Origin: Methanosarcinales archaeon
Lineage (GTDB): Archaea; Halobacteriota; Methanosarcinia; Methanosarcinales; Methanocomedenaceae
Assembly (NCBI GenBank): GCA_021108405.1
Contig: JAIOQW010000182.1
Span: 1-51,315, forward strand
Length of the DNA stretch: 51,315 bases
Direction of reading: 5' to 3'
Part shown: positions 1 through 51,315 of the stretch, piece by piece
Layout of the letters: each line of letters opens with the position of its first letter
How positions within the stretch are numbered: the stretch's first letter is position 1
Program-made: the position numbers and the translations under genes
Notes under the pieces: generated by a model
Told to the model about the DNA's origin: nothing
What the model saw: the letters and a program-made list of their open reading frames with translations, nothing else
Databases searched by the model: none

Positions 1-105
1 CAAGTATAACTTGATATATCGAAAATGCTCACTCCGTTCACATTTTCTAATCTTCGGCTCTTTTAAGAGCCTCAGTCAAGAAAATCCGAGCGCTAGCGAG
101 GATTT
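1..105 (-). repeat. R1 modular palindromic element (cut by window edge)
   Basis: This is a four-hairpin copy of the R1 family. Read on the minus strand, it holds an AAATCC/GGATTTT hairpin, a GGCTCTT/AAGAGCC hairpin, a GAAAAT/ATTTTC hairpin, and then an AAGTTATACTTG palindrome that runs off the window. The same module order is seen at 33410-33515. The first hairpin faces the geranylgeranyl reductase gene, whose ATG lies about 30 bases further on. Confidence 0.8.
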
Positions 106-136
106 ATTATTAACTATTAAATTACGAGGCAAAACA

Positions 137-1324
137 ATGAGCCCTGAAGAATCCTATGATGTTATTGTGATCGGCGCCGGACCGGCTGGTTCTACCGCAG
201 CAAAATATGCTGCTACAAACGGTGCCAGTGTGCTGCTAATAGATAAAAAGAAGAACATCGGTACACCCATTCAATGCGGTGGGTTTCTGCCATGTTATGA
301 AGAACTGCAAGAGCTATTGCCCAGCGCCAGGCTTCCATCAACTCTCATGGATATACCAAAAAATTGTATTCATACATCTACCCATATCCACAGGTTTATA
401 TCTCCGAACCTGGAACCTAAGGAGTTTGAAGTGGAAGCAAATGTACTGGATAGAAGCAGATTTGATAAATACCTGACCCAAGAAGCGATAAAAGCAGGGT
501 GTGACATACTGGTAGGTACCAGGGCAGACACTATAGAAGGTGACACTGTATCACTTAAAGGTATATTTGGTGAATTTAATATCACAGCTAAAGTAATTAT
601 CGGTGCAGACGGACCAAATTCACTGGTGGCAAGACACTCCGGCCTGATCGAGCGTAGTGATGATATGGCCAGGGCAGTTGCACTGGAATATGAACTTACG
701 GGTGCTGATATAGATAAGGATGCAGTAGAGATGTATTTCGGACGGGACTATGCACCTGCCGGATACGGATGGATCATCAGTCAGGGAGGTGATACTGCCA
801 ATATAGGCGTTGGTCTCAGGCGTCCGCTATGCGAACCTGGTGTATCAATACGGGATTATCTTCACAGGTTCATGTATGAACATCCCAGGGCATCACCCCA
901 GTTCAAAAATGCCAGGATCACAGCCGTCATCAGTGGTATCGTACCTGTGGGCGGTGCTCCACCGCAAACAGTTGCCGGAAACATGATCATATGCGGAGAT
1001 GCGGCAGGACACTTAATAGCAACTAACGGAGGAGGTATACCTACTGCTGTAGTAGGCGGTAAGATCGCTGGAGAGACTGCTGCCGATGCTATATCAGGCA
1101 AATGCGATCTGATGAAATATGACAGCAGATGGAGAGAGCAGATGGGGGTTGAGATAAAGACCTCGGCCTATGTAAAGAGATTAATGGACGGCCTTATGAG
1201 GTCTGACCAAATGATGAGCACATCAATGAAAATGCTGACTACTGACCAGATGAAAGCACTTCAGCGCGGTCGGCTTCCCGATATGGTAAAAAAAATGCTG
1301 CAAAGCCTTAACACAGGTATGTAA
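137..1324 (+). CDS. Geranylgeranyl reductase family FAD-dependent protein
   Basis: This is a 395-residue flavoprotein of the geranylgeranyl reductase family, which saturates the isoprenoid chains of archaeal ether lipids (digeranylgeranylglycerophospholipid reductase). The FAD-binding Rossmann motif GAGPAG is at residues 13-18, followed by the acidic strand end LLIDKKK. The second FAD motif, ICGDAAGHL, is about 290 residues in and is followed by a glycine-rich GGGIPTAVVGG. The frame stays open to position 11, but those extra codons read through an R1 repeat. The ATG at 137 is preceded by GAGG and gives the normal N-terminus (YDVIVIGAGPAGS). It is the first gene of a plus-strand run followed by a radical SAM gene. 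The family is clear; the exact substrate is inferred. Confidence 0.9.
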   Translation: MSPEESYDVIVIGAGPAGSTAAKYAATNGASVLLIDKKKNIGTPIQCGGFLPCYEELQELLPSARLPSTLMDIPKNCIHTSTHIHRFISPNLEPKEFEVEANVLDRSRFDKYLTQEAIKAGCDILVGTRADTIEGDTVSLKGIFGEFNITAKVIIGADGPNSLVARHSGLIERSDDMARAVALEYELTGADIDKDAVEMYFGRDYAPAGYGWIISQGGDTANIGVGLRRPLCEPGVSIRDYLHRFMYEHPRASPQFKNARITAVISGIVPVGGAPPQTVAGNMIICGDAAGHLIATNGGGIPTAVVGGKIAGETAADAISGKCDLMKYDSRWREQMGVEIKTSAYVKRLMDGLMRSDQMMSTSMKMLTTDQMKALQRGRLPDMVKKMLQSLNTGM

Positions 1325-1367
1325 TGATTCATACAAATTTTATTACCCTACTTTTTGAAAGGGATAC
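1324..1367 (+). repeat. R2 repeat, copy A
   Basis: About 44 bases beginning ATGATTCATACAAATTTTAT directly after the reductase stop codon. It matches 6349-6394 (opposite strand, about three differences) and, less closely, 4969-5014. It fills most of the gap before the radical SAM gene. Confidence 0.75.
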
Positions 1368-1385
1368 GATTTTAATGAGATAATA

Positions 1386-2015
1386 ATGATGCGATCTGAT
1401 CCAGGGACTATACTATATCCAGCACATGGAAATCTATACCTGAATATCACTAATAGGTGTACATGCAATTGTAAGTTCTGTATAAAAAATTTTGCAGATG
1501 GTGTTTACGGTTATAACCTGATACTTTCAAGAGAACCGGATGTTGATGAGGTGATCGATGAACTGCGACGATGTGATCTTTCAAAATATAATGAGGTTGT
1601 ATTTACCGGTCTCGGTGAACCTTTGACCAGGCTGGATGATGTACTTATTATTACCGGATGGTTGAAAGCCCATGGGCTTCGTGTGCGGATAGATACCATC
1701 GGGCATGCCTTGCTCCAGTATCCGGACAGGGATGTTGCATATGAACTTAAAAAGGCAGGAATTAATGAGATCTCTATCAGTCTGAATGCCCATGATAAAA
1801 AAACATATGACTGGCTGGTGCGGCCTGGTAAATACACGAATGCATATGACTCTATGCAGGATTTTGCAAGGGATATAGTTAAGCAAGATATGAAACTCAC
1901 ATTCACTATACTGACCCTGCCACAGGTAGATATTGAAAAATGCCGTGTAAAAGCTGATGAGATAGGTGCTGCTTTCAGGATAAGGGGATACGGCGGACCT
2001 GATCTGCAGGAATAG
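1386..2015 (+). CDS. Radical SAM protein, TatD-linked family type
   Basis: A 209-residue compact radical SAM protein. The cysteine motif C-x3-C-x2-C (CTCNCKFC, residues about 26-33) would bind the 4Fe-4S cluster that cleaves S-adenosylmethionine. It is followed by the SAM-binding strand VVFTGLGEPL and the later strand INEISISLNAHD. Length, the NLYLNITNRC start and the C-terminal RIRGYGGPD match the small radical SAM proteins often encoded beside or fused to TatD nucleases. No TatD gene lies in this window; the downstream neighbour is a HerA-like ATPase. The substrate is unknown. The start may be either of two consecutive ATGs (1386 or 1389). Confidence 0.85.
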   Translation: MMRSDPGTILYPAHGNLYLNITNRCTCNCKFCIKNFADGVYGYNLILSREPDVDEVIDELRRCDLSKYNEVVFTGLGEPLTRLDDVLIITGWLKAHGLRVRIDTIGHALLQYPDRDVAYELKKAGINEISISLNAHDKKTYDWLVRPGKYTNAYDSMQDFARDIVKQDMKLTFTILTLPQVDIEKCRVKADEIGAAFRIRGYGGPDLQE

Positions 2016-2053
2016 AAATTATTAAGTATAGTTCATCAAGTCTAACTGGTTTG

Positions 2054-3337
2054 ATGAGCGAACTTGAGTATTTTGACCCTGATCGAAGTGGAGTAACTGC
2101 AAAGCAATATATCCTGGGCAGGCGGGATAAGAGTTCGAAAAAAGGTGTGCTTGGGGTGGGCAAGTATCTCGCTGTTGACGGTTCAACTGGTTCTGATGTG
2201 TATATTGATTGTCTCGGACCACATGCTATGCTTATATGTGGTAAACGCGGATACGGAAAATCATATACAATAGGAACACTGGTTGAAGAATTGGCTCATC
2301 AACAGCCTCCGGTTTCAGATAACATAGCTTCTATCATCATAGACAGCATGGGTATTTTCTGGACACTGGTATATGCCAATACAAAGGAAATGGATAAACT
2401 TTCTGAGTGGGACCTTCATCCCGGGATATTGGATATACAGTTGTTTGTACCGGAAGCAAAGGTAGAAGAATTTGTAAAGATGGGGATTGATGCAAAGGCA
2501 TTTTCTATTTCAGTAAATAAGCTCTCAAGCAGTGATTGGTGCAATATGTTCAATATCAGTCCTACCCAACCACTTGGTATATTGATCACCAGGACGGTCC
2601 AGGACCTGAAGGACAGCGTATGTGAATATGCTTTAGAGGACATGCTAAGCAGTATTAAAACAGATCAGCATGCTGATAATAATACTAAACAGGCTGCCTT
2701 CAATTATATCGGTGCTGCAAAAAGGTGGGGAGTATTTCAAAAGAATGCATTGGATATCCATGAGATAGTCCATACAGGTAGAACGGCTGTAATCGATATC
2801 AGCACATTACCTGATGTTAGTGTGATGTCTGTGGTAGTAGAGATACTGGGCCGCAGGATATACCTTGAACGCATCTATGCCAGGCGGCAGTATGAGATTA
2901 ATAGAATAACAGGTAGTGATATCTCTTCTATGCCCATGGTCTGGATGTTCGTGGATGAGGCACATTTGTTCCTGCCGCGTGATGAAGGCACACAGAATAA
3001 GAATGTGCTGGTCAATGAGTGGCTGCGTCAGGGCAGGCAACCTGGTTTGTCCCTGGTACTGGCTACACAAAGACCATCAGCATTACATCCGGATGTGCTA
3101 AGCCAGAGTGATATTATAATCTGCCATCGTCTGACATCCCAGGATGATATCAGTGCTCTTGAGAAGGTACGTCCTACTTATATGAGAAAAGGAATTGCTG
3201 ATTCTATCCATAAGATGGGAGAAGGAAAAGGTGTGGCCTTTATTATTGATGATACTACTGAAGCTTCTCATGTAGTTCAAATGCGGCCGAGATTGACATG
3301 GCATGGTGGGGATGAGCCCAGTTCGCTTGGGGGTTGA
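2054..3337 (+). CDS. HerA-like (DUF87) ATPase
   Basis: A 427-residue P-loop ATPase of the HerA/FtsK superfamily, which translocates DNA in repair or in mobile-element functions. Walker A is CGKRGYGKSYT near residue 70. The Walker B strand VWMFVDEAHLFLP is near residue 300, followed by the sensor segment LVLATQRPSALHPDVLSQSD and an arginine-rich end. A TTG lies immediately before the ATG at 2054; I prefer the ATG. It follows the radical SAM gene by 38 bases on the same strand. HerA normally works with the nuclease NurA, but no nurA is nearby, so a canonical end-resection role is not shown. Its 3' end abuts a PglZ gene remnant on the opposite strand. Confidence 0.85.
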   Translation: MSELEYFDPDRSGVTAKQYILGRRDKSSKKGVLGVGKYLAVDGSTGSDVYIDCLGPHAMLICGKRGYGKSYTIGTLVEELAHQQPPVSDNIASIIIDSMGIFWTLVYANTKEMDKLSEWDLHPGILDIQLFVPEAKVEEFVKMGIDAKAFSISVNKLSSSDWCNMFNISPTQPLGILITRTVQDLKDSVCEYALEDMLSSIKTDQHADNNTKQAAFNYIGAAKRWGVFQKNALDIHEIVHTGRTAVIDISTLPDVSVMSVVVEILGRRIYLERIYARRQYEINRITGSDISSMPMVWMFVDEAHLFLPRDEGTQNKNVLVNEWLRQGRQPGLSLVLATQRPSALHPDVLSQSDIIICHRLTSQDDISALEKVRPTYMRKGIADSIHKMGEGKGVAFIIDDTTEASHVVQMRPRLTWHGGDEPSSLGG

Positions 3338-3389
3338 TAATTGTTCTAATGGGGATGATATTGGGATCATTACCTTTTTTACCCCTGCA

Positions 3390-3735
3390 TCCAGACAAAC
3401 TTGCAGCGAAGCTCCGCTGTGGACATAATTCACTCCTCCGCCCTGGGACTTGAAACGCAGGTCTGCGAAGGGAGTGTAAAGATATATCTGTTTATCTGAA
3501 TCCACTACCGAATCCATAGTAAATTTGTGGGTATTCATAAGTGATATGTCTTGCTCGCTTATAATGAAACGCTTGTTGGATTCAATTGTCTAGCTTTTAT
3601 TAAAATCCTGTGTTTCACGCTTATGCACACTTTCAAGGTGTTCTCTCTTGTAGATGAAACCGTGGTCTGATGTGACTATGATATTAGTTATATTAAGATT
3701 TGTTAATTTATCATTCGATAACTGCAAATCAATTC
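3390..3735 (-). pseudogene. Remnant of BREX-type PglZ phosphatase (C-terminal part)
   Basis: Read on the minus strand, one frame gives NITNIIVTSDHGFIYKREHL, a stop codon (TAG at 3590-3592), and then a continuation in the same frame containing RFKSQGGGVNYVHSGASLQ. The DHGF metal-site motif and the RFK-QG-GVNYVHGGASLQ block are hallmarks of the C-terminal PglZ domain of BREX phage-defence systems. The rest of the gene (several hundred residues) and the expected VVPVI-type ending are absent. It is a decayed fragment of a defence gene. No other BREX gene (brxC, pglX, brxL) was recognised nearby. Confidence 0.75.
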
Positions 3736-3826
3736 GTAGTTAAGGCAAGACTTAATAGACTTCTCATCAATGTTAATTCGAAACTGTATAAATTTGCAGT
3801 AAAATAAATAATAAAAGGAGGAAAAA

Positions 3827-4543
3827 ATGATTAAAAATAAAAATATAATGATAAGCACAATTACGATATTGCTTTTTATATCGTTGATAGGAATTGCATC
3901 AGCAGCTATGTCAGCAGATAGGACAGTTCCATCAGATTGTATTGAACCAGATACTGAATTTACAATCACGGTCAATGTTTCTGACTATGGTACAGACGCT
4001 TGGGTGGTAGAAACTCTCTGTGATGGATGGACATGTACAGATTCATCACTTGGTTCTGAAAAGAAAGATGGTAATAATGTGACGTTCTATCTCTCTGGTG
4101 AGACAAATTTCACCTATACTGTTCAGGCACCATCAGACGAAGACAAATGTACAATTAAAGGTTTTCTAGAGAATAGTAATAAGTCTGTAGATGTGGACGG
4201 AAGCAAGTCTGTACGTACATGCTCAAGTTCATCTAATCCAACATCAACTTCTACCGCAAAACCAACTGAAAAATCAACTTCAACTGTACAACCAACTTCA
4301 ACTGCACAACCAACTTCAACTGCACAACCAACTTCAACTGCACAACCAACTTCAATTGCACAACCAACTTCAACTGCACAACCAACAGTTGATTCAACCG
4401 AATCTGATGCATCATCCGGTGGACTTGGTGATGATACAACATCAAATGAATCAGATCCGGGTGCAATACCAGGGTTTACAGCCATGATTATGTTGATAGC
4501 TGCAGTAATTGGTATTATGTTCAGATCATCCACTAAAAAATAA
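3827..4543 (+). CDS. PGF-CTERM surface protein with PTSTAQ repeats
   Basis: A 238-residue exported protein. It has an N-terminal signal peptide (hydrophobic residues about 8-24, cleavage near ASAA), a compact beta-type domain of about 100 residues with several cysteines, and a Thr/Ser/Pro linker with six six-residue repeats of the form QPTSTA. It ends in IPGFTAMIMLIAAVIGIMF followed by basic residues. That tail fits the PGF-CTERM sorting signal processed by archaeosortase A, so the protein is probably lipid-anchored with the linker O-glycosylated. A strong Shine-Dalgarno (AAAGGAGG) lies 6 bases before the ATG. The folded domain is not recognised. A terminator-like hairpin follows. It stands alone between two decayed genes. 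Confidence 0.85.
   Translation: MIKNKNIMISTITILLFISLIGIASAAMSADRTVPSDCIEPDTEFTITVNVSDYGTDAWVVETLCDGWTCTDSSLGSEKKDGNNVTFYLSGETNFTYTVQAPSDEDKCTIKGFLENSNKSVDVDGSKSVRTCSSSSNPTSTSTAKPTEKSTSTVQPTSTAQPTSTAQPTSTAQPTSIAQPTSTAQPTVDSTESDASSGGLGDDTTSNESDPGAIPGFTAMIMLIAAVIGIMFRSSTKK
4276..4388 (+). repeat. 18-bp tandem repeats inside the surface-protein gene
   Basis: About six units of an 18-base repeat (core ACAACCAACTTCAACTGC) encode QPTSTA in frame. The units are almost identical in DNA, which suggests recent slippage or expansion, and the 18-base period keeps the frame when the copy number changes. Confidence 0.9.
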
Positions 4544-4557
4544 AAAAAATCTTTCTT

Positions 4558-4590
4558 ATGGGAAATAATTATTATTTCTCATTTTTTTTA
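4558..4590 (+). terminator. Hairpin with T-run after the surface-protein gene
   Basis: ATGGGAAATAA pairs imperfectly with TTATTTCTCAT and is followed by eight T residues, 15 bases after the stop codon. The shape is terminator-like. In archaea the T-run alone may be enough. Confidence 0.5.
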
Positions 4591-4695
4591 TTTATTTGAG
4601 CGTACAGCATTCTTGATCAGTTCGTCTATTTTTCGATTTTCACGAATAGTCGATCATAAATAAAATAATTTGATGTTTCTCTGCGTTTTATATAT

Positions 4696-4965
4696 TTAAA
4701 CTATATCCTGATAAGGTCCCTTTTTACCACAGTGTTGACAGGGCAATTCATGTTCCTCATCTAATTCTTCCTGTGACAGAGCTTTAACAATATTGATATT
4801 TTGAAGAGCACATGTTGAATAATTTTCCACCACATCAGCCTGTTACCAGATTGGACGTGGGGTTCAGTTCTGAGGTAGTGGCTAGCCTTTCCTCGGGTTA
4901 GATTTTCATCACTGACAAGTATGAACTTTACTCGGCGAACCTGTGCTCTCTGTGGCAGATAATAT
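4696..4965 (-). pseudogene. Frameshifted remnant with a zinc-ribbon C-terminus
   Basis: The minus strand reads RRVKFILVSDENLTRGKAS up to about 4850. It then changes frame and continues as a sequence with ALSQEELDEEHELPCQHCGK, ending QDIV and a TAA stop at 4696-4698. The two halves look like one gene broken by a frameshift. The C-x2-C motif near the end suggests half of a zinc ribbon. I do not recognise the family. It starts next to an R2 repeat and lacks any complete N-terminus. Confidence 0.45.
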
Positions 4966-4968
4966 AAA

Positions 4969-5014
4969 CAATGATTAATACAGATTTTATTCCCCGACTT
5001 TTTGAAATGTATAC
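4969..5014 (+). repeat. R2 repeat, copy B
   Basis: A diverged copy of the R2 element (CAATGATTAATACAGATTTT onward), separated by about 35 bases from the R1 copy at 5050. The same R2-spacer-R1 order appears inverted at 6255-6394, on the other side of the translin/deaminase pair. Confidence 0.7.
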
Positions 5015-5049
5015 TTAATTTGTTTAGTTTTCAACTATAAACTTATTTA

Positions 5050-5156
5050 TAGTATATGATTTATAAAATCATACCGAAGATTCTACGAATCTTCTAATCC
5101 TCCATTCCTCTGGAATGTCGGTCAAGAAAATCCGAGTGCTAACGAGGATTTTGTTC
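5050..5156 (-). repeat. R1 modular palindromic element
   Basis: A 107-base four-hairpin copy. From left to right: TAGTATATGATTTATAAAATCATAC, a GAAGATTC/GAATCTTC hairpin, a CATTCC/GGAATG hairpin, and the AAAATCC/GGATTTTGTTC end, which faces the translin gene. The two inner hairpins differ in sequence from those of other copies although the outer modules are shared. Confidence 0.85.
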
Positions 5157-5177
5157 ATGATAACCAATTAAACGACC

Positions 5178-5810
5178 ATGCTATTCGAAATATCATCCGA
5201 ACTCCTAAAACACTATGAAGCAAAAGATAAAGCAAGAGAGCATGCATTAAACCTCTCACGCCGTTTAGTAAGACTCAGCGGCAGTGCCATACGCTCAATT
5301 CATAAAGAAGAAATGAATACATCCAAACAGACGATAAGTGAAGCATCAGACTTGAATATCGAGATCAAAACCATACTTAAAGATCATCCTGATATCTATT
5401 ATGGTGGATTTGTTGAGAGTGGACAGCAAGAACTTGTTGAAGCATCTGTTCTCTACTGTATCCTTAATGAAAAAAGGATACTTAGACCTGCGCAACTGGA
5501 TGTGGAAAAAACAGCATATTTGTTGGGCATGGGTGATGTGGTGGGTGAACTCAGACGCATTATCTTAGACCGCATCAGGTTGGATAGGCCTTATGAAGGA
5601 GAAGAATTACTTGCAATCATGGATGAAATATATTCAACATTAATGCTTTTTGATTTTCCTGATGCTTTGCATAGAGGATTAAGGCGTAAGGCTGATGTGG
5701 CACGAAGTCTGGTAGAACGTACCAGGGGAGAGCTTACCAATGCCATGGGACATGCCAGGTTAATAGAACAAATACGCAGACTGGATAAGGATATTACTAA
5801 CCGGGTTTGA
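5178..5810 (+). CDS. Translin family RNA/DNA-binding protein
   Basis: A 210-residue, all-alpha protein of the archaeal translin/TRAX-like family, which forms oligomers that bind single-stranded RNA or DNA. Features are the basic N-terminal helix ([22 protein letters not shown]), the central EASVLYCIL helix, the [18 protein letters not shown] segment typical of translins, and the C-terminal [18 protein letters not shown]. The archaeal role is not established; eukaryotic translin/TRAX works as the C3PO ribonuclease. The gene is convergent with the dCMP-deaminase gene, and the two 3' ends overlap by 14 bases. The pair sits between mirrored R2-R1 repeats. Confidence 0.85.
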
Positions 5811-6249
5811 AAAAATCTATCTTAACACCTGCTTTTTCAAAGAAATTGATAGCTTCGTCATCAGGGTAATTGTTAGAATATACTACTCTTTTTATCTTTG
5901 AATTAATTATCATTTTTGCACATAGTATGCATGGCTGGTGTGTACAGTATAATGTAGCACCCTCCACACTCACACCATGAAGTGCCGATTGAATAATTGC
6001 ATTTTGTTCTGCATGTACGGCCCTGCATAGTTCATGTCTGGTCCCGGATGCAATATTTTGCTGATCACGTATACATCCTATCTCAAGACAATGTTCCATG
6101 TCTCTTGGTGCCCCATTATATCCGGTGGAAAGGATACGCTTATCACGTACGATCACTGCTCCTACATTATTTCTTAAACACGTAGAGCGCTTTGCAACTA
6201 CTTTTGCTATTTCCATGAAATATTCATCAAGTGTTGGCCTGTTATCCAT
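5797..6249 (-). CDS. dCMP deaminase family protein
   Basis: A 150-residue zinc-dependent deaminase of the deoxycytidylate deaminase (ComEB-like) family, which converts dCMP to dUMP for thymidylate synthesis. The zinc site is complete: HAE at residues 79-81 and PCILC at 106-110. [24 protein letters not shown], with extra Cys and His residues (DMEHC, RHELC), matches dCMP deaminases rather than tRNA or cytidine deaminases. Length is normal. It runs convergently into the translin gene, and an R1 element starts 5 bases upstream of its ATG, so any promoter must lie in or beyond that repeat. Confidence 0.92.
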
Positions 6250-6254
6250 ATGAA

Positions 6255-6316
6255 GAACAAAATCCTCGCTAACGCTCGGATTTTCTTGAGTATATCAAGT
6301 TATACTTGATATACTA
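6255..6316 (+). repeat. R1 modular palindromic element
   Basis: A 62-base two-hairpin copy. It begins GAACAAAATCC, closes with GGATTTTCTTGAG, and ends with a near-perfect palindrome around AAGTTATACTTGATATACTA. The GAAC end faces the 5' end of the deaminase gene. Confidence 0.85.
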
Positions 6317-6348
6317 TTAAAAGATCACTCTATCCTTAAACATATTTC

Positions 6349-6394
6349 GTATCCATTTCAAAAAATAGGGTAATAAAATTTGTATGAATCATTG
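6349..6394 (-). repeat. R2 repeat, copy C
   Basis: Inverted copy of the R2 element. On the minus strand it reads CAATGATTCATACAAATTTT onward and differs from copy A (1324-1367) at about three positions. It lies just downstream of the methyltransferase stop codon. Confidence 0.75.
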
Positions 6395-6400
6395 TTTGTA

Positions 6401-7057
6401 TTATTTCACGCCTGTTAAATCCAGACCAAAGACACTCTGTGTTACTTTATGATCATTAAATTTTGACTTATCAAGGATAGATCTGACCTCTTCAATAGTA
6501 TAGGCAGCATTTATGGATGAGATGAGACCTGACTTTAATTCTTTCTCTTTTACCATTATTTTCATAATACACTTCACAACCGGATTCATATCACGGCGAA
6601 GATCAGTAATGTAAAACCTTCCTCCTGGTTTTAATATCCGGTGAATTTCATTAAACACCTTATTCGGATGTGACCATTCATGTAATGATGCACTGGTAAA
6701 CAGGCTATTGAACATATTATCATTGAATGGCATAATGAGTGCATTACCCAGGACATACTTAACCCTACTCTCAAATCCATATTCCCTGGTATTTTTTTTG
6801 GCGAACGTTATCATATCAGGGCTTATCTCCAATAGCATAAGATTGGTTTTATCTGTCTTTTTTAACCATTCAAGACCTAAATACCCGGGGCCAGGACCAA
6901 TCTCAAGTGCCAGACCATGTGTCAAGCCTGCTTTAATGATCTGATTGGTCTGAAGTAATTTTCTATCCCTGAACTTCCGGGACATTTTGTCATATATTTC
7001 GACAATGAATTCACCCTGCACTCCCTGATCTGTTTCAGGAATTCTTGGTTTGACCAT
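6401..7057 (-). CDS. Class I SAM-dependent methyltransferase
   Basis: A 218-residue Rossmann-fold methyltransferase. Motif I (LEIGPGPGYLGLEW) is at about residues 51-64, followed by the acidic strand end LMLLEISPDM, motif II/III VKYVLGNALIMPF, the SLHEWSHP region and the post-motif LKPGGRFYITDLRR. This is the UbiE/Methyltransf_11 type; the acceptor cannot be told from sequence. A roughly 50-base diverged copy of its N-terminal coding region (LLQTNQIIKAGLTHG) lies at 10103-10151, on the far side of the NosD gene. Confidence 0.85.
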   Translation of the reverse strand: MVKPRIPETDQGVQGEFIVEIYDKMSRKFRDRKLLQTNQIIKAGLTHGLALEIGPGPGYLGLEWLKKTDKTNLMLLEISPDMITFAKKNTREYGFESRVKYVLGNALIMPFNDNMFNSLFTSASLHEWSHPNKVFNEIHRILKPGGRFYITDLRRDMNPVVKCIMKIMVKEKELKSGLISSINAAYTIEEVRSILDKSKFNDHKVTQSVFGLDLTGVK

Positions 7058-7261
7058 ATTTATACCTTTTATCCAGATAATGAGACCTTCAACTTAAGTA
7101 TTTGTTGTTTTAAAAATAATCTTGTTTCATGTCAGAAAACATAGATTTTGTACAGAAAATCGTAAATTACTCCGGGTGGTCATAGACGGTGGTACTTGGT
7201 ATCCATGAGATAACTGGTACATATCATGAGCGATGAAATGTTGCTAAAAAAAAAAAAAAAT

Positions 7262-7370
7262 GCCCCATCCGGGAATTCAACTGATATTATCTCAGCTAGA
7301 AACGGTAATGTTGAATCCAGATACCACGTCAGGAGCCTCGCTAAGTGTTACATTCTGATTTGTGTTTGTT
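7262..7370 (-). pseudogene. Duplicated fragment of a cohesin-domain coding sequence
   Basis: CCGGGAATTCAACTGATATT and the bases around it (7266-7300) are an exact copy of part of the cohesin domain of the next gene (7827-7860). A second, diverged match follows (7301-7368 against about 7880-7945). The fragment lies after a 14-base A-run and has no open frame. About 200 bases upstream of it (7058-7261) show nothing else I can name. Confidence 0.7.
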
Positions 7371-9752
7371 TTACAACTCCTTGAATAATTTGACAACATC
7401 ATCAAAGTCTATTCTATCATTTTCATTGAAGTCAAAACATTTGATAGGTTCATTATTAGAAACCCAATCAAGACAAGTAAAGAATATAACAATGTCATTG
7501 AAGTCTATCACACCATTGCCGTTTATATCTTCATAAAGGCCATCAAAATCAGGATCAGTAGGTGCCATAACACATCCCGGGAAAGGAATAACACCAATAA
7601 CTTCAAGCTGGCTCGGCACAGTTTCCGTATTAATCATATCTCCATTGTCATCATCCATTGAGGCAACTGTAATCAGGATATTTGAATTACCTGTTTGATC
7701 CCCCCTTACTGTTAATGTTGCTAAAGGCACATCTACTGCTCCATTCTCTATCTGACTGTTCAGGTCTGTGGCTGTTAGCCAGACAGAATCACCGGGTAGA
7801 GAACTAGTAGAATTTAAGGCTACCCAATCCGGGAATTCAACTGATATTATCTCAGCTACACTTGGATTTGGGAGTGAGATGGTAATGTTGTATCCAGAGA
7901 GACCATTTGGTGCACTGTCAAGTGTCAGATTTATTTTTTGTGATGAGTTAAGTGGAAGATTGAAGTTGGAAGCACTAAAGGATACAATTGATACCGGTAT
8001 ACCCCACGATATTAATGGGAAGTTATCTACACCAGACCCAACAGGTATATTGTAGGGTGAATCGCAGATGCCGGGAATATTAGTACCAATGCAACCCTCA
8101 CATGGTTCATCATAATCACTCCAGTGGTTGCCGATAGTTCCATTATCCCACTGGTTGCTAAGATTGTTATCGTCAATATATTCATAGGCATTATATATCG
8201 AATTATTATCGAGATTATTCTGATAGATTAGGTTGTCGAATGCATTCTGGATATAAATCCCGTAATCGTTGTTTGTGATTTTGTTATTGATTATTTTGTT
8301 ATTGGTAATTTCTTCATAATCAAGGCTCCCATAAAGATGAATACCATACTCATTGTTTAATATGTTGTTAGAAATTACAGTACTATAACAAGTTAACGGT
8401 CCAATTGAGATGCCGATTGTACTGTTTAAAATAGTATTGTTAACTATAATATTATCGTAAGTATACCATAAATCGATACCGCTATATGAATTAATTATTT
8501 TGTTGTTAATTATTTTAGAACAATCACCACCCATATTATAAGCAATACCGCCCCCTGAGATTGTGTTGTTTATTATTGTGTTATATCTAGCAGTATCCCA
8601 TTCACATATACTGGCATTTGATATATTATTGCCGGTTACTAAGTTATATTTGCTGCCATAAGATAAGAAAATTCCATAATAATAATTTATTGTGGGTTCA
8701 TTTATATTATTATCAATTATAGTATTATTAAAATCATAGTCCAATCTAATACTATATTCGGTATTATTCGAAAAATCATTATAAGATATTGTATTATTAT
8801 TATTGAAAGCAGAATTAAAAAGAATACCTATTTCATTATTTACAATGGTGTTGCGAGTAATAGTATTGTTTTTATTATTTTCGAATAAACAAATACCTCC
8901 TCCATTAATAATATTGTGAGAGATTGTGTTATTAGTATTATCATTGTAAAAGAAAATTCCACTAATTCCACTATTTATAATAGTATTATCAGTAATCGTA
9001 CTATTTCTTATATTTTCATCAAATCTTATTCCATCTCTAAAATTCTTTATTTCCAAATTCCGAATAGTCAATTTGTTTTTATCCCCACAACCAACAACAC
9101 CATAACCTGTACCATTACCAGACAAAACATGCCCATTCCCGTCCAAGATTATATTATCACTATCTATCTGAATGGTGTCGGTTAAATTAGTTGTCAAAGT
9201 ACAGGTCTTGTTATCAGAGTCCCAGTTGCCAATACAAGTACAATCACCACCGGTTTCATTATCATTGATTACCCAGGCAGTAGTATTCTGAGACATATCT
9301 CTATCTTTTGGAATAAATTCAGTCCGGATAATAATAAGATGCGGCTTTGACAGGTCTTGCTTATAAGTATAAGTTCCGTTTGTATCAGTTGTAAAAGTAA
9401 TAACGTTATTATGATCATCTTCATACTTGCGATAAGTCGTTTGGGGTAGGAAACCGCCAAGTGTCATCTGGGTTGAAGTATCATTATTAACCGGCTCAAT
9501 GTGAATAGTCACTACTTCATACATTGATCCAAGTATAATTTTAATCTGCTTTGAACTCATTACTGTTATATTCAGATACTCACTGTTGTTTAATTCAAAA
9601 TATGAACCTTCAGCTGCCAAGCGGCCCGGAATCTGATATCCTTCCAGGCGGTCGATCTCTAAAGGCTTATTATCCATAACCTGAGCCAAACCTATATTTG
9701 TCAAACTCAAGTAGAAACATATAATGCTTATTGTAAAAATTTTCTTTTTCAT
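7371..9752 (-). CDS. Secreted NosD-type beta-helix protein with cohesin and dockerin domains
   Basis: A 793-residue exported protein. Domains in order: a signal peptide (MKKKIFTISIICFYLSLTNI, cleavage near LAQ); a beta-rich region to about residue 170; a long NosD/right-handed beta-helix (about 170-570) with many NNTI-x-NNTI-type turns and the typical end GNHWSDYDEPCEGC; a cohesin-like domain (about 580-710, VSFSASNFNLPLNSSQKINL); and a C-terminal dockerin-like pair of EF-hand loops (DINGNGVIDFNDI and DFNENDRIDFDDV). Cohesin plus dockerin on one chain would allow head-to-tail assembly. The beta-helix DNA is very AT-rich. I start at the ATG followed by the signal peptide; an in-frame codon 33 bases upstream adds only a polar tail. 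Confidence 0.85.
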   Translation of the reverse strand: MKKKIFTISIICFYLSLTNIGLAQVMDNKPLEIDRLEGYQIPGRLAAEGSYFELNNSEYLNITVMSSKQIKIILGSMYEVVTIHIEPVNNDTSTQMTLGGFLPQTTYRKYEDDHNNVITFTTDTNGTYTYKQDLSKPHLIIIRTEFIPKDRDMSQNTTAWVINDNETGGDCTCIGNWDSDNKTCTLTTNLTDTIQIDSDNIILDGNGHVLSGNGTGYGVVGCGDKNKLTIRNLEIKNFRDGIRFDENIRNSTITDNTIINSGISGIFFYNDNTNNTISHNIINGGGICLFENNKNNTITRNTIVNNEIGILFNSAFNNNNTISYNDFSNNTEYSIRLDYDFNNTIIDNNINEPTINYYYGIFLSYGSKYNLVTGNNISNASICEWDTARYNTIINNTISGGGIAYNMGGDCSKIINNKIINSYSGIDLWYTYDNIIVNNTILNSTIGISIGPLTCYSTVISNNILNNEYGIHLYGSLDYEEITNNKIINNKITNNDYGIYIQNAFDNLIYQNNLDNNSIYNAYEYIDDNNLSNQWDNGTIGNHWSDYDEPCEGCIGTNIPGICDSPYNIPVGSGVDNFPLISWGIPVSIVSFSASNFNLPLNSSQKINLTLDSAPNGLSGYNITISLPNPSVAEIISVEFPDWVALNSTSSLPGDSVWLTATDLNSQIENGAVDVPLATLTVRGDQTGNSNILITVASMDDDNGDMINTETVPSQLEVIGVIPFPGCVMAPTDPDFDGLYEDINGNGVIDFNDIVIFFTCLDWVSNNEPIKCFDFNENDRIDFDDVVKLFKEL

Positions 9753-9773
9753 ACTACCAATTCCTTTCCTATC

Positions 9774-9824
9774 AGGCTGTCCCAAAAGTCCAAAAAAAGG
9801 AAATTTTAATTTTGAGACGGTCTG
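9774..9824. repeat. Short inverted repeat resembling insertion-sequence ends
   Basis: AGGCTGTCCCAAAA (9774-9787) and, on the opposite strand, AGACCGTCTCAAAA (ending at 9824) form an imperfect inverted repeat around about 20 bases. GGCTGTCCCAAAA is a frequent terminal sequence of insertion sequences, so this may be the fused ends of a lost IS. There is no transposase. Confidence 0.35.
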
Positions 9825-10099
9825 TATAACGTGTTATAGGAACACAACCACACTTAACTCTTTCGATAGATGAATACATTTAATTATATACCTTCCGATA
9901 GATGTGATGAAAATAAATAATTTATAAAATAAAATAACTTAGCAGGTTGTTCCAAATCCAACCTCCACAATTTCATAGAATTCTAATATCCAGCACTTGA
10001 ATTTATATTTTCCTATAATTTTCCGATAAATCAGAGTGGACTCGCCAAAATTACTAAAAAATAAAGAATTTTTAGCGGGAAGGGAAATATTTACAAGAA

Positions 10100-10151
10100 A
10101 GACCATGTGTTATGTCTGCTTTAATGATCTAATTGGTTTGAAGTAATTTCA
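10100..10151 (-). pseudogene. Duplicated fragment of the methyltransferase gene
   Basis: AGACCATGTGTTATGTCTGC and the following 30 bases match 6912-6963, inside the methyltransferase gene, with about six differences. On the minus strand it would encode part of LLQTNQIIKAGLTHG. Nothing else in the 9825-10200 gap is recognisable; it is AT-rich and probably carries the promoter of the next gene. Confidence 0.65.
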
Positions 10152-10200
10152 TATATTCCTATAGAGTATATATAACAACAATTTGAATAAAGGTACTATA

Positions 10201-11496
10201 ATGGAAAATACAGAGCCTTCAAATAACAACACATTTTCTTTTATCCACACTGCTGATCTTCATCTCGACAGCCCGTTTACGGGTATTACTAAGATCGATC
10301 CGAAAATAGGAAAAAAGCTTGTCAGATCCACATTCCAGGCATACGAGACAATCATTGATCTTTGTATTGATAAAAAAGTTGATTTTCTTCTAATTGCAGG
10401 TGATATATATAATAGTGCTGATAAAAGCCTGTATGCCCAACTTACATTCATAAGCGGATTAAAAAAACTTTCAAATGCAGGAATATCAACCTATATCGCA
10501 CATGGCAATCACGACCCGCTTAATGGCTGGTCAGCAACTCTAAAGTGGCCTGAGAACGTTTTTATCATGAGTGGTGATTGTGTTAATACCTTTTCATATA
10601 AGAAAAACCAAACAATAGTTGCCAGGATCGCAGGAATAAGTTACACGCACCAACATATCACATCAAACCTTACTGAAAATTTCCCGCACAAAGAAGAAGA
10701 TGACCCGTTTACCATAGGCCTTCTACATTGCACTATCGGGTCAAATACCGGGCATGAGCCTTATGCTCCATGTACAATACAGGATCTTAAGGATCTCAAC
10801 TATGATTACCTGGCACTTGGACATATCCATACAACATCAATCGTGAATGATAGTGATCCCGTCATCATTTATCCTGGAAATCCACAGGGACGTAATCCGG
10901 GGGAAACGGGTCCGAAAGGATGTTATCTTGTAAGAGTTGATCAGAATAGGTCAATATCAACAGAGTTTATTGAGACTGATAATATACGCTGGTTCACTGA
11001 AGAGATATCAATAGAAGAGATACCAACAGAACAGGAACTCCTGGATAAAATTATAGATCACACCGAATCGATCACTGCAAATGCAAACGAACGCTTTTTG
11101 ATGTGCAGGTACATTCTCACAGGAAGAGGGGCATTACATACTACTCTTGCAAAAGAAGGAGTTCTTGATGATATAATTAAGTATCTGCGTGAAGAAGAAA
11201 TATCCGGTTCTGTGTGGATTGAGCAACTGGTAGATAACAGCCGCCGTTTTATTGACCGGAATATGCTATTGAATAGAAACGACTTTATCGGGGATATTGT
11301 TCGCCTTGTTGATGAGTTATCTGAAAATGTGGGATCACTTGAATCTATTGAAAAGTCACTTGAACCTTTATTTACCTCTGCCAGGGCAAAGAAATTACTT
11401 AAAAAGATCGACCATGAGGAACTGCCTGATCTTATCAACCAGGCAGAGGACATGCTGCTGAACAGGATCATCATTGAGGATGAACATGAATATTGA
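10201..11496 (+). CDS. YhaO/Mre11-like DNA repair metallophosphoesterase
   Basis: A 431-residue metallophosphoesterase of the SbcD/Mre11 superfamily, closest in layout to Bacillus YhaO. Metal-binding motifs are all present: FIHTADLHLDSPF (D-x-H), LLIAGDIYNSAD (GD), YIAHGNHDPLNG (GNHD), LLHCTIG and LALGHIHTTSI (GHIH). The C-terminal third is helical and probably forms the capping or partner-binding part. It overlaps the start of a YhaN-like ATPase gene by 11 bases, so the two are translationally coupled and likely form a nuclease-ATPase complex for DNA ends. The ATG at 10201 has AAAGGT upstream; a TTG 18 bases earlier is less likely. Confidence 0.88.
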   Translation: MENTEPSNNNTFSFIHTADLHLDSPFTGITKIDPKIGKKLVRSTFQAYETIIDLCIDKKVDFLLIAGDIYNSADKSLYAQLTFISGLKKLSNAGISTYIAHGNHDPLNGWSATLKWPENVFIMSGDCVNTFSYKKNQTIVARIAGISYTHQHITSNLTENFPHKEEDDPFTIGLLHCTIGSNTGHEPYAPCTIQDLKDLNYDYLALGHIHTTSIVNDSDPVIIYPGNPQGRNPGETGPKGCYLVRVDQNRSISTEFIETDNIRWFTEEISIEEIPTEQELLDKIIDHTESITANANERFLMCRYILTGRGALHTTLAKEGVLDDIIKYLREEEISGSVWIEQLVDNSRRFIDRNMLLNRNDFIGDIVRLVDELSENVGSLESIEKSLEPLFTSARAKKLLKKIDHEELPDLINQAEDMLLNRIIIEDEHEY

Positions 11497-14400
11497 AAAT
11501 ATCCATATAGATGGTTTCGGGCAGTTCAATCAACTGTCCATAGATGATCTTCAACCTGGTTTAACAATTTTCAAAGGAAATAATGAGGCCGGTAAATCCA
11601 CGTTACTTTCATTTATCAGGTGTATGCTTTTCGATTTTCCCGGCGCAAGATCAGCATCTAAATTCTATCCACCGTTAGCTGGTGGGAATCATGGCGGAAG
11701 ACTGGTTATTACTACAGATTCCAATGAACGATGTGTTATTGAACGGTATGCAGGTAATAAGAACAATGTAAAAGTCACATTTAATAATGGTGTGACCGGA
11801 GCAGACGCAGAACTCTCAAAATTGCTCAATTATATAGACAAAGACATATTTAATAATATCTATGCATTTGGTCTGGATGAACTGCAGAGATTTGAGACCT
11901 TGAATAACGAGAACATCCGGGCCAATATTTACAGTGCCGGCATAGGGACAGGAAGAGTATCTATACCTGATGTGCAAAAAGGTCTAAAGAACTCTGTTGA
12001 AGTATTATATAAAAAACGTGGACGCAACCCTGAGATAAACCAGCTGGTCAGTGAAATAGAGGATATGGATAGACAGATATCTGATATTAAAAATGACCAG
12101 GCAAAATATGATTCACTTCATGCTGATGAGCAGATGCGATCAAATACTATCAACTTATTGAAAGATGAGCGTTCAAGAATACAAAAAAAACTTAACCGCA
12201 TACATGATTTGATATCTGTCCAGGATGATTGGAAGAATATGCAGGATGCACGAATAACTCTTAGCGATCTACCGCAGATCAAGGATTTCCCGGAAAAAGG
12301 AATAGACAATCTAGATCGAATCCTTGAAAAAATAACAGATGTCGAAGAGACAATCTCATTATCAAACGAAAAATCCCAGGTCAATAAAGCACAACAAGAG
12401 AGGATAATTATAGATGAAGAACTGCTTGTGCAACGAGATACCATACTGGATCTTGGTAACGGAATTGAGAAATACCGATCAGAAAAAGATCAATTGCCTG
12501 AGCAAAAACAAAAGCTAAAAAATGAATATTCAACATTTTTAGATTTACTTGGTGATCTTGGACCGAAGTGGGATGAAGAAATGTTAAATCGTTTTGATAG
12601 ATCGATCCCTGCAAAAGAAACTGTCATTCAAAAACGTAAGCTTATTGATGAGGTTAAAGAGCATATTGAAAAAATACAAACTCATCTGATGCAACGAAAC
12701 CATGATTTAAAAAATATAGATGATGATATTAACAAGATCAAAGAAAAAATCCACTCAACTACAGTTACGATAACCTATGAAGAGATGAGCAGGAAAATGG
12801 AGGCACTACGAAATCTGCGCCAAAAATATCCAATCCTCACACAAAAAGAATCTGAATTAAAGAGTATTCAAAAAGAGGAAGCGTTTTTTAGTGCTGTACG
12901 GCCAGCGATCACCAAAACAATACAAAAAGCTCCCTTCTGGCCGGCAGTGGTGATGTTCCTTATCGGTATCATGGGATTAATTTATGGATATTATAGTGGT
13001 ACTTTTCTCTTTGGAAGTATTTTTTTCATTCTACTTTGTATCAGTGCTGTTGCTTATTATGTTTCAACAAGACAAAATACGCCTATATCAGGAGCAAATA
13101 CCAACGGCACCGGTATTTCACAGGAAGATCCCAAAGAGACCCGGGATTTTTCAAATCTCAAGCAGCAGCTTATAGATGAGATCAGCTCATTGAAAGATCT
13201 TATGCAAAATTATGCCAATTCATGTGGGTTTGATATCATTCCTGAGCCAGCATTGCTTGAGAAGCGTGATATGGAATTACAAGAAACTGCCTATGCTCTT
13301 AAGGACCTATCAGGTTTACAGGATGAATGTGGTAAATTATCAAAAAAAAGAGATAAACTTATTCAAGATTCGGCAGAATTAAAAGAAACACTCAACAATA
13401 AGCAACAGTCATTATTAAGAATAGATACGCAGTGGAAAGAATGGCTATTAAGCTATGATCTTGATCCAACACTTTCTCCTGAGAGTATACTTGAAATATT
13501 TTCAACAATCAAGTCATGCTATGAAAAACAAAAGACGATATATACACTCAAATCCCAGATCAATTCAACTGAGAGTTCCATCCATACTTATGAAGAAAGG
13601 ATACAAACTCTTCTTAAGCAGTGCGGACGCATCCCGTGCGGACTTTCTCTTGATATGGATCTTCAAAAGATGCGCGAGGATGTTGAGGATGCGCTTAACC
13701 AAACTCAACAGCTCAATCAATTACATACTGCTCATGAAGATCTGGTGAGAGATCTTAGTACTGCCAAAAAAAGATGCGATAACCTGAATATTGAGCTTTC
13801 TGATCTTCTTTCATCAGGTCATTCTGATAATGAAGATATGTTTAGAAAAAATGCTCGTGTATGGGAGAAGCGGCTCGAACTGTATAATGAGATCCAAAGT
13901 TCAACTAAACACATAAGGAAAGTCTCAGGAGACGGTAAACTCTATGACAATCTTATTGATGAGCTTGAAAAAGCAGATATCACGGATTTAAAAACAGATG
14001 AGGAAAAATATAAGGATCGTCTTGAAGAACTTGATAATAAGCTCTCAATTAATCTTGATGATCGTGGAGCAATCCACAACAAGATCGAACAGCTTGAACA
14101 CCATGAAGAAGGGTCAAAGTTTCGAATGGAAAGAGAGATCCAAAAAGAGCAATTACATAACAGATCACGTAACTGGGCTGCTCTGGTGATTGCACAGGAA
14201 ATTCTAAATAAGGCAATAGAAATTTATGAAAAAGAGCGACAGCCTGCGGTTATCATTGAAGCACAGTCGTTTTTTGCCAATTTCACAGCCAGGCGGTATA
14301 AGCGTATTTATTCACCACTGGATTCCGCTGATATCTTTGTTGAGGACAGGGATGGTAAAGTCAAGGGAATAGACCAACTGAGCAAAGGTACGAAAGAACA

Positions 14401-14653
14401 GCTCTATCTTGCATTAAGGTTCGGATTTATCAGGTATTTTGGAAAACAATCTGAGGCAATTCCAATCGTATTTGATGAGATCCTGGTGAATTTTGACCCT
14501 GTACGATCACAAAATGCCAGCAATGCTATTCGTGAACTTGCAGCAACAAACCAGATACTATTTTTTACCTGCCATCCTGAGACTGTGAAGATACTTGCAG
14601 ATGCGTCGCCGGATGCACAGGTCATTGATCTGGATAATTGTCTGGAATATTAA
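11486..14653 (+). CDS. YhaN-like SMC/Rad50-type AAA ATPase
   Basis: A 1055-residue ATPase with a split nucleotide-binding head. Walker A (GNNEAGKSTLLSF) is near residue 35. Long coiled coils fill about 180-480 and 560-900, interrupted by two hydrophobic segments (about 490-535, ending AVAYYVSTRQN), and the signature LSKGTKEQLYLALRFGF and Walker B IPIVFDEILVNFDP lie near the end. The central hydrophobic pair is typical of YhaN rather than Rad50, whose coil tip has a zinc hook; no CxxC hook is seen. ATG 11486 is chosen because GAGG lies 6 bases upstream and MNIENIHIDGFGQF is the family-like start. It is the partner of the preceding YhaO-like gene. Confidence 0.87.
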   Translation: MNIENIHIDGFGQFNQLSIDDLQPGLTIFKGNNEAGKSTLLSFIRCMLFDFPGARSASKFYPPLAGGNHGGRLVITTDSNERCVIERYAGNKNNVKVTFNNGVTGADAELSKLLNYIDKDIFNNIYAFGLDELQRFETLNNENIRANIYSAGIGTGRVSIPDVQKGLKNSVEVLYKKRGRNPEINQLVSEIEDMDRQISDIKNDQAKYDSLHADEQMRSNTINLLKDERSRIQKKLNRIHDLISVQDDWKNMQDARITLSDLPQIKDFPEKGIDNLDRILEKITDVEETISLSNEKSQVNKAQQERIIIDEELLVQRDTILDLGNGIEKYRSEKDQLPEQKQKLKNEYSTFLDLLGDLGPKWDEEMLNRFDRSIPAKETVIQKRKLIDEVKEHIEKIQTHLMQRNHDLKNIDDDINKIKEKIHSTTVTITYEEMSRKMEALRNLRQKYPILTQKESELKSIQKEEAFFSAVRPAITKTIQKAPFWPAVVMFLIGIMGLIYGYYSGTFLFGSIFFILLCISAVAYYVSTRQNTPISGANTNGTGISQEDPKETRDFSNLKQQLIDEISSLKDLMQNYANSCGFDIIPEPALLEKRDMELQETAYALKDLSGLQDECGKLSKKRDKLIQDSAELKETLNNKQQSLLRIDTQWKEWLLSYDLDPTLSPESILEIFSTIKSCYEKQKTIYTLKSQINSTESSIHTYEERIQTLLKQCGRIPCGLSLDMDLQKMREDVEDALNQTQQLNQLHTAHEDLVRDLSTAKKRCDNLNIELSDLLSSGHSDNEDMFRKNARVWEKRLELYNEIQSSTKHIRKVSGDGKLYDNLIDELEKADITDLKTDEEKYKDRLEELDNKLSINLDDRGAIHNKIEQLEHHEEGSKFRMEREIQKEQLHNRSRNWAALVIAQEILNKAIEIYEKERQPAVIIEAQSFFANFTARRYKRIYSPLDSADIFVEDRDGKVKGIDQLSKGTKEQLYLALRFGFIRYFGKQSEAIPIVFDEILVNFDPVRSQNASNAIRELAATNQILFFTCHPETVKILADASPDAQVIDLDNCLEY

Positions 14654-14759
14654 TCCGTGTAAACTTCTTGTGATTACCTGGGACCTGGAAAATGTGGAGG
14701 AGTATAAAAGTAGCAGTATGAGGTTTGTACCACTATGGAAGTGGCTTCTCATTTTCTAA

Positions 14760-16112
14760 TTATTTATTAACAACAAGCTTCTCAAACATTTCATGCATCA
14801 GCAAATTCTCAAGTGCAAATCCGCACAGATTACCTATCGATTCAACCAGATTCATATCTTCCTCATGAATCTCCATATACGGTGATACCATAAGATCAGC
14901 AAACCCGATAACCTTCCCCTTTGATCTCAACTGAACAGTAAAAATTTGTTCTACACCATACCCCTGGTCTGCCTCAGTAATTCCCGGTATCCGTATTGAA
15001 GGTACGAACAAATTTACCACCCTGTCAGATGAGAGTACAGCCTGTACTCCCGGACTGTCAAGAGGTTGTTTTTCTATCAGTTCAATAAATTTAGAAGGCA
15101 ATCCCTTGCACAGCTTGACCACTGCCATATCATGTTCTTCATCCACAATATAAACACATCCCCCCTCAATTTGCAGCACATCCATTACCTTATCAAGAGC
15201 ACATTCGATCAGGTCATCCGAACCGGAAAAACTACTGAACAGTCTATCAATATCATAAAGCAAAGTGATCTCACGGTTCTTCTTATCGATCTCTTCTCTT
15301 GCACGGTTACGTTCAGTAACATCACGGAAAACCCCGATATGTTTGGACATTTCCCCTTCTTCATTTATAGCAGACGAGATGATGCACTCGAGATGGATCA
15401 TATTATCCTTTTTGTTTATAATTTCGGTCTCAAAAAGTTCATGTCTTGCATATCTCATATCCGGTATGCAGGGCATATGATGACCCATCGGGGAATTTTT
15501 TCCAACAGGAAGATCACACTGCATGATCTCGTGCATCCTTTTATTACAATATACCATGTTCATGTCAGTGTCTGTTACGATCACTCCATCTGCCATATCT
15601 TCCAGTATAGCATCAAGGAATTTTTTTGTATCCATTAGTTCGTTGTATTTCTCCTCAAGCTTTCCAAATACACGATCACTATACTGCCTGAGGTATTCTT
15701 CCTCAGTTTCAATAACAGGCTGTGTGGGTTTAAGCTGTCCGCTGGTATATTTCTTAGATACTATTTCTATTTTTTTAAGCAATTCCTTTGGTTCGATCGG
15801 TTTGACAATGAACAATGATACACCCAGCTTTGTTGCAAGCTGCTTATCCTTATTACTTACATAGTTGGCAGTATAGAAAATAAATAGGATATCTCTTATC
15901 TCTTTGTTCTTTTTAATATTGCGAAGTAGTGTAAACCCATCCATTTTCGGCATCATGATATCAGAAATGATCATATCCGGTTTTGATGTATTCACAGACT
16001 CAAGAGCCTCTAAACCATTGGAAGCTTCTATTACCTCATAGTTACATGAAGTGAGTAATTTTTTCAGCAGCATCCTGTCATTTTTGCTATCTTCTGCGAT
16101 CAATATTTTCAT
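14760..16112 (-). CDS. Response regulator with PAS and GAF domains (REC-PAS-GAF)
   Basis: A 450-residue signalling protein. The receiver domain covers residues 1-120, with acidic pocket AEDS, phospho-acceptor D51 (IISDIMMPKMDGF) and lysine in FIVKPIEP. A short linker leads to a PAS domain at about 165-275 (MADGVIVTDTDMNMVYCNKRM, ending VFRDVTERNRAREE) and a GAF domain at about 290-445. There is no kinase or DNA-binding output domain, so the output is probably protein-protein. The PAS domain holds several cysteines (MQCDLP, MPCIPDM), possibly a redox or metal site. It lies downstream of a histidine kinase gene on the same strand with a gap of 43 bases. Confidence 0.88.
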   Translation of the reverse strand: MKILIAEDSKNDRMLLKKLLTSCNYEVIEASNGLEALESVNTSKPDMIISDIMMPKMDGFTLLRNIKKNKEIRDILFIFYTANYVSNKDKQLATKLGVSLFIVKPIEPKELLKKIEIVSKKYTSGQLKPTQPVIETEEEYLRQYSDRVFGKLEEKYNELMDTKKFLDAILEDMADGVIVTDTDMNMVYCNKRMHEIMQCDLPVGKNSPMGHHMPCIPDMRYARHELFETEIINKKDNMIHLECIISSAINEEGEMSKHIGVFRDVTERNRAREEIDKKNREITLLYDIDRLFSSFSGSDDLIECALDKVMDVLQIEGGCVYIVDEEHDMAVVKLCKGLPSKFIELIEKQPLDSPGVQAVLSSDRVVNLFVPSIRIPGITEADQGYGVEQIFTVQLRSKGKVIGFADLMVSPYMEIHEEDMNLVESIGNLCGFALENLLMHEMFEKLVVNK

Positions 16113-16155
16113 GATAGATACATCCTGATTATTTTCTTAATTATTATCACATTCC

Positions 16156-17736
16156 TTATGTTACCACATCCTGGTTTACCGGGATGTTAAGAGTAAAAAC
16201 ACTGCCTTTATTCAGTTGGGAATTCACTTCTACCGTACCACCAAGTACATCTGTTACAAGCTTTTTTGTTAAATACAGACCAAGACCAGTACCTGCAATA
16301 TTTGTCTCAGGTGGCAGTTCAAGTCTTCCAAACGGTATAAAGAGCTTTGGAATATCTGTTTCATTAATACCAATCCCCGTATCTTTAATAGATATATCAA
16401 TATTATTGTTAACACATTTTGCTGTAAGTGTGATAGTACCTTCCATGGTAAATTTTACTGCATTTGATAGAAGATTAATAATACTTTGCAATAGACGTCT
16501 GCGGTTTGTACTCATTATAATATCTTCAATATCTACAATAAGTACCAGTCCTTTATCTTCAATATCTTTCTTGACCACTACTATAGCTTCATTTACCACA
16601 CTTCTTAATTCGAACTTCTCTATATAGATCTCAAGTTCTCCTGCTTCTATCTTTGAAATATCGATAATGTCAGATATAAGGGAAAGTAGATGTTTTCCTG
16701 ATGAATAGACTACCCCCAACTGTTCTTTTTGTTCAGGATTCAATTCTCCTGACCACCCTTCCAGGAGGATACCGGTAAAACCAATAATTGAGTTCAATGG
16801 TGTACGTAGCTCATGGGAAGTACTGGCTATAAATAAAGACTTAAGGCGGTCAAGTTCCTGCAGGCTTTGGTTGGCTTTTTCTAATTCTTTTGTCTTCTCT
16901 TTCAGTTGAGCAGTCCGCTTTTTTACTCTTAGTTCAAGTTCTTCATTAAGCTTTTTGATCTCGTCTTCTTGCGTTTTGCGTTCGGTAATATCCTCAAAGA
17001 CCAATACAAGACCCATAATTTTTCCATTACTATCTCTAATAGGTGCACTTCTATCATGAATTGGCAGTCTTGTTCCATTTTTTGTTATCAATTGTGTATG
17101 GTCTCTTCCATTAACAACAATACCTTCATCAAGAACATTTTTCACAGGATCTATAATCTGTTCACCTGTTTGTTCATCGACAATATTAAAAATGTCTACC
17201 AGTGGCTTACCAGTAGCTTCGTCCTTTTTCCACCTGGTAAGTGTTTCAGCAACAGGATTCATAAATATAATTTTACCTGATCTCTCTGTAGCGATCACTG
17301 CATCCCCTATGCTCTTTAGTGTAGTAGACAACCACTCTTCACTGTCTTTTATTTTTTTCTCCATCCTGCTTTTATATAATGCCATTTCAATAGATGCAAG
17401 TAGTTGCCTCTCCTGGAAAGGTTTGACAATATAGGCATACGGTTGGGTAGATTTTGCTTTATGTATCAACTCAACATCTGAATAAGCAGATAAAAAAATT
17501 ATAGGTATATCCAGTGTTTTTCGAATATGAGAAGATGCATCAATGCCCGTTCTTTTCCCATTTAAAACAATATCCATTAATATCAGATCAGGTTTTTGTT
17601 CAAGTGCAATATTAACTGCCTCGTTGGCACTGGCAGCTCGTCCTATTACCTCATATCCAATATTTATGATCGTAAATTCCAGATCTTCAGCTACAATAGC
17701 TTCATCTTCAACAATCAGTATTCTCGCATTCTCCAT
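16156..17736 (-). CDS. Hybrid sensor histidine kinase (REC-PAS-HisKA-HATPase)
   Basis: A 526-residue cytoplasmic kinase. An N-terminal receiver domain (ILIVEDEAIVAEDLE, phospho-acceptor D55) is followed by a PAS domain (about 140-260), a coiled coil, a HisKA box (SHELRTPLNSIIGF, the phospho-accepting His near residue 305), and an ATPase domain with N box (INLLSNAVKF), G1 (DTGIGI) and G2 (GTGLGLYLTKKL). No membrane segment is present. The first in-frame start is a TTG at 17760; the ATG at 17736 gives the MENARILIVEDE start that fits the receiver fold. The receiver is closely related to that of the next gene upstream, pointing to duplication. Confidence 0.9.
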   Translation of the reverse strand: MENARILIVEDEAIVAEDLEFTIINIGYEVIGRAASANEAVNIALEQKPDLILMDIVLNGKRTGIDASSHIRKTLDIPIIFLSAYSDVELIHKAKSTQPYAYIVKPFQERQLLASIEMALYKSRMEKKIKDSEEWLSTTLKSIGDAVIATERSGKIIFMNPVAETLTRWKKDEATGKPLVDIFNIVDEQTGEQIIDPVKNVLDEGIVVNGRDHTQLITKNGTRLPIHDRSAPIRDSNGKIMGLVLVFEDITERKTQEDEIKKLNEELELRVKKRTAQLKEKTKELEKANQSLQELDRLKSLFIASTSHELRTPLNSIIGFTGILLEGWSGELNPEQKEQLGVVYSSGKHLLSLISDIIDISKIEAGELEIYIEKFELRSVVNEAIVVVKKDIEDKGLVLIVDIEDIIMSTNRRRLLQSIINLLSNAVKFTMEGTITLTAKCVNNNIDISIKDTGIGINETDIPKLFIPFGRLELPPETNIAGTGLGLYLTKKLVTDVLGGTVEVNSQLNKGSVFTLNIPVNQDVVT

Positions 17737-17772
17737 ACATGTGTAACCCCGGTTTCCCAAATTAGTATATGA

Positions 17773-18897
17773 TCATTCTATGTATTGATGACGTGTAATA
17801 ACAATCCAGTTCTCCAGATAATATTTTAGTGCTCCGCTGCGTTTTACTGGAGTTGATGTGATTTCTACAACAAATTTTTCCCCATTCTTTTTTCTAAATA
17901 TCTGCTCGAATTTAGTTACTTTGTTGCGTATATTTTTATTGTTCAACCCTGGATTTTGCATGGATTCTTCAGTCCACCATGGATATGGAGCTTTTCTGCC
18001 TATAAGCTCGGATCCGGAAAAACCAGTCAGTCGTTCAACTGCCGGGTTCACATATCTAATAAAAGTATCAGGGTTTATAACTACTATAGGATTGGGAGAA
18101 TTGATCAGCAAGCCAGAACTGAATTCTTCGCTTTTGCGCAATGCTTCCTCTGATCTTTTACGATCTGTGATATTCCTGGCAATAATAATAACATTGATGA
18201 GCTTGCCTTTATTATCTTTAATGGGAACTCCTATATTTTCCCAATAGCTTTCACCTTTTATACCTGCCATTGTACTTTGATACTTGACGCCCATCCTGGT
18301 CTGGCCTGTACTGATAGTCTTTAAGCATGGACAGCCATCACACATTTTATCCATATTCGTAAAAGCCTTATGACAGGTCTTTCCGATCACATCAGGATTC
18401 ATATCAAGGGCTGTTCTATTTGCCCAGAGTACGTTCATATCAGGATCGATCAGCATTATCATATCAGGAGAACCGTCAAGTATGGCCTGTTTTTGAGCTT
18501 CACTCTCTTGCAGTGCGATCTCCATCTGTCTTCTGTCAAGAGCCATTTCAATAGATGCTAATAACTGTCTCTCCTGGAAGGGTTTAACAAGATAAGCGTA
18601 CGGCTTGATGGTCTTGGCTTTTTCTATGAGATCAAGATCTGAATGCGCAGTTAAAAAAATAATCGGAATATTCTTTTTCTTATGTATTTCATAAGAAGCA
18701 TCGATACCGTTCATTTGCCCTTTAAGGACAATATCCATCATTATCAAGTCGAGTTCAAGTTCTAATGCCTTTTCAATAGCAACTTTAGCAGTGCTGGCAC
18801 GACCTACTACATTAAAACCAATATTATCTATTGCCATTTCCAGATCTTCTGCTATAATGGCTTCATCCTCTACAATTAATATTTTCGCATTTTCTAT
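17773..18897 (-). CDS. Response regulator with two PAS domains; start codon apparently ATA
   Basis: The receiver domain has phospho-acceptor D in LIMMDIVLKGQMNGI and K in YLVKPFQERQL. Two PAS domains follow: one with a cysteine-rich loop (MCDGCPCLKTIS) and one with VNPAVERLTGFSGSELIGRK. The only in-frame ATG is at 18837, but starting there deletes the first strand and the acidic pocket. The frame is open further upstream and reads ENAKILIVEDEAIIAEDLE, collinear with the paralogue at 16156-17736. At the position of the paralogue's ATG there is ATA (18895-18897), with GGGGG just upstream. No ATG, GTG or TTG lies between the upstream stop (18949-18951) and 18840. Either AUA initiates, or the start was lost. 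374 codons from ATA. Confidence 0.75.
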   Translation of the reverse strand: MENAKILIVEDEAIIAEDLEMAIDNIGFNVVGRASTAKVAIEKALELELDLIMMDIVLKGQMNGIDASYEIHKKKNIPIIFLTAHSDLDLIEKAKTIKPYAYLVKPFQERQLLASIEMALDRRQMEIALQESEAQKQAILDGSPDMIMLIDPDMNVLWANRTALDMNPDVIGKTCHKAFTNMDKMCDGCPCLKTISTGQTRMGVKYQSTMAGIKGESYWENIGVPIKDNKGKLINVIIIARNITDRKRSEEALRKSEEFSSGLLINSPNPIVVINPDTFIRYVNPAVERLTGFSGSELIGRKAPYPWWTEESMQNPGLNNKNIRNKVTKFEQIFRKKNGEKFVVEITSTPVKRSGALKYYLENWIVITRHQYIE

Positions 18898-18942
18898 TTT
18901 AACCCCCGCCTGTATATTAGTATTGATATTCCTATTGTAATA

Positions 18943-18970
18943 AAATGCTCACTTAGTTCGCATTTTATTT
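18943..18970. repeat. Single R1 hairpin module
   Basis: AAAATGCTCACTTAGTTCGC followed by ATTTTA is a solitary copy of the third R1 module (compare 1-105 and 23263-23287), upstream of the REC-PAS gene. No other modules accompany it. Confidence 0.6.
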
Positions 18971-19069
18971 TTAAAGGTTATCGATCCTTATGATCTAATA
19001 TTGTGAATTATCCATTACTTAATATATATTATATTTGCACTTACAATTATTTAATATCTCTTGTTGAAG

Positions 19070-20524
19070 TTATTTGTTCAGTTCATTACACAGTTTACGA
19101 TATTTATCATTACAATCCAGTAGTGCCTTTTCAATACGTTTTATCTCTGTAGTATCTTTCACGGTTCCCAGCGCTGCCGGTTTCCCCAGATAATTAATAA
19201 GACTAACTGTCATATGCACTGTGGTCAATGTGTCATCATCTTTTCGTATACCAGAAAAATCAACTTCCAACGGTACATCTTCTCCTGCCATCATTCGAAT
19301 GTACCGCCCCTCAATCATCTCTATGTCATCAGGTGCTACTAGATCTCTAAAATCCCTCCCGATAATCTCTTCAATCGGATAGCCAGGTATCCTGGCAAAT
19401 GCTTCATTAGCAAATATGATCTTTTTATCCTGGATAAGAAATACTCCATCTTGAAGATTCTCGATTAAAGAACGATATTTTGCCTCACTCTCTTTGAGTT
19501 CATATTCTGCCTCTTTGCGTGCTGTGATATCCCTAAAAACTATCATATGAGCTGGTTTTCCGAGATATGTGATCCTGGCAGAATTAACTTCATGAGGCAT
19601 TTTTTTCCCGGACTTTGTAAGTAGTTCGACCTCATAGGGGGTAATAATCATTCCTTTGGAAAGATTTTCTGTTATAACCTTATGACTCATCGGGTTAATG
19701 ATCCCTACATCCAAATAGTTCTTACTCAGTATCTCTTGCTTTTGATAACCTGTGATCTCTTCCAGTTTATCAGTGACTTCCAATAACATACCATTGATAT
19801 CAATAATGATCACAGGATCTATCATAATATTGAAGAGCATCTTGAAGTGTTCCATGGCTCTGTTACGCCTGGTGATCTCTTGCTCTAATTCCAGGTTGGT
19901 TTTTAATAACTCAACTGTACGCTCCTGTACCCGGGTTTCAAGTTCAGCGTGCGATTGTTCCAGAGCATCCCTGGTATAGATCAGTTCATTTGTCCTTGCC
20001 CCCAGCTTCACAATAAGTTTTACTGTCTGGAAAAAGTGGTTTGAATATTTCATGATCGCCTCTTCTTTGACAACACGCATCTTTGAAGCTTCTTCTATTA
20101 ACCTTTCGGGATCAATATTGATTGATTTAGCTATGTGTTCGAATTCTTTTAAATGTTCATCGGAGAATTCCCGGGGGATAAATTGACCTGCAAACATAGT
20201 TCCTTTGTGTTGATTATTAATAATGATGGGTGCAACAAAATGTCCGCCATGAGCAAAGCAATACATGATGGTAGGTTCCTTTAATTTAAGGGCTGTTTTA
20301 CTCATCTTGACAAACGACCGAGAACAGCGCAGTCTCCCTTTTGTTGTTGATTGGATCAACTCACAAAAATCAGTTGGATTGCTAAAACAAGTAATAGGGA
20401 GACCATCGGGTAACAGGATCACAGAACTGATACCAGTAGTGGTTGCAAAACTATCCTGAATTGCCTGAAGGTCCTTATAATCAATAAGTTCCAGTAGTGA
20501 TGGTGATCCATCCATTTTATACAT
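19070..20524 (-). CDS. PocR-domain sensor protein with two PAS domains
   Basis: A 484-residue cytoplasmic sensor. It has an N-terminal PocR ligand-binding domain (about 1-170), with conserved cysteines in DFCELIQ, RLRCSRSF and YCFAHGGHFVAPII, a coiled coil (about 180-225), and two PAS domains (about 225-345, ending MIVFRDITARKEAE, and about 350-470, ending GTVKDTTEIKRIEK). There is no kinase, cyclase or HTH output. PocR domains sense small hydrophobic or diol-like ligands in bacteria. The missing output suggests it signals by contact with the neighbouring kinase or regulators. A second ATG lies 9 bases inside. The gap to the REC-PAS gene (18898-19069) holds only an R1 hairpin fragment. Confidence 0.85.
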   Translation of the reverse strand: MYKMDGSPSLLELIDYKDLQAIQDSFATTTGISSVILLPDGLPITCFSNPTDFCELIQSTTKGRLRCSRSFVKMSKTALKLKEPTIMYCFAHGGHFVAPIIINNQHKGTMFAGQFIPREFSDEHLKEFEHIAKSINIDPERLIEEASKMRVVKEEAIMKYSNHFFQTVKLIVKLGARTNELIYTRDALEQSHAELETRVQERTVELLKTNLELEQEITRRNRAMEHFKMLFNIMIDPVIIIDINGMLLEVTDKLEEITGYQKQEILSKNYLDVGIINPMSHKVITENLSKGMIITPYEVELLTKSGKKMPHEVNSARITYLGKPAHMIVFRDITARKEAEYELKESEAKYRSLIENLQDGVFLIQDKKIIFANEAFARIPGYPIEEIIGRDFRDLVAPDDIEMIEGRYIRMMAGEDVPLEVDFSGIRKDDDTLTTVHMTVSLINYLGKPAALGTVKDTTEIKRIEKALLDCNDKYRKLCNELNK

Positions 20525-20643
20525 CCCATATTATACTATCGACAGATAAAGTTAAATTCTTCTGCTAATTATAAATTAACAACTCAATAAAACTATTTAA
20601 TCATTTTGATTATATGGATGTTTTGAATAAACTAACTATCAAA

Positions 20644-20784
20644 GAACAAAATCCTCCCTTCGGTCGGATTTTCTTGACCGACATTCCAGAGGAATGGAGG
20701 ATTAAAAAATTTGTAGAATCTTCTAATCTTCGGCTCTTATAGAGCCTCAGGCAAGAAAATCCGAGCGTTAACGAGGATTTTGTT
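20644..20784. repeat. R1 element, tail-to-tail double copy
   Basis: It begins GAACAAAATCC on the plus strand and ends GAGGATTTTGTT, the inverted version, so two R1 copies face each other with outer ends outward. Inner hairpins include CATTCC/GGAATG (as at 5050-5156) and GGCTC/GAGCC (as at 1-105). The right end reaches into the cupin gene and supplies its last codons and stop. Confidence 0.85.
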
Positions 20785-21133
20785 TTTTCACAACAGTAAG
20801 AATCATCTTAAAAGGTTTTTGTGCTTCCAGCGAGTGAGGAACATCTGCTGGCATCACCACTACCTCACCCGTTTGGGCCGTGACATCCTTATCACCAATG
20901 TTTATATTCGCCTCTCCGTCCAGAATAAATACCATAGCGTCCCCTGGCGCAGAATGAGTACTCAACCCTTCACCTACATCAAATGCAAATAATGTTATAC
21001 TTACACATTTATTCTGTGCCAGCGTACGGCTGACAACTCTTCCTTCTTCATAATCAACCAGTTTCGCGAGTATGTGTGGTTCACTAAACGTGATGTTCTT
21101 TATTAGAGTAGTATTGCTCATTTTCTTTTCCAT
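20768..21133 (-). CDS. Small cupin-domain protein
   Basis: A 121-residue single-domain cupin. The first cupin motif is diverged ([24 protein letters not shown]) and the second reads [16 protein letters not shown]. Metal ligands would be His in THS, Glu or Asp in GDAM, and His in PHS. Function unknown; such proteins bind small ligands or act as enzymes. A strong Shine-Dalgarno (AGGAGG) lies 10 bases before the ATG. The start overlaps the 3' end of the ABC ATPase fragment by 50 bases, so it is the last gene of that operon. The final codons (KKQNPR and the TAA stop at 20768) come from an R1 element, so the original C-terminus was replaced or trimmed. Confidence 0.85.
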
Positions 21134-21560
21134 TTAATAGTACCTCCTTAATATCCCCATCCCTGGAAAGCATATAAATCTTCCGAGCGATCCTGTTGAG
21201 CTCATTCGGGTTATGCGATACATACATGACAGTAAGTGTCCTTTTATTCAGCATATCACGAATAAGACCGATCATATCCTCTTTTAAAAGAGGATCCAGA
21301 GCACTGAACGGTTCATCCATAAGCAGGATATCAGGATCTATAGCAAAGGCCCTACCTATTGATACTCGCTGGGACATCCCCCCGCTCAACTGATGAGGAT
21401 AACAATTTTCAAAACCCATAAGACCCAGATTTTCTACAAACTTTTTGCCTATCTTTTTAGCTTCATGGTCTCCGGTCCCACGTACTCTTAAACCAAAACA
21501 GATATTCTCAAGCACTGTCTTCCATGGAATCAAACGCGGCTCCTGGAAGATATATCTCAT
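21084..21560 (-). pseudogene. ABC transporter ATPase, N-terminus deleted (SsuB/TauB type)
   Basis: A 158-residue remainder of an ABC ATPase. It keeps the Q-loop ([11 protein letters not shown]), the signature [14 protein letters not shown], Walker B ([12 protein letters not shown]) and the H-loop (VSHNPNE). The first roughly 80 residues, including Walker A, are missing, so it cannot bind ATP normally. The sequence begins exactly where the upstream permease gene ends, at a stretch (21541-21558) that fits both genes, indicating a deletion between similar short sequences. The closest relatives are importers for nitrate, sulfonate or taurine. It may still be translated but should be inactive. Confidence 0.85.
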
Positions 21561-22065
21561 GCAAGAGCATTACAAAACTTGTTTGATATACTTCTCCCAT
21601 CTCCAGAATATTCGATTCCACAGCCTGTACACCCTCAATTGTATTGATGTACATGATCGGCATGATCAATAGTGATGTAGCAGCGATGATCTGGGTATTC
21701 CCAATACCAAACCAGATCATGCACACTGTCACAAGAATAACGGGTGGCACACTCATTAAAGCCCAGCGTATTGGCTCAAGCAGACGTTTTATATCTACCT
21801 TTATCCCGGCCGCAATTCCAAAAATAATACCAACCAGACTTCCAAGTACCAGGCTCAGGCTGAATCTCTCAAGTGTGATCACTAAATTCTTCCAAAAATC
21901 CATGGTCCGGACCATTTCATTAAGAGCAAAAAATGTGTCATAAGGCGAAGCAATGATAAATTCAGATGAAATAATAGATAGTATTTGCCAGAGAAAGAGG
22001 AATAGACCTATTCCAAGAAGGCTATAACCAATTTCCCTTATCAGACAAATAATATAACCAATCAT
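21508..22065 (-). pseudogene. ABC transporter permease, C-terminus deleted (SsuC/TauC type)
   Basis: It keeps about 174 residues of a binding-protein-dependent permease of about 250. The N-terminal membrane segments (LLGIGLFLFLWQILSII), the SPYDTFFAL region, LGSLVGIIFGIAAG and PVILVTVCMIWFGIG are intact. It reaches LHEIYLPG, where the conserved EAA loop should continue, then runs into ATPase-derived DNA in another frame and stops at 21508. The last membrane helices are missing. The start codon overlaps the end of the binding-protein gene by 4 bases, the usual coupling in such operons. Confidence 0.85.
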
Positions 22066-23093
22066 TCTTCATATTGATAGTAGAATTCTTCATCCGGAAG
22101 CTTACCTCCGATCGAATCAGGTTCGAGATCCATGAAACATGAATACATAAACTCAAGTTCTTTTTTTGAATCTCTCGCAGGTACTGATTCGAAAATAGTA
22201 TAGTTCAGTGCTTCTTCAAAGGCAGCGGCATCCACACCTTCCACATATTTGGCTGCAAGAATTGCAGCTTCGTGTGGGTTTTGGGTTGACCATTTAACAC
22301 CCTCATCATACGCTTTACAGAAAGCCTCTATTGCTATGGGATTCTCCAGTATACCGGGAAGTGCTACAACACCTGCATTCGGAAGTCTTGGATCAGTCCC
22401 TGTTACGCTACCCCATTCCTCTTGTATGTCGATGACTCTTTCAACTGTTATTCCATTCTCTTGCGCTTTTCTAATGGTTTGTGAAGCCCCCGGTTCAAGT
22501 GTAATAGCATATTGAGCAGTACCGGCAAGCAGGTTGAGAGTGATATCAAGAGAAGATGAAACATACTGTATATCAAGATCTTTAAATGGATCTATTCCTT
22601 GTTGCTGGCAGATATATCGAAATACCAGATCCGGCTGGTCCCCTTTAAACGGCACATAGACTTCCTGAGCTGTAAGGTCATGAAGCGATTGAACAGAAGT
22701 ATTGCTGCTGATAACATAGAACACTCCCCATACAGAAATTTCAAGCAGTTTAAGATCTGTTCCTTTATTGTAGAATATACTGGCAACATTGCTCGGAACC
22801 GACACAAAATGTACATCATCCTGTGTCATCATTATTCTTAGTTGATCCGGGTTATTCCAGATAACCAGTTAAACATCATTAGCCACTTCATCAAGCATGT
22901 TATTTTCAACGATATAAGCCATTGGCATGACAAGTGGAGAAAATGGGCTGGAGATCACGATCTTATCTATTTTATCTGCATTTTCTACTGGCTCTTCCAC
23001 ATCTTTGGAAGTACAGCCACATCCCGCGATCACTAATATCAAGATTAGTAAAAAACAGCTTCGATTTAACCATCTTTTTGTTTTATATGTCAT
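22062..23093 (-). pseudogene. ABC transporter substrate-binding lipoprotein with an in-frame stop
   Basis: One continuous frame of 343 codons is interrupted by a single TAA at 22869-22871. The N-terminal part (residues 1-74) has a basic start, hydrophobic segment and lipobox (LILVIAGCGC), then KIVISSPFSPLVMPMAYIVE. After the stop, the frame continues with LVIWNNPDQLRIMMTQDDVH and a normal NMT1/SsuA-type binding domain (VPSNVASIFYNKG, GDQPDLVFRYICQQQGID). No frameshift is needed, so a nonsense mutation is the simplest reading. The distal part could restart at ATG 22832 without its export signal. It is the first gene of the operon, behind an operator shared with two other genes. Confidence 0.85.
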
Positions 23094-23141
23094 GGTTTCA
23101 CTTCTTATTTTTCAAAATGTTGTGAGAGTCTTTTAAAGCTG

Positions 23142-23197
23142 TTAGGGTTATAAATACTATACCCTAATAATATTCGGTTTGATATAGAAAACCTAAC
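23142..23197 (-). promoter_or_regulatory. Shared operator, copy 1 (ABC-transporter operon)
   Basis: A 26-base imperfect palindrome (23142-23167) has arms TTAGGGT and ACCCTAA around a 12-base AT-rich core. On the minus strand the core contains TATTTATAA, a good archaeal TATA box, about 55 bases from the binding-protein ATG. A third half-site, ACCTAAC, lies at 23191-23197. The same three-part arrangement precedes the genes at 23584 and 27684. A repressor bound here would block TBP access. Confidence 0.7.
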
Positions 23198-23262
23198 GGT
23201 ATAAAGCGTAAGCCATCATCAGAAAATAGAAAAAAGAATATTTGTAGACCTATGGTTTAAGA

Positions 23263-23287
23263 AAATGCTCACTTTGTTCGCATTTAC
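23263..23287. repeat. Single R1 hairpin module
   Basis: GAAAATGCTCACTTTGTTCG followed by CATTT is the third R1 module. It lies 14 bases from a full R1 copy (23301-23361), so it may be the outer part of a longer element. Confidence 0.6.
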
Positions 23288-23300
23288 CTGGGATTTATTT

Positions 23301-23361
23301 TAGTATATAATCTGTAAGATAATATACTCAAAAAAATTCGACCGAAGGGAGGATTTTGTTC
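23301..23361 (-). repeat. R1 modular palindromic element (61 bp)
   Basis: This copy is nearly identical to those flanking the SulP gene, with about three changes. It begins TAGTATATAATCTGTAAGAT and ends GGATTTTGTTC. The GTTC end lies 5 bases from the stop codon of the 72-residue protein gene. Confidence 0.85.
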
Positions 23362-23365
23362 TTAG

Positions 23366-23584
23366 TTATGATATTGATGCCTTAAGTAACTTATTCGGAT
23401 TATTCACGTATACCATATAATTCTTTACTGATAATAATACGATCTTTCCTTTAATTCCAATTACATTTCCCATATATTCTTTATTGTTCTTTGTCCAAAG
23501 GATTTTTAACCTGTCTCCAATCATTATTTTATTGCCATTTTTATCTTTCATAGAAATCTCCACTATTTTTTTATATATTTTCAC
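23366..23584 (-). CDS. Small SH3-like basic protein, function unknown
   Basis: A 72-residue protein. The central part (DKNGNKIMIGDRLKILWTKN, then YMGNVIGIKGKIVLLSV) has the alternating strand-turn pattern and GD-x-hydrophobic start of small SH3/KOW-like beta-barrels, which often bind nucleic acid or proteins. No family can be named. Evidence that it is real: no stop codons, a promoter with the shared operator 37 bases upstream, and ordinary composition. ATG 23584 or an internal ATG after 11 codons could start it. Its 3' end abuts an R1 repeat. The shared operator suggests joint control with the ABC transporter and the beta-propeller protein. Confidence 0.65.
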   Translation of the reverse strand: MKIYKKIVEISMKDKNGNKIMIGDRLKILWTKNNKEYMGNVIGIKGKIVLLSVKNYMVYVNNPNKLLKASIS

Positions 23585-23620
23585 AATTTTACCTCTAATA
23601 AGGTATATGCTTATAGATAA

Positions 23621-23680
23621 TTAGGTTAATAAATATCATACCCTAATTAATTTAGAATGAAACAGAATGAACTAACATAT
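23621..23680 (-). promoter_or_regulatory. Shared operator, copy 2 (72-residue protein gene)
   Basis: A 26-base element (23621-23646) with arms TTAGGTT and ACCCTAA around an AT-rich core; the minus strand reads TATTTATTAA as a likely TATA box. The distal half-site CTAACATAT starts at 23672, 25 bases past the palindrome. The intervening block ATTTAGAAT is shared with copy 3. Confidence 0.7.
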
Positions 23681-23787
23681 TTTAAAGTGAATTAATAATA
23701 ATTCCAGAGTTAATATGAACACGATCCGTAGTATTGAATCAGCGTTTACTCCTTTTGTTTTTTCTCCACCTCTTGATACCTTGTATA

Positions 23788-23848
23788 GAACAAAATCCTC
23801 CCTCCGGTCGGATTTTCTTGAGTACATCAAGTTATACTTGATATACTA
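23788..23848 (+). repeat. R1 modular palindromic element (61 bp)
   Basis: It starts GAACAAAATCC, has the GGATTTTCTTGAG closing arm, and ends with the AAGTTATACTTGATATACTA palindrome. Outer modules match the copy at 6255-6316. It lies in a 347-base gap (23585-23931); apart from this and the operator I see only short, unsupported frames there. Confidence 0.85.
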
Positions 23849-23931
23849 TAAAAAGTATCAATTCCTTAGCTGTCCTGTCGCAGTTAATATCGACATCTAA
23901 ATCATTATTAGACTTAAGGAATAATACTTAC

Positions 23932-24210
23932 TTAATCCTTTCCTTTCCACATAGCATAAGCAATTATCAGAAGCATAAGAAAAGCAAACACCGTTTTCAC
24001 TTCCTGCGACACAAGATCGCTTACACTTCCTGCGATTGACGTCGTAGCAATTCCCATTTCAAGATAAATAAAGTCAAGGAGAAGCCCGGCAACTCCGAAA
24101 CCTAAGAACAGATACGGGGCAGTGTCTAAAAAGATATTCCATATATCAAGAGCAATTCCCGTGGCAAGATCAGTGAAAGCATCCATCGAGGCCATGATTA
24201 CGAATTGCAC
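23932..24210 (-). pseudogene. Internally shortened DUF318-like permease fragment
   Basis: A 92-residue frame that opens like the N-terminus of the large DUF318/SO_0444-type permeases (LDIWNIFLDTAPYLFLGFGVAGLL) but then jumps to a C-terminal-looking tail with one hydrophobic segment (VFAFLMLLIIAYAMW). Intact members are over 300 residues, so most membrane segments are missing and an internal deletion is likely. It overlaps the end of the ArsR gene by 13 bases, the usual arrangement for a metal- or arsenic-responsive efflux operon. A genuine small membrane protein cannot be excluded. True start is probably the ATG of MASMDAF or MDAF. Confidence 0.5.
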
Positions 24211-24548
24211 TCCATCACATGCTTCCGGCAGAGGTCTATTATTGCCCAGACATGGTCGTCCGCAATATAGTATACAGCAAATTTTCCATCTTTTCTGACC
24301 CGTACAAGGTCAAGCTGCCGCAGAACTCGTAAACTGTGTGAGATTGCAGATTGTGTCACGTCAAGCATATAATCGAGTTCGCAAACGCACATCTCCTTTT
24401 TGGATAGCAAAAAAAGAATTTTAAGTCGTGTTTCAGAATGAATCGCCTGGAATATGGCAGATATCCTGGTTATCACCATCTCATCTGGGATGTCCTGAAT
24501 AATCTTATTTAGGAGTGGATCGTCAATACGCGGACAGTGTTTGATCAT
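24198..24548 (-). CDS. ArsR/SmtB-family metal-responsive repressor
   Basis: A 116-residue winged-helix regulator. The core (AIHSETRLKILFLLSKKEMCVCELDYML, then VTQSAISHSLRVLRQLDLVR and the wing VRKDGKFAVYYI) is typical of ArsR/CadC. CVCEL in helix 3 is the classic cysteine site for As(III), Sb(III), Cd(II) or Pb(II). C-terminal CRKHVMEC may supply further ligands. A perfect 16-base palindrome lies 6 bases upstream of the ATG, so it very likely represses itself and the overlapping permease gene. Confidence 0.9.
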   Translation of the reverse strand: MIKHCPRIDDPLLNKIIQDIPDEMVITRISAIFQAIHSETRLKILFLLSKKEMCVCELDYMLDVTQSAISHSLRVLRQLDLVRVRKDGKFAVYYIADDHVWAIIDLCRKHVMECNS

Positions 24549-24554
24549 GAATAC

Positions 24555-24570
24555 ATGAACATATGTTCAT
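24555..24570. promoter_or_regulatory. ArsR-type operator palindrome
   Basis: ATGAACATATGTTCAT is a perfect 16-base palindrome of the kind bound by ArsR/SmtB repressors (TGAACA-n2-TGTTCA). It lies directly upstream of the ArsR ATG, overlapping the likely transcription start; an AT-rich TATA-like stretch (TATAAATG on the minus strand) is next to it. Confidence 0.75.
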
Positions 24571-24686
24571 ACATTTATACTTTATGCCTGAGTCAAAACA
24601 TATATATAAAAAAAAAGAAGCGAAAACTGGCACTATCCTAAAAACCAGTTATTTCAATAGAGGATTATTTAAATCGATAATTACAT

Positions 24687-24817
24687 AGACACGGATTAAC
24701 ACAGATTTACACGGATTTAAGGTTGTTGTGGTCGATATCATAAGATTCCATTAAGTTTGTGATAGAAGGTATTTGATCAAAATCAAATCGGTGTAAATCT
24801 GTGTAAATCCGTGTCTG
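24687..24817. repeat. Inverted repeat with 32-base arms
   Basis: The arms 24687-24718 (AGACACGGATTAACACAGAT onward) and 24786-24817 are reverse complements with two mismatches, 67 bases apart. Within each arm, short units of the form ACACGGATT/ACACAGATTT repeat about three times. The gap between the ArsR gene and the next gene (24549-24927) holds only this and the operator. Confidence 0.8.
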
Positions 24818-24927
24818 AAAAATAACTGGAAAATGGTACAGTGCCGCGAAAACTTATATATATAGTATTAAAAAAATATATTTGTAAATCAAGCTAGGAT
24901 AAGCCACTTAATTTGAGGGACCAAGAA

Positions 24928-25203
24928 ATGTCTAATGAAAAAAATAGTGTTATACAATCTGAAGAAGTAATGGAAATTTCTGCACGACAGGCTGTTTTAG
25001 CTGCAGTAAAATTCTACCATGAAGTTAGTAGCTCAGAAAAAAAGGGAAGTTTGGAGGAAGTTGAAAATAAAGGAGATGGATATTGGTATATAACATTAGG
25101 CTTCACAACTAATTATTTAATCCCCAGTCAAAAGGAATACAGGGTTTTTAAGGTGAATGCAGTGAATGAAAATGTTGAATCAATGAAATTAAGAGAGAGT
25201 TAA
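24928..25203 (+). CDS. Small PepSY-like hypothetical protein
   Basis: A 91-residue acidic protein. The pattern ISARQAVLAAVKFYHEV (helix), GSLEEVENKGDGYWYITLGF (strands) and YRVFKVNAVNENVESMKLRE (strand ending in a V-x-A-x-N-G-E-like turn) resembles single PepSY-type domains, which are often protease inhibitors or cell-surface modules. It has no signal peptide. The ATG at 24928 is preceded by GAGGG at 9 bases; a TTG five codons earlier is less likely. It is convergent with the beta-propeller gene. Function not known. Confidence 0.6.
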   Translation: MSNEKNSVIQSEEVMEISARQAVLAAVKFYHEVSSSEKKGSLEEVENKGDGYWYITLGFTTNYLIPSQKEYRVFKVNAVNENVESMKLRES

Positions 25204-25245
25204 TATTTTCCGTATCTTCTTTTGTGAAGTGGGGGTATTATCCCC

Positions 25246-27684
25246 CTAAGAATCACTCTCTGCAACGAAAATGATCGTTCCATCGTATTTTCCTCCTGCC
25301 CAGTCGGGTACTTCAAGGTTTGCCACAACTTCATACTCATACTGGAAGTCTGAAGTATCTGACGGCACAACTGCGAAGAAACCGCTAACACCAAGATCGT
25401 TCAACTTCAATGATTCGTTATAAAAACCATCGCTATCATCCAGTAGCATAGCAGAGACCTTAGCAGATCCTGCTCCTGTATTCACAACTGTCATAACCTG
25501 GTTGCCAGAGGTCATTCCGGATCCAACCTTTCCGAAATCAACATTTGATGTTGGAACTGTCATTGAGATTGCAGGAATTACTTCTGCTGTTAGTTCTGTT
25601 GTGGTCTGCAGGTTTGATTCGGACGTGGTAACCTCATACACCCCAACCGACCAGCCGTGACCATCTCCAATAACCACATGCTTTTTATTGTCTGTTTCGA
25701 AAGGCACTATGTCAAGATTAAGACCTGCAATGATACCCCCATCATCAATATCTGTCATATCAACATGACCGACAAATTCACCTGTCTTGGTATACACATT
25801 AGCTCCGTGGCCACCATGATAGGAAACATAGACAAACCCGGTGTCATGATCAACAGCTACATCTAGAGGCATAAGTATTGCTTCTTTAAAGCTGTCATCA
25901 TGTGCCATGACATGAGCTAAAGATTCGGAGTATTGTGTATAGCCCTCCGGGAGTGGTGGTGCCTCCACCAATTCACCAAGCCAGCTTCCGTCATCCGGAT
26001 CAAGCATGACAACACGCCAGTAATTCTCATCCACTACATAAAGCACATCGCCGTCCGGATGAAGAGCTATGCCAAAGGGTATTGAAAATTCATTCTGTCC
26101 CGGCGGATCTGCTGAAAGATCACGTGCAGGCTCAGAAGCAATAAATGTCCCTGTGCTCCAGATCTCGGAAAATTTCCACTCAGGGTCAAACTCATACTCA
26201 AATTTGGTCACCAGACCGCTACCGCCATCCAGCATACCTGTTATTTTGCTTTCGCTAACATAGAGGTAGTGTTTTCCGTCTTCTGTGCTGGTATCAATGC
26301 CTGTTGGAATTTGAAGACTTCGTGTACCGTCTGTGATCGTTTCACCGCTTGCAGGGTCGATTGTCAGCGAAGTATTGTAAGTAACAAGGTTGTAGAGTTC
26401 ATTACCATCCATATCCAGTGCATAGACTCCAGATGACACCATATCCCAGTTTGGCATCTCAAAGCCTAACTGGCTGTACCAGATATGACCTTCGTGATCA
26501 AGTTTGATGAATGATCCCCCGCTGTTGTCCAGATCAACTAGCTCCTGCAGTTGTGTCCCATCGATATTTGCCGTTAAAATAGAAACAGGAGAACCACAAA
26601 AGGAAAGGGGAAGCATAAACACCTTATTACTGGCATCGTGGTCTATTCCCCAGATACTGAGCAGCTCAATCTGTTCAGGGAATGATAATTTCTGTGCGCC
26701 GGTAGAATCATATATAATAACCTGACCCGAATCCGAATACATCATAGATTTTGCTGTCACATAGATGTTTGAGTTTGCATCCACATCGATTCCTGTCACC
26801 ATCATACCCATACCCTGAAGAGAACTGGTATCAACTATCTGTGCATATACAGGCGGCTCACTGAGTGAAGAGATATTATATTTGATCACTCCATTAATAC
26901 CACCGGTAGAACTGCTTACGCTAACATATATGTCAGTTCCCACAGTATCCACATCCCCTGGTATGCAATTTGCAGGAAGTTCCAGTTCAGTATCCAATAA
27001 CGCCATATTTTCTGCATCATAGATCAGGATCATTTTGTCACCCATCGGATTTGTCTCAGAAACGAATAGATACGTATCTGTCACATCCAGTCCCCCGGGT
27101 ACTGTGAATGAAGATACATCTGCCTCTGCCTGCCAAATCCCGACAGGATCGTACTTTATTATCCTGTATGGGAGCGACATGTTGTGATGATTGGGTCCGC
27201 ATATAATGTAAATATTACCCTGGGTATCTACTGCCATATTCTGCGGTCCGATCTCGGTTTCATCTGCAGGTACTGCAAGAAACGGATCAACCTCCGTACC
27301 ATACTCACTCACATCCCAGACCGTAACAATTTCCGGATTGGCTGCCAGATACAGATTTTCACCATCAGTAGTGAGGCCTCCCGGCATCTCGATCTCGCCT
27401 GTAAGCGTATTACCCTGACTGCCAAAACGGGCGATGTAAGTGCCATTCATATCGAATAGACTCACGCGACTTGTACCTGCGTCACTGACGATGATCATGT
27501 TGTTTAACACTGTTACATCACCGGGCATCAGGAGCTGTCCTTCACCCAGAGCATCAGGAACCAGTTTATTTTCAAACTCAACTTCAATTGAGTGCAACTG
27601 TGTATTTGCACCTGCAATTCCAATGCAGGTGAGCATTGCTATAAGTAAAACCATACTTGCGGTTAGATATCCTTTCTTATCCAT
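25246..27684 (-). CDS. Secreted NHL-type beta-propeller protein
   Basis: An 812-residue exported protein. The signal peptide spans residues 1-26 (MVLLIAMLTCIGIAGANT). A long run of NHL/6-bladed propeller repeats follows (for example MPGDVTVLNNMIIVSDAG, MPGGLTTDGENLYLAANP, PFGIALHPDGDVLYVVDENYWRVVML, MPLDVAVDHDTGFVYVSYHGGHG), probably enough for two propellers. The last roughly 110 residues form an Ig-like beta domain (SNVDFGKVGSG, VVNTGAGSAKVSAML) that may attach to the cell surface. No PGF-CTERM tail is present. AAGGAGA lies 8 bases before the ATG. The promoter region carries the operator shared with the ABC-transporter operon and the 72-residue gene. Ligand unknown. Confidence 0.85.
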   Translation of the reverse strand: MDKKGYLTASMVLLIAMLTCIGIAGANTQLHSIEVEFENKLVPDALGEGQLLMPGDVTVLNNMIIVSDAGTSRVSLFDMNGTYIARFGSQGNTLTGEIEMPGGLTTDGENLYLAANPEIVTVWDVSEYGTEVDPFLAVPADETEIGPQNMAVDTQGNIYIICGPNHHNMSLPYRIIKYDPVGIWQAEADVSSFTVPGGLDVTDTYLFVSETNPMGDKMILIYDAENMALLDTELELPANCIPGDVDTVGTDIYVSVSSSTGGINGVIKYNISSLSEPPVYAQIVDTSSLQGMGMMVTGIDVDANSNIYVTAKSMMYSDSGQVIIYDSTGAQKLSFPEQIELLSIWGIDHDASNKVFMLPLSFCGSPVSILTANIDGTQLQELVDLDNSGGSFIKLDHEGHIWYSQLGFEMPNWDMVSSGVYALDMDGNELYNLVTYNTSLTIDPASGETITDGTRSLQIPTGIDTSTEDGKHYLYVSESKITGMLDGGSGLVTKFEYEFDPEWKFSEIWSTGTFIASEPARDLSADPPGQNEFSIPFGIALHPDGDVLYVVDENYWRVVMLDPDDGSWLGELVEAPPLPEGYTQYSESLAHVMAHDDSFKEAILMPLDVAVDHDTGFVYVSYHGGHGANVYTKTGEFVGHVDMTDIDDGGIIAGLNLDIVPFETDNKKHVVIGDGHGWSVGVYEVTTSESNLQTTTELTAEVIPAISMTVPTSNVDFGKVGSGMTSGNQVMTVVNTGAGSAKVSAMLLDDSDGFYNESLKLNDLGVSGFFAVVPSDTSDFQYEYEVVANLEVPDWAGGKYDGTIIFVAESDS

Positions 27685-27758
27685 ATTATGTCTCCTTGTT
27701 ATAATAAAAATACGGGAGTGGTTAAATTCCCTCTTTTTAGGTATGAATATATGGTTGA

Positions 27759-27817
27759 TTAGGTTGAGAAATAATATGCCCTAACAAATTTAGAATCCTG
27801 AAGAATTACCTAACATA
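27759..27817 (-). promoter_or_regulatory. Shared operator, copy 3 (beta-propeller gene)
   Basis: A 26-base element (27759-27784) with arms TTAGGTT and GCCCTAA around an AT-rich core, 75 bases before the ATG. The distal half-site CCTAACATAT starts at 27809, 24 bases past the palindrome, and is preceded by ATTTAGAAT as in copy 2. Confidence 0.7.
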
Positions 27818-27850
27818 TCTCATAAAAACCAGGTTTGTCGAGTATTTTTA

Positions 27851-27911
27851 TAGTATATGATCTGTAAGATAATATACTCAAGAAAATCCGACCGAAGGGA
27901 GGATTTTGTTC
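27851..27911 (-). repeat. R1 element, left flank of the SulP gene (61 bp)
   Basis: It starts TAGTATATGATCTGTAAGAT and ends GGATTTTGTTC. It is the reverse complement of 29673-29733 with a single mismatch in 61 bases. The GTTC end faces the SulP gene. Confidence 0.9.
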
Positions 27912-27970
27912 CCATTTCCCTGGCAAAAACACTTCAGCTAACAAAGCCATTATCGAAGGAGATATGTACC

Positions 27971-29674
27971 ATGGATAACGAAACAAGTTCAACTGACCAT
28001 AAGAACCTGCTTCATCGGTACCTGCCGATCTTAACATGGCTACCAAAATATAAACCCTCCTGGCTACGCCACGATCTCATTGCCGGGCTGACCATTTGGG
28101 CAGTGCTCGTGCCTGAAGCGATGGCTTATGCCGGGATTGCAGGAGTGCCCCCTATAATGGGGTTGTATACCATCCCCATACCGCTATTTTTTTATGCCAT
28201 TTTCGGGACGTCGCGCACGCTTGTTGTAGGATCGGATTCGGCGGCGTGCCTGATTTCTGCAAGCGCAGTTGGCGCATTGGCTGCCTGTGGTGCGGCTGAA
28301 TATCTGGCGCTATCAACGGCGATGGCGATAGCGGTGGGTGTATTCCTAATAATGTTTGGAACGCTGCGGATGGGGTGGATAGCCGACTTTATCTCGATCC
28401 CGGTGATGGCAGGCTTTCTCGAAGGCGTTGTCCTGGTCACAATCATCGGTCAGGTGCCCCAGCTATTTGGCATTAATTCTGATGGTGGCAACTTCTTTCA
28501 AAGGCTTTCGGAGATTGTCCGGGAGCTGCCCGATACCAACCTGACAACGCTGGCACTCGGTGTTTCTAGCCTCGTGTTGATCGTTGCTATTGGTCGGTAT
28601 GTCTCGAAATGGCCGGCTGCACTCACGACCATTATCATTTCCATTGTGGCGGTTTGTGCCCTAAACCTGACAGCGCAAGGCGTTGACGTGGTCGGCACAC
28701 TCAGCACCGGCTTGCCGCCCATAAGATTGCCAGACGCGAGCCTGATAGATTATATGTCTGTTATCCCGGGCGCTTTTGCGATAATTCTACTCGGCTACAT
28801 AGAGACGATTGGCGCAGCCGTTGGCGCTGCTTCGAAGGGAGATGAAAGAATCGATCACGATCAGGAGTTGATTGCCCTGGGCACTGCCAATCTTGGCGCA
28901 GGCTTAAGCTCGGGATTTGTTGTAGCGGGCAGCCTGTCGAAGACATCGGTGGCTATGGGAGCATGTGGGAAGACGCAGATCAGCCATGTTGTAAGCGGTA
29001 TCCTCGCGATCCTGACGCTCCTTGTACTGATGCCGTTGTTTACCAACCTGCCCGAAGCGACGCTGGCAGCCATCGTGATAGTGGCGATGGTCGGTCTTGA
29101 CCAGACTGCCAAACTCAAGAAAGCGATGAAATTCAGTTGCACAGAGTTTGTGCTGGGTCTGGTCTGTTTCATTGGTGTGCTTACCCTCGGCGTGTTGCAG
29201 GGTGTGGGTCTTGGAGTCGTCCTCTCACTTTTGGTACTGATCAAGAAGGCATGTCGCCCGGGCACAGCTGTTTTGGGTAGAGTCCCTGGTGAGAGGACCT
29301 ATTATCGGGATGTCCGACGACGACCGGATGCAGAAACGATGCCCGGGCTGCTTATCTTCCGCTTTGATGCCAGACTTATTTTTTTTAATTGCAACTTCTT
29401 CGCAAGTGAGGTGAAACGCTATATTGCCGAAGCAAGGGGACCGGTGAAAACGGTTCTGATCGACGCAGAAGCCATGAACGATATCGATATCACAGGTGCT
29501 GATTGTCTGATAACGCTGAACACGGAACTGAACCGTAACAATATTGTTATGTCCCTCACCCATGTGAGGGATCCACTACGAGATAAGATGCACCGGATGG
29601 GGGTCGTCGATGCGATTGGGTCAGGTCACATCTATGAAACTACTCGAGATGGCGTCGATGATTTTATCGCATGA
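27971..29674 (+). CDS. SulP-family anion transporter with STAS domain
   Basis: A 567-residue membrane protein of the SulP/SLC26 family (sulfate, bicarbonate or other anions). The N-terminal signature is present (LTIWAVLVPEAMAYAGIAGVPP, then TSRTLVVGSDSA), followed by 11-14 membrane segments and a cytoplasmic STAS domain (about 450-567, with VLIDAEAMNDIDITGADCLITL). ATG 27971 has AAGGAGA 8 bases upstream; frame codons before it cross an R1 repeat. The gene is clearly more GC-rich than its surroundings (many GGC, GCG, CTG codons), pointing to transfer. It sits between 61-bp inverted R1 copies, and its TGA stop shares two bases with the right-hand copy. Substrate not determinable. Confidence 0.92.
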   Translation: MDNETSSTDHKNLLHRYLPILTWLPKYKPSWLRHDLIAGLTIWAVLVPEAMAYAGIAGVPPIMGLYTIPIPLFFYAIFGTSRTLVVGSDSAACLISASAVGALAACGAAEYLALSTAMAIAVGVFLIMFGTLRMGWIADFISIPVMAGFLEGVVLVTIIGQVPQLFGINSDGGNFFQRLSEIVRELPDTNLTTLALGVSSLVLIVAIGRYVSKWPAALTTIIISIVAVCALNLTAQGVDVVGTLSTGLPPIRLPDASLIDYMSVIPGAFAIILLGYIETIGAAVGAASKGDERIDHDQELIALGTANLGAGLSSGFVVAGSLSKTSVAMGACGKTQISHVVSGILAILTLLVLMPLFTNLPEATLAAIVIVAMVGLDQTAKLKKAMKFSCTEFVLGLVCFIGVLTLGVLQGVGLGVVLSLLVLIKKACRPGTAVLGRVPGERTYYRDVRRRPDAETMPGLLIFRFDARLIFFNCNFFASEVKRYIAEARGPVKTVLIDAEAMNDIDITGADCLITLNTELNRNNIVMSLTHVRDPLRDKMHRMGVVDAIGSGHIYETTRDGVDDFIA

Positions 29675-29733
29675 ACAAAATCCTCCCTTCGGTCGGATTT
29701 TCTTGAGTATATTATCTTACAGATTATATACTA
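29673..29733 (+). repeat. R1 element, right flank of the SulP gene (61 bp)
   Basis: It begins GAACAAAATCC inside the SulP stop codon and ends AGATTATATACTA. It is a one-mismatch reverse complement of 27851-27911. Confidence 0.9.
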
Positions 29734-29795
29734 CAAGGAAAACGCTGCCTGTGACAGGGATGACATGACAGCCCACTGTTGTCACCATACCAAGC

Positions 29796-29816
29796 GACAT
29801 ACTTGATATACTACCA
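29796..29816. repeat. Fragment of an R1 end module
   Basis: ATACTTGATATACTA is the outer end of the R1 palindrome found at 6255-6316 and 23788-23848. It is a solo remnant between the SulP gene and the HAD gene. Confidence 0.5.
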
Positions 29817-29859
29817 GAAAGATTAAAGCATTCACAACTGTATATTAAATTCGATTCCT

Positions 29860-30960
29860 ATGATAAACTCAGACTGGGAAGGCCCCTGGGTCACAGCAGA
29901 CCATGCCTTTGATATTATGCGCCGTGGGATTGATGGAGGAGCACGTCTATTTGAGACAATCAGTGCATATGATGATTACCTGGCATTTATAGTAAAAAAA
30001 AAAGGTTATGAACCTGGAAATACTCTTTCATTGATAGCACCGTTTCTAATAGCTTTTGATCTTGATAATAAATTCCTTGTAACAGTAGCTAAGGATAATG
30101 CCAATTTTATCAATGGTTCAATAGAGGCAATAACATTACTTAGACAGTATTACACCGTGAATATCATAAGTACCAGTTATGATCAATATGTCCATTACTC
30201 TGCCTCTCTTGCTGGTATACCAGTAGAAAATATGTACGCTACGGAGTTTCCTATTGATAAATATGCACAGGAGATATCACACGAAGATAAAAAGCTAGTG
30301 CGTGAGATGGCAGGTGTTATCATGACAATGCCACGGCTTGATATTGATATGGACACCAGGCCGGATGAATTAAGCAAAGAAGCTATTGGATCTATACATA
30401 AAATAGACCATTTTTTCTGGGAAATACTTCCCGACACTGGATTTGCAAAGGTCCTGAATGAAGTGAAACCCATTGGAGGGACCAGGAAGTACGAAGCTGT
30501 TATTCAAGCACTTGAAAAGGAAGGAATAAGTCAAAAAAGATCAGCTACTATCGGCGACAGCATTACAGACTGGAAGATGCTTAAAGGTACAAAAGATGCA
30601 GGCGGGCTGGCTTTATCTTTCAATGGTAATGAATATGCCGTATCAAACTGCAATGTTGCTGTTATGTCCGATAACTGCCTGATCACTGCTCTTCTGGTCG
30701 ACCTCTTCGAACAATGCGGACTTGGTGCGCTTAAGGAATTGACCGTAGACTGGAACTGGTCTTCCATAGAAAAACTGCATGAAAAAGGGCTAATAAAAGA
30801 TCCTATATATACAGGGTTTAAGCATGCTTATGCCGGTGCAGATGGAATTGATATTCCACTTGTGGTCTGGGTTGTACCTGAAAATCTTGAAAAAACCATT
30901 GAACTTAGTAAGCAGTACCGTAAATCGATAAGGGGAGTACGTATTGGTTCGCTTGGATGA
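29860..30960 (+). CDS. HAD-superfamily protein related to EhaR
   Basis: A 366-residue archaeal HAD-fold protein of the type annotated as energy-converting hydrogenase A subunit R (EhaR) in methanogens. It opens with the HAD motif I variant NSDWEGPW (Asp nucleophile, Glu two residues on), has motif II in VNIISTSYDQY, and motif IV in TIGDSITDWKML near residue 230. No other Eha subunits are in the window, and many methanogens carry EhaR-like genes apart from hydrogenases, so a hydrogenase role is doubtful; a small-molecule phosphatase is more likely. The next gene, an oxidoreductase, follows after 65 bases on the same strand. Confidence 0.75.
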   Translation: MINSDWEGPWVTADHAFDIMRRGIDGGARLFETISAYDDYLAFIVKKKGYEPGNTLSLIAPFLIAFDLDNKFLVTVAKDNANFINGSIEAITLLRQYYTVNIISTSYDQYVHYSASLAGIPVENMYATEFPIDKYAQEISHEDKKLVREMAGVIMTMPRLDIDMDTRPDELSKEAIGSIHKIDHFFWEILPDTGFAKVLNEVKPIGGTRKYEAVIQALEKEGISQKRSATIGDSITDWKMLKGTKDAGGLALSFNGNEYAVSNCNVAVMSDNCLITALLVDLFEQCGLGALKELTVDWNWSSIEKLHEKGLIKDPIYTGFKHAYAGADGIDIPLVVWVVPENLEKTIELSKQYRKSIRGVRIGSLG

Positions 30961-31025
30961 TATATGAACCGTATATTTTATATTGATGGAAAATTAATAT
31001 TAATAACAATCAGGGAGATGATAGA

Positions 31026-31955
31026 ATGAGAGCGGGAGTAATTGGTACCGGAGCAATGGGGCAGCACCATGTACGGATATATAATGAGATGGAGAATGTG
31101 GAACTTGTGGGTATCTCAGATATTTCTAAAGAACCACTCAAAATACTATCCGAACAATATGGAATTGAAGGTTTTACTGACCATAAAGAACTGCTTGAAA
31201 AGGATCTTGATATAGTCAGTATTGTCGTACCTACAACACTACATGCACTCATCAGTCTTGACGCGATCAATTCCGGAGTGCATATACTTATAGAAAAACC
31301 TATCGCAGATACACTTGAGAATGCCTATAAAATAACCGAAGCTGCTAAGGATGCAGATGTTAAATTAATGGTAGGACATATCGAAAGATTTAATCCTGCA
31401 GTTATGAAATTAAAACAGATCATTGATTCAGGGGCACTTGGTAAGATCGTTTCCATCTCTACACGGCGTGTGGGGCCTTATAACCCTAGGATACGTGATG
31501 TGGGTGTGATCATTGATATAGGAGTACATGATATTGATGTGATCTCCTATCTCTATGGTATGGAAGTAAACGAAGTCTATGCTATTGCCGGTGCTGATAT
31601 TCATTCCTTTGAAGACCATGCTGCCATTGTACTGCGTTATGACCATGAATTTTCGGGGATCGTTGAGACCAACTGGCTTACCCCCCACAAAGTGCGAAAG
31701 CTTACAGCCATAGGGATCAAAGGTGTTGCCTATCTTGATTATATTGACCAGACAGTGGAACTGCATGATGGTGAATGGATCAGGAAAGCGAAAATAGAAC
31801 AGGACGAACCATTGAAACTGGAACTGACAAGTTTCGTGGATGCTATATCGAATGGACATGAACCCAGCCCGTCGGGTAGGGATGGTATACATGCACTTAA
31901 AGTGGCTATGGCTGCAATAGAATCATATAGCGAAGCAAAGGCTATTAAGATCTAA
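31026..31955 (+). CDS. Gfo/Idh/MocA oxidoreductase, probable UDP-GlcNAc 3-dehydrogenase
   Basis: A 309-residue NAD-dependent sugar dehydrogenase. The Rossmann motif GTGAMGQHH is at residues 7-15, the EKPIADT lysine motif near 92, and the substrate-domain strands RRVGPYNPRIRDVGVIIDIGVHDIDV near 150-170. This ending, and the position next to a UDP-N-acetylmannosamine dehydrogenase-type gene, matches archaeal enzymes that oxidise UDP-GlcNAc at C3 during synthesis of diacetamido-sugars for S-layer or flagellin glycans. AGGGAGATG lies 5-13 bases before the ATG. Substrate is inferred from relatives and context. Confidence 0.8.
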   Translation: MRAGVIGTGAMGQHHVRIYNEMENVELVGISDISKEPLKILSEQYGIEGFTDHKELLEKDLDIVSIVVPTTLHALISLDAINSGVHILIEKPIADTLENAYKITEAAKDADVKLMVGHIERFNPAVMKLKQIIDSGALGKIVSISTRRVGPYNPRIRDVGVIIDIGVHDIDVISYLYGMEVNEVYAIAGADIHSFEDHAAIVLRYDHEFSGIVETNWLTPHKVRKLTAIGIKGVAYLDYIDQTVELHDGEWIRKAKIEQDEPLKLELTSFVDAISNGHEPSPSGRDGIHALKVAMAAIESYSEAKAIKI

Positions 31956-31983
31956 TCAACAATTGAATATTTTAGGGATTGAT

Positions 31984-33444
31984 ATGACTACAAAATTACA
32001 GGAATTATTTAAAAGTAAAGGCCCTATCAAGAAGATCGGTGTAATTGGCATGGGTTATGTGGGTATTCCAGCAGCAGTACTATTTGCTGATTCGGACATT
32101 TTTGACTTTGTATGGGGATTCCAGCGGGATTCTTTGACATCCGGCTATAAAATTGATATGTTAAATCGTGGTGAAAGCCCGTTAAAAGGTGAGGAACCAG
32201 GACTGGATGAGCTTATAAAAAAAGTAGTTGATGCAAAAAAATTCCAGTGCACTCCTGATTTTTCAGAGATATCCAGGGTGGATGCAGTAACTCTTGCCAT
32301 ACAGACTCCGTTCTCAAACCCTGAGAGCCTTTTACCGGATTTTGCTGCCTTGATCGAAGGATTAAGGCAAACCGGCAAATATCTCAGTAAAGGCACGCTG
32401 GTTGTACTGGAATCAACCATAACTCCAGGTACTACTGACGAACTTGCAAGACAAATACTTGAGGAAGAGTCAGGCATGACCGCAGGTGAGGATTTCGGAC
32501 TTGCTCATGCTCCTGAGCGTGTGATGGTAGGCAGGTTGCTGCGTAATATAAGAGAACATGACCGCATAGTAGGTGGTATAGACCAGGTTTGCACAGATAG
32601 GGCTGTTGAACTGTACACACCTGTACTTACTACAGGCAAGATCATCCCTATGAGCGCAACTGCTGCTGAGGTTACCAAGACTGCGGAAAATACATTCAGA
32701 GATCTTCAGATAGCTTCTATTAACCAGCTTGCTCTGTACTGCGAGGCTATGGGCATCAATGTATATGATGTAAGGGCCGGTGTAGATAGCTTAAAGGGTG
32801 AGGGAATTACCAGAGCTGTGCTATATCCCGGAGCTGGTGTAGGCGGGCACTGCCTGACCAAGGATACTTACCACTTAGAGCGCGGCGTAAAAATATCCAA
32901 AGAAAAATTGGATTATCCTGATGGCCTGGATTCAATTTTTGTGCTGGCACGCAAGGTTAATGATTTCATGCCTGTGCATATGTATCATCTGAGTGTTGAA
33001 GCATTAGGAAGAATAAATAAACCAATGGAAGGTTCAAAAGTGGCGATACTGGGCTGGGCATTTATCAATAATTCCGATGATGCCAGAAACCCGCCATCTG
33101 AGCCATATAGGGATCTGCTTATTGACTCCGGATGTAAAGTGGAAGTACATGACCCTCATGTACTGGAATATCCTGGGGTGCCTATATCCCGGGAATTATC
33201 GGATGTTGTAAAAAATGCTGATTGCGTAGCCATACTTACCGGTCACGATCAGTATTTCAATATTGACGCTGGTATGCTCAAAGAGTCAATGGGCCAGGAT
33301 AATCCTGTGATCATTGACGGACGAAATGTCATTGATCCGGATGTTTTTATTAATACAGGTTTTATATATAAAGGAATAGGGAGAGGTGATAAGAACAATC
33401 ACCAATTAAGAACAAAATCCTCGCTTACGCTCGGATTTTCTTGA
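31984..33444 (+). CDS. Nucleotide-sugar dehydrogenase (UDP-ManNAc dehydrogenase type)
   Basis: A 486-residue NAD-dependent, four-electron dehydrogenase of the UDP-glucose/GDP-mannose family, most like UDP-N-acetyl-D-mannosamine dehydrogenase. Motifs: GVIGMGYVGIPAAVLFA near residue 20, ESTITPGTTDE near 147, AEVTKTAENTFRDLQIASIN near 230, and the catalytic cysteine in GAGVGGHCLTKDTYH near 290. ATG 31984 fits the family; a TTG 21 bases earlier is possible. The last 11 residues ([11 protein letters not shown]) are encoded entirely by an R1 element that also gives the TGA, so the native C-terminus was altered. Likely works with the preceding oxidoreductase in surface-glycan synthesis. Confidence 0.85.
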   Translation: MTTKLQELFKSKGPIKKIGVIGMGYVGIPAAVLFADSDIFDFVWGFQRDSLTSGYKIDMLNRGESPLKGEEPGLDELIKKVVDAKKFQCTPDFSEISRVDAVTLAIQTPFSNPESLLPDFAALIEGLRQTGKYLSKGTLVVLESTITPGTTDELARQILEEESGMTAGEDFGLAHAPERVMVGRLLRNIREHDRIVGGIDQVCTDRAVELYTPVLTTGKIIPMSATAAEVTKTAENTFRDLQIASINQLALYCEAMGINVYDVRAGVDSLKGEGITRAVLYPGAGVGGHCLTKDTYHLERGVKISKEKLDYPDGLDSIFVLARKVNDFMPVHMYHLSVEALGRINKPMEGSKVAILGWAFINNSDDARNPPSEPYRDLLIDSGCKVEVHDPHVLEYPGVPISRELSDVVKNADCVAILTGHDQYFNIDAGMLKESMGQDNPVIIDGRNVIDPDVFINTGFIYKGIGRGDKNNHQLRTKSSLTLGFS

Positions 33445-33515
33445 CTGAAGCTTCGAAGAAGCTGAAGATTAGAAAATACGAAGTATTTTCGATTCAAGTT
33501 ATACTTGATATACTA
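33410..33515 (+). repeat. R1 modular palindromic element (106 bp)
   Basis: A full four-hairpin copy. In order: GAACAAAATCC/GGATTTTC, AGCTTC/GAAGCT, GAAAATAC/GTATTTTC and AAGTTATACTTGATATACTA. It covers the 3' end of the dehydrogenase gene and reaches to 43 bases before the ATG of the next gene. The module order equals that at 1-105. Confidence 0.9.
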
Positions 33516-33557
33516 ATACAAAAGTATAATAATTGTTCGGTTAATGAATACTACTTT

Positions 33558-34277
33558 ATGATAGGAATATCTTCATATGCATATCACAGCCTACCACTGA
33601 CCCAGGCTCTGGAACAAATTGAAAAGATATCCGGATGTGCTGAGATATATTCGGAAGGTATGCATGATATCTTCCGTCATCCGCAGATACCTCATTCATA
33701 TAACCTTACATATAGTGTCCATGCTCCCACTACAGACTTGAACATAAGCAGCATTAGAGAGCCAATTCGCCTTGCCAGTCTTGAACTTGTCAGACAGACA
33801 GTGGATATGTGCATTAAAATAGATGCACAGATTCTGGTTTTACATCCCGGATACTTTTCTTATGAATATGATATAGAGGCAGCAAAGGTAGCACTTGAAA
33901 AATCGATCAAGCAGTTTACAGATATTACTCGCGAAACAGGAGTAAATATATGTATTGAGAACATGCCGGATTGGGAGTGTTTTCTCTTCAGGTATCCTGA
34001 TATCGATCTTGATGGAAATCCCATTACACTGGATGTGGGACATGCTAATACCACAGGTACTCTTAGTGAATTTACCAAACTCGAGATTGGTCATTTTCAT
34101 TTGCATGATAATTACGGGGAAAAGGACGAACATTCGTGGATAGGTAATGGAAATATTGATTATTCCAGTCTTTGTAGTATACTGAACAAAAATAACACAA
34201 TTAAAATACTTGAACATAGAAACAGTGAAGATGTTTATAAGAGTATATCAGCATTGAAAAAGATGAGAATAAGGTAA
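33558..34277 (+). CDS. Sugar phosphate isomerase/epimerase (AP endonuclease 2 fold)
   Basis: A 239-residue TIM-barrel protein of the xylose isomerase-like superfamily. It starts MIGISSYAYHSLPLTQALEQIE. The metal-binding residues appear in order: the helix-strand ILVLHPGYFSY (His), VNICIENMPDW (Glu), ITLDVGHANTTG (Asp/His), IGHFHLHDNYGEKDEHSWIGNGNIDYSS (His, Asp) and ILEHRNSED (Glu). This pattern suits a sugar isomerase/epimerase more than endonuclease IV; the substrate is unknown. The frame is open 39 codons further upstream, but that part is R1 repeat. Context suggests a carbohydrate role. Confidence 0.83.
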   Translation: MIGISSYAYHSLPLTQALEQIEKISGCAEIYSEGMHDIFRHPQIPHSYNLTYSVHAPTTDLNISSIREPIRLASLELVRQTVDMCIKIDAQILVLHPGYFSYEYDIEAAKVALEKSIKQFTDITRETGVNICIENMPDWECFLFRYPDIDLDGNPITLDVGHANTTGTLSEFTKLEIGHFHLHDNYGEKDEHSWIGNGNIDYSSLCSILNKNNTIKILEHRNSEDVYKSISALKKMRIR

Positions 34278-34341
34278 TAATATTTCCGAAGATTATATAA
34301 ATATAATTAACCCTAATTAAAGCTGGTGAGTCAAATTGAGA

Positions 34342-34821
34342 ATGAAAAAGCGGATATATCATCGTTTTCCACTTGATAATGTGGAATTCACACAAAAATA
34401 TCATTTCTGGGATGATCTCCCATATATTGTAAAAACATTTGCTGGCATGAATAATAAATCAGGGTCTTTTAAGATAAATAAATCAAAGAACCAGGCATTG
34501 AAAGCTAAAAGAAATATGGCAGTAGATATAGCCGAATCAAATGTAGACTTCAAGCAATTGACAACAAACAACCTGAGTAGTATTCTAAAAGATATAGAAT
34601 CCAATGGCATCCTGGATTTTAAAATACGTTTATTGTATTCTTATCTTGGAAATAATCTTAATAGAATTCCTACTAAAGGCGATACATTCCTGGTAAGAAG
34701 TGATCTGAACGGAGGTATCTTAACCTTACAAGTACACATGATAGATGGTCCTGGTCTCACTACATGTGATGAGATCGCCGATACTATCGTAGATGAGATT
34801 AGTAAGGGACATCCGGATTGA
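34342..34821 (+). CDS. Conserved-looking hypothetical protein
   Basis: A 159-residue protein I do not recognise. The N-terminal half is basic and rich in Lys and Asn (KRIYHRFPLDNVEFTQKYHF). The C-terminal half looks folded (FKIRLLYSYLGNNLNRIPTK, then GDTFLVRSDLNGGILTLQVH) and ends in a short helix (CDEIADTIVDEISKGH). No signal peptide or membrane segment. Start: ATG 34342, with a TTG two codons earlier as the alternative. The upstream gap holds an AT-rich promoter-like stretch (TATATAAATATAAT, about 34295-34308) and CCCTAATTAA, a half-site like that in the shared operator. It is followed by the ATP synthase operon, which has its own promoter-like region (34822-34935). Confidence 0.6.
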   Translation: MKKRIYHRFPLDNVEFTQKYHFWDDLPYIVKTFAGMNNKSGSFKINKSKNQALKAKRNMAVDIAESNVDFKQLTTNNLSSILKDIESNGILDFKIRLLYSYLGNNLNRIPTKGDTFLVRSDLNGGILTLQVHMIDGPGLTTCDEIADTIVDEISKGHPD

Positions 34822-34935
34822 TCATATAAAACAGTGATAGAATTGGTTTTTTATTACTTTTCAATTCATAAAAACCGAATGATTTATCTATAATATATTA
34901 AATGATAGAGATTAAATCTTAATTGGTGTAATACT

Positions 34936-35268
34936 ATGACAAAGGCTGAAATCTTATTGCAGGTCAAGAAAGCCGAAGAAGATGCAAAATCAATAGTATC
35001 TAAAGGTAAAGAAGCAAATAATACTAAAATCATTCAGGCCAGGAACCAGGGCAGGGAGATATTAGAAAATGCTAAAAGAGAATCTATTGAAAATGCTGAG
35101 CAGAAAATATCTCAGGCAAAAGAACAGATAAGAGTCCAAAAAGAGGATATGATAAAGAAGGGTCTTGCAGAAGCAGAAGCTGTTAAAACAAAGGCTAGTG
35201 AGAATATACCTACATCCACTGAATTCCTGATTGATCAGTTTGAGAGGAGCATTTATGCTAAAAGCTAA
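34936..35268 (+). CDS. ahaH: A-type ATP synthase subunit H
   Basis: A 110-residue, almost wholly helical coiled-coil protein rich in Ala, Glu, Lys and Gln (for example AEILLQVKKAEEDAKSIVSK), the peripheral-stalk partner of subunit E. First gene of the operon. The 114-base region upstream contains an AT-rich TATA-like stretch (TATCTATAATATATT, about 34885-34899), the probable operon promoter. The end overlaps the ahaI start by 14 bases. Confidence 0.88.
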   Translation: MTKAEILLQVKKAEEDAKSIVSKGKEANNTKIIQARNQGREILENAKRESIENAEQKISQAKEQIRVQKEDMIKKGLAEAEAVKTKASENIPTSTEFLIDQFERSIYAKS

Positions 35269-37207
35269 AAAAGTTTCAAAAGCAATGATCGTAGGGAATA
35301 AATCATTATTAGATGGTGTAGTGGATGTACTTTACCAGCTTAACTGCGTCCATATAGAGGATTTTGATAAGGAGGATTCGTTCCTTTCAATTGGCAGACC
35401 TGGTAAAGCAGCAACAGAAGCTTCTAATAAATTAGTTAAGCTCAGGTCATTCTCTAATTTTTTAGGGTTAAAACCACATTATCCAGATACTTTAGCGAAC
35501 CAGGACTCTTTACTACATGAAATGGATGATACACTGGATGAACTGGACTCGACAATATCCAGGTTAACAGATAAGAGGAATTACCTGGATAATGAATTAA
35601 AAACAATAGAAAGTAAGGTTGTTGAATTGGAACCATTTTCGCAATTTCCACTTGATGTGGAAATGTATAAAGGATATAATTCTATTTCAGTTCATACGGG
35701 TTTTGTCCGTAGTAATGAGATGGAAACGGATATCCGGAATATTACTACAGATTATGAACTATTCATATCATCATATAATAAAATGCAGGTAATTGCCCTT
35801 TTCATATCAAAGGAATATGAAGAGCAGATAGCAGAAGTCCTGGATAAAAATGCTTTTTTAGAGATACACATACCTGAACTAACAGGTAATCCGCAACAGC
35901 TGATATCAGGAATGATCAACAGAAAACATGATGTTGAGATCGAATTAGCCTCACTTGAAAGTGAGATAGATACCCTTCAAAAAAAATATAAGGACTTTAT
36001 CCTGGCATCAGATGAGGTATTATCCATCACTACACAAAAAGCAGAAGCGCCATTGAAGTTTGCAACAAGTGATAATAGCTTTATAATAGACTGCTGGATA
36101 TCAGACGATCAGTTTGGGAAAGTGGTCAGTACAATAGAAAATGAATTTAACGGGCGCATTTTTATAACTAAACTGGATCTCGAAGAGGAAGAAATCGAAT
36201 CCGAATCAATTCCTATAGAATATAATAATCCGAAGCCAGTCAAACCACTTGAGACAATAATGGATCTGTACTCAAGACCTACTTATAAAGAGATCGATCC
36301 ATCTGCTATTATTTTCATTACTTTTCCATTGTTTTACGGAATCATGCTCGGAGATATCGGGTATGGTCTGGTACTGCTTACACTTGGTATGGTAGGCATA
36401 GCAAAGCTAAAAGAAGGTGAATTAAGATCTTTATCTACTTTGCTTGCCTATTGTAGTATTTCCACGATTATATTCGGCATTCTATATGCAGAGATATTCG
36501 GGTTCCATATATTCGGACATCACAGTATAGTAGCATCATTGATGGGCGAACACAGTGCATTGGGTGTGGCATTCCATCATTTCGATCTACTCCCTATACT
36601 GGACCGGCTCCATCCGAATGATATTCCCATACTTTTAATAGCATCAGCACTCATCGGTGTGGTGCATCTGAACCTTGGTTTTTTACTGGGATTCAGGAAC
36701 ATGGCAATATCACACGGCATGAAAGAGGCAGTACTTGAGAAGATAAGCTGGATAGTACTTCAACTGGGAATTGCCATAGTCATAGTAGCATGTATGGGAT
36801 ACATCCCACCAGCAGGCCAGATAATAGGTGCAGCAGTGGCTGTACTCGGTCTTGTAATGTTAATAGCAGGTGAAGGAATGGGAGCAATATTGGAGCTTCC
36901 TTCCATACTCAGTAATACTCTCTCATATACAAGGCTTGCAGCAGTTGGTTTGTCTTCGGTGGGCATTGCCTTTGCAGTAAATGAGATCGTAACAACAATG
37001 CTTTTTCCGGAAGGCGGAATATTTATAATAATAGGGATTCTCGTGCTTATAATAGGGCACACGGTAAATACCGTACTGGGCGTAGTAGCGCCTGGACTGC
37101 ATGCCTTAAGGCTGCAGTATGTAGAATTTTTCACTAAGTTCTACGAAGGTGGCGGCCGTAAATTCAATCCCTTTGGATATATTCGAAAATATACGGAGGT
37201 TAAATAA
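35255..37207 (+). CDS. ahaI: A-type ATP synthase membrane subunit I (a subunit)
   Basis: A 650-residue membrane subunit that forms the ion half-channels against the proteolipid ring. The N-terminal half (about 1-340) is cytoplasmic with long coiled coils; the C-terminal half has seven to eight hydrophobic segments, starting AIIFITFPLFYGIMLGDIGYG. The conserved arginine region is in LPSILSNTLSYTRLAAVGLSSV. The end VVAPGLHALRLQYVEFFTKFYEGGGRKFNPF is a strong family signature. ATG 35255 has GAGAGGAG upstream; an earlier TTG lies inside ahaH. The next gene starts directly after the stop codon. Confidence 0.93.
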   Translation: MLKAKKVSKAMIVGNKSLLDGVVDVLYQLNCVHIEDFDKEDSFLSIGRPGKAATEASNKLVKLRSFSNFLGLKPHYPDTLANQDSLLHEMDDTLDELDSTISRLTDKRNYLDNELKTIESKVVELEPFSQFPLDVEMYKGYNSISVHTGFVRSNEMETDIRNITTDYELFISSYNKMQVIALFISKEYEEQIAEVLDKNAFLEIHIPELTGNPQQLISGMINRKHDVEIELASLESEIDTLQKKYKDFILASDEVLSITTQKAEAPLKFATSDNSFIIDCWISDDQFGKVVSTIENEFNGRIFITKLDLEEEEIESESIPIEYNNPKPVKPLETIMDLYSRPTYKEIDPSAIIFITFPLFYGIMLGDIGYGLVLLTLGMVGIAKLKEGELRSLSTLLAYCSISTIIFGILYAEIFGFHIFGHHSIVASLMGEHSALGVAFHHFDLLPILDRLHPNDIPILLIASALIGVVHLNLGFLLGFRNMAISHGMKEAVLEKISWIVLQLGIAIVIVACMGYIPPAGQIIGAAVAVLGLVMLIAGEGMGAILELPSILSNTLSYTRLAAVGLSSVGIAFAVNEIVTTMLFPEGGIFIIIGILVLIIGHTVNTVLGVVAPGLHALRLQYVEFFTKFYEGGGRKFNPFGYIRKYTEVK

Positions 37208-37468
37208 ATGGTAGATATAAGTATAGCAGATGCAACAGTTGAACAGATCATTGCAAATCAGAAAGGACTTGTGGCTATTGGCGCAGGTCTGGCGGTAGGA
37301 CTATCGGGAATTGCATCAGGTATTGCAGAAAAGGATATCGGTGCAGCAGCAGTAGGTGCAATGGCAGAACGGGAAGAACTCTTTGCAAAGGGTCTTATCC
37401 TGACCGTTATTCCTGAGACTATTGTTATCTTCGGACTTGTTATTGCTATATTGCTGATCTTTCTGTAA
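37208..37468 (+). CDS. ahaK: A-type ATP synthase proteolipid subunit K (c subunit)
   Basis: An 86-residue hairpin of two membrane helices: residues about 18-42 (GLVAIGAGLAVGLSGIASGI) and about 62-86 (GLILTVIPETIVIFGLVIAI). The ion-binding glutamate lies in PET of the second helix. The single-hairpin, roughly 9-kDa form matches Methanosarcina rather than the multiplied c subunits of some methanogens. The Glu-Thr pair at the site also occurs in sodium-coupled rings, but ion specificity cannot be fixed from this. The start follows the ahaI stop without a gap. Confidence 0.93.
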   Translation: MVDISIADATVEQIIANQKGLVAIGAGLAVGLSGIASGIAEKDIGAAAVGAMAEREELFAKGLILTVIPETIVIFGLVIAILLIFL

Positions 37469-37497
37469 ATTCCATATCCATTATCGGGAGATAGGAC

Positions 37498-38049
37498 ATG
37501 GGACTTGAGAATGTAGTGAAGGATATCCTTGATCAGGCACGCTCTGAAGTGGATCTCATCACTTCACAGGCAGATGAAGAAGCTGCAGCAATAATCAACG
37601 AGGCTAATATACAAGCTAAAAAGATCAAAGAAGAGAAGCAAACTGAAGTAGAAGCGCAAATAATCAGGATGAAAAAACAGGATATCTCCAGTACCAGACT
37701 TGAAACAAAAAGGGCTGTCCTAAATGCAAGAAAAGACATCTTAGATAGCGTTTTTCAATCTGTAAGAGATAATATTTCTTCATTACCTGATAAGAAGAAT
37801 GCAGATCTATTAAAGGTCATCCTTAAAAACAACGAAAGTAACGGTACAAGTGTATATTCCAATAAAAAGGATGCGGAACTTGTTAAAAAAATGACCCGTC
37901 TTGCTTACATGGGAGAGATCGACTGTATCGGAGGCTTAGTGATTGAAAATGATGATGGTTCTATCCGTCTGGATTTTACCTATGACCGGATCCTGGACGA
38001 TGTATCAGATCAATCACTAAAACAGATATCAGAAATACTTTTTGGGTGA
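37498..38049 (+). CDS. ahaE: A-type ATP synthase subunit E
   Basis: A 183-residue peripheral-stalk subunit. The N-terminal half is a long coiled coil (DQARSEVDLITSQADEEAAA, then RMKKQDISSTRLETKRAVLNARKDILDSVF), and the C-terminal half is a globular alpha/beta domain ending in the family-type GGLVIENDDGSIRLDFTYDRILD. It pairs with AhaH. GGGAGATAGG lies just upstream of the ATG. It overlaps the leader of ahaC, whose ATG is 8 bases past the stop codon. Confidence 0.9.
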   Translation: MGLENVVKDILDQARSEVDLITSQADEEAAAIINEANIQAKKIKEEKQTEVEAQIIRMKKQDISSTRLETKRAVLNARKDILDSVFQSVRDNISSLPDKKNADLLKVILKNNESNGTSVYSNKKDAELVKKMTRLAYMGEIDCIGGLVIENDDGSIRLDFTYDRILDDVSDQSLKQISEILFG

Positions 38050-38056
38050 GATCGTT

Positions 38057-39094
38057 ATGGCATTCTTGATCAAACGCGGCAGTAAGAAATATCCTTATAT
38101 TACAGCCAGAGTCAGGGCTATGAAAAGTAAATTGATGCTGCGTGAAGTTTATCCTAAACTCATGAATATGGATATTGCTGAGATCACTCGTTTTATTGAA
38201 GAATCCGAATATAAGGAGAACGTAGACGAACTGGCTCAACAATATAGTGATATAGACCTGATCGAACATGCCCTGAACCAGAACCTGGCCAGAACATATC
38301 GAAAATTACAACGTATATCCCGGGATGAACCTAATTTTCTAATTACAGAATATTTACGTCACTGGGATATCTGGAATATCAAGACGATCTTAAGAGGGAA
38401 AAACTACGGTGCTGATCCTGAAGAGATACTTGATGCCGTTGTAGCTGCAGGGCAGTTGGGTTACCGTCAGTTGACTGAAATATCTGGCATGAATTCAATT
38501 GAAGATATTAAATCCGCTCTTGCCTTAACACCTTATTATCCGGTTATCGAGGATTATGATGGTGCTATGCTATCAGATGTCGAGAATAACCTTGATAAAC
38601 TATATTATTCAAGACTTCTTGCATCCCTGGGCAGGACAAAAGCTGAGAAACTGAGTCTTAAATTCATCAGAACAGAGATAGATATTAAGAACCTGAAGAC
38701 ACTTTTTAGGACTAAGAAAGCCGATCTTGATAAAACTATCATTCTTGAGCTATTGATCCCGGGAGGTGTGGAAATAAAAACTACTGATTTGAATAAGTTA
38801 GCATCACTTAAGTGGTCGGATTTTCTAAAAGCACTTGAAGATTATTCATATTGGTCAGTACTTTCAGATGTAGTGTCTGTTAAAATGGATAGTCTCATGG
38901 ATATGGAAGCTGTACTGGATAAGTATGCTCTTGCTTTTGCATCTAAGATATCCCATTATTATCCACTATCCATCCTACCTATATTTGATTATATGCTCAA
39001 TAAAGAACTGGAAGTAAGAAATATAAGGACTATAGTGCGTGGTAAAGAGGCACAATTAGCTGATGAGGCCATAAGAAAGCATCTGGTGATATAA
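38057..39094 (+). CDS. ahaC: A-type ATP synthase subunit C (central-stalk cap)
   Basis: A 345-residue all-helical subunit (V-ATPase d/AC39 family) that couples the central stalk to the proteolipid ring. Family features: the start [33 protein letters not shown] (about 105-120), [19 protein letters not shown] (about 190) and, near the end, [23 protein letters not shown] 38057 is chosen because GGTGAG precedes it; a TTG 15 bases earlier overlaps ahaE. Confidence 0.9.
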
Positions 39095-39096
39095 TA

Positions 39097-39396
39097 ATGG
39101 AAATAGCAGTAGTTGGAAAAAGTGAATTTACCCTGGGTTTCAGGCTGGCCGGAGTAAGAAAGATATGGGAAACAAATGGTGATGATCTTGTGCCCATTAT
39201 CCGGAACATATTAAAAGATAAGGATGTTGGGGTGCTGGTGATGCACAACGATAATCTGGCTGGATTACCTGAAAAGCTAAGGATCACGTTAGATGAATTA
39301 GTAACACCAACAACAATTACAATAGGCGGAGCAGGGGAAAGTTCAAATTTAAGAGATAAAATTAAACAAGCAGTAGGTGTTGATCTGTGGAAATAA
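39097..39396 (+). CDS. ahaF: A-type ATP synthase subunit F
   Basis: A 99-residue Rossmann-like regulatory subunit of the central stalk. The start [20 protein letters not shown] is diagnostic. The middle [15 protein letters not shown] and the end ([22 protein letters not shown]) are also typical. It starts 2 bases after ahaC ends, and its end overlaps the GTG start of ahaA by 10 bases. Confidence 0.92.
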
Positions 39397-41156
39397 AAGG
39401 AGAAATTTTTAGAATATCGGGGCCCGTAGTTACCATCCAGGGTGTTAATACCCGGATGTATGATGTGGTCAAAGTAGGCAATGAAGGTCTGATGGGAGAA
39501 GTTATCGGTATAGAAGGAGATAAATCAATTGTCCAGGTATATGAAGAGACCGCAGGTGTCAGACCTGGAGAACCTGTAGAGAATCTTGGTATGCCTCTTT
39601 CTGTTGAATTAGGACCCGGACTTCTTGAGAGTATATATGATGGTATACAGCGTTCACTTCCTATTCTCAAAGATACTATGGGTGATTTTATCCAGCGTGG
39701 AGTTATGATAGACGGCCTGGATCATGAAAAACCCTGGGAATTTAAAGCATGCGTGGAAGCAGGAGATAAAGTATCCGGAGGTAGTGTGATAGGAGTGGTC
39801 AAGGAGACCCATAATGTGGATCATAAGATCATGATCCCACCTAATATTTCAGGTACTGTGGCTGAGATAAAAGAAGGAACGTTCACAGTTGTGGATACTA
39901 TATGCACACTTGCAGACGGTACCCAGATAAAGATGATGCATAAATGGCCTGTACGGGAACCCAGACCTGTTTCTAAGAAGCTCCCACCTAATATTCCTCT
40001 TATTACCGGGCAGCGTATCCTGGATGGATTGTTCCCTGTCGCAAAAGGCGGGACAGCAGCTATTCCAGGACCTTTCGGAAGCGGTAAGACCGTTACACAG
40101 CAGCAGCTGGCAAAATGGAGTGATACTGAGATCGTGGTATATATCGGCTGCGGTGAGAGAGGTAATGAGATGGCTGATGTGCTTAATGAGTTCCCTGAAC
40201 TGGAAGATCCGAAAACCGGGAGGCCACTAATGGAAAGAACCGTGCTTATAGCCAATACCAGTAATATGCCTGTTGCGGCCAGGGAAGCCAGTGTATATAC
40301 TGGCATTACTATTGCGGAATATTATAGGGATATGGGTTATGATGTGGCATTAATGGCAGACAGTACCAGCAGATGGGCTGAAGCTATGCGAGAGATATCA
40401 TCAAGATTAGAAGAGATGCCTGGAGAAGAGGGATACCCGGCATACCTATCCGCACGTTTAAGTGAGTTCTATGAGAGAGCTGGTAGAGTAGTATCATTAG
40501 GCGGACTTGACGGGTCTATTACCATTATCGGTGCTGTATCTCCTCCTGGCGGTGACTTCTCAGAGCCTGTCACCCAGAATACCCTGCGAATTGTGAAAGT
40601 ATTCTGGGCACTTGATGCAAAACTTGCCCAGAAGCGTCATTTTCCCTCCATCAACTGGTTAAGCAGTTACAGTCTGTATTCCAAAGCATTGACACAGTGG
40701 TATGATGAGAATGTATCTCCGCAGTGGACTGAACTTCGGGATGATGCTATGGACATGCTTCAGCAGGAAGCTGAACTTCAGGATATTGTACAGCTCGTTG
40801 GTTCGGATGCACTCCCACCCGATCAGCAATTGACATTAGAGATCACCAGATTGATCAGGGAGTTCTTCCTGCAGCAAAACGCATTCCATCCCATTGATAC
40901 TTTCTGTCCTATGGAAAAGCAATACCAACTGCTGGGTGCTATACAGAAGTTTTCAGATAAGGCAAATGCGGCATTGGAATCCGGTGTACTTATCCAGGAT
41001 ATCATTAAACTTAAATCAAAGGATGAACTGGCAAAGGTAAGGTTCGAGGAAGATTTCGATGGTTCCCTGAAAAAGGTGATGGATAACATGGATAAAGAGT
41101 TTGATTCGATCAAAGGTGAATTATTTGCTGAGGGTGCCACTCAGGAGGTTGAGTAG
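39387..41156 (+). CDS. ahaA: A-type ATP synthase catalytic subunit A
   Basis: A 589-residue catalytic subunit. It starts with GTG ([15 protein letters not shown]). It carries the A-type non-homologous insertion (about 110-200), Walker [14 protein letters not shown] near residue 232, the catalytic Glu in [12 protein letters not shown] near 260, Walker [18 protein letters not shown], and the EEGYPAYL region. All key residues are present. No inteins, which interrupt this gene in some archaea. The stop TAG overlaps the ATG of ahaB (TAGATG). Confidence 0.95.
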
Positions 41157-42533
41157 ATGACAAAAGAATATAAGACGATCACAGAGATCGCAGGTCCGCT
41201 TATCTTCCTTGAAAAGACCGAACCTGTCGGTTACAATGAACTGGTGAATATCAATTTGCCTGATGGTACAACTAAACGAGGTCAGGTACTGGATACATCC
41301 CATGATATTGTAGTAGTGCAAGTATTCGAAGGTACAGGCGGTCTGAATAGAGACTGTGGGGTACGGTTCAGTGGAGATACTATCAAGCTACCAGTATCAT
41401 TTGATATGCTGGGCAGGATACTGTCAGGGTCAGGAGACCCATTAGATGGCGGGCCGGCAATTATACCGGAAGATAGACTTGATATAATGGGTGCGGCTAT
41501 TAATCCTTTTTCAAGATTGCCGCCAGAGGATTTCATCCAGACCGGTATCAGTACTATTGATGGTACGAACACGCTTGTCAGGGGCCAGAAACTACCTATT
41601 TTCTCAGGCTCGGGACTGCCCCATAACGAGATCGCATTGCAGATCGCCAGGCAGGCAAAAGTACCTGGTAGTGAAGAAGATTTTGCTGTGGTTTTTGCAG
41701 CTATGGGTATTACCAATGAGGAAGCCCAGTATTTCATGCATGATTTCGAACGTACAGGTGCTCTTGAGCGGGCAGTAGTATTCTTGAATCTTGCTAATGA
41801 CCCGGCAGTTGAGCGTTTGATCACACCGAGAATGGCACTAACTGCTGCTGAATATCTGGCTTATGAGCATGATATGCATGTGCTGGTCATCCTGACTGAT
41901 ATTACTAATTATTGTGAGGCTCTAAGACAGATGGGTGCTGCCAGGGAAGAAGTGCCTGGCAGACGTGGTTATCCTGGTTATATGTATACTGACCTGGCCA
42001 GTCTCTATGAGCGGGCAGGTGTGGTAAAGGGTAGAAAAGGATCTGTGACCCAGTTCAGTATATTGAGTATGCCTGGTGATGATATCACACACCCGATTCC
42101 TGATCTTAGTGGTTATATCACAGAAGGCCAGATCGTTGTATCCAGGGAACTTCACATGAAAGGTATATTTCCACCTATTAATGTACTGCCATCACTTAGC
42201 AGGTTGATGAACAGCGGTATTGGTGAAGGTCATACAAGAGAAGACCACAAAGCAGTATCAGATCAGTTATATGCAGCTTATGCAGAAGGTAAGGACTTAC
42301 GTGGCCTGGTGGCTATTGTAGGTAAGGATGCACTATCTGAGCGGGATAAAAAATTACTTGAATTCGCAGATATGTTTGAGGACAGGTTTGTGCGTCAGGG
42401 TCCTGAAGAAGACAGGGATATCGAGACCACGCTTTCCATCGGATGGGAACTGCTGGCAGAACTCCCTGAATCACTGCTGGTCAGGATAGATAATAAGTTT
42501 ATTGAGAAATACCATCCGGCCCATAAAAAATAA
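41157..42533 (+). CDS. ahaB: A-type ATP synthase regulatory subunit B
   Basis: A 458-residue non-catalytic nucleotide-binding subunit. Start [20 protein letters not shown]. The P-loop position reads [20 protein letters not shown], without a canonical GKT, as normal for B subunits. Further signatures: [70 protein letters not shown], and [13 protein letters not shown]. Length normal. Confidence 0.95.
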
Positions 42534-42547
42534 AAGGAGATATCAGA

Positions 42548-43165
42548 TTGTCTGTACAGGATGTTAAACCCACTCGCTCAGAACTAATTGAACTAAAAAG
42601 GAAGATCAAACTATCTGAGAGTGGGCATAAACTACTCAAAATGAAGCGAGATGGGTTGATCCTGGAGTTCTTTGAGATCTTAAAAAAAGCCAAAACAATA
42701 CGGTCTGAGCTGGATGAACAGTTCGTTGTGTCACAGGAAAAGATCAATGTTGCCAAGTCAGTGGAAGGGGTTATTACAGTCAAGTCCACTGCCTTTTCAT
42801 TCAAGGATACACCAAGCATGGAAGTTGAGAGCAAGAATGTAATGGGTGTAGTGGTCCCTAAGATAGAGTCCAGTAGTATCAAAAAGGATATTAATGAAAG
42901 GGGATATGGTATTATAGGGACAAGCAGCCGGATAGATGAGGCTGCGGAAGCTTATGAAAACCTGGTCGATATGATCATCATGGCTGCTGAGATAGAGACA
43001 ACTATCAAGAGACTGTTAGATGATATTGAGAAAACCAAGCGCAGGGTCAATGCACTTGAATTCAAGGTGATCCCTGAACTTTCAGAGGCCAGGGATTTTA
43101 TTATTCTCAGGCTGGATGAGATGGAGAGGGAGAATACTTTCAGACTTAAGCGTATAAAAGCCTGA
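42548..43165 (+). CDS. ahaD: A-type ATP synthase subunit D
   Basis: A 205-residue central-stalk coiled coil (the gamma-like shaft). Start VQDVKPTRSELIELKRKIKLSESGHKLLKMKRDGLI is diagnostic, as is the C-terminal RVNALEFKVIPELSEARDFIILRLDEMERENTFRLKRIK. Only TTG (42548) is available as a start in the right place; GGAG lies 8 bases before it. Confidence 0.93.
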   Translation: MSVQDVKPTRSELIELKRKIKLSESGHKLLKMKRDGLILEFFEILKKAKTIRSELDEQFVVSQEKINVAKSVEGVITVKSTAFSFKDTPSMEVESKNVMGVVVPKIESSSIKKDINERGYGIIGTSSRIDEAAEAYENLVDMIIMAAEIETTIKRLLDDIEKTKRRVNALEFKVIPELSEARDFIILRLDEMERENTFRLKRIKA

Positions 43166-43188
43166 TAGGGGCAGTTTTATTTAGTGTA

Positions 43189-43329
43189 ATGACACTTTAT
43201 AATATAGTCAAGGAGTGGTTAAGGGAGCCTGAGGTCAAGGCTTCCATACTCAGGTATTTCTGGCTTATTTCGTTGATGATGCTAATGCTGGGGTACGGGA
43301 TCATGGCATATATATGGTTCTATAAATAA
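43189..43329 (+). CDS. ahaG: Probable A-type ATP synthase small subunit G
   Basis: A 46-residue protein directly after ahaD, starting MTLYNIVKEWLREPEVKASI. It has a charged amphipathic start and then one hydrophobic helix (YFWLISLMMLMLGYGIMAYI). The Methanosarcina mazei operon ends with a small ahaG at the same place, so position and shape support the name; sequence identity was not checked. It is 23 bases after the ahaD stop. A weak purine-rich site precedes the ATG. Confidence 0.7.
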   Translation: MTLYNIVKEWLREPEVKASILRYFWLISLMMLMLGYGIMAYIWFYK

Positions 43330-43353
43330 AAATAAAATGTTAGGGTGCTAAAT

Positions 43354-44124
43354 ATGGATATTATCCAGGCGCTAATGTTAGGGATTATTCAGGGTATTTT
43401 TGAATGGCTCCCTATTAGCAGCGAAGGGCAGAGTATGCTTATTTTGTTCAATATTCTGCATATGGACATAGATAGTGCACTCTCAATAGCGATCTTTTTA
43501 CATCTCGGTACATCGTTTGCTGTTTTGATAAAGTTTAAGGATGAGTTCATATCCATAATATCAGGTCGCAATAATGAATATGTAAAGATCATATTGGTAA
43601 GCACGTTTTGTACTGGGCTGACAGGTCTACCTCTATATTTTTTATTAAAGAACACATTTACCAGCGGTTCGGGTGCTACGATTATAATTGGCGTGCTTCT
43701 TATTTGTACTGGTGTTATTCTGGGTACGACTAAACACTCAGGACATAAATCAGTTGATTCTATTACCTTTCGTGATATGGTACTGTTAGGTCTCGCACAG
43801 GGGTTTGCTATATTGCCTGGTATTTCGCGCTCAGGTGTAACTGTTACTGCACTACTGCTTCGAAATGTAGATCAGAGATCTGCTTTAACGGTCTCTTTTA
43901 TGATCAGTGTCCCTGTGGTATTTTGTGCGATTATTCTGGATGTGGGTGCGATAAGCAGTGTTAATCCCGTCTGTGCTGGGGTAATGTTTTTATCATCTCT
44001 GGTAGTTGGATATATTATGATGGACTTTTTATTGCAGTTTGCCGATAGAGTCGATTTTTCAATGTTCTGTATAGTACTGGGATTACTGACTATTATCTTA
44101 TCTGCGGGATATTATATACTGTAG
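43354..44124 (+). CDS. uppP: Undecaprenyl-diphosphatase family (UppP/BacA) protein
   Basis: A 256-residue integral membrane phosphatase that recycles polyprenyl pyrophosphate carriers (in archaea probably dolichyl-type carriers used in glycan assembly). The start MDIIQALMLGIIQGIFEWLPISSEGQ carries the conserved E-x3-PISS motif, and ILPGISRSGVTVTALLLR is the second active-site motif (PGxSRSG). About eight membrane segments. A GTG three codons earlier is possible, but ATG 43354 is the family start. It is 24 bases after ahaG and overlaps nothing. Confidence 0.92.
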   Translation: MDIIQALMLGIIQGIFEWLPISSEGQSMLILFNILHMDIDSALSIAIFLHLGTSFAVLIKFKDEFISIISGRNNEYVKIILVSTFCTGLTGLPLYFLLKNTFTSGSGATIIIGVLLICTGVILGTTKHSGHKSVDSITFRDMVLLGLAQGFAILPGISRSGVTVTALLLRNVDQRSALTVSFMISVPVVFCAIILDVGAISSVNPVCAGVMFLSSLVVGYIMMDFLLQFADRVDFSMFCIVLGLLTIILSAGYYIL

Positions 44125-44134
44125 TAGGAGATCT

Positions 44135-44632
44135 TTGAGATTGATAAAAAATTATTCGCACCTGATCGATCTATTCAAAATTTTTTTACTGCTTACTATT
44201 GTATATGCATTATTCATATTCTTTCTTTCATCAATAGGTGATATTGGTTCACAAGCCGGGTTTTTAAAAAAACAGTATATACGTGATTTTCTTGCTATTT
44301 TTGAAGTGTTTGGGTCAGATACTATAGATGAGTTATCATCAATTGCATATTCTAATTATGATAAGATCCTGCATTTCATTGAGTACATCGTACTGGGGGT
44401 ACTCTTATATCTAACTATGTATTATTCTCCAGGTTCTTTTACACGGAAATATGCAGCAGTATTTGCTTTTATTATAGGTGTGTTATTTGCGATCTCTGAT
44501 GAAATACACCAGTTTTTTGTGAGTGGAAGAAGTTCAAGTGTGCTTGATCTAATAGCAGATAGTATAGGTGTTGCTTTTGCAGTGGTAACTATGTATGTGA
44601 TTTTCATGATCAGGGGGTTTATGAAGCATTGA
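44135..44632 (+). CDS. VanZ-family membrane protein
   Basis: A 165-residue VanZ-like protein with four membrane segments and the family motifs DKILHFIEYIVLGVLLYL (about 79-96) and DEIHQFFVSGRSSSVLDLIADSIGV (about 130-154). VanZ confers low-level teicoplanin resistance in bacteria, but its archaeal role is unknown. The start is a TTG (44135) with GGAG 5 bases upstream; a second TTG at 44141 is possible. It follows uppP by 10 bases, so both may act in envelope carrier-lipid processing. Confidence 0.85.
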   Translation: MRLIKNYSHLIDLFKIFLLLTIVYALFIFFLSSIGDIGSQAGFLKKQYIRDFLAIFEVFGSDTIDELSSIAYSNYDKILHFIEYIVLGVLLYLTMYYSPGSFTRKYAAVFAFIIGVLFAISDEIHQFFVSGRSSSVLDLIADSIGVAFAVVTMYVIFMIRGFMKH

Positions 44633-44656
44633 TTGCCAGTATTTGTTCAGGCGTTT

Positions 44657-45817
44657 TTACTGGTATATCCGTACGTCCGATAATATCTTCTTAATCTCCC
44701 CAATCCCTGCGTCGGTCTTAAACCCTGTACCTGAAAAATGTGTGCGTGAAGATTCAAATCCTTCCTTTTTCAATACACTGACCAGTTCATCAATAGGTCC
44801 GGGCGATTTTTTCTGTTTTTTACATAACCAGTGTTGATCATAATATGTCGGAATATCTATCTCTTCCTGACAGGAAGCAACAATTTTCACTGCTTGTTTC
44901 CATTTTCCAGGACGTCTATGATCCAGTTGATCCAGTATTAACTGACAGAACCCGGGGTCCTGTATATTGCCAAGCCACAACGGCCCTGCAAAATTGAGGT
45001 GCCCCTGGCAGTTAGGACACTCCCGTTTAAGACCAGGTACCAGCCCGAAATCCCAGTCTCTAAAGCCGCAATTAAAGCAATGGGAGATATACCCCATCTT
45101 TTCAATGGTCTTATCTGCCACAGATGCGCCCTGTATGATCTCAAGATAAGATCTGACATAGTGACGTGTGGCATGGGTTAGTAATACCTTTACTCCTTTA
45201 TCATGCAGTGCTAGCGACCGTACGGCAGCTCCCAGCAGGATGCGTGCACCCATTTCTTTGTGATATTCGGTATTTAACGGATAAGCAGAATATTTTCGAA
45301 TACCTGAGGCTAAATGCGCGCCGCACAAAGGTGCGGTATCTGTTGCAGTGATGCATAACAGTTTTCTGACACAGCGAGCAGAAGAATCCAGATACGGTGC
45401 AGGAGACCCGAAAGGGTCAAGATCAACAATATCAAAGGACTCCTGGTACATCAGAGTATTGGCATTTGAGTGAGATACTATACATTGAGCTTGAAGATCG
45501 TTCATTCTGACATTGTCCTGTATCAGTTGATATGCTGATGTACTCCAATCATTCATATGGCACTTCAACCCGACCTCAGTGGCTATCCTTATCCCCCTGA
45601 TACCTGTAGCTGACATGATATCAGCATATAAAAGACTGGATGGGTCAAGTTCTTTATATGAAATAAAAGCAGAAACGACTGATGTGGTAATATCCCTGCT
45701 TAGTTCTGTCTGTGGATTATAGAATACAGCAGCAGAAGATGGCGGAAAATTAGATGTATCATCAGGAAGGGGGACTTTTATCCTGATATTTCCTTCGCTG
45801 ATGATCTGTGTTCTCAT
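44657..45817 (-). CDS. trm1: tRNA (guanine(26)-N(2))-dimethyltransferase
   Basis: A 386-residue enzyme that methylates G26 of tRNA twice. Motifs: the early VFYNPQTELSRDITTSVVSAF, SATGIRGIRIATEVG (SAM motif I), VDLDPFGSPAPYLDSSARCV (DPFG catalytic loop), LLCITATDTAPLCGAH and the tail zinc site CFNC-x16-CPNC. Length is normal for archaeal Trm1. It runs convergently with the vanZ-like gene (25-base gap) and follows the cupredoxin-like gene on the same strand. Confidence 0.94.
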   Translation of the reverse strand: MRTQIISEGNIRIKVPLPDDTSNFPPSSAAVFYNPQTELSRDITTSVVSAFISYKELDPSSLLYADIMSATGIRGIRIATEVGLKCHMNDWSTSAYQLIQDNVRMNDLQAQCIVSHSNANTLMYQESFDIVDLDPFGSPAPYLDSSARCVRKLLCITATDTAPLCGAHLASGIRKYSAYPLNTEYHKEMGARILLGAAVRSLALHDKGVKVLLTHATRHYVRSYLEIIQGASVADKTIEKMGYISHCFNCGFRDWDFGLVPGLKRECPNCQGHLNFAGPLWLGNIQDPGFCQLILDQLDHRRPGKWKQAVKIVASCQEEIDIPTYYDQHWLCKKQKKSPGPIDELVSVLKKEGFESSRTHFSGTGFKTDAGIGEIKKILSDVRIYQ

Positions 45818-45825
45818 TGTTTAAT

Positions 45826-46299
45826 TTATGATACGGTTACATTACATTTTATTGATTCTCTGCCCTTGAGGTAGAAAGAATATATTCCCGTTTCATTGAA
45901 AGTATAAGAAAAAGATTTTCTATATTTAATGATCTGGTTTCCATCCCATAAGTCATTCTCACTGACCAGATAACGTGTTTTACTTGAGCTCTCCTCGTAA
46001 TTTCGCCACTGAATAGTATCACCTTGATTGATCTCTTTGCCTCCTTGAGGAATGAACATATAATTCTTGATCCGGATTATATGTTGTTCAGGTTCCACTG
46101 TTGATGTAGGTGACTCTTCGGGTGTTGGTTCAGGTGTGGGAGTTTGTGTTGGAGTCTGGATTGCAGTAGATGTAGGAGTTGCAGTAGGTGTAGAAGTTTC
46201 GCCGTTCGGTGTGTCTTTATCAGTACATCCTGCAGTAAATATTGATATAGTCACTAATGAAGTTATCAGGATAATTAATAAAATGTTCTTATATTGCAT
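45826..46299 (-). CDS. Cupredoxin-like lipoprotein lacking copper ligands
   Basis: A 157-residue lipoprotein: signal peptide with lipobox (SIFTAGC), a Thr/Pro-rich linker (about 35-72) and a single cupredoxin-like domain (EQHIIRIKNYMFIPQGGKEINQGDTIQWRN, then FSYTFNETGIYSFYLKGRES). In copper proteins of this fold the first ligand His follows the WRN strand, and the Cys-His-Met cluster sits after YSFY. Here those places read RYLV and FYLKGRESIK, so three or four ligands are absent. It is probably a structural or redox-inactive surface protein. The intergenic gap to the trm1 start is only 8 bases. Confidence 0.8.
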   Translation of the reverse strand: MQYKNILLIILITSLVTISIFTAGCTDKDTPNGETSTPTATPTSTAIQTPTQTPTPEPTPEESPTSTVEPEQHIIRIKNYMFIPQGGKEINQGDTIQWRNYEESSSKTRYLVSENDLWDGNQIIKYRKSFSYTFNETGIYSFYLKGRESIKCNVTVS

Positions 46300-46398
46300 T
46301 GTATCTCCTTCCTACGTATATTTCTTGTTTCTATAGTATTAATACTATTGTAACAAATACCCTGGTTATTCATCTTTCTCTCTTGTGCTTCAAGTCAA

Positions 46399-46428
46399 CG
46401 ACCCCGGATTGCTTCGCAAAATCCGGGG
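46399..46428. other. GC-rich stem-loop at the edge of the restriction island
   Basis: CCCCGGATT and AATCCGGGG form a 9-base stem around a palindromic TTGCTTCGCAA-like loop; 18 bases later a run of seven T residues follows (46449-46455). It is the most GC-rich stretch in the 336-base gap 46300-46635 and may be a terminator or the trace of an insertion boundary. The rest of that gap shows only a probable promoter (AT-rich, about 46575-46620). Confidence 0.45.
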
Positions 46429-46635
46429 CATCTAAAGGTCCGCAGGACTGGGGGGTTCTTTTTTTATTCGTGCGATTCTTCAAAAAAGGAGTTTTGTCAA
46501 TAGAATATTACTTTTTATAAGTTTACAAAAATGTTTAGATATCTGTGTTCCTTATGGATTAGTACAAAAACACGCGCAAACTATTTAACATGCAAAATCA
46601 CATATATTGTACTAACCAAAAGGGAACAGATTTGA

Positions 46636-47214
46636 ATGGAATTAATAAATATGTCGGAAGTGCAAACCGGTCTTGTCCTTGTGAGGAAAAGGACCGATGC
46701 TAAAGAAAAGGACACACATAAGTATCGTATGCTAACCCTGAAAAGTTTTGAACCTCAGGGTTGGGTCAATGAGGGTGAGTTGGATGTGTTTTTCTCAAAA
46801 GAAAAACTCGAAAATAAGTATCTTACTAATAAAGGAGATATTATTATTCGGTTGACAACACCATACACAGCAATTTGTATAAATGATAAGCAGGAAGGAT
46901 TAGTCATCCCTTCCAATTTTGCTATCATCAGATTAAAAAAACAGATATACATCCCAGAGTTTGTTGCATTATTTTTAAATTCTGAAATTATTGAAAAAAA
47001 GTTCTTCAAATCATCTATCAGCACAACAATACCCTTGATTAAAACAAAGCATCTGAGGGAAATAGACATTTCAGATATACCACTCGTGGTACAACAGAAA
47101 ATTGTTGAACTTAATCAACTTCAAGTGAAGGAAAAAATATTACTCTCTTGTTTAATGAAAGAAAAAGAAAAACTTGCCAAAGCCAGCATAAATAAAATCA
47201 TAATGGAGGACTAA
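46636..47214 (+). CDS. Half-size type I restriction specificity-like protein
   Basis: A 192-residue protein corresponding to one target-recognition domain plus one helical spacer of HsdS: VQTGLVLVRKR at the start, LTNKGDIIIRLTTPY, IPSNFAIIRLKKQIYIPEFVALFLNSEII, and IKTKHLREIDISDIPLVVQQKIVELNQLQVKEKILL at the end. Full HsdS has two such units and is encoded three genes downstream. A half-S could dimerise to recognise a palindromic site or exchange domains with HsdS. First gene of the operon; hsdM starts 2 bases after its stop codon. Confidence 0.75.
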   Translation: MELINMSEVQTGLVLVRKRTDAKEKDTHKYRMLTLKSFEPQGWVNEGELDVFFSKEKLENKYLTNKGDIIIRLTTPYTAICINDKQEGLVIPSNFAIIRLKKQIYIPEFVALFLNSEIIEKKFFKSSISTTIPLIKTKHLREIDISDIPLVVQQKIVELNQLQVKEKILLSCLMKEKEKLAKASINKIIMED

Positions 47215-47216
47215 CT

Positions 47217-48743
47217 ATGGAAGCAAAAACATCAAAGCTAACGATTTCAAACACCCTGTGGAGGGCATGTGATACATTTAGAGGAAAGATTGACTCATCA
47301 ATCTACAAAGACTATATTCTGGTCATGTTGTTTGTAAAGTATTTATCTGACACTTATGAAGAACATATAGAAGACTATACAAAGAAGTATGAAGGAGACA
47401 AAGAGAGAATACAGCGCGCTTTAAACAGGGATCGGTTTGTATTAGGTGAGAAATCAACATTCGATCATATTTACAGTAAAAGAAACGATGCAAATGTTGG
47501 CGAAGTCATCAATAAGGTATTGGAGCATATAGAAGAAGAAAACAAAATGAAACTGCGGGGTGTTTTCAGAAATATTGACTTCAACTCTGAGGCAATCCTT
47601 GGACAAACTAAAGATAGAAACAGCATGCTAAAGCACCTGCTTGAAGATTTCAAGGATCTTGACTTGAGACCTTCAAGTGTAGGAAGTGCAGATGTAATCG
47701 GCGATGCGTATGAGTTTATGATTGCTAAATTTGCGTCTGATGCAGGAAAAAAGGGCGGAGAGTTTTTCACACCATCCGGAGTCTCTGAATTAATTTCAAG
47801 GCTTGTAAAGCCAAAAGAGAATGACAGAATATATGACCCCACATGCGGCTCTGGCTCGCTGTTGCTTAGAACCGCAAAAAAAGTTCCAAGCGGAAAGGTC
47901 GCAGTTTACGGGCAGGAGAGAAATGGTCAGACTCATTCGCTTTGCAGGATGAACATGTTTTTGCACAACTTTGATGATGCAGACGTTGCGTGGGGAGATA
48001 CGCTTTCAAATCCACTGTTCTTGGATGATGGGCAGTTGATGAAGTTCCAGGTTGTAGTTGCCAATCCACCATTCAGCCTTGATAAATGGGCTATGGGATT
48101 TGCAGGAAGCGGAGATGAGACTGACTTTAAAATGGAAGCCTCGCTTGACCCTTACAGAAGGTTTGAATGGGGCGTTCCCCCAAAATCAAAAGGGGATTAT
48201 GCTTTTGTCCAGCACATGCTTTACTCTTTGGCAGAAGGCGGAAGAATGGGTATTGTCCTTCCTCATGGCGTGCTTTTTAGGGGGGCAACAGAAAGAAAAA
48301 TCCGAACACAGATAATTGACTTGAATATGCTTGATGCGGTAATCGGGCTTCCAGCAAACTTATTTTTTGGAACAGGAATTCCTGCATGTGTATTGGTGTT
48401 CAAGAAAAACCGAAGCAGAAGGGATATACTATTCATTGATGCTTCAAATGACGGCCACTATGAAAAAGCAAAGAACCAGAATAACCTTAGGGAAGAGGAT
48501 ATTCAAAGAATTGTTGATGCGTATGAGAAGTATGAAGATATTGACAAGTTTGCGCATGTCGCCTCACTGGATGAAATCAAGGAAAACGAATACAACTTAA
48601 ACATTCCAAGATATGTGGATACATTTGAGGAGGAAGAGCCTGTTGATATGGATGCAGTTAAGGTGAACATCGCTAACATCAAAATAGAGCTTGCAGAAGT
48701 TGAGGTCAAAATGGAGAAACAACTTGAGGAATTGGGGTTATAG
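47217..48743 (+). CDS. hsdM: Type I restriction-modification DNA methyltransferase subunit
   Basis: A 508-residue N6-adenine methyltransferase subunit. The N-terminal helical domain (SNTLWRACDTFRGKIDSSIY) is followed by EFFTPSGVSELISRLV, SAM motif I DPTCGSGSLLLRTAK near 205 and the catalytic NPPF near 285 (VVANPPFSLDKW). GDYAFVQHMLYSL and the C-terminal coiled coil that contacts HsdS are present. Complete. Methylation by the M2S complex protects the host site; with HsdR it makes the restriction enzyme. Confidence 0.94.
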   Translation: MEAKTSKLTISNTLWRACDTFRGKIDSSIYKDYILVMLFVKYLSDTYEEHIEDYTKKYEGDKERIQRALNRDRFVLGEKSTFDHIYSKRNDANVGEVINKVLEHIEEENKMKLRGVFRNIDFNSEAILGQTKDRNSMLKHLLEDFKDLDLRPSSVGSADVIGDAYEFMIAKFASDAGKKGGEFFTPSGVSELISRLVKPKENDRIYDPTCGSGSLLLRTAKKVPSGKVAVYGQERNGQTHSLCRMNMFLHNFDDADVAWGDTLSNPLFLDDGQLMKFQVVVANPPFSLDKWAMGFAGSGDETDFKMEASLDPYRRFEWGVPPKSKGDYAFVQHMLYSLAEGGRMGIVLPHGVLFRGATERKIRTQIIDLNMLDAVIGLPANLFFGTGIPACVLVFKKNRSRRDILFIDASNDGHYEKAKNQNNLREEDIQRIVDAYEKYEDIDKFAHVASLDEIKENEYNLNIPRYVDTFEEEEPVDMDAVKVNIANIKIELAEVEVKMEKQLEELGL

Positions 48744-48753
48744 GTGATCTTTC

Positions 48754-49587
48754 ATGTCTGATGTAGTAATATATTCAAAAAGCGATTTTGAAAGTGCAAA
48801 GCAACACACTGATGAGGGTGTTGAATTCTGGTATGCACGTGATTTAAAAGATCTTCTTGAATATGAGCAATGGCGCAATTTTCTGAAGGTAGTTGAAAAA
48901 GCAAAAGAGTCTTGTAAAAATGCAAAAAACGACATCGGCGAACATTTTGCTGACGTCAGCAAAATGATCGATATTGGACATGAAGCAAAACGAAATATCG
49001 ATGATATTATGTTATCGCGTTATGCATGTTATCTTATTGTTCAGAACGGAGATCCCCGAAAAAAAATAATTGCTTTGGGTCAGACATATTTTGCGGTAAA
49101 GACAAGAGAGCGGGAAAACGATGAGGCGTTTATAGAAGACCAAAAACGGTTTGCGATTCGAAATGAATTGAGAACACACAATAAATCCCTTGCAGAAGCC
49201 GCGCATATGTCGGGCGTTGAGACTCCCAAAGATCATGCAATATTTCAAAATAAGGGTTATCAGGGATTATACAAGGAGCTTGGAGTCAAAGACATACATA
49301 AAAGAAAAGGGCTTGCTAAAAACCAGAAGATCCTTGATCATATGGGAAGCACAGAGCTTGCAGCCAACTTGTTCAGGGCAACCCAAACTGATGATAAATT
49401 AAGGCGTGAAAATATCCGGGGAAAAGAGAACGCCAACAAGACCCACCATGATGTAGGCAAAAAGGTAAGGCAGACGATAAAAGAGATTGGCGGAACAATG
49501 CCGGAAGAACTTGAACTGCCTGAAAAAAGTATAACAGAGATTGAAAAAAAGCATGAAAAAAAATTGTTGCGGGGGGAAAGTGAATGA
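48754..49587 (+). CDS. dinD: DinD-like DNA damage-inducible protein
   Basis: A 277-residue protein with the DinD features: an N-terminal BRO-like part (GVEFWYARDLKDLLEYEQWRNFLKVVEKAKESC), then RYACYLIVQNGDPRKKIIALGQTYFAVKTR, and a C-terminal part with GLYKELGVKDIHKRKGLAKNQKILDHMGSTELAANLFRATQ. Escherichia coli DinD is SOS-induced and inhibits RecA strand exchange. It lies inside the restriction operon between hsdM and hsdS; its last 4 bases overlap the hsdS start (ATGA), so it is co-translated with HsdS. dinD is a recurring cargo gene of bacterial type I loci. Confidence 0.9.
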   Translation: MSDVVIYSKSDFESAKQHTDEGVEFWYARDLKDLLEYEQWRNFLKVVEKAKESCKNAKNDIGEHFADVSKMIDIGHEAKRNIDDIMLSRYACYLIVQNGDPRKKIIALGQTYFAVKTRERENDEAFIEDQKRFAIRNELRTHNKSLAEAAHMSGVETPKDHAIFQNKGYQGLYKELGVKDIHKRKGLAKNQKILDHMGSTELAANLFRATQTDDKLRRENIRGKENANKTHHDVGKKVRQTIKEIGGTMPEELELPEKSITEIEKKHEKKLLRGESE

Positions 49588-50873
49588 AGCAGGAAATTAA
49601 GGAACGGGTGGAGAGAATCCAAAAAGGCGAAGTTCCTGAAGGGTATAAAGAGACGAAAGTGGGGATTATTCCTGATGATTGGGAGGTGAAGAAATTAGCA
49701 GAAGTAGCCGATGTAAAGACAGGTCCTTTTGGATCAGCCTTACATGAGAAAGATTATGTAAAGGATGGAACACCAATAATTACCGTAGAACATTTAGGCG
49801 AACAAGGAGTGGTACATGATAATTTACCAATGGTATCTGATTTTGATAGAAATAGATTAAAATCTTATGTCCTAAAAACAGGTGATATTGTATTCAGTCG
49901 TGTTGGTTCTGTAGATAGAAACTCTTTGATTAAAGAAAAAGAGAATGGGTGGCTTTTTTCAGGACGTTTACTAAGAATAAGAGTCACGACTGCAAATATT
50001 TCACCAAGTTATCTTAGTTATCATTTTCATCAAGAAATTACAAAACAAAAAATAAGAAGTGTTGCGGTTGGGCAAACAATGGCATCTTTAAACACCCAAA
50101 TATTGAAAGATATTCATGTTTCTTTTCCCCCCACTCGCCCCGAACAACAAAAAATCACAGAAATTCTTTCTACTTGGAACAAGGCAATCGGACTTAAAGA
50201 AAAACTCATTGAAGAGAAAAAGGAGTTCAAAAGAGGGTTGATGCAGAAACTTCTTACAGGAGAAATGAGGTTCCCGGAGTTTACTGATGAATGGGATGAG
50301 GTTAAAATTGGATATCTAATAGTTGAATTTTCAGATTTTACTGCTAAAAATAATCAACATGAAATATTGTCAGTTACAAAAGATGGAATTTGTTTACAAT
50401 CTGATCATTTTAAAAAGCAGATAGCCAGTAGTGATAATATTGGTTATAAGATAATCAATAAAGGTGAATTAGTTTTTAGTACAATGAATCTGTGGATGGG
50501 TAGTTTAGATATTTTGAAATATCCAAATATAGGACTTGTTTCTCCCGCTTATAAAACATTCAAAATAAATTATGACAAAGTCGATGGTGCTTTTTTTGAA
50601 GAATTAATTAAAAGTTCTAAAATGCTATGGTTTTACAAAATTAATTCAGAACAGGGAGCAAGCATTGTACGAAGAAATCTTGATCTTCAAGGATTGCTTA
50701 GTACTAAAATACAAATTCCAAAAACCAATGAACAGATGAAAATCGGACAATTTATACAAGAAATTAATTTGGAATTAAACAATTTAAAACAATCTTTAGA
50801 GAACCTCAAAGAACAAAAAAGAGGTCTTATGCAGTTGCTTCTTACAGGCATCGTAAGGGTGGAGATGAATTAA
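49584..50873 (+). CDS. hsdS: Type I restriction specificity subunit
   Basis: A 429-residue HsdS with two target-recognition domains. The first follows PDDWEVKKLAEVADVKTGPFGSALHEKDY (about 30-190), ending in a spacer helix TRPEQQKITEILSTWNKAIGLKEKLIEEKKEFKRGLMQKLLTGEMRFPEF. The second is about 230-380, ending in the repeat helix NEQMKIGQFIQEINLELNNLKQSLENLKEQKRGLMQLLLTG. Both conserved helices end in RGLMQ-LLTG, marking the two-repeat design. It determines the bipartite recognition site. It is preceded by an overlap with dinD; hsdR follows after 1 base. Confidence 0.92.
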   Translation: MKQEIKERVERIQKGEVPEGYKETKVGIIPDDWEVKKLAEVADVKTGPFGSALHEKDYVKDGTPIITVEHLGEQGVVHDNLPMVSDFDRNRLKSYVLKTGDIVFSRVGSVDRNSLIKEKENGWLFSGRLLRIRVTTANISPSYLSYHFHQEITKQKIRSVAVGQTMASLNTQILKDIHVSFPPTRPEQQKITEILSTWNKAIGLKEKLIEEKKEFKRGLMQKLLTGEMRFPEFTDEWDEVKIGYLIVEFSDFTAKNNQHEILSVTKDGICLQSDHFKKQIASSDNIGYKIINKGELVFSTMNLWMGSLDILKYPNIGLVSPAYKTFKINYDKVDGAFFEELIKSSKMLWFYKINSEQGASIVRRNLDLQGLLSTKIQIPKTNEQMKIGQFIQEINLELNNLKQSLENLKEQKRGLMQLLLTGIVRVEMN

Positions 50874-50874
50874 A

Positions 50875-51315
50875 ATGGTAAATCCTGACGATTATAATGA
50901 ACAAAACATTTCCCAGAAACCTGCAATAGAAGTATTAAATAATCTGGGCTATGAGATAATAGCTCCAAAAGATGCGGAAGCCATGCGGGGCAACTTGTAC
51001 AATGTGCTTCTAACCCCAATACTAAAAAAACAGCTTGGAAAACTCAACTCCTTCGAGTACAAAGGCGAAGACCTCAAATTCAGCAACAAAAACATTCAAC
51101 AGGCAATCAAGGACATTGATGAAAGCCTGACTCATGGTTTAGTTAAGACAAATGAAAAAATTTACGACTCCCTGATGCTTGGTCGCTCATATCAGGAGAC
51201 TCTTTCTGACGGCACGATCAGGTCGTTTACAATCAAATTCATTGACTGGGAAAATCTCCTAAACAATGATTTTCATGTTGTTGAGGAGTTCTCTGTTGAA
51301 AGGGAAAACGCAAAA
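50875..51315 (+). CDS. hsdR: Type I restriction endonuclease subunit HsdR, N-terminal part (cut by window end)
   Basis: The frame from ATG 50875 stays open to the last base (147 codons). It reads EVLNNLGYEIIAPKDAEAMR, then LTPILKKQLGKLNSFEYKGEDLKFSN and IQQAIKDIDESLTHGLVKTNEKIYDSLMLGRSY, typical of the HsdR N-terminus; SFTIKFIDWENLLNNDFHVVEEFSVERE leads towards the nuclease domain (WEN-x2-NNDFHVVEEFSVER is common in HsdR). The helicase and nuclease motifs lie outside the window. Confidence 0.9.
   Translation, partial: MVNPDDYNEQNISQKPAIEVLNNLGYEIIAPKDAEAMRGNLYNVLLTPILKKQLGKLNSFEYKGEDLKFSNKNIQQAIKDIDESLTHGLVKTNEKIYDSLMLGRSYQETLSDGTIRSFTIKFIDWENLLNNDFHVVEEFSVERENAK

Follow-up and report, generated by a model that had tools for sequence, protein, structure and literature searches.

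A four-part operator around the TATA box and a probable DtxR-family iron-starvation regulon in methane- and alkane-oxidising archaea

Three minus-strand promoters in the window (the whole 51,315-nt stretch of Methanosarcinales DNA analysed here) carry an exact TTAGG-N16-CCTAA around a TATA-like core, at 23142-23167, 23621-23646 and 27759-27784, in agreement with the first-pass annotation, which had described a 26-bp element with TTAGG-type arms and a TATA-like core at each. There is no further exact copy in the window, and the next-best matches carry two mismatches and occur at or below the number expected by chance. All three copies are accompanied by an outer half-site (CCTAA, ACTAA and CCTAA at 23192, 23671 and 27809, respectively) across a gap of exactly 24 bp; this is the near-constant upstream "CTAAC half-site" that had been noted before, and it represents the outer TTAGG of the operator. 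ATTTAGAAT, correctly reported as common to copies 2 and 3, proves to be a degenerate fourth half-site, and the operator, previously read as three parts, has four: TTAGG-N14-CCTAA-N5-TTAGG-N16-CCTAA (Table 1). Copy 1 sits over the TATA-like core of the promoter of an ABC-remnant operon. Copies 2 and 3 have an additional element in the +43 register, CCTTA at 23599-23603 in copy 2 and CCTAA at 27737-27741, a fifth half-site, in copy 3, and the orthologous promoter of archaeon HR1 retains the operator of copy 2. A matrix built from the other sites in the same genome, with the window held out, scored the three copies at 38.8-43.3 bits vs 8.9 bits for the next-best place, and a matrix made from ANME-2c sites only found exactly these three (32.3-40.6 bits), its best score on 60 random Markov windows being 7.6 bits. 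The partial half-site that had been suggested before position 34342 scored 0.5 bits and lies on the wrong strand, and was dismissed as an operator.

Table 1. Operator copies and the genes behind them in the window
Feature	Position	Strand	Details
Operator copy 1	23142..23196	-	Gene strand TTAGG-N14-CCGAA-N5-TTAGG-N16-CCTAA; profile E 8e-9
Operator copy 2	23621-23675	-	TTAGT-N14-TCTAA-N5-TTAGG-N16-CCTAA; profile E 3e-8; before 72-aa gene
Operator copy 2, whole feature	23599..23675	-	With CCTTA
Operator copy 3	27759-27813	-	TTAGG-N14-TCTAA-N5-TTAGG-N16-CCTAA; profile E 2e-8; before beta-propeller gene
Operator copy 3, whole feature	27737..27813	-	With fifth half-site
NMT1/SsuA-type substrate-binding protein gene (probable pseudogene)	22062..23093	-	Pfam NMT1_2/NMT1 weak, SsuA family weak
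ABC permease-ATPase fusion	21084..22065	-	Deletion near 21560
Cupin_2 protein, last gene of ABC-remnant operon	20768..21133	-	Profile search
72-aa protein, family without a name	23366..23584	-	GTG start 36 nt after operator
Predicted exported protein, SMP-30/NHL beta-propeller repeats	25246..27684	-	Profile search

The live targets in the window are best explained as the 72-aa protein and the exported beta-propeller protein, which would stand beside a decayed ABC importer operon. An ABC-importer operon with a cupin had been proposed behind copy 1; the cupin is borne out by its Cupin_2 match, but an intact importer is ruled out by an in-frame TAA at 22869-22871 in the substrate-binding gene (open pieces 22869-23093 and 22062-22832), by the deletion that fuses permease and ATPase and by the absence of a Walker A motif. 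The permease part (21508-22065) covers profile positions 1-107 of 184 and the ATPase part (21084-21560) positions 62-136 of 137. No close homologue of the substrate-binding gene was found in 59 relatives, and the gene is probably a pseudogene; given the in-frame stop and the deletion, the operon looks dead, a remnant. The 72-aa protein matches no Pfam or NCBIfam family, so its earlier label "SH3-like" is unverified, and it shares 95% identity over 62 aa with an HR1 protein behind the same operator. The expectation of a secreted beta-propeller protein held, since SMP-30/NHL repeats were found and the protein was classed as exported. Over its last 122 aa it matches the C-terminus of operator-controlled CbiX/FmdE exported proteins at 68-80% identity, and an AlphaFold2 model of this shared domain has a mean pLDDT of 33.

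Across the genome, a profile built from 16 sites detects 16 operator copies (E 1e-10 to 9e-5) with a clear score gap below them, nothing else falling under 0.4, and what had been presented as a three-gene regulon is thus one of 16 promoters. None of these copies lies inside an ORF of at least 100 aa; all 16 are intergenic or promoter-proximal, rather than at random places away from promoters, the finding that the first-pass annotation had named as one that would speak against it. The operator is carried by 29 of 60 sampled relatives and is also present in ANME-1, ANME-2c, ANME-3, GoM-Arc1 and Methanolliviera, whereas Methanoperedens-type and g2 genomes are essentially without it. Few of the Methanosarcinaceae-type complete genomes have a match, with one or two copies each, and most have none, a pattern that we count against the explanation we favour below.

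Clustering of 210-bp windows at 75% identity left 82 non-redundant sites, from which the same four-part layout emerges as a consensus of approximately 55 bp. Measured from the core TTAGG, an outer TTAGG with at most one mismatch stands at -29/-28 in about 72-74 of the 82 sites, CCTAA occurs at -10 in 75 and at +21 in all 82, and TATTT occupies +11 to +15, such that the TATA box lies between the two arms with the highest conservation. At +9 and +14, the N4 and N9 positions, CCTAA is not enriched in these sites. DtxR-like half-sites with a different spacing had been anticipated, and the window sites do consist of the TTAGG/CCTAA pentamers of IdeR/DtxR operators in inverted pairs, set at N14/N5/N16 instead of the published geometry, with neither the N4 spacing of a single dimer nor the 19-bp box of two dimers. 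This deviation from IdeR geometry is likewise counted against the favoured explanation. With one mismatch allowed, TTAGG-N16-CCTAA (44 vs 183 control matches) and TTAGG-N4-CCTAA (45 vs 181) are dominated by chance, and CCTAA-N5-TTAGG was rejected as a sole definition, with six exact genomic copies vs five in the control, five of the six lying at known sites, and the pattern is informative only in context.

The genes headed by the operator encode a triple-domain FeoA, FeoAAB, flavodoxin, DUF3793, DUF454, CbiX/FmdE and DUF2325 proteins, as well as CobN and DUF2162/ExbB, and feoA/feoB operons and flavodoxin are the dominant targets across families. In at least 14 genomes from three families the operator heads a feo operon that ends in a two-domain dtxR gene, so that both a transporter (feoAB) and a regulator, which the regulated genes had been expected to include, are present. 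With Fe(II) uptake genes, flavodoxin and the regulator's own operon all behind it, the operator is where one would look for it in an iron-starvation regulon; the controlled genes would be iron-starvation genes and the metal is presumably iron. The idea of a regulon marked by DtxR-type half-sites over the TATA box is therefore backed by comparative evidence, and the sequence data support reading the element as an operator that serves a DtxR-family iron-starvation regulon throughout the genome and is conserved well beyond it.

The candidate regulator is a 150-aa protein encoded last in a feoA-feoA-feoB-dtxR operon (contig C57, gene at 10486), with a PF01325 winged helix (E 1.9e-20) and a PF02742 metal-binding and dimerisation domain (E 2e-15), both above cut-off. 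Its metal-ligand positions H77, C99, E102 and H103 are invariant in 14 proteins, within the motif DACxxEH, and we take them to be equivalent to H79, C102, E105 and H106 of DtxR. The closest solved structures are MntR proteins (1on1, 6kta and 3r60; best E 1.6e-35). Fur was ruled out as the regulator, as the genome has no PF01475 match. The clade of approximately 150-aa DtxR proteins has 19 of its 20 members in operator-bearing genomes, whereas the DtxRs found in Methanoperedens-type and g2 genomes are mostly about 220 aa; an exception is one g2 genome (G009), which has a short feoB-linked DtxR of a second clade and no operators. We infer that the C57 protein may bind the four-part operator. The genome encodes two DtxR paralogues, in the C57 and C153 feo-dtxR operons, which counts against a firm choice of binder.

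A second class of site is found at the dtxR promoters themselves. The single-dimer IdeR consensus is TTAGGNNNNCCTAA and the 19-bp DtxR/IdeR box of Actinobacteria is TTAGGTTAGSCTAACCTAA (PMC8464063). In other lineages, dtxR promoters contain TTAGG-N4-CCTAA in 30 of 43 representatives with at most one mismatch and in 36 of 43 with at most two, vs a mean of about 2 in shuffled promoters at the latter threshold. The sole exact TTAGG-N4-CCTAA in the present genome, TTAGGAAAACCTAA, belongs to the second feo-dtxR operon (C153), in whose promoter it lies, and four relatives retain this site with other letters in the N4; the gene for a regulator of this same clade thus has the single-dimer spacing at its promoter. 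Most four-part sites are placed upstream of the TATA box and around it, whereas N4 sites lie around the transcription start, and an extra N4 site stands downstream in 16 of the 82 four-part promoters and upstream in none.

We consider it very probable that the three window sites are operator copies of an iron-starvation regulon under a two-domain, FetR-like repressor of the DtxR family. When Fe(II) is plentiful, metal-loaded DtxR dimers would fill the four-part array, and the inner TTAGG-N16-CCTAA arms, which straddle the TATA box, would keep off TBP/TFB or RNA polymerase, the outer pair of half-sites perhaps making binding tighter or cooperative. Under iron shortage the repressor would come off, which would allow synthesis of the Feo transporters, of flavodoxin and of a group of exported proteins. 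A manganese or cobalt sensor of the same DtxR/MntR type, with the iron genes controlled secondarily, is unlikely: the profile match to MntR structures and the CobN and CbiX-like genes among the targets could hint in that direction, cobalt in the latter case, and we count them against iron, but across families the regulon consists chiefly of FeoA/FeoB operons and flavodoxin, and DACxxEH retains the cysteine that goes with iron sensing in DtxR. It is distinctly unlikely that another, unlinked transcription factor occupies the four-part operator and DtxR only TTAGG-N4-CCTAA. The two classes do differ in spacing and in placement relative to the TATA box, but both are built from the same pentamers, the dtxR operon is itself under a four-part site, N4 sites accompany such promoters on the downstream side only, operator presence tracks one DtxR clade and the genome lacks a Fur gene. 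We similarly doubt that, through the outer half-sites, the regulator activates transcription when iron is limiting; archaeal activators act upstream of the TATA box, where the half-sites at -29 and -10 lie, but the best conserved arms are in the classic position for occlusion and in some promoters a further site covers the start region. Dispersed repeats do occur near these promoters, but an origin of the copies as repeats or duplicated promoters can be dismissed as most improbable, given fixed pentamers and spacing with variable spacer letters, 82 sites left after clustering and recurrence in different families and in ANME-1.

Anaerobic methanotrophs have a high iron need and, to our knowledge, are not open to genetic manipulation. 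Iron sensing in these organisms is little described, and the operator offers a sequence handle on it, predicting iron-responsive genes across ANME-1, ANME-2, ANME-2c, ANME-3 and GoM-Arc1 and marking uncharacterised exported proteins as candidates for iron uptake. It also raises the structural question of how one DtxR protein might read two differently spaced classes of site. No paper joining ANME-2 with DtxR was found in the literature collection searched, and DtxR goes unmentioned in a survey that covered the iron and sulfur pathways of methanogens and alkanotrophs across 326 genomes (PMC8351635). We suggest, tentatively, that the array could be a new DtxR architecture, with several dimers at fixed N14/N5/N16 locking the TATA box and N4 at the regulator's own promoter, and that it may govern an undescribed iron-starvation stimulon of methane- and alkane-oxidising archaea, including exported chelatase-like and propeller proteins with one C-terminal domain and a cysteine-rich micropeptide of 27-31 residues.

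Archaeal DtxR regulons are already known. MDR1 of Archaeoglobus fulgidus is a metal-dependent DtxR-family repressor with several operators at one promoter, and Leyn and Rodionov reportedly predicted, in 2015, archaeal DtxR-family regulons (FetR/MntR/ZntR) with palindromic motifs in ten groups and FeoAB targets; the composite four-part layout may be a new one. Bacillus subtilis MntR and its relatives (1on1, 6kta and 3r60) give the best structure match and have an equal two-domain length, but the metal site here is DACxxEH and the regulon concerns iron uptake. The iron regulon of DtxR/IdeR in Actinobacteria (PMC8464063) shares the TTAGG/CCTAA pentamers, the PF01325 and PF02742 family and the iron genes, and its single-dimer geometry recurs at the dtxR promoters of the present clade. 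In contrast to that system, the window operator extends over approximately 55 bp as N14/N5/N16 around an archaeal TATA box, and the regulator is shorter, at about 150 aa, ending after its second domain.

The promoter element proposed in the first-pass annotation is present at all three window promoters exactly where it had been placed, as 26-bp copies with a further half-site 24 bp away in each case. Its arms and outer half-site proved real, but the layout has four parts rather than three: an alignment of 82 non-redundant sites from many genomes gave TTAGG(-29)-N14-CCTAA(-10)-N5-TTAGG(0)-N16-CCTAA(+21), with N13 replacing N14 in 20 of these, and the supposed "CTAAC half-site", though genuine, is the outer TTAGG seen on the opposite strand. 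Across the 82 sites, positions +3, +21, +22, +23 and +24 are fully conserved, and the final two arms enclose TATTT at +11 to +15. A gap-free alignment of 13 exact sites in gene direction showed conserved letters extending well past the arms first described, and the consensus of the 16 sites from the own genome (a 3.67-Mb draft in which the window is contig C8) is ACCTAATTTTATTAGGGTATATTATTTATATACCTAAC. The between-arm stretch shared by window copies 2 and 3, ATTTAGAAT, includes a weakened CCTAA arm, and both copies are among the promoters with an extra half-site at +43. A TTAGG-N4-CCTAA-like site (at most one mismatch) lies downstream of the four-part operator in 16 of 82 cases and upstream in none.

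The three window operators exceed chance. A profile search of the own genome returned 16 matches (E 1e-10 to 9e-5, with the next at 0.43), but these E-values are rough and the same 16 sites trained the profile, such that independent matrices represent the fair test. A matrix built solely from ANME-2c-family sites found exactly these three places in the 51-kb window at 32-41 bits, compared with a maximum of 7.6 bits in 60 Markov-simulated windows. None of the 16 operators falls within an ORF of at least 100 aa. Operator matches occur in 29 of 60 relatives (up to 17 in one genome) and in 50 of 295 genomes sampled across the phylum, most of the genomes searched being incomplete drafts. Named operator-bearing loci include ANME-2c, ANME-3 (HMMV), Methanophagales/ANME-1 and Methanolliviera, with GoM-Arc1 represented by one genome, G018.

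Two PF01325 genes were found in the own genome, each behind a feoB, and no Fur gene was found there. At least 14 genomes, drawn from three families, have the operator at the head of the feo operon, with dtxR about 2.9-3.7 kb downstream. The feo-linked clade of about 150 aa has 20 members in a tree of 65 DtxR proteins; 19 of them come from operator-bearing genomes, the sole exception being a genome that is 61% complete. Operators are essentially absent from Methanoperedens-type and f1-g2 genomes, in which most DtxRs have about 220 aa; against this pattern, one g2 genome (G009) has a short feoB-linked DtxR of the second clade, yet no operators. The strongest link between operator and DtxR comes from dtxR's own promoters in other lineages, where TTAGG-N4-CCTAA (at most one mismatch), the published single-dimer IdeR site (PMC8464063), lies between TATA and start codon in 30 of 43 representatives. 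The only exact copy in the own 3.67 Mb is at the promoter of the second feo-dtxR operon, and it is kept in four relatives with different spacer letters. Exact copies were also seen at dtxR promoters of Methanolliviera, GoM-Arc1 and a record labelled Methanomicrobiales (loci L248, L249, L240 and L254).

FeoAB and flavodoxin have established functions in iron uptake and iron sparing, and it is on this basis that we read the regulon as serving both. Its targets in the own genome are a triple FeoA-domain protein, flavodoxin, feoA-feoA-feoB-dtxR, an FmdE-like protein, a CbiX/FmdE protein that is exported, and an exported CobN-like protein with DUF2162 and ExbB after it. The set also holds DUF3793, DUF454, the three window units, a DUF2325 protein and exported proteins of beta-helix and thioredoxin-like type, and these families recur among 148 sites pooled across genomes. 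At locus L005, the operators of two divergent promoters use one common half-site array (6259-6350), with an FmdE-like gene in one direction and flavodoxin-like/DUF3793 in the other; upstream of 5173, the units recur with a 29-bp period.

Within the window, the ABC-importer genes are operator-headed as originally described, but the operon appears decayed rather than intact. The substrate-binding protein gene, which has no close homologue in 59 relatives, contains an in-frame TAA; the permease stops at ...IYLPGA and continues out of frame into an ATPase that is without its N-terminus, including Walker A. An assembly error could conceivably produce the same appearance. The 72-aa protein is conserved behind the same operator in the closest sampled relative, a same-genus genome matching ANME-2 cluster archaeon HR1. 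The last 122 residues of the propeller protein are common to operator-controlled CbiX/FmdE exported proteins (68-80% identity; ANME-2c, GoM-Arc1 and others), a link to the regulon that does not depend on the operator. A dispersed repeat, AAGAAAATCCGACCGAAGGGAGGATTTTGTTC with a variable upstream part, has five window copies and nine on other sampled contigs, and is possibly a terminator-like or mobile element.

Several small peptides were also observed behind the operator. One, of about 27-31 aa, reads M[DG]C[EK]C[DNS]GxC[AVT]HC[RK]C followed by an acidic tail; it is metallothionein-like (five Cys, one His), has a GGAGG ribosome site and lies about 35 nt past the four-part operator. It was seen in two archaeal families as 11 distinct sequences, of which three apparently use an ATA start. 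It had no match in Pfam or NCBIfam. Another, of 52 aa and rich in His/Met/Asp (MDDKELTEHVSGDIKHVHDDIEHVMRDVEEISAHLKNLDEHMHNLMDHMEEM), lies upstream of a CDF cation-efflux-like gene, whilst a 42-60-aa protein ending in LYQGS, LYQAS or LYEGS occurs in ANME-1 and GoM-Arc1 genomes, often near a DUF2325 gene.

Locations of the dispersed repeat and of small peptides encoded behind the operator (L, locus; G000, own genome; C, own-genome contig)
Feature	Location	Strand	Own-genome position
Dispersed repeat, window copies	23303-23362, 27851-27913, 29675, 23790, 20646		
Micropeptide	L047 1575	-	G000:C47 about 6026, minus
Micropeptide	L100 about 208	+	
Micropeptide, further loci	L260-L264, L267, L069, L087, L090		
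52-aa peptide	L007 6106	+	G000:C54 about 14105
LYQGS/LYQAS/LYEGS protein	L209, L216, L219, L228, L268, L288		

On evidence that is comparative throughout, the best reading of the operator's layout is one of occlusion, in which Fe(II)-loaded DtxR dimers would occupy the array and thereby block the TATA box; that the best conserved arms stand on both sides of TATTT supports this. No arm pair of the window operator has N4 spacing, and it therefore failed a strict test as an IdeR operator. Even so, its mode of action is very probably that of an IdeR operator.
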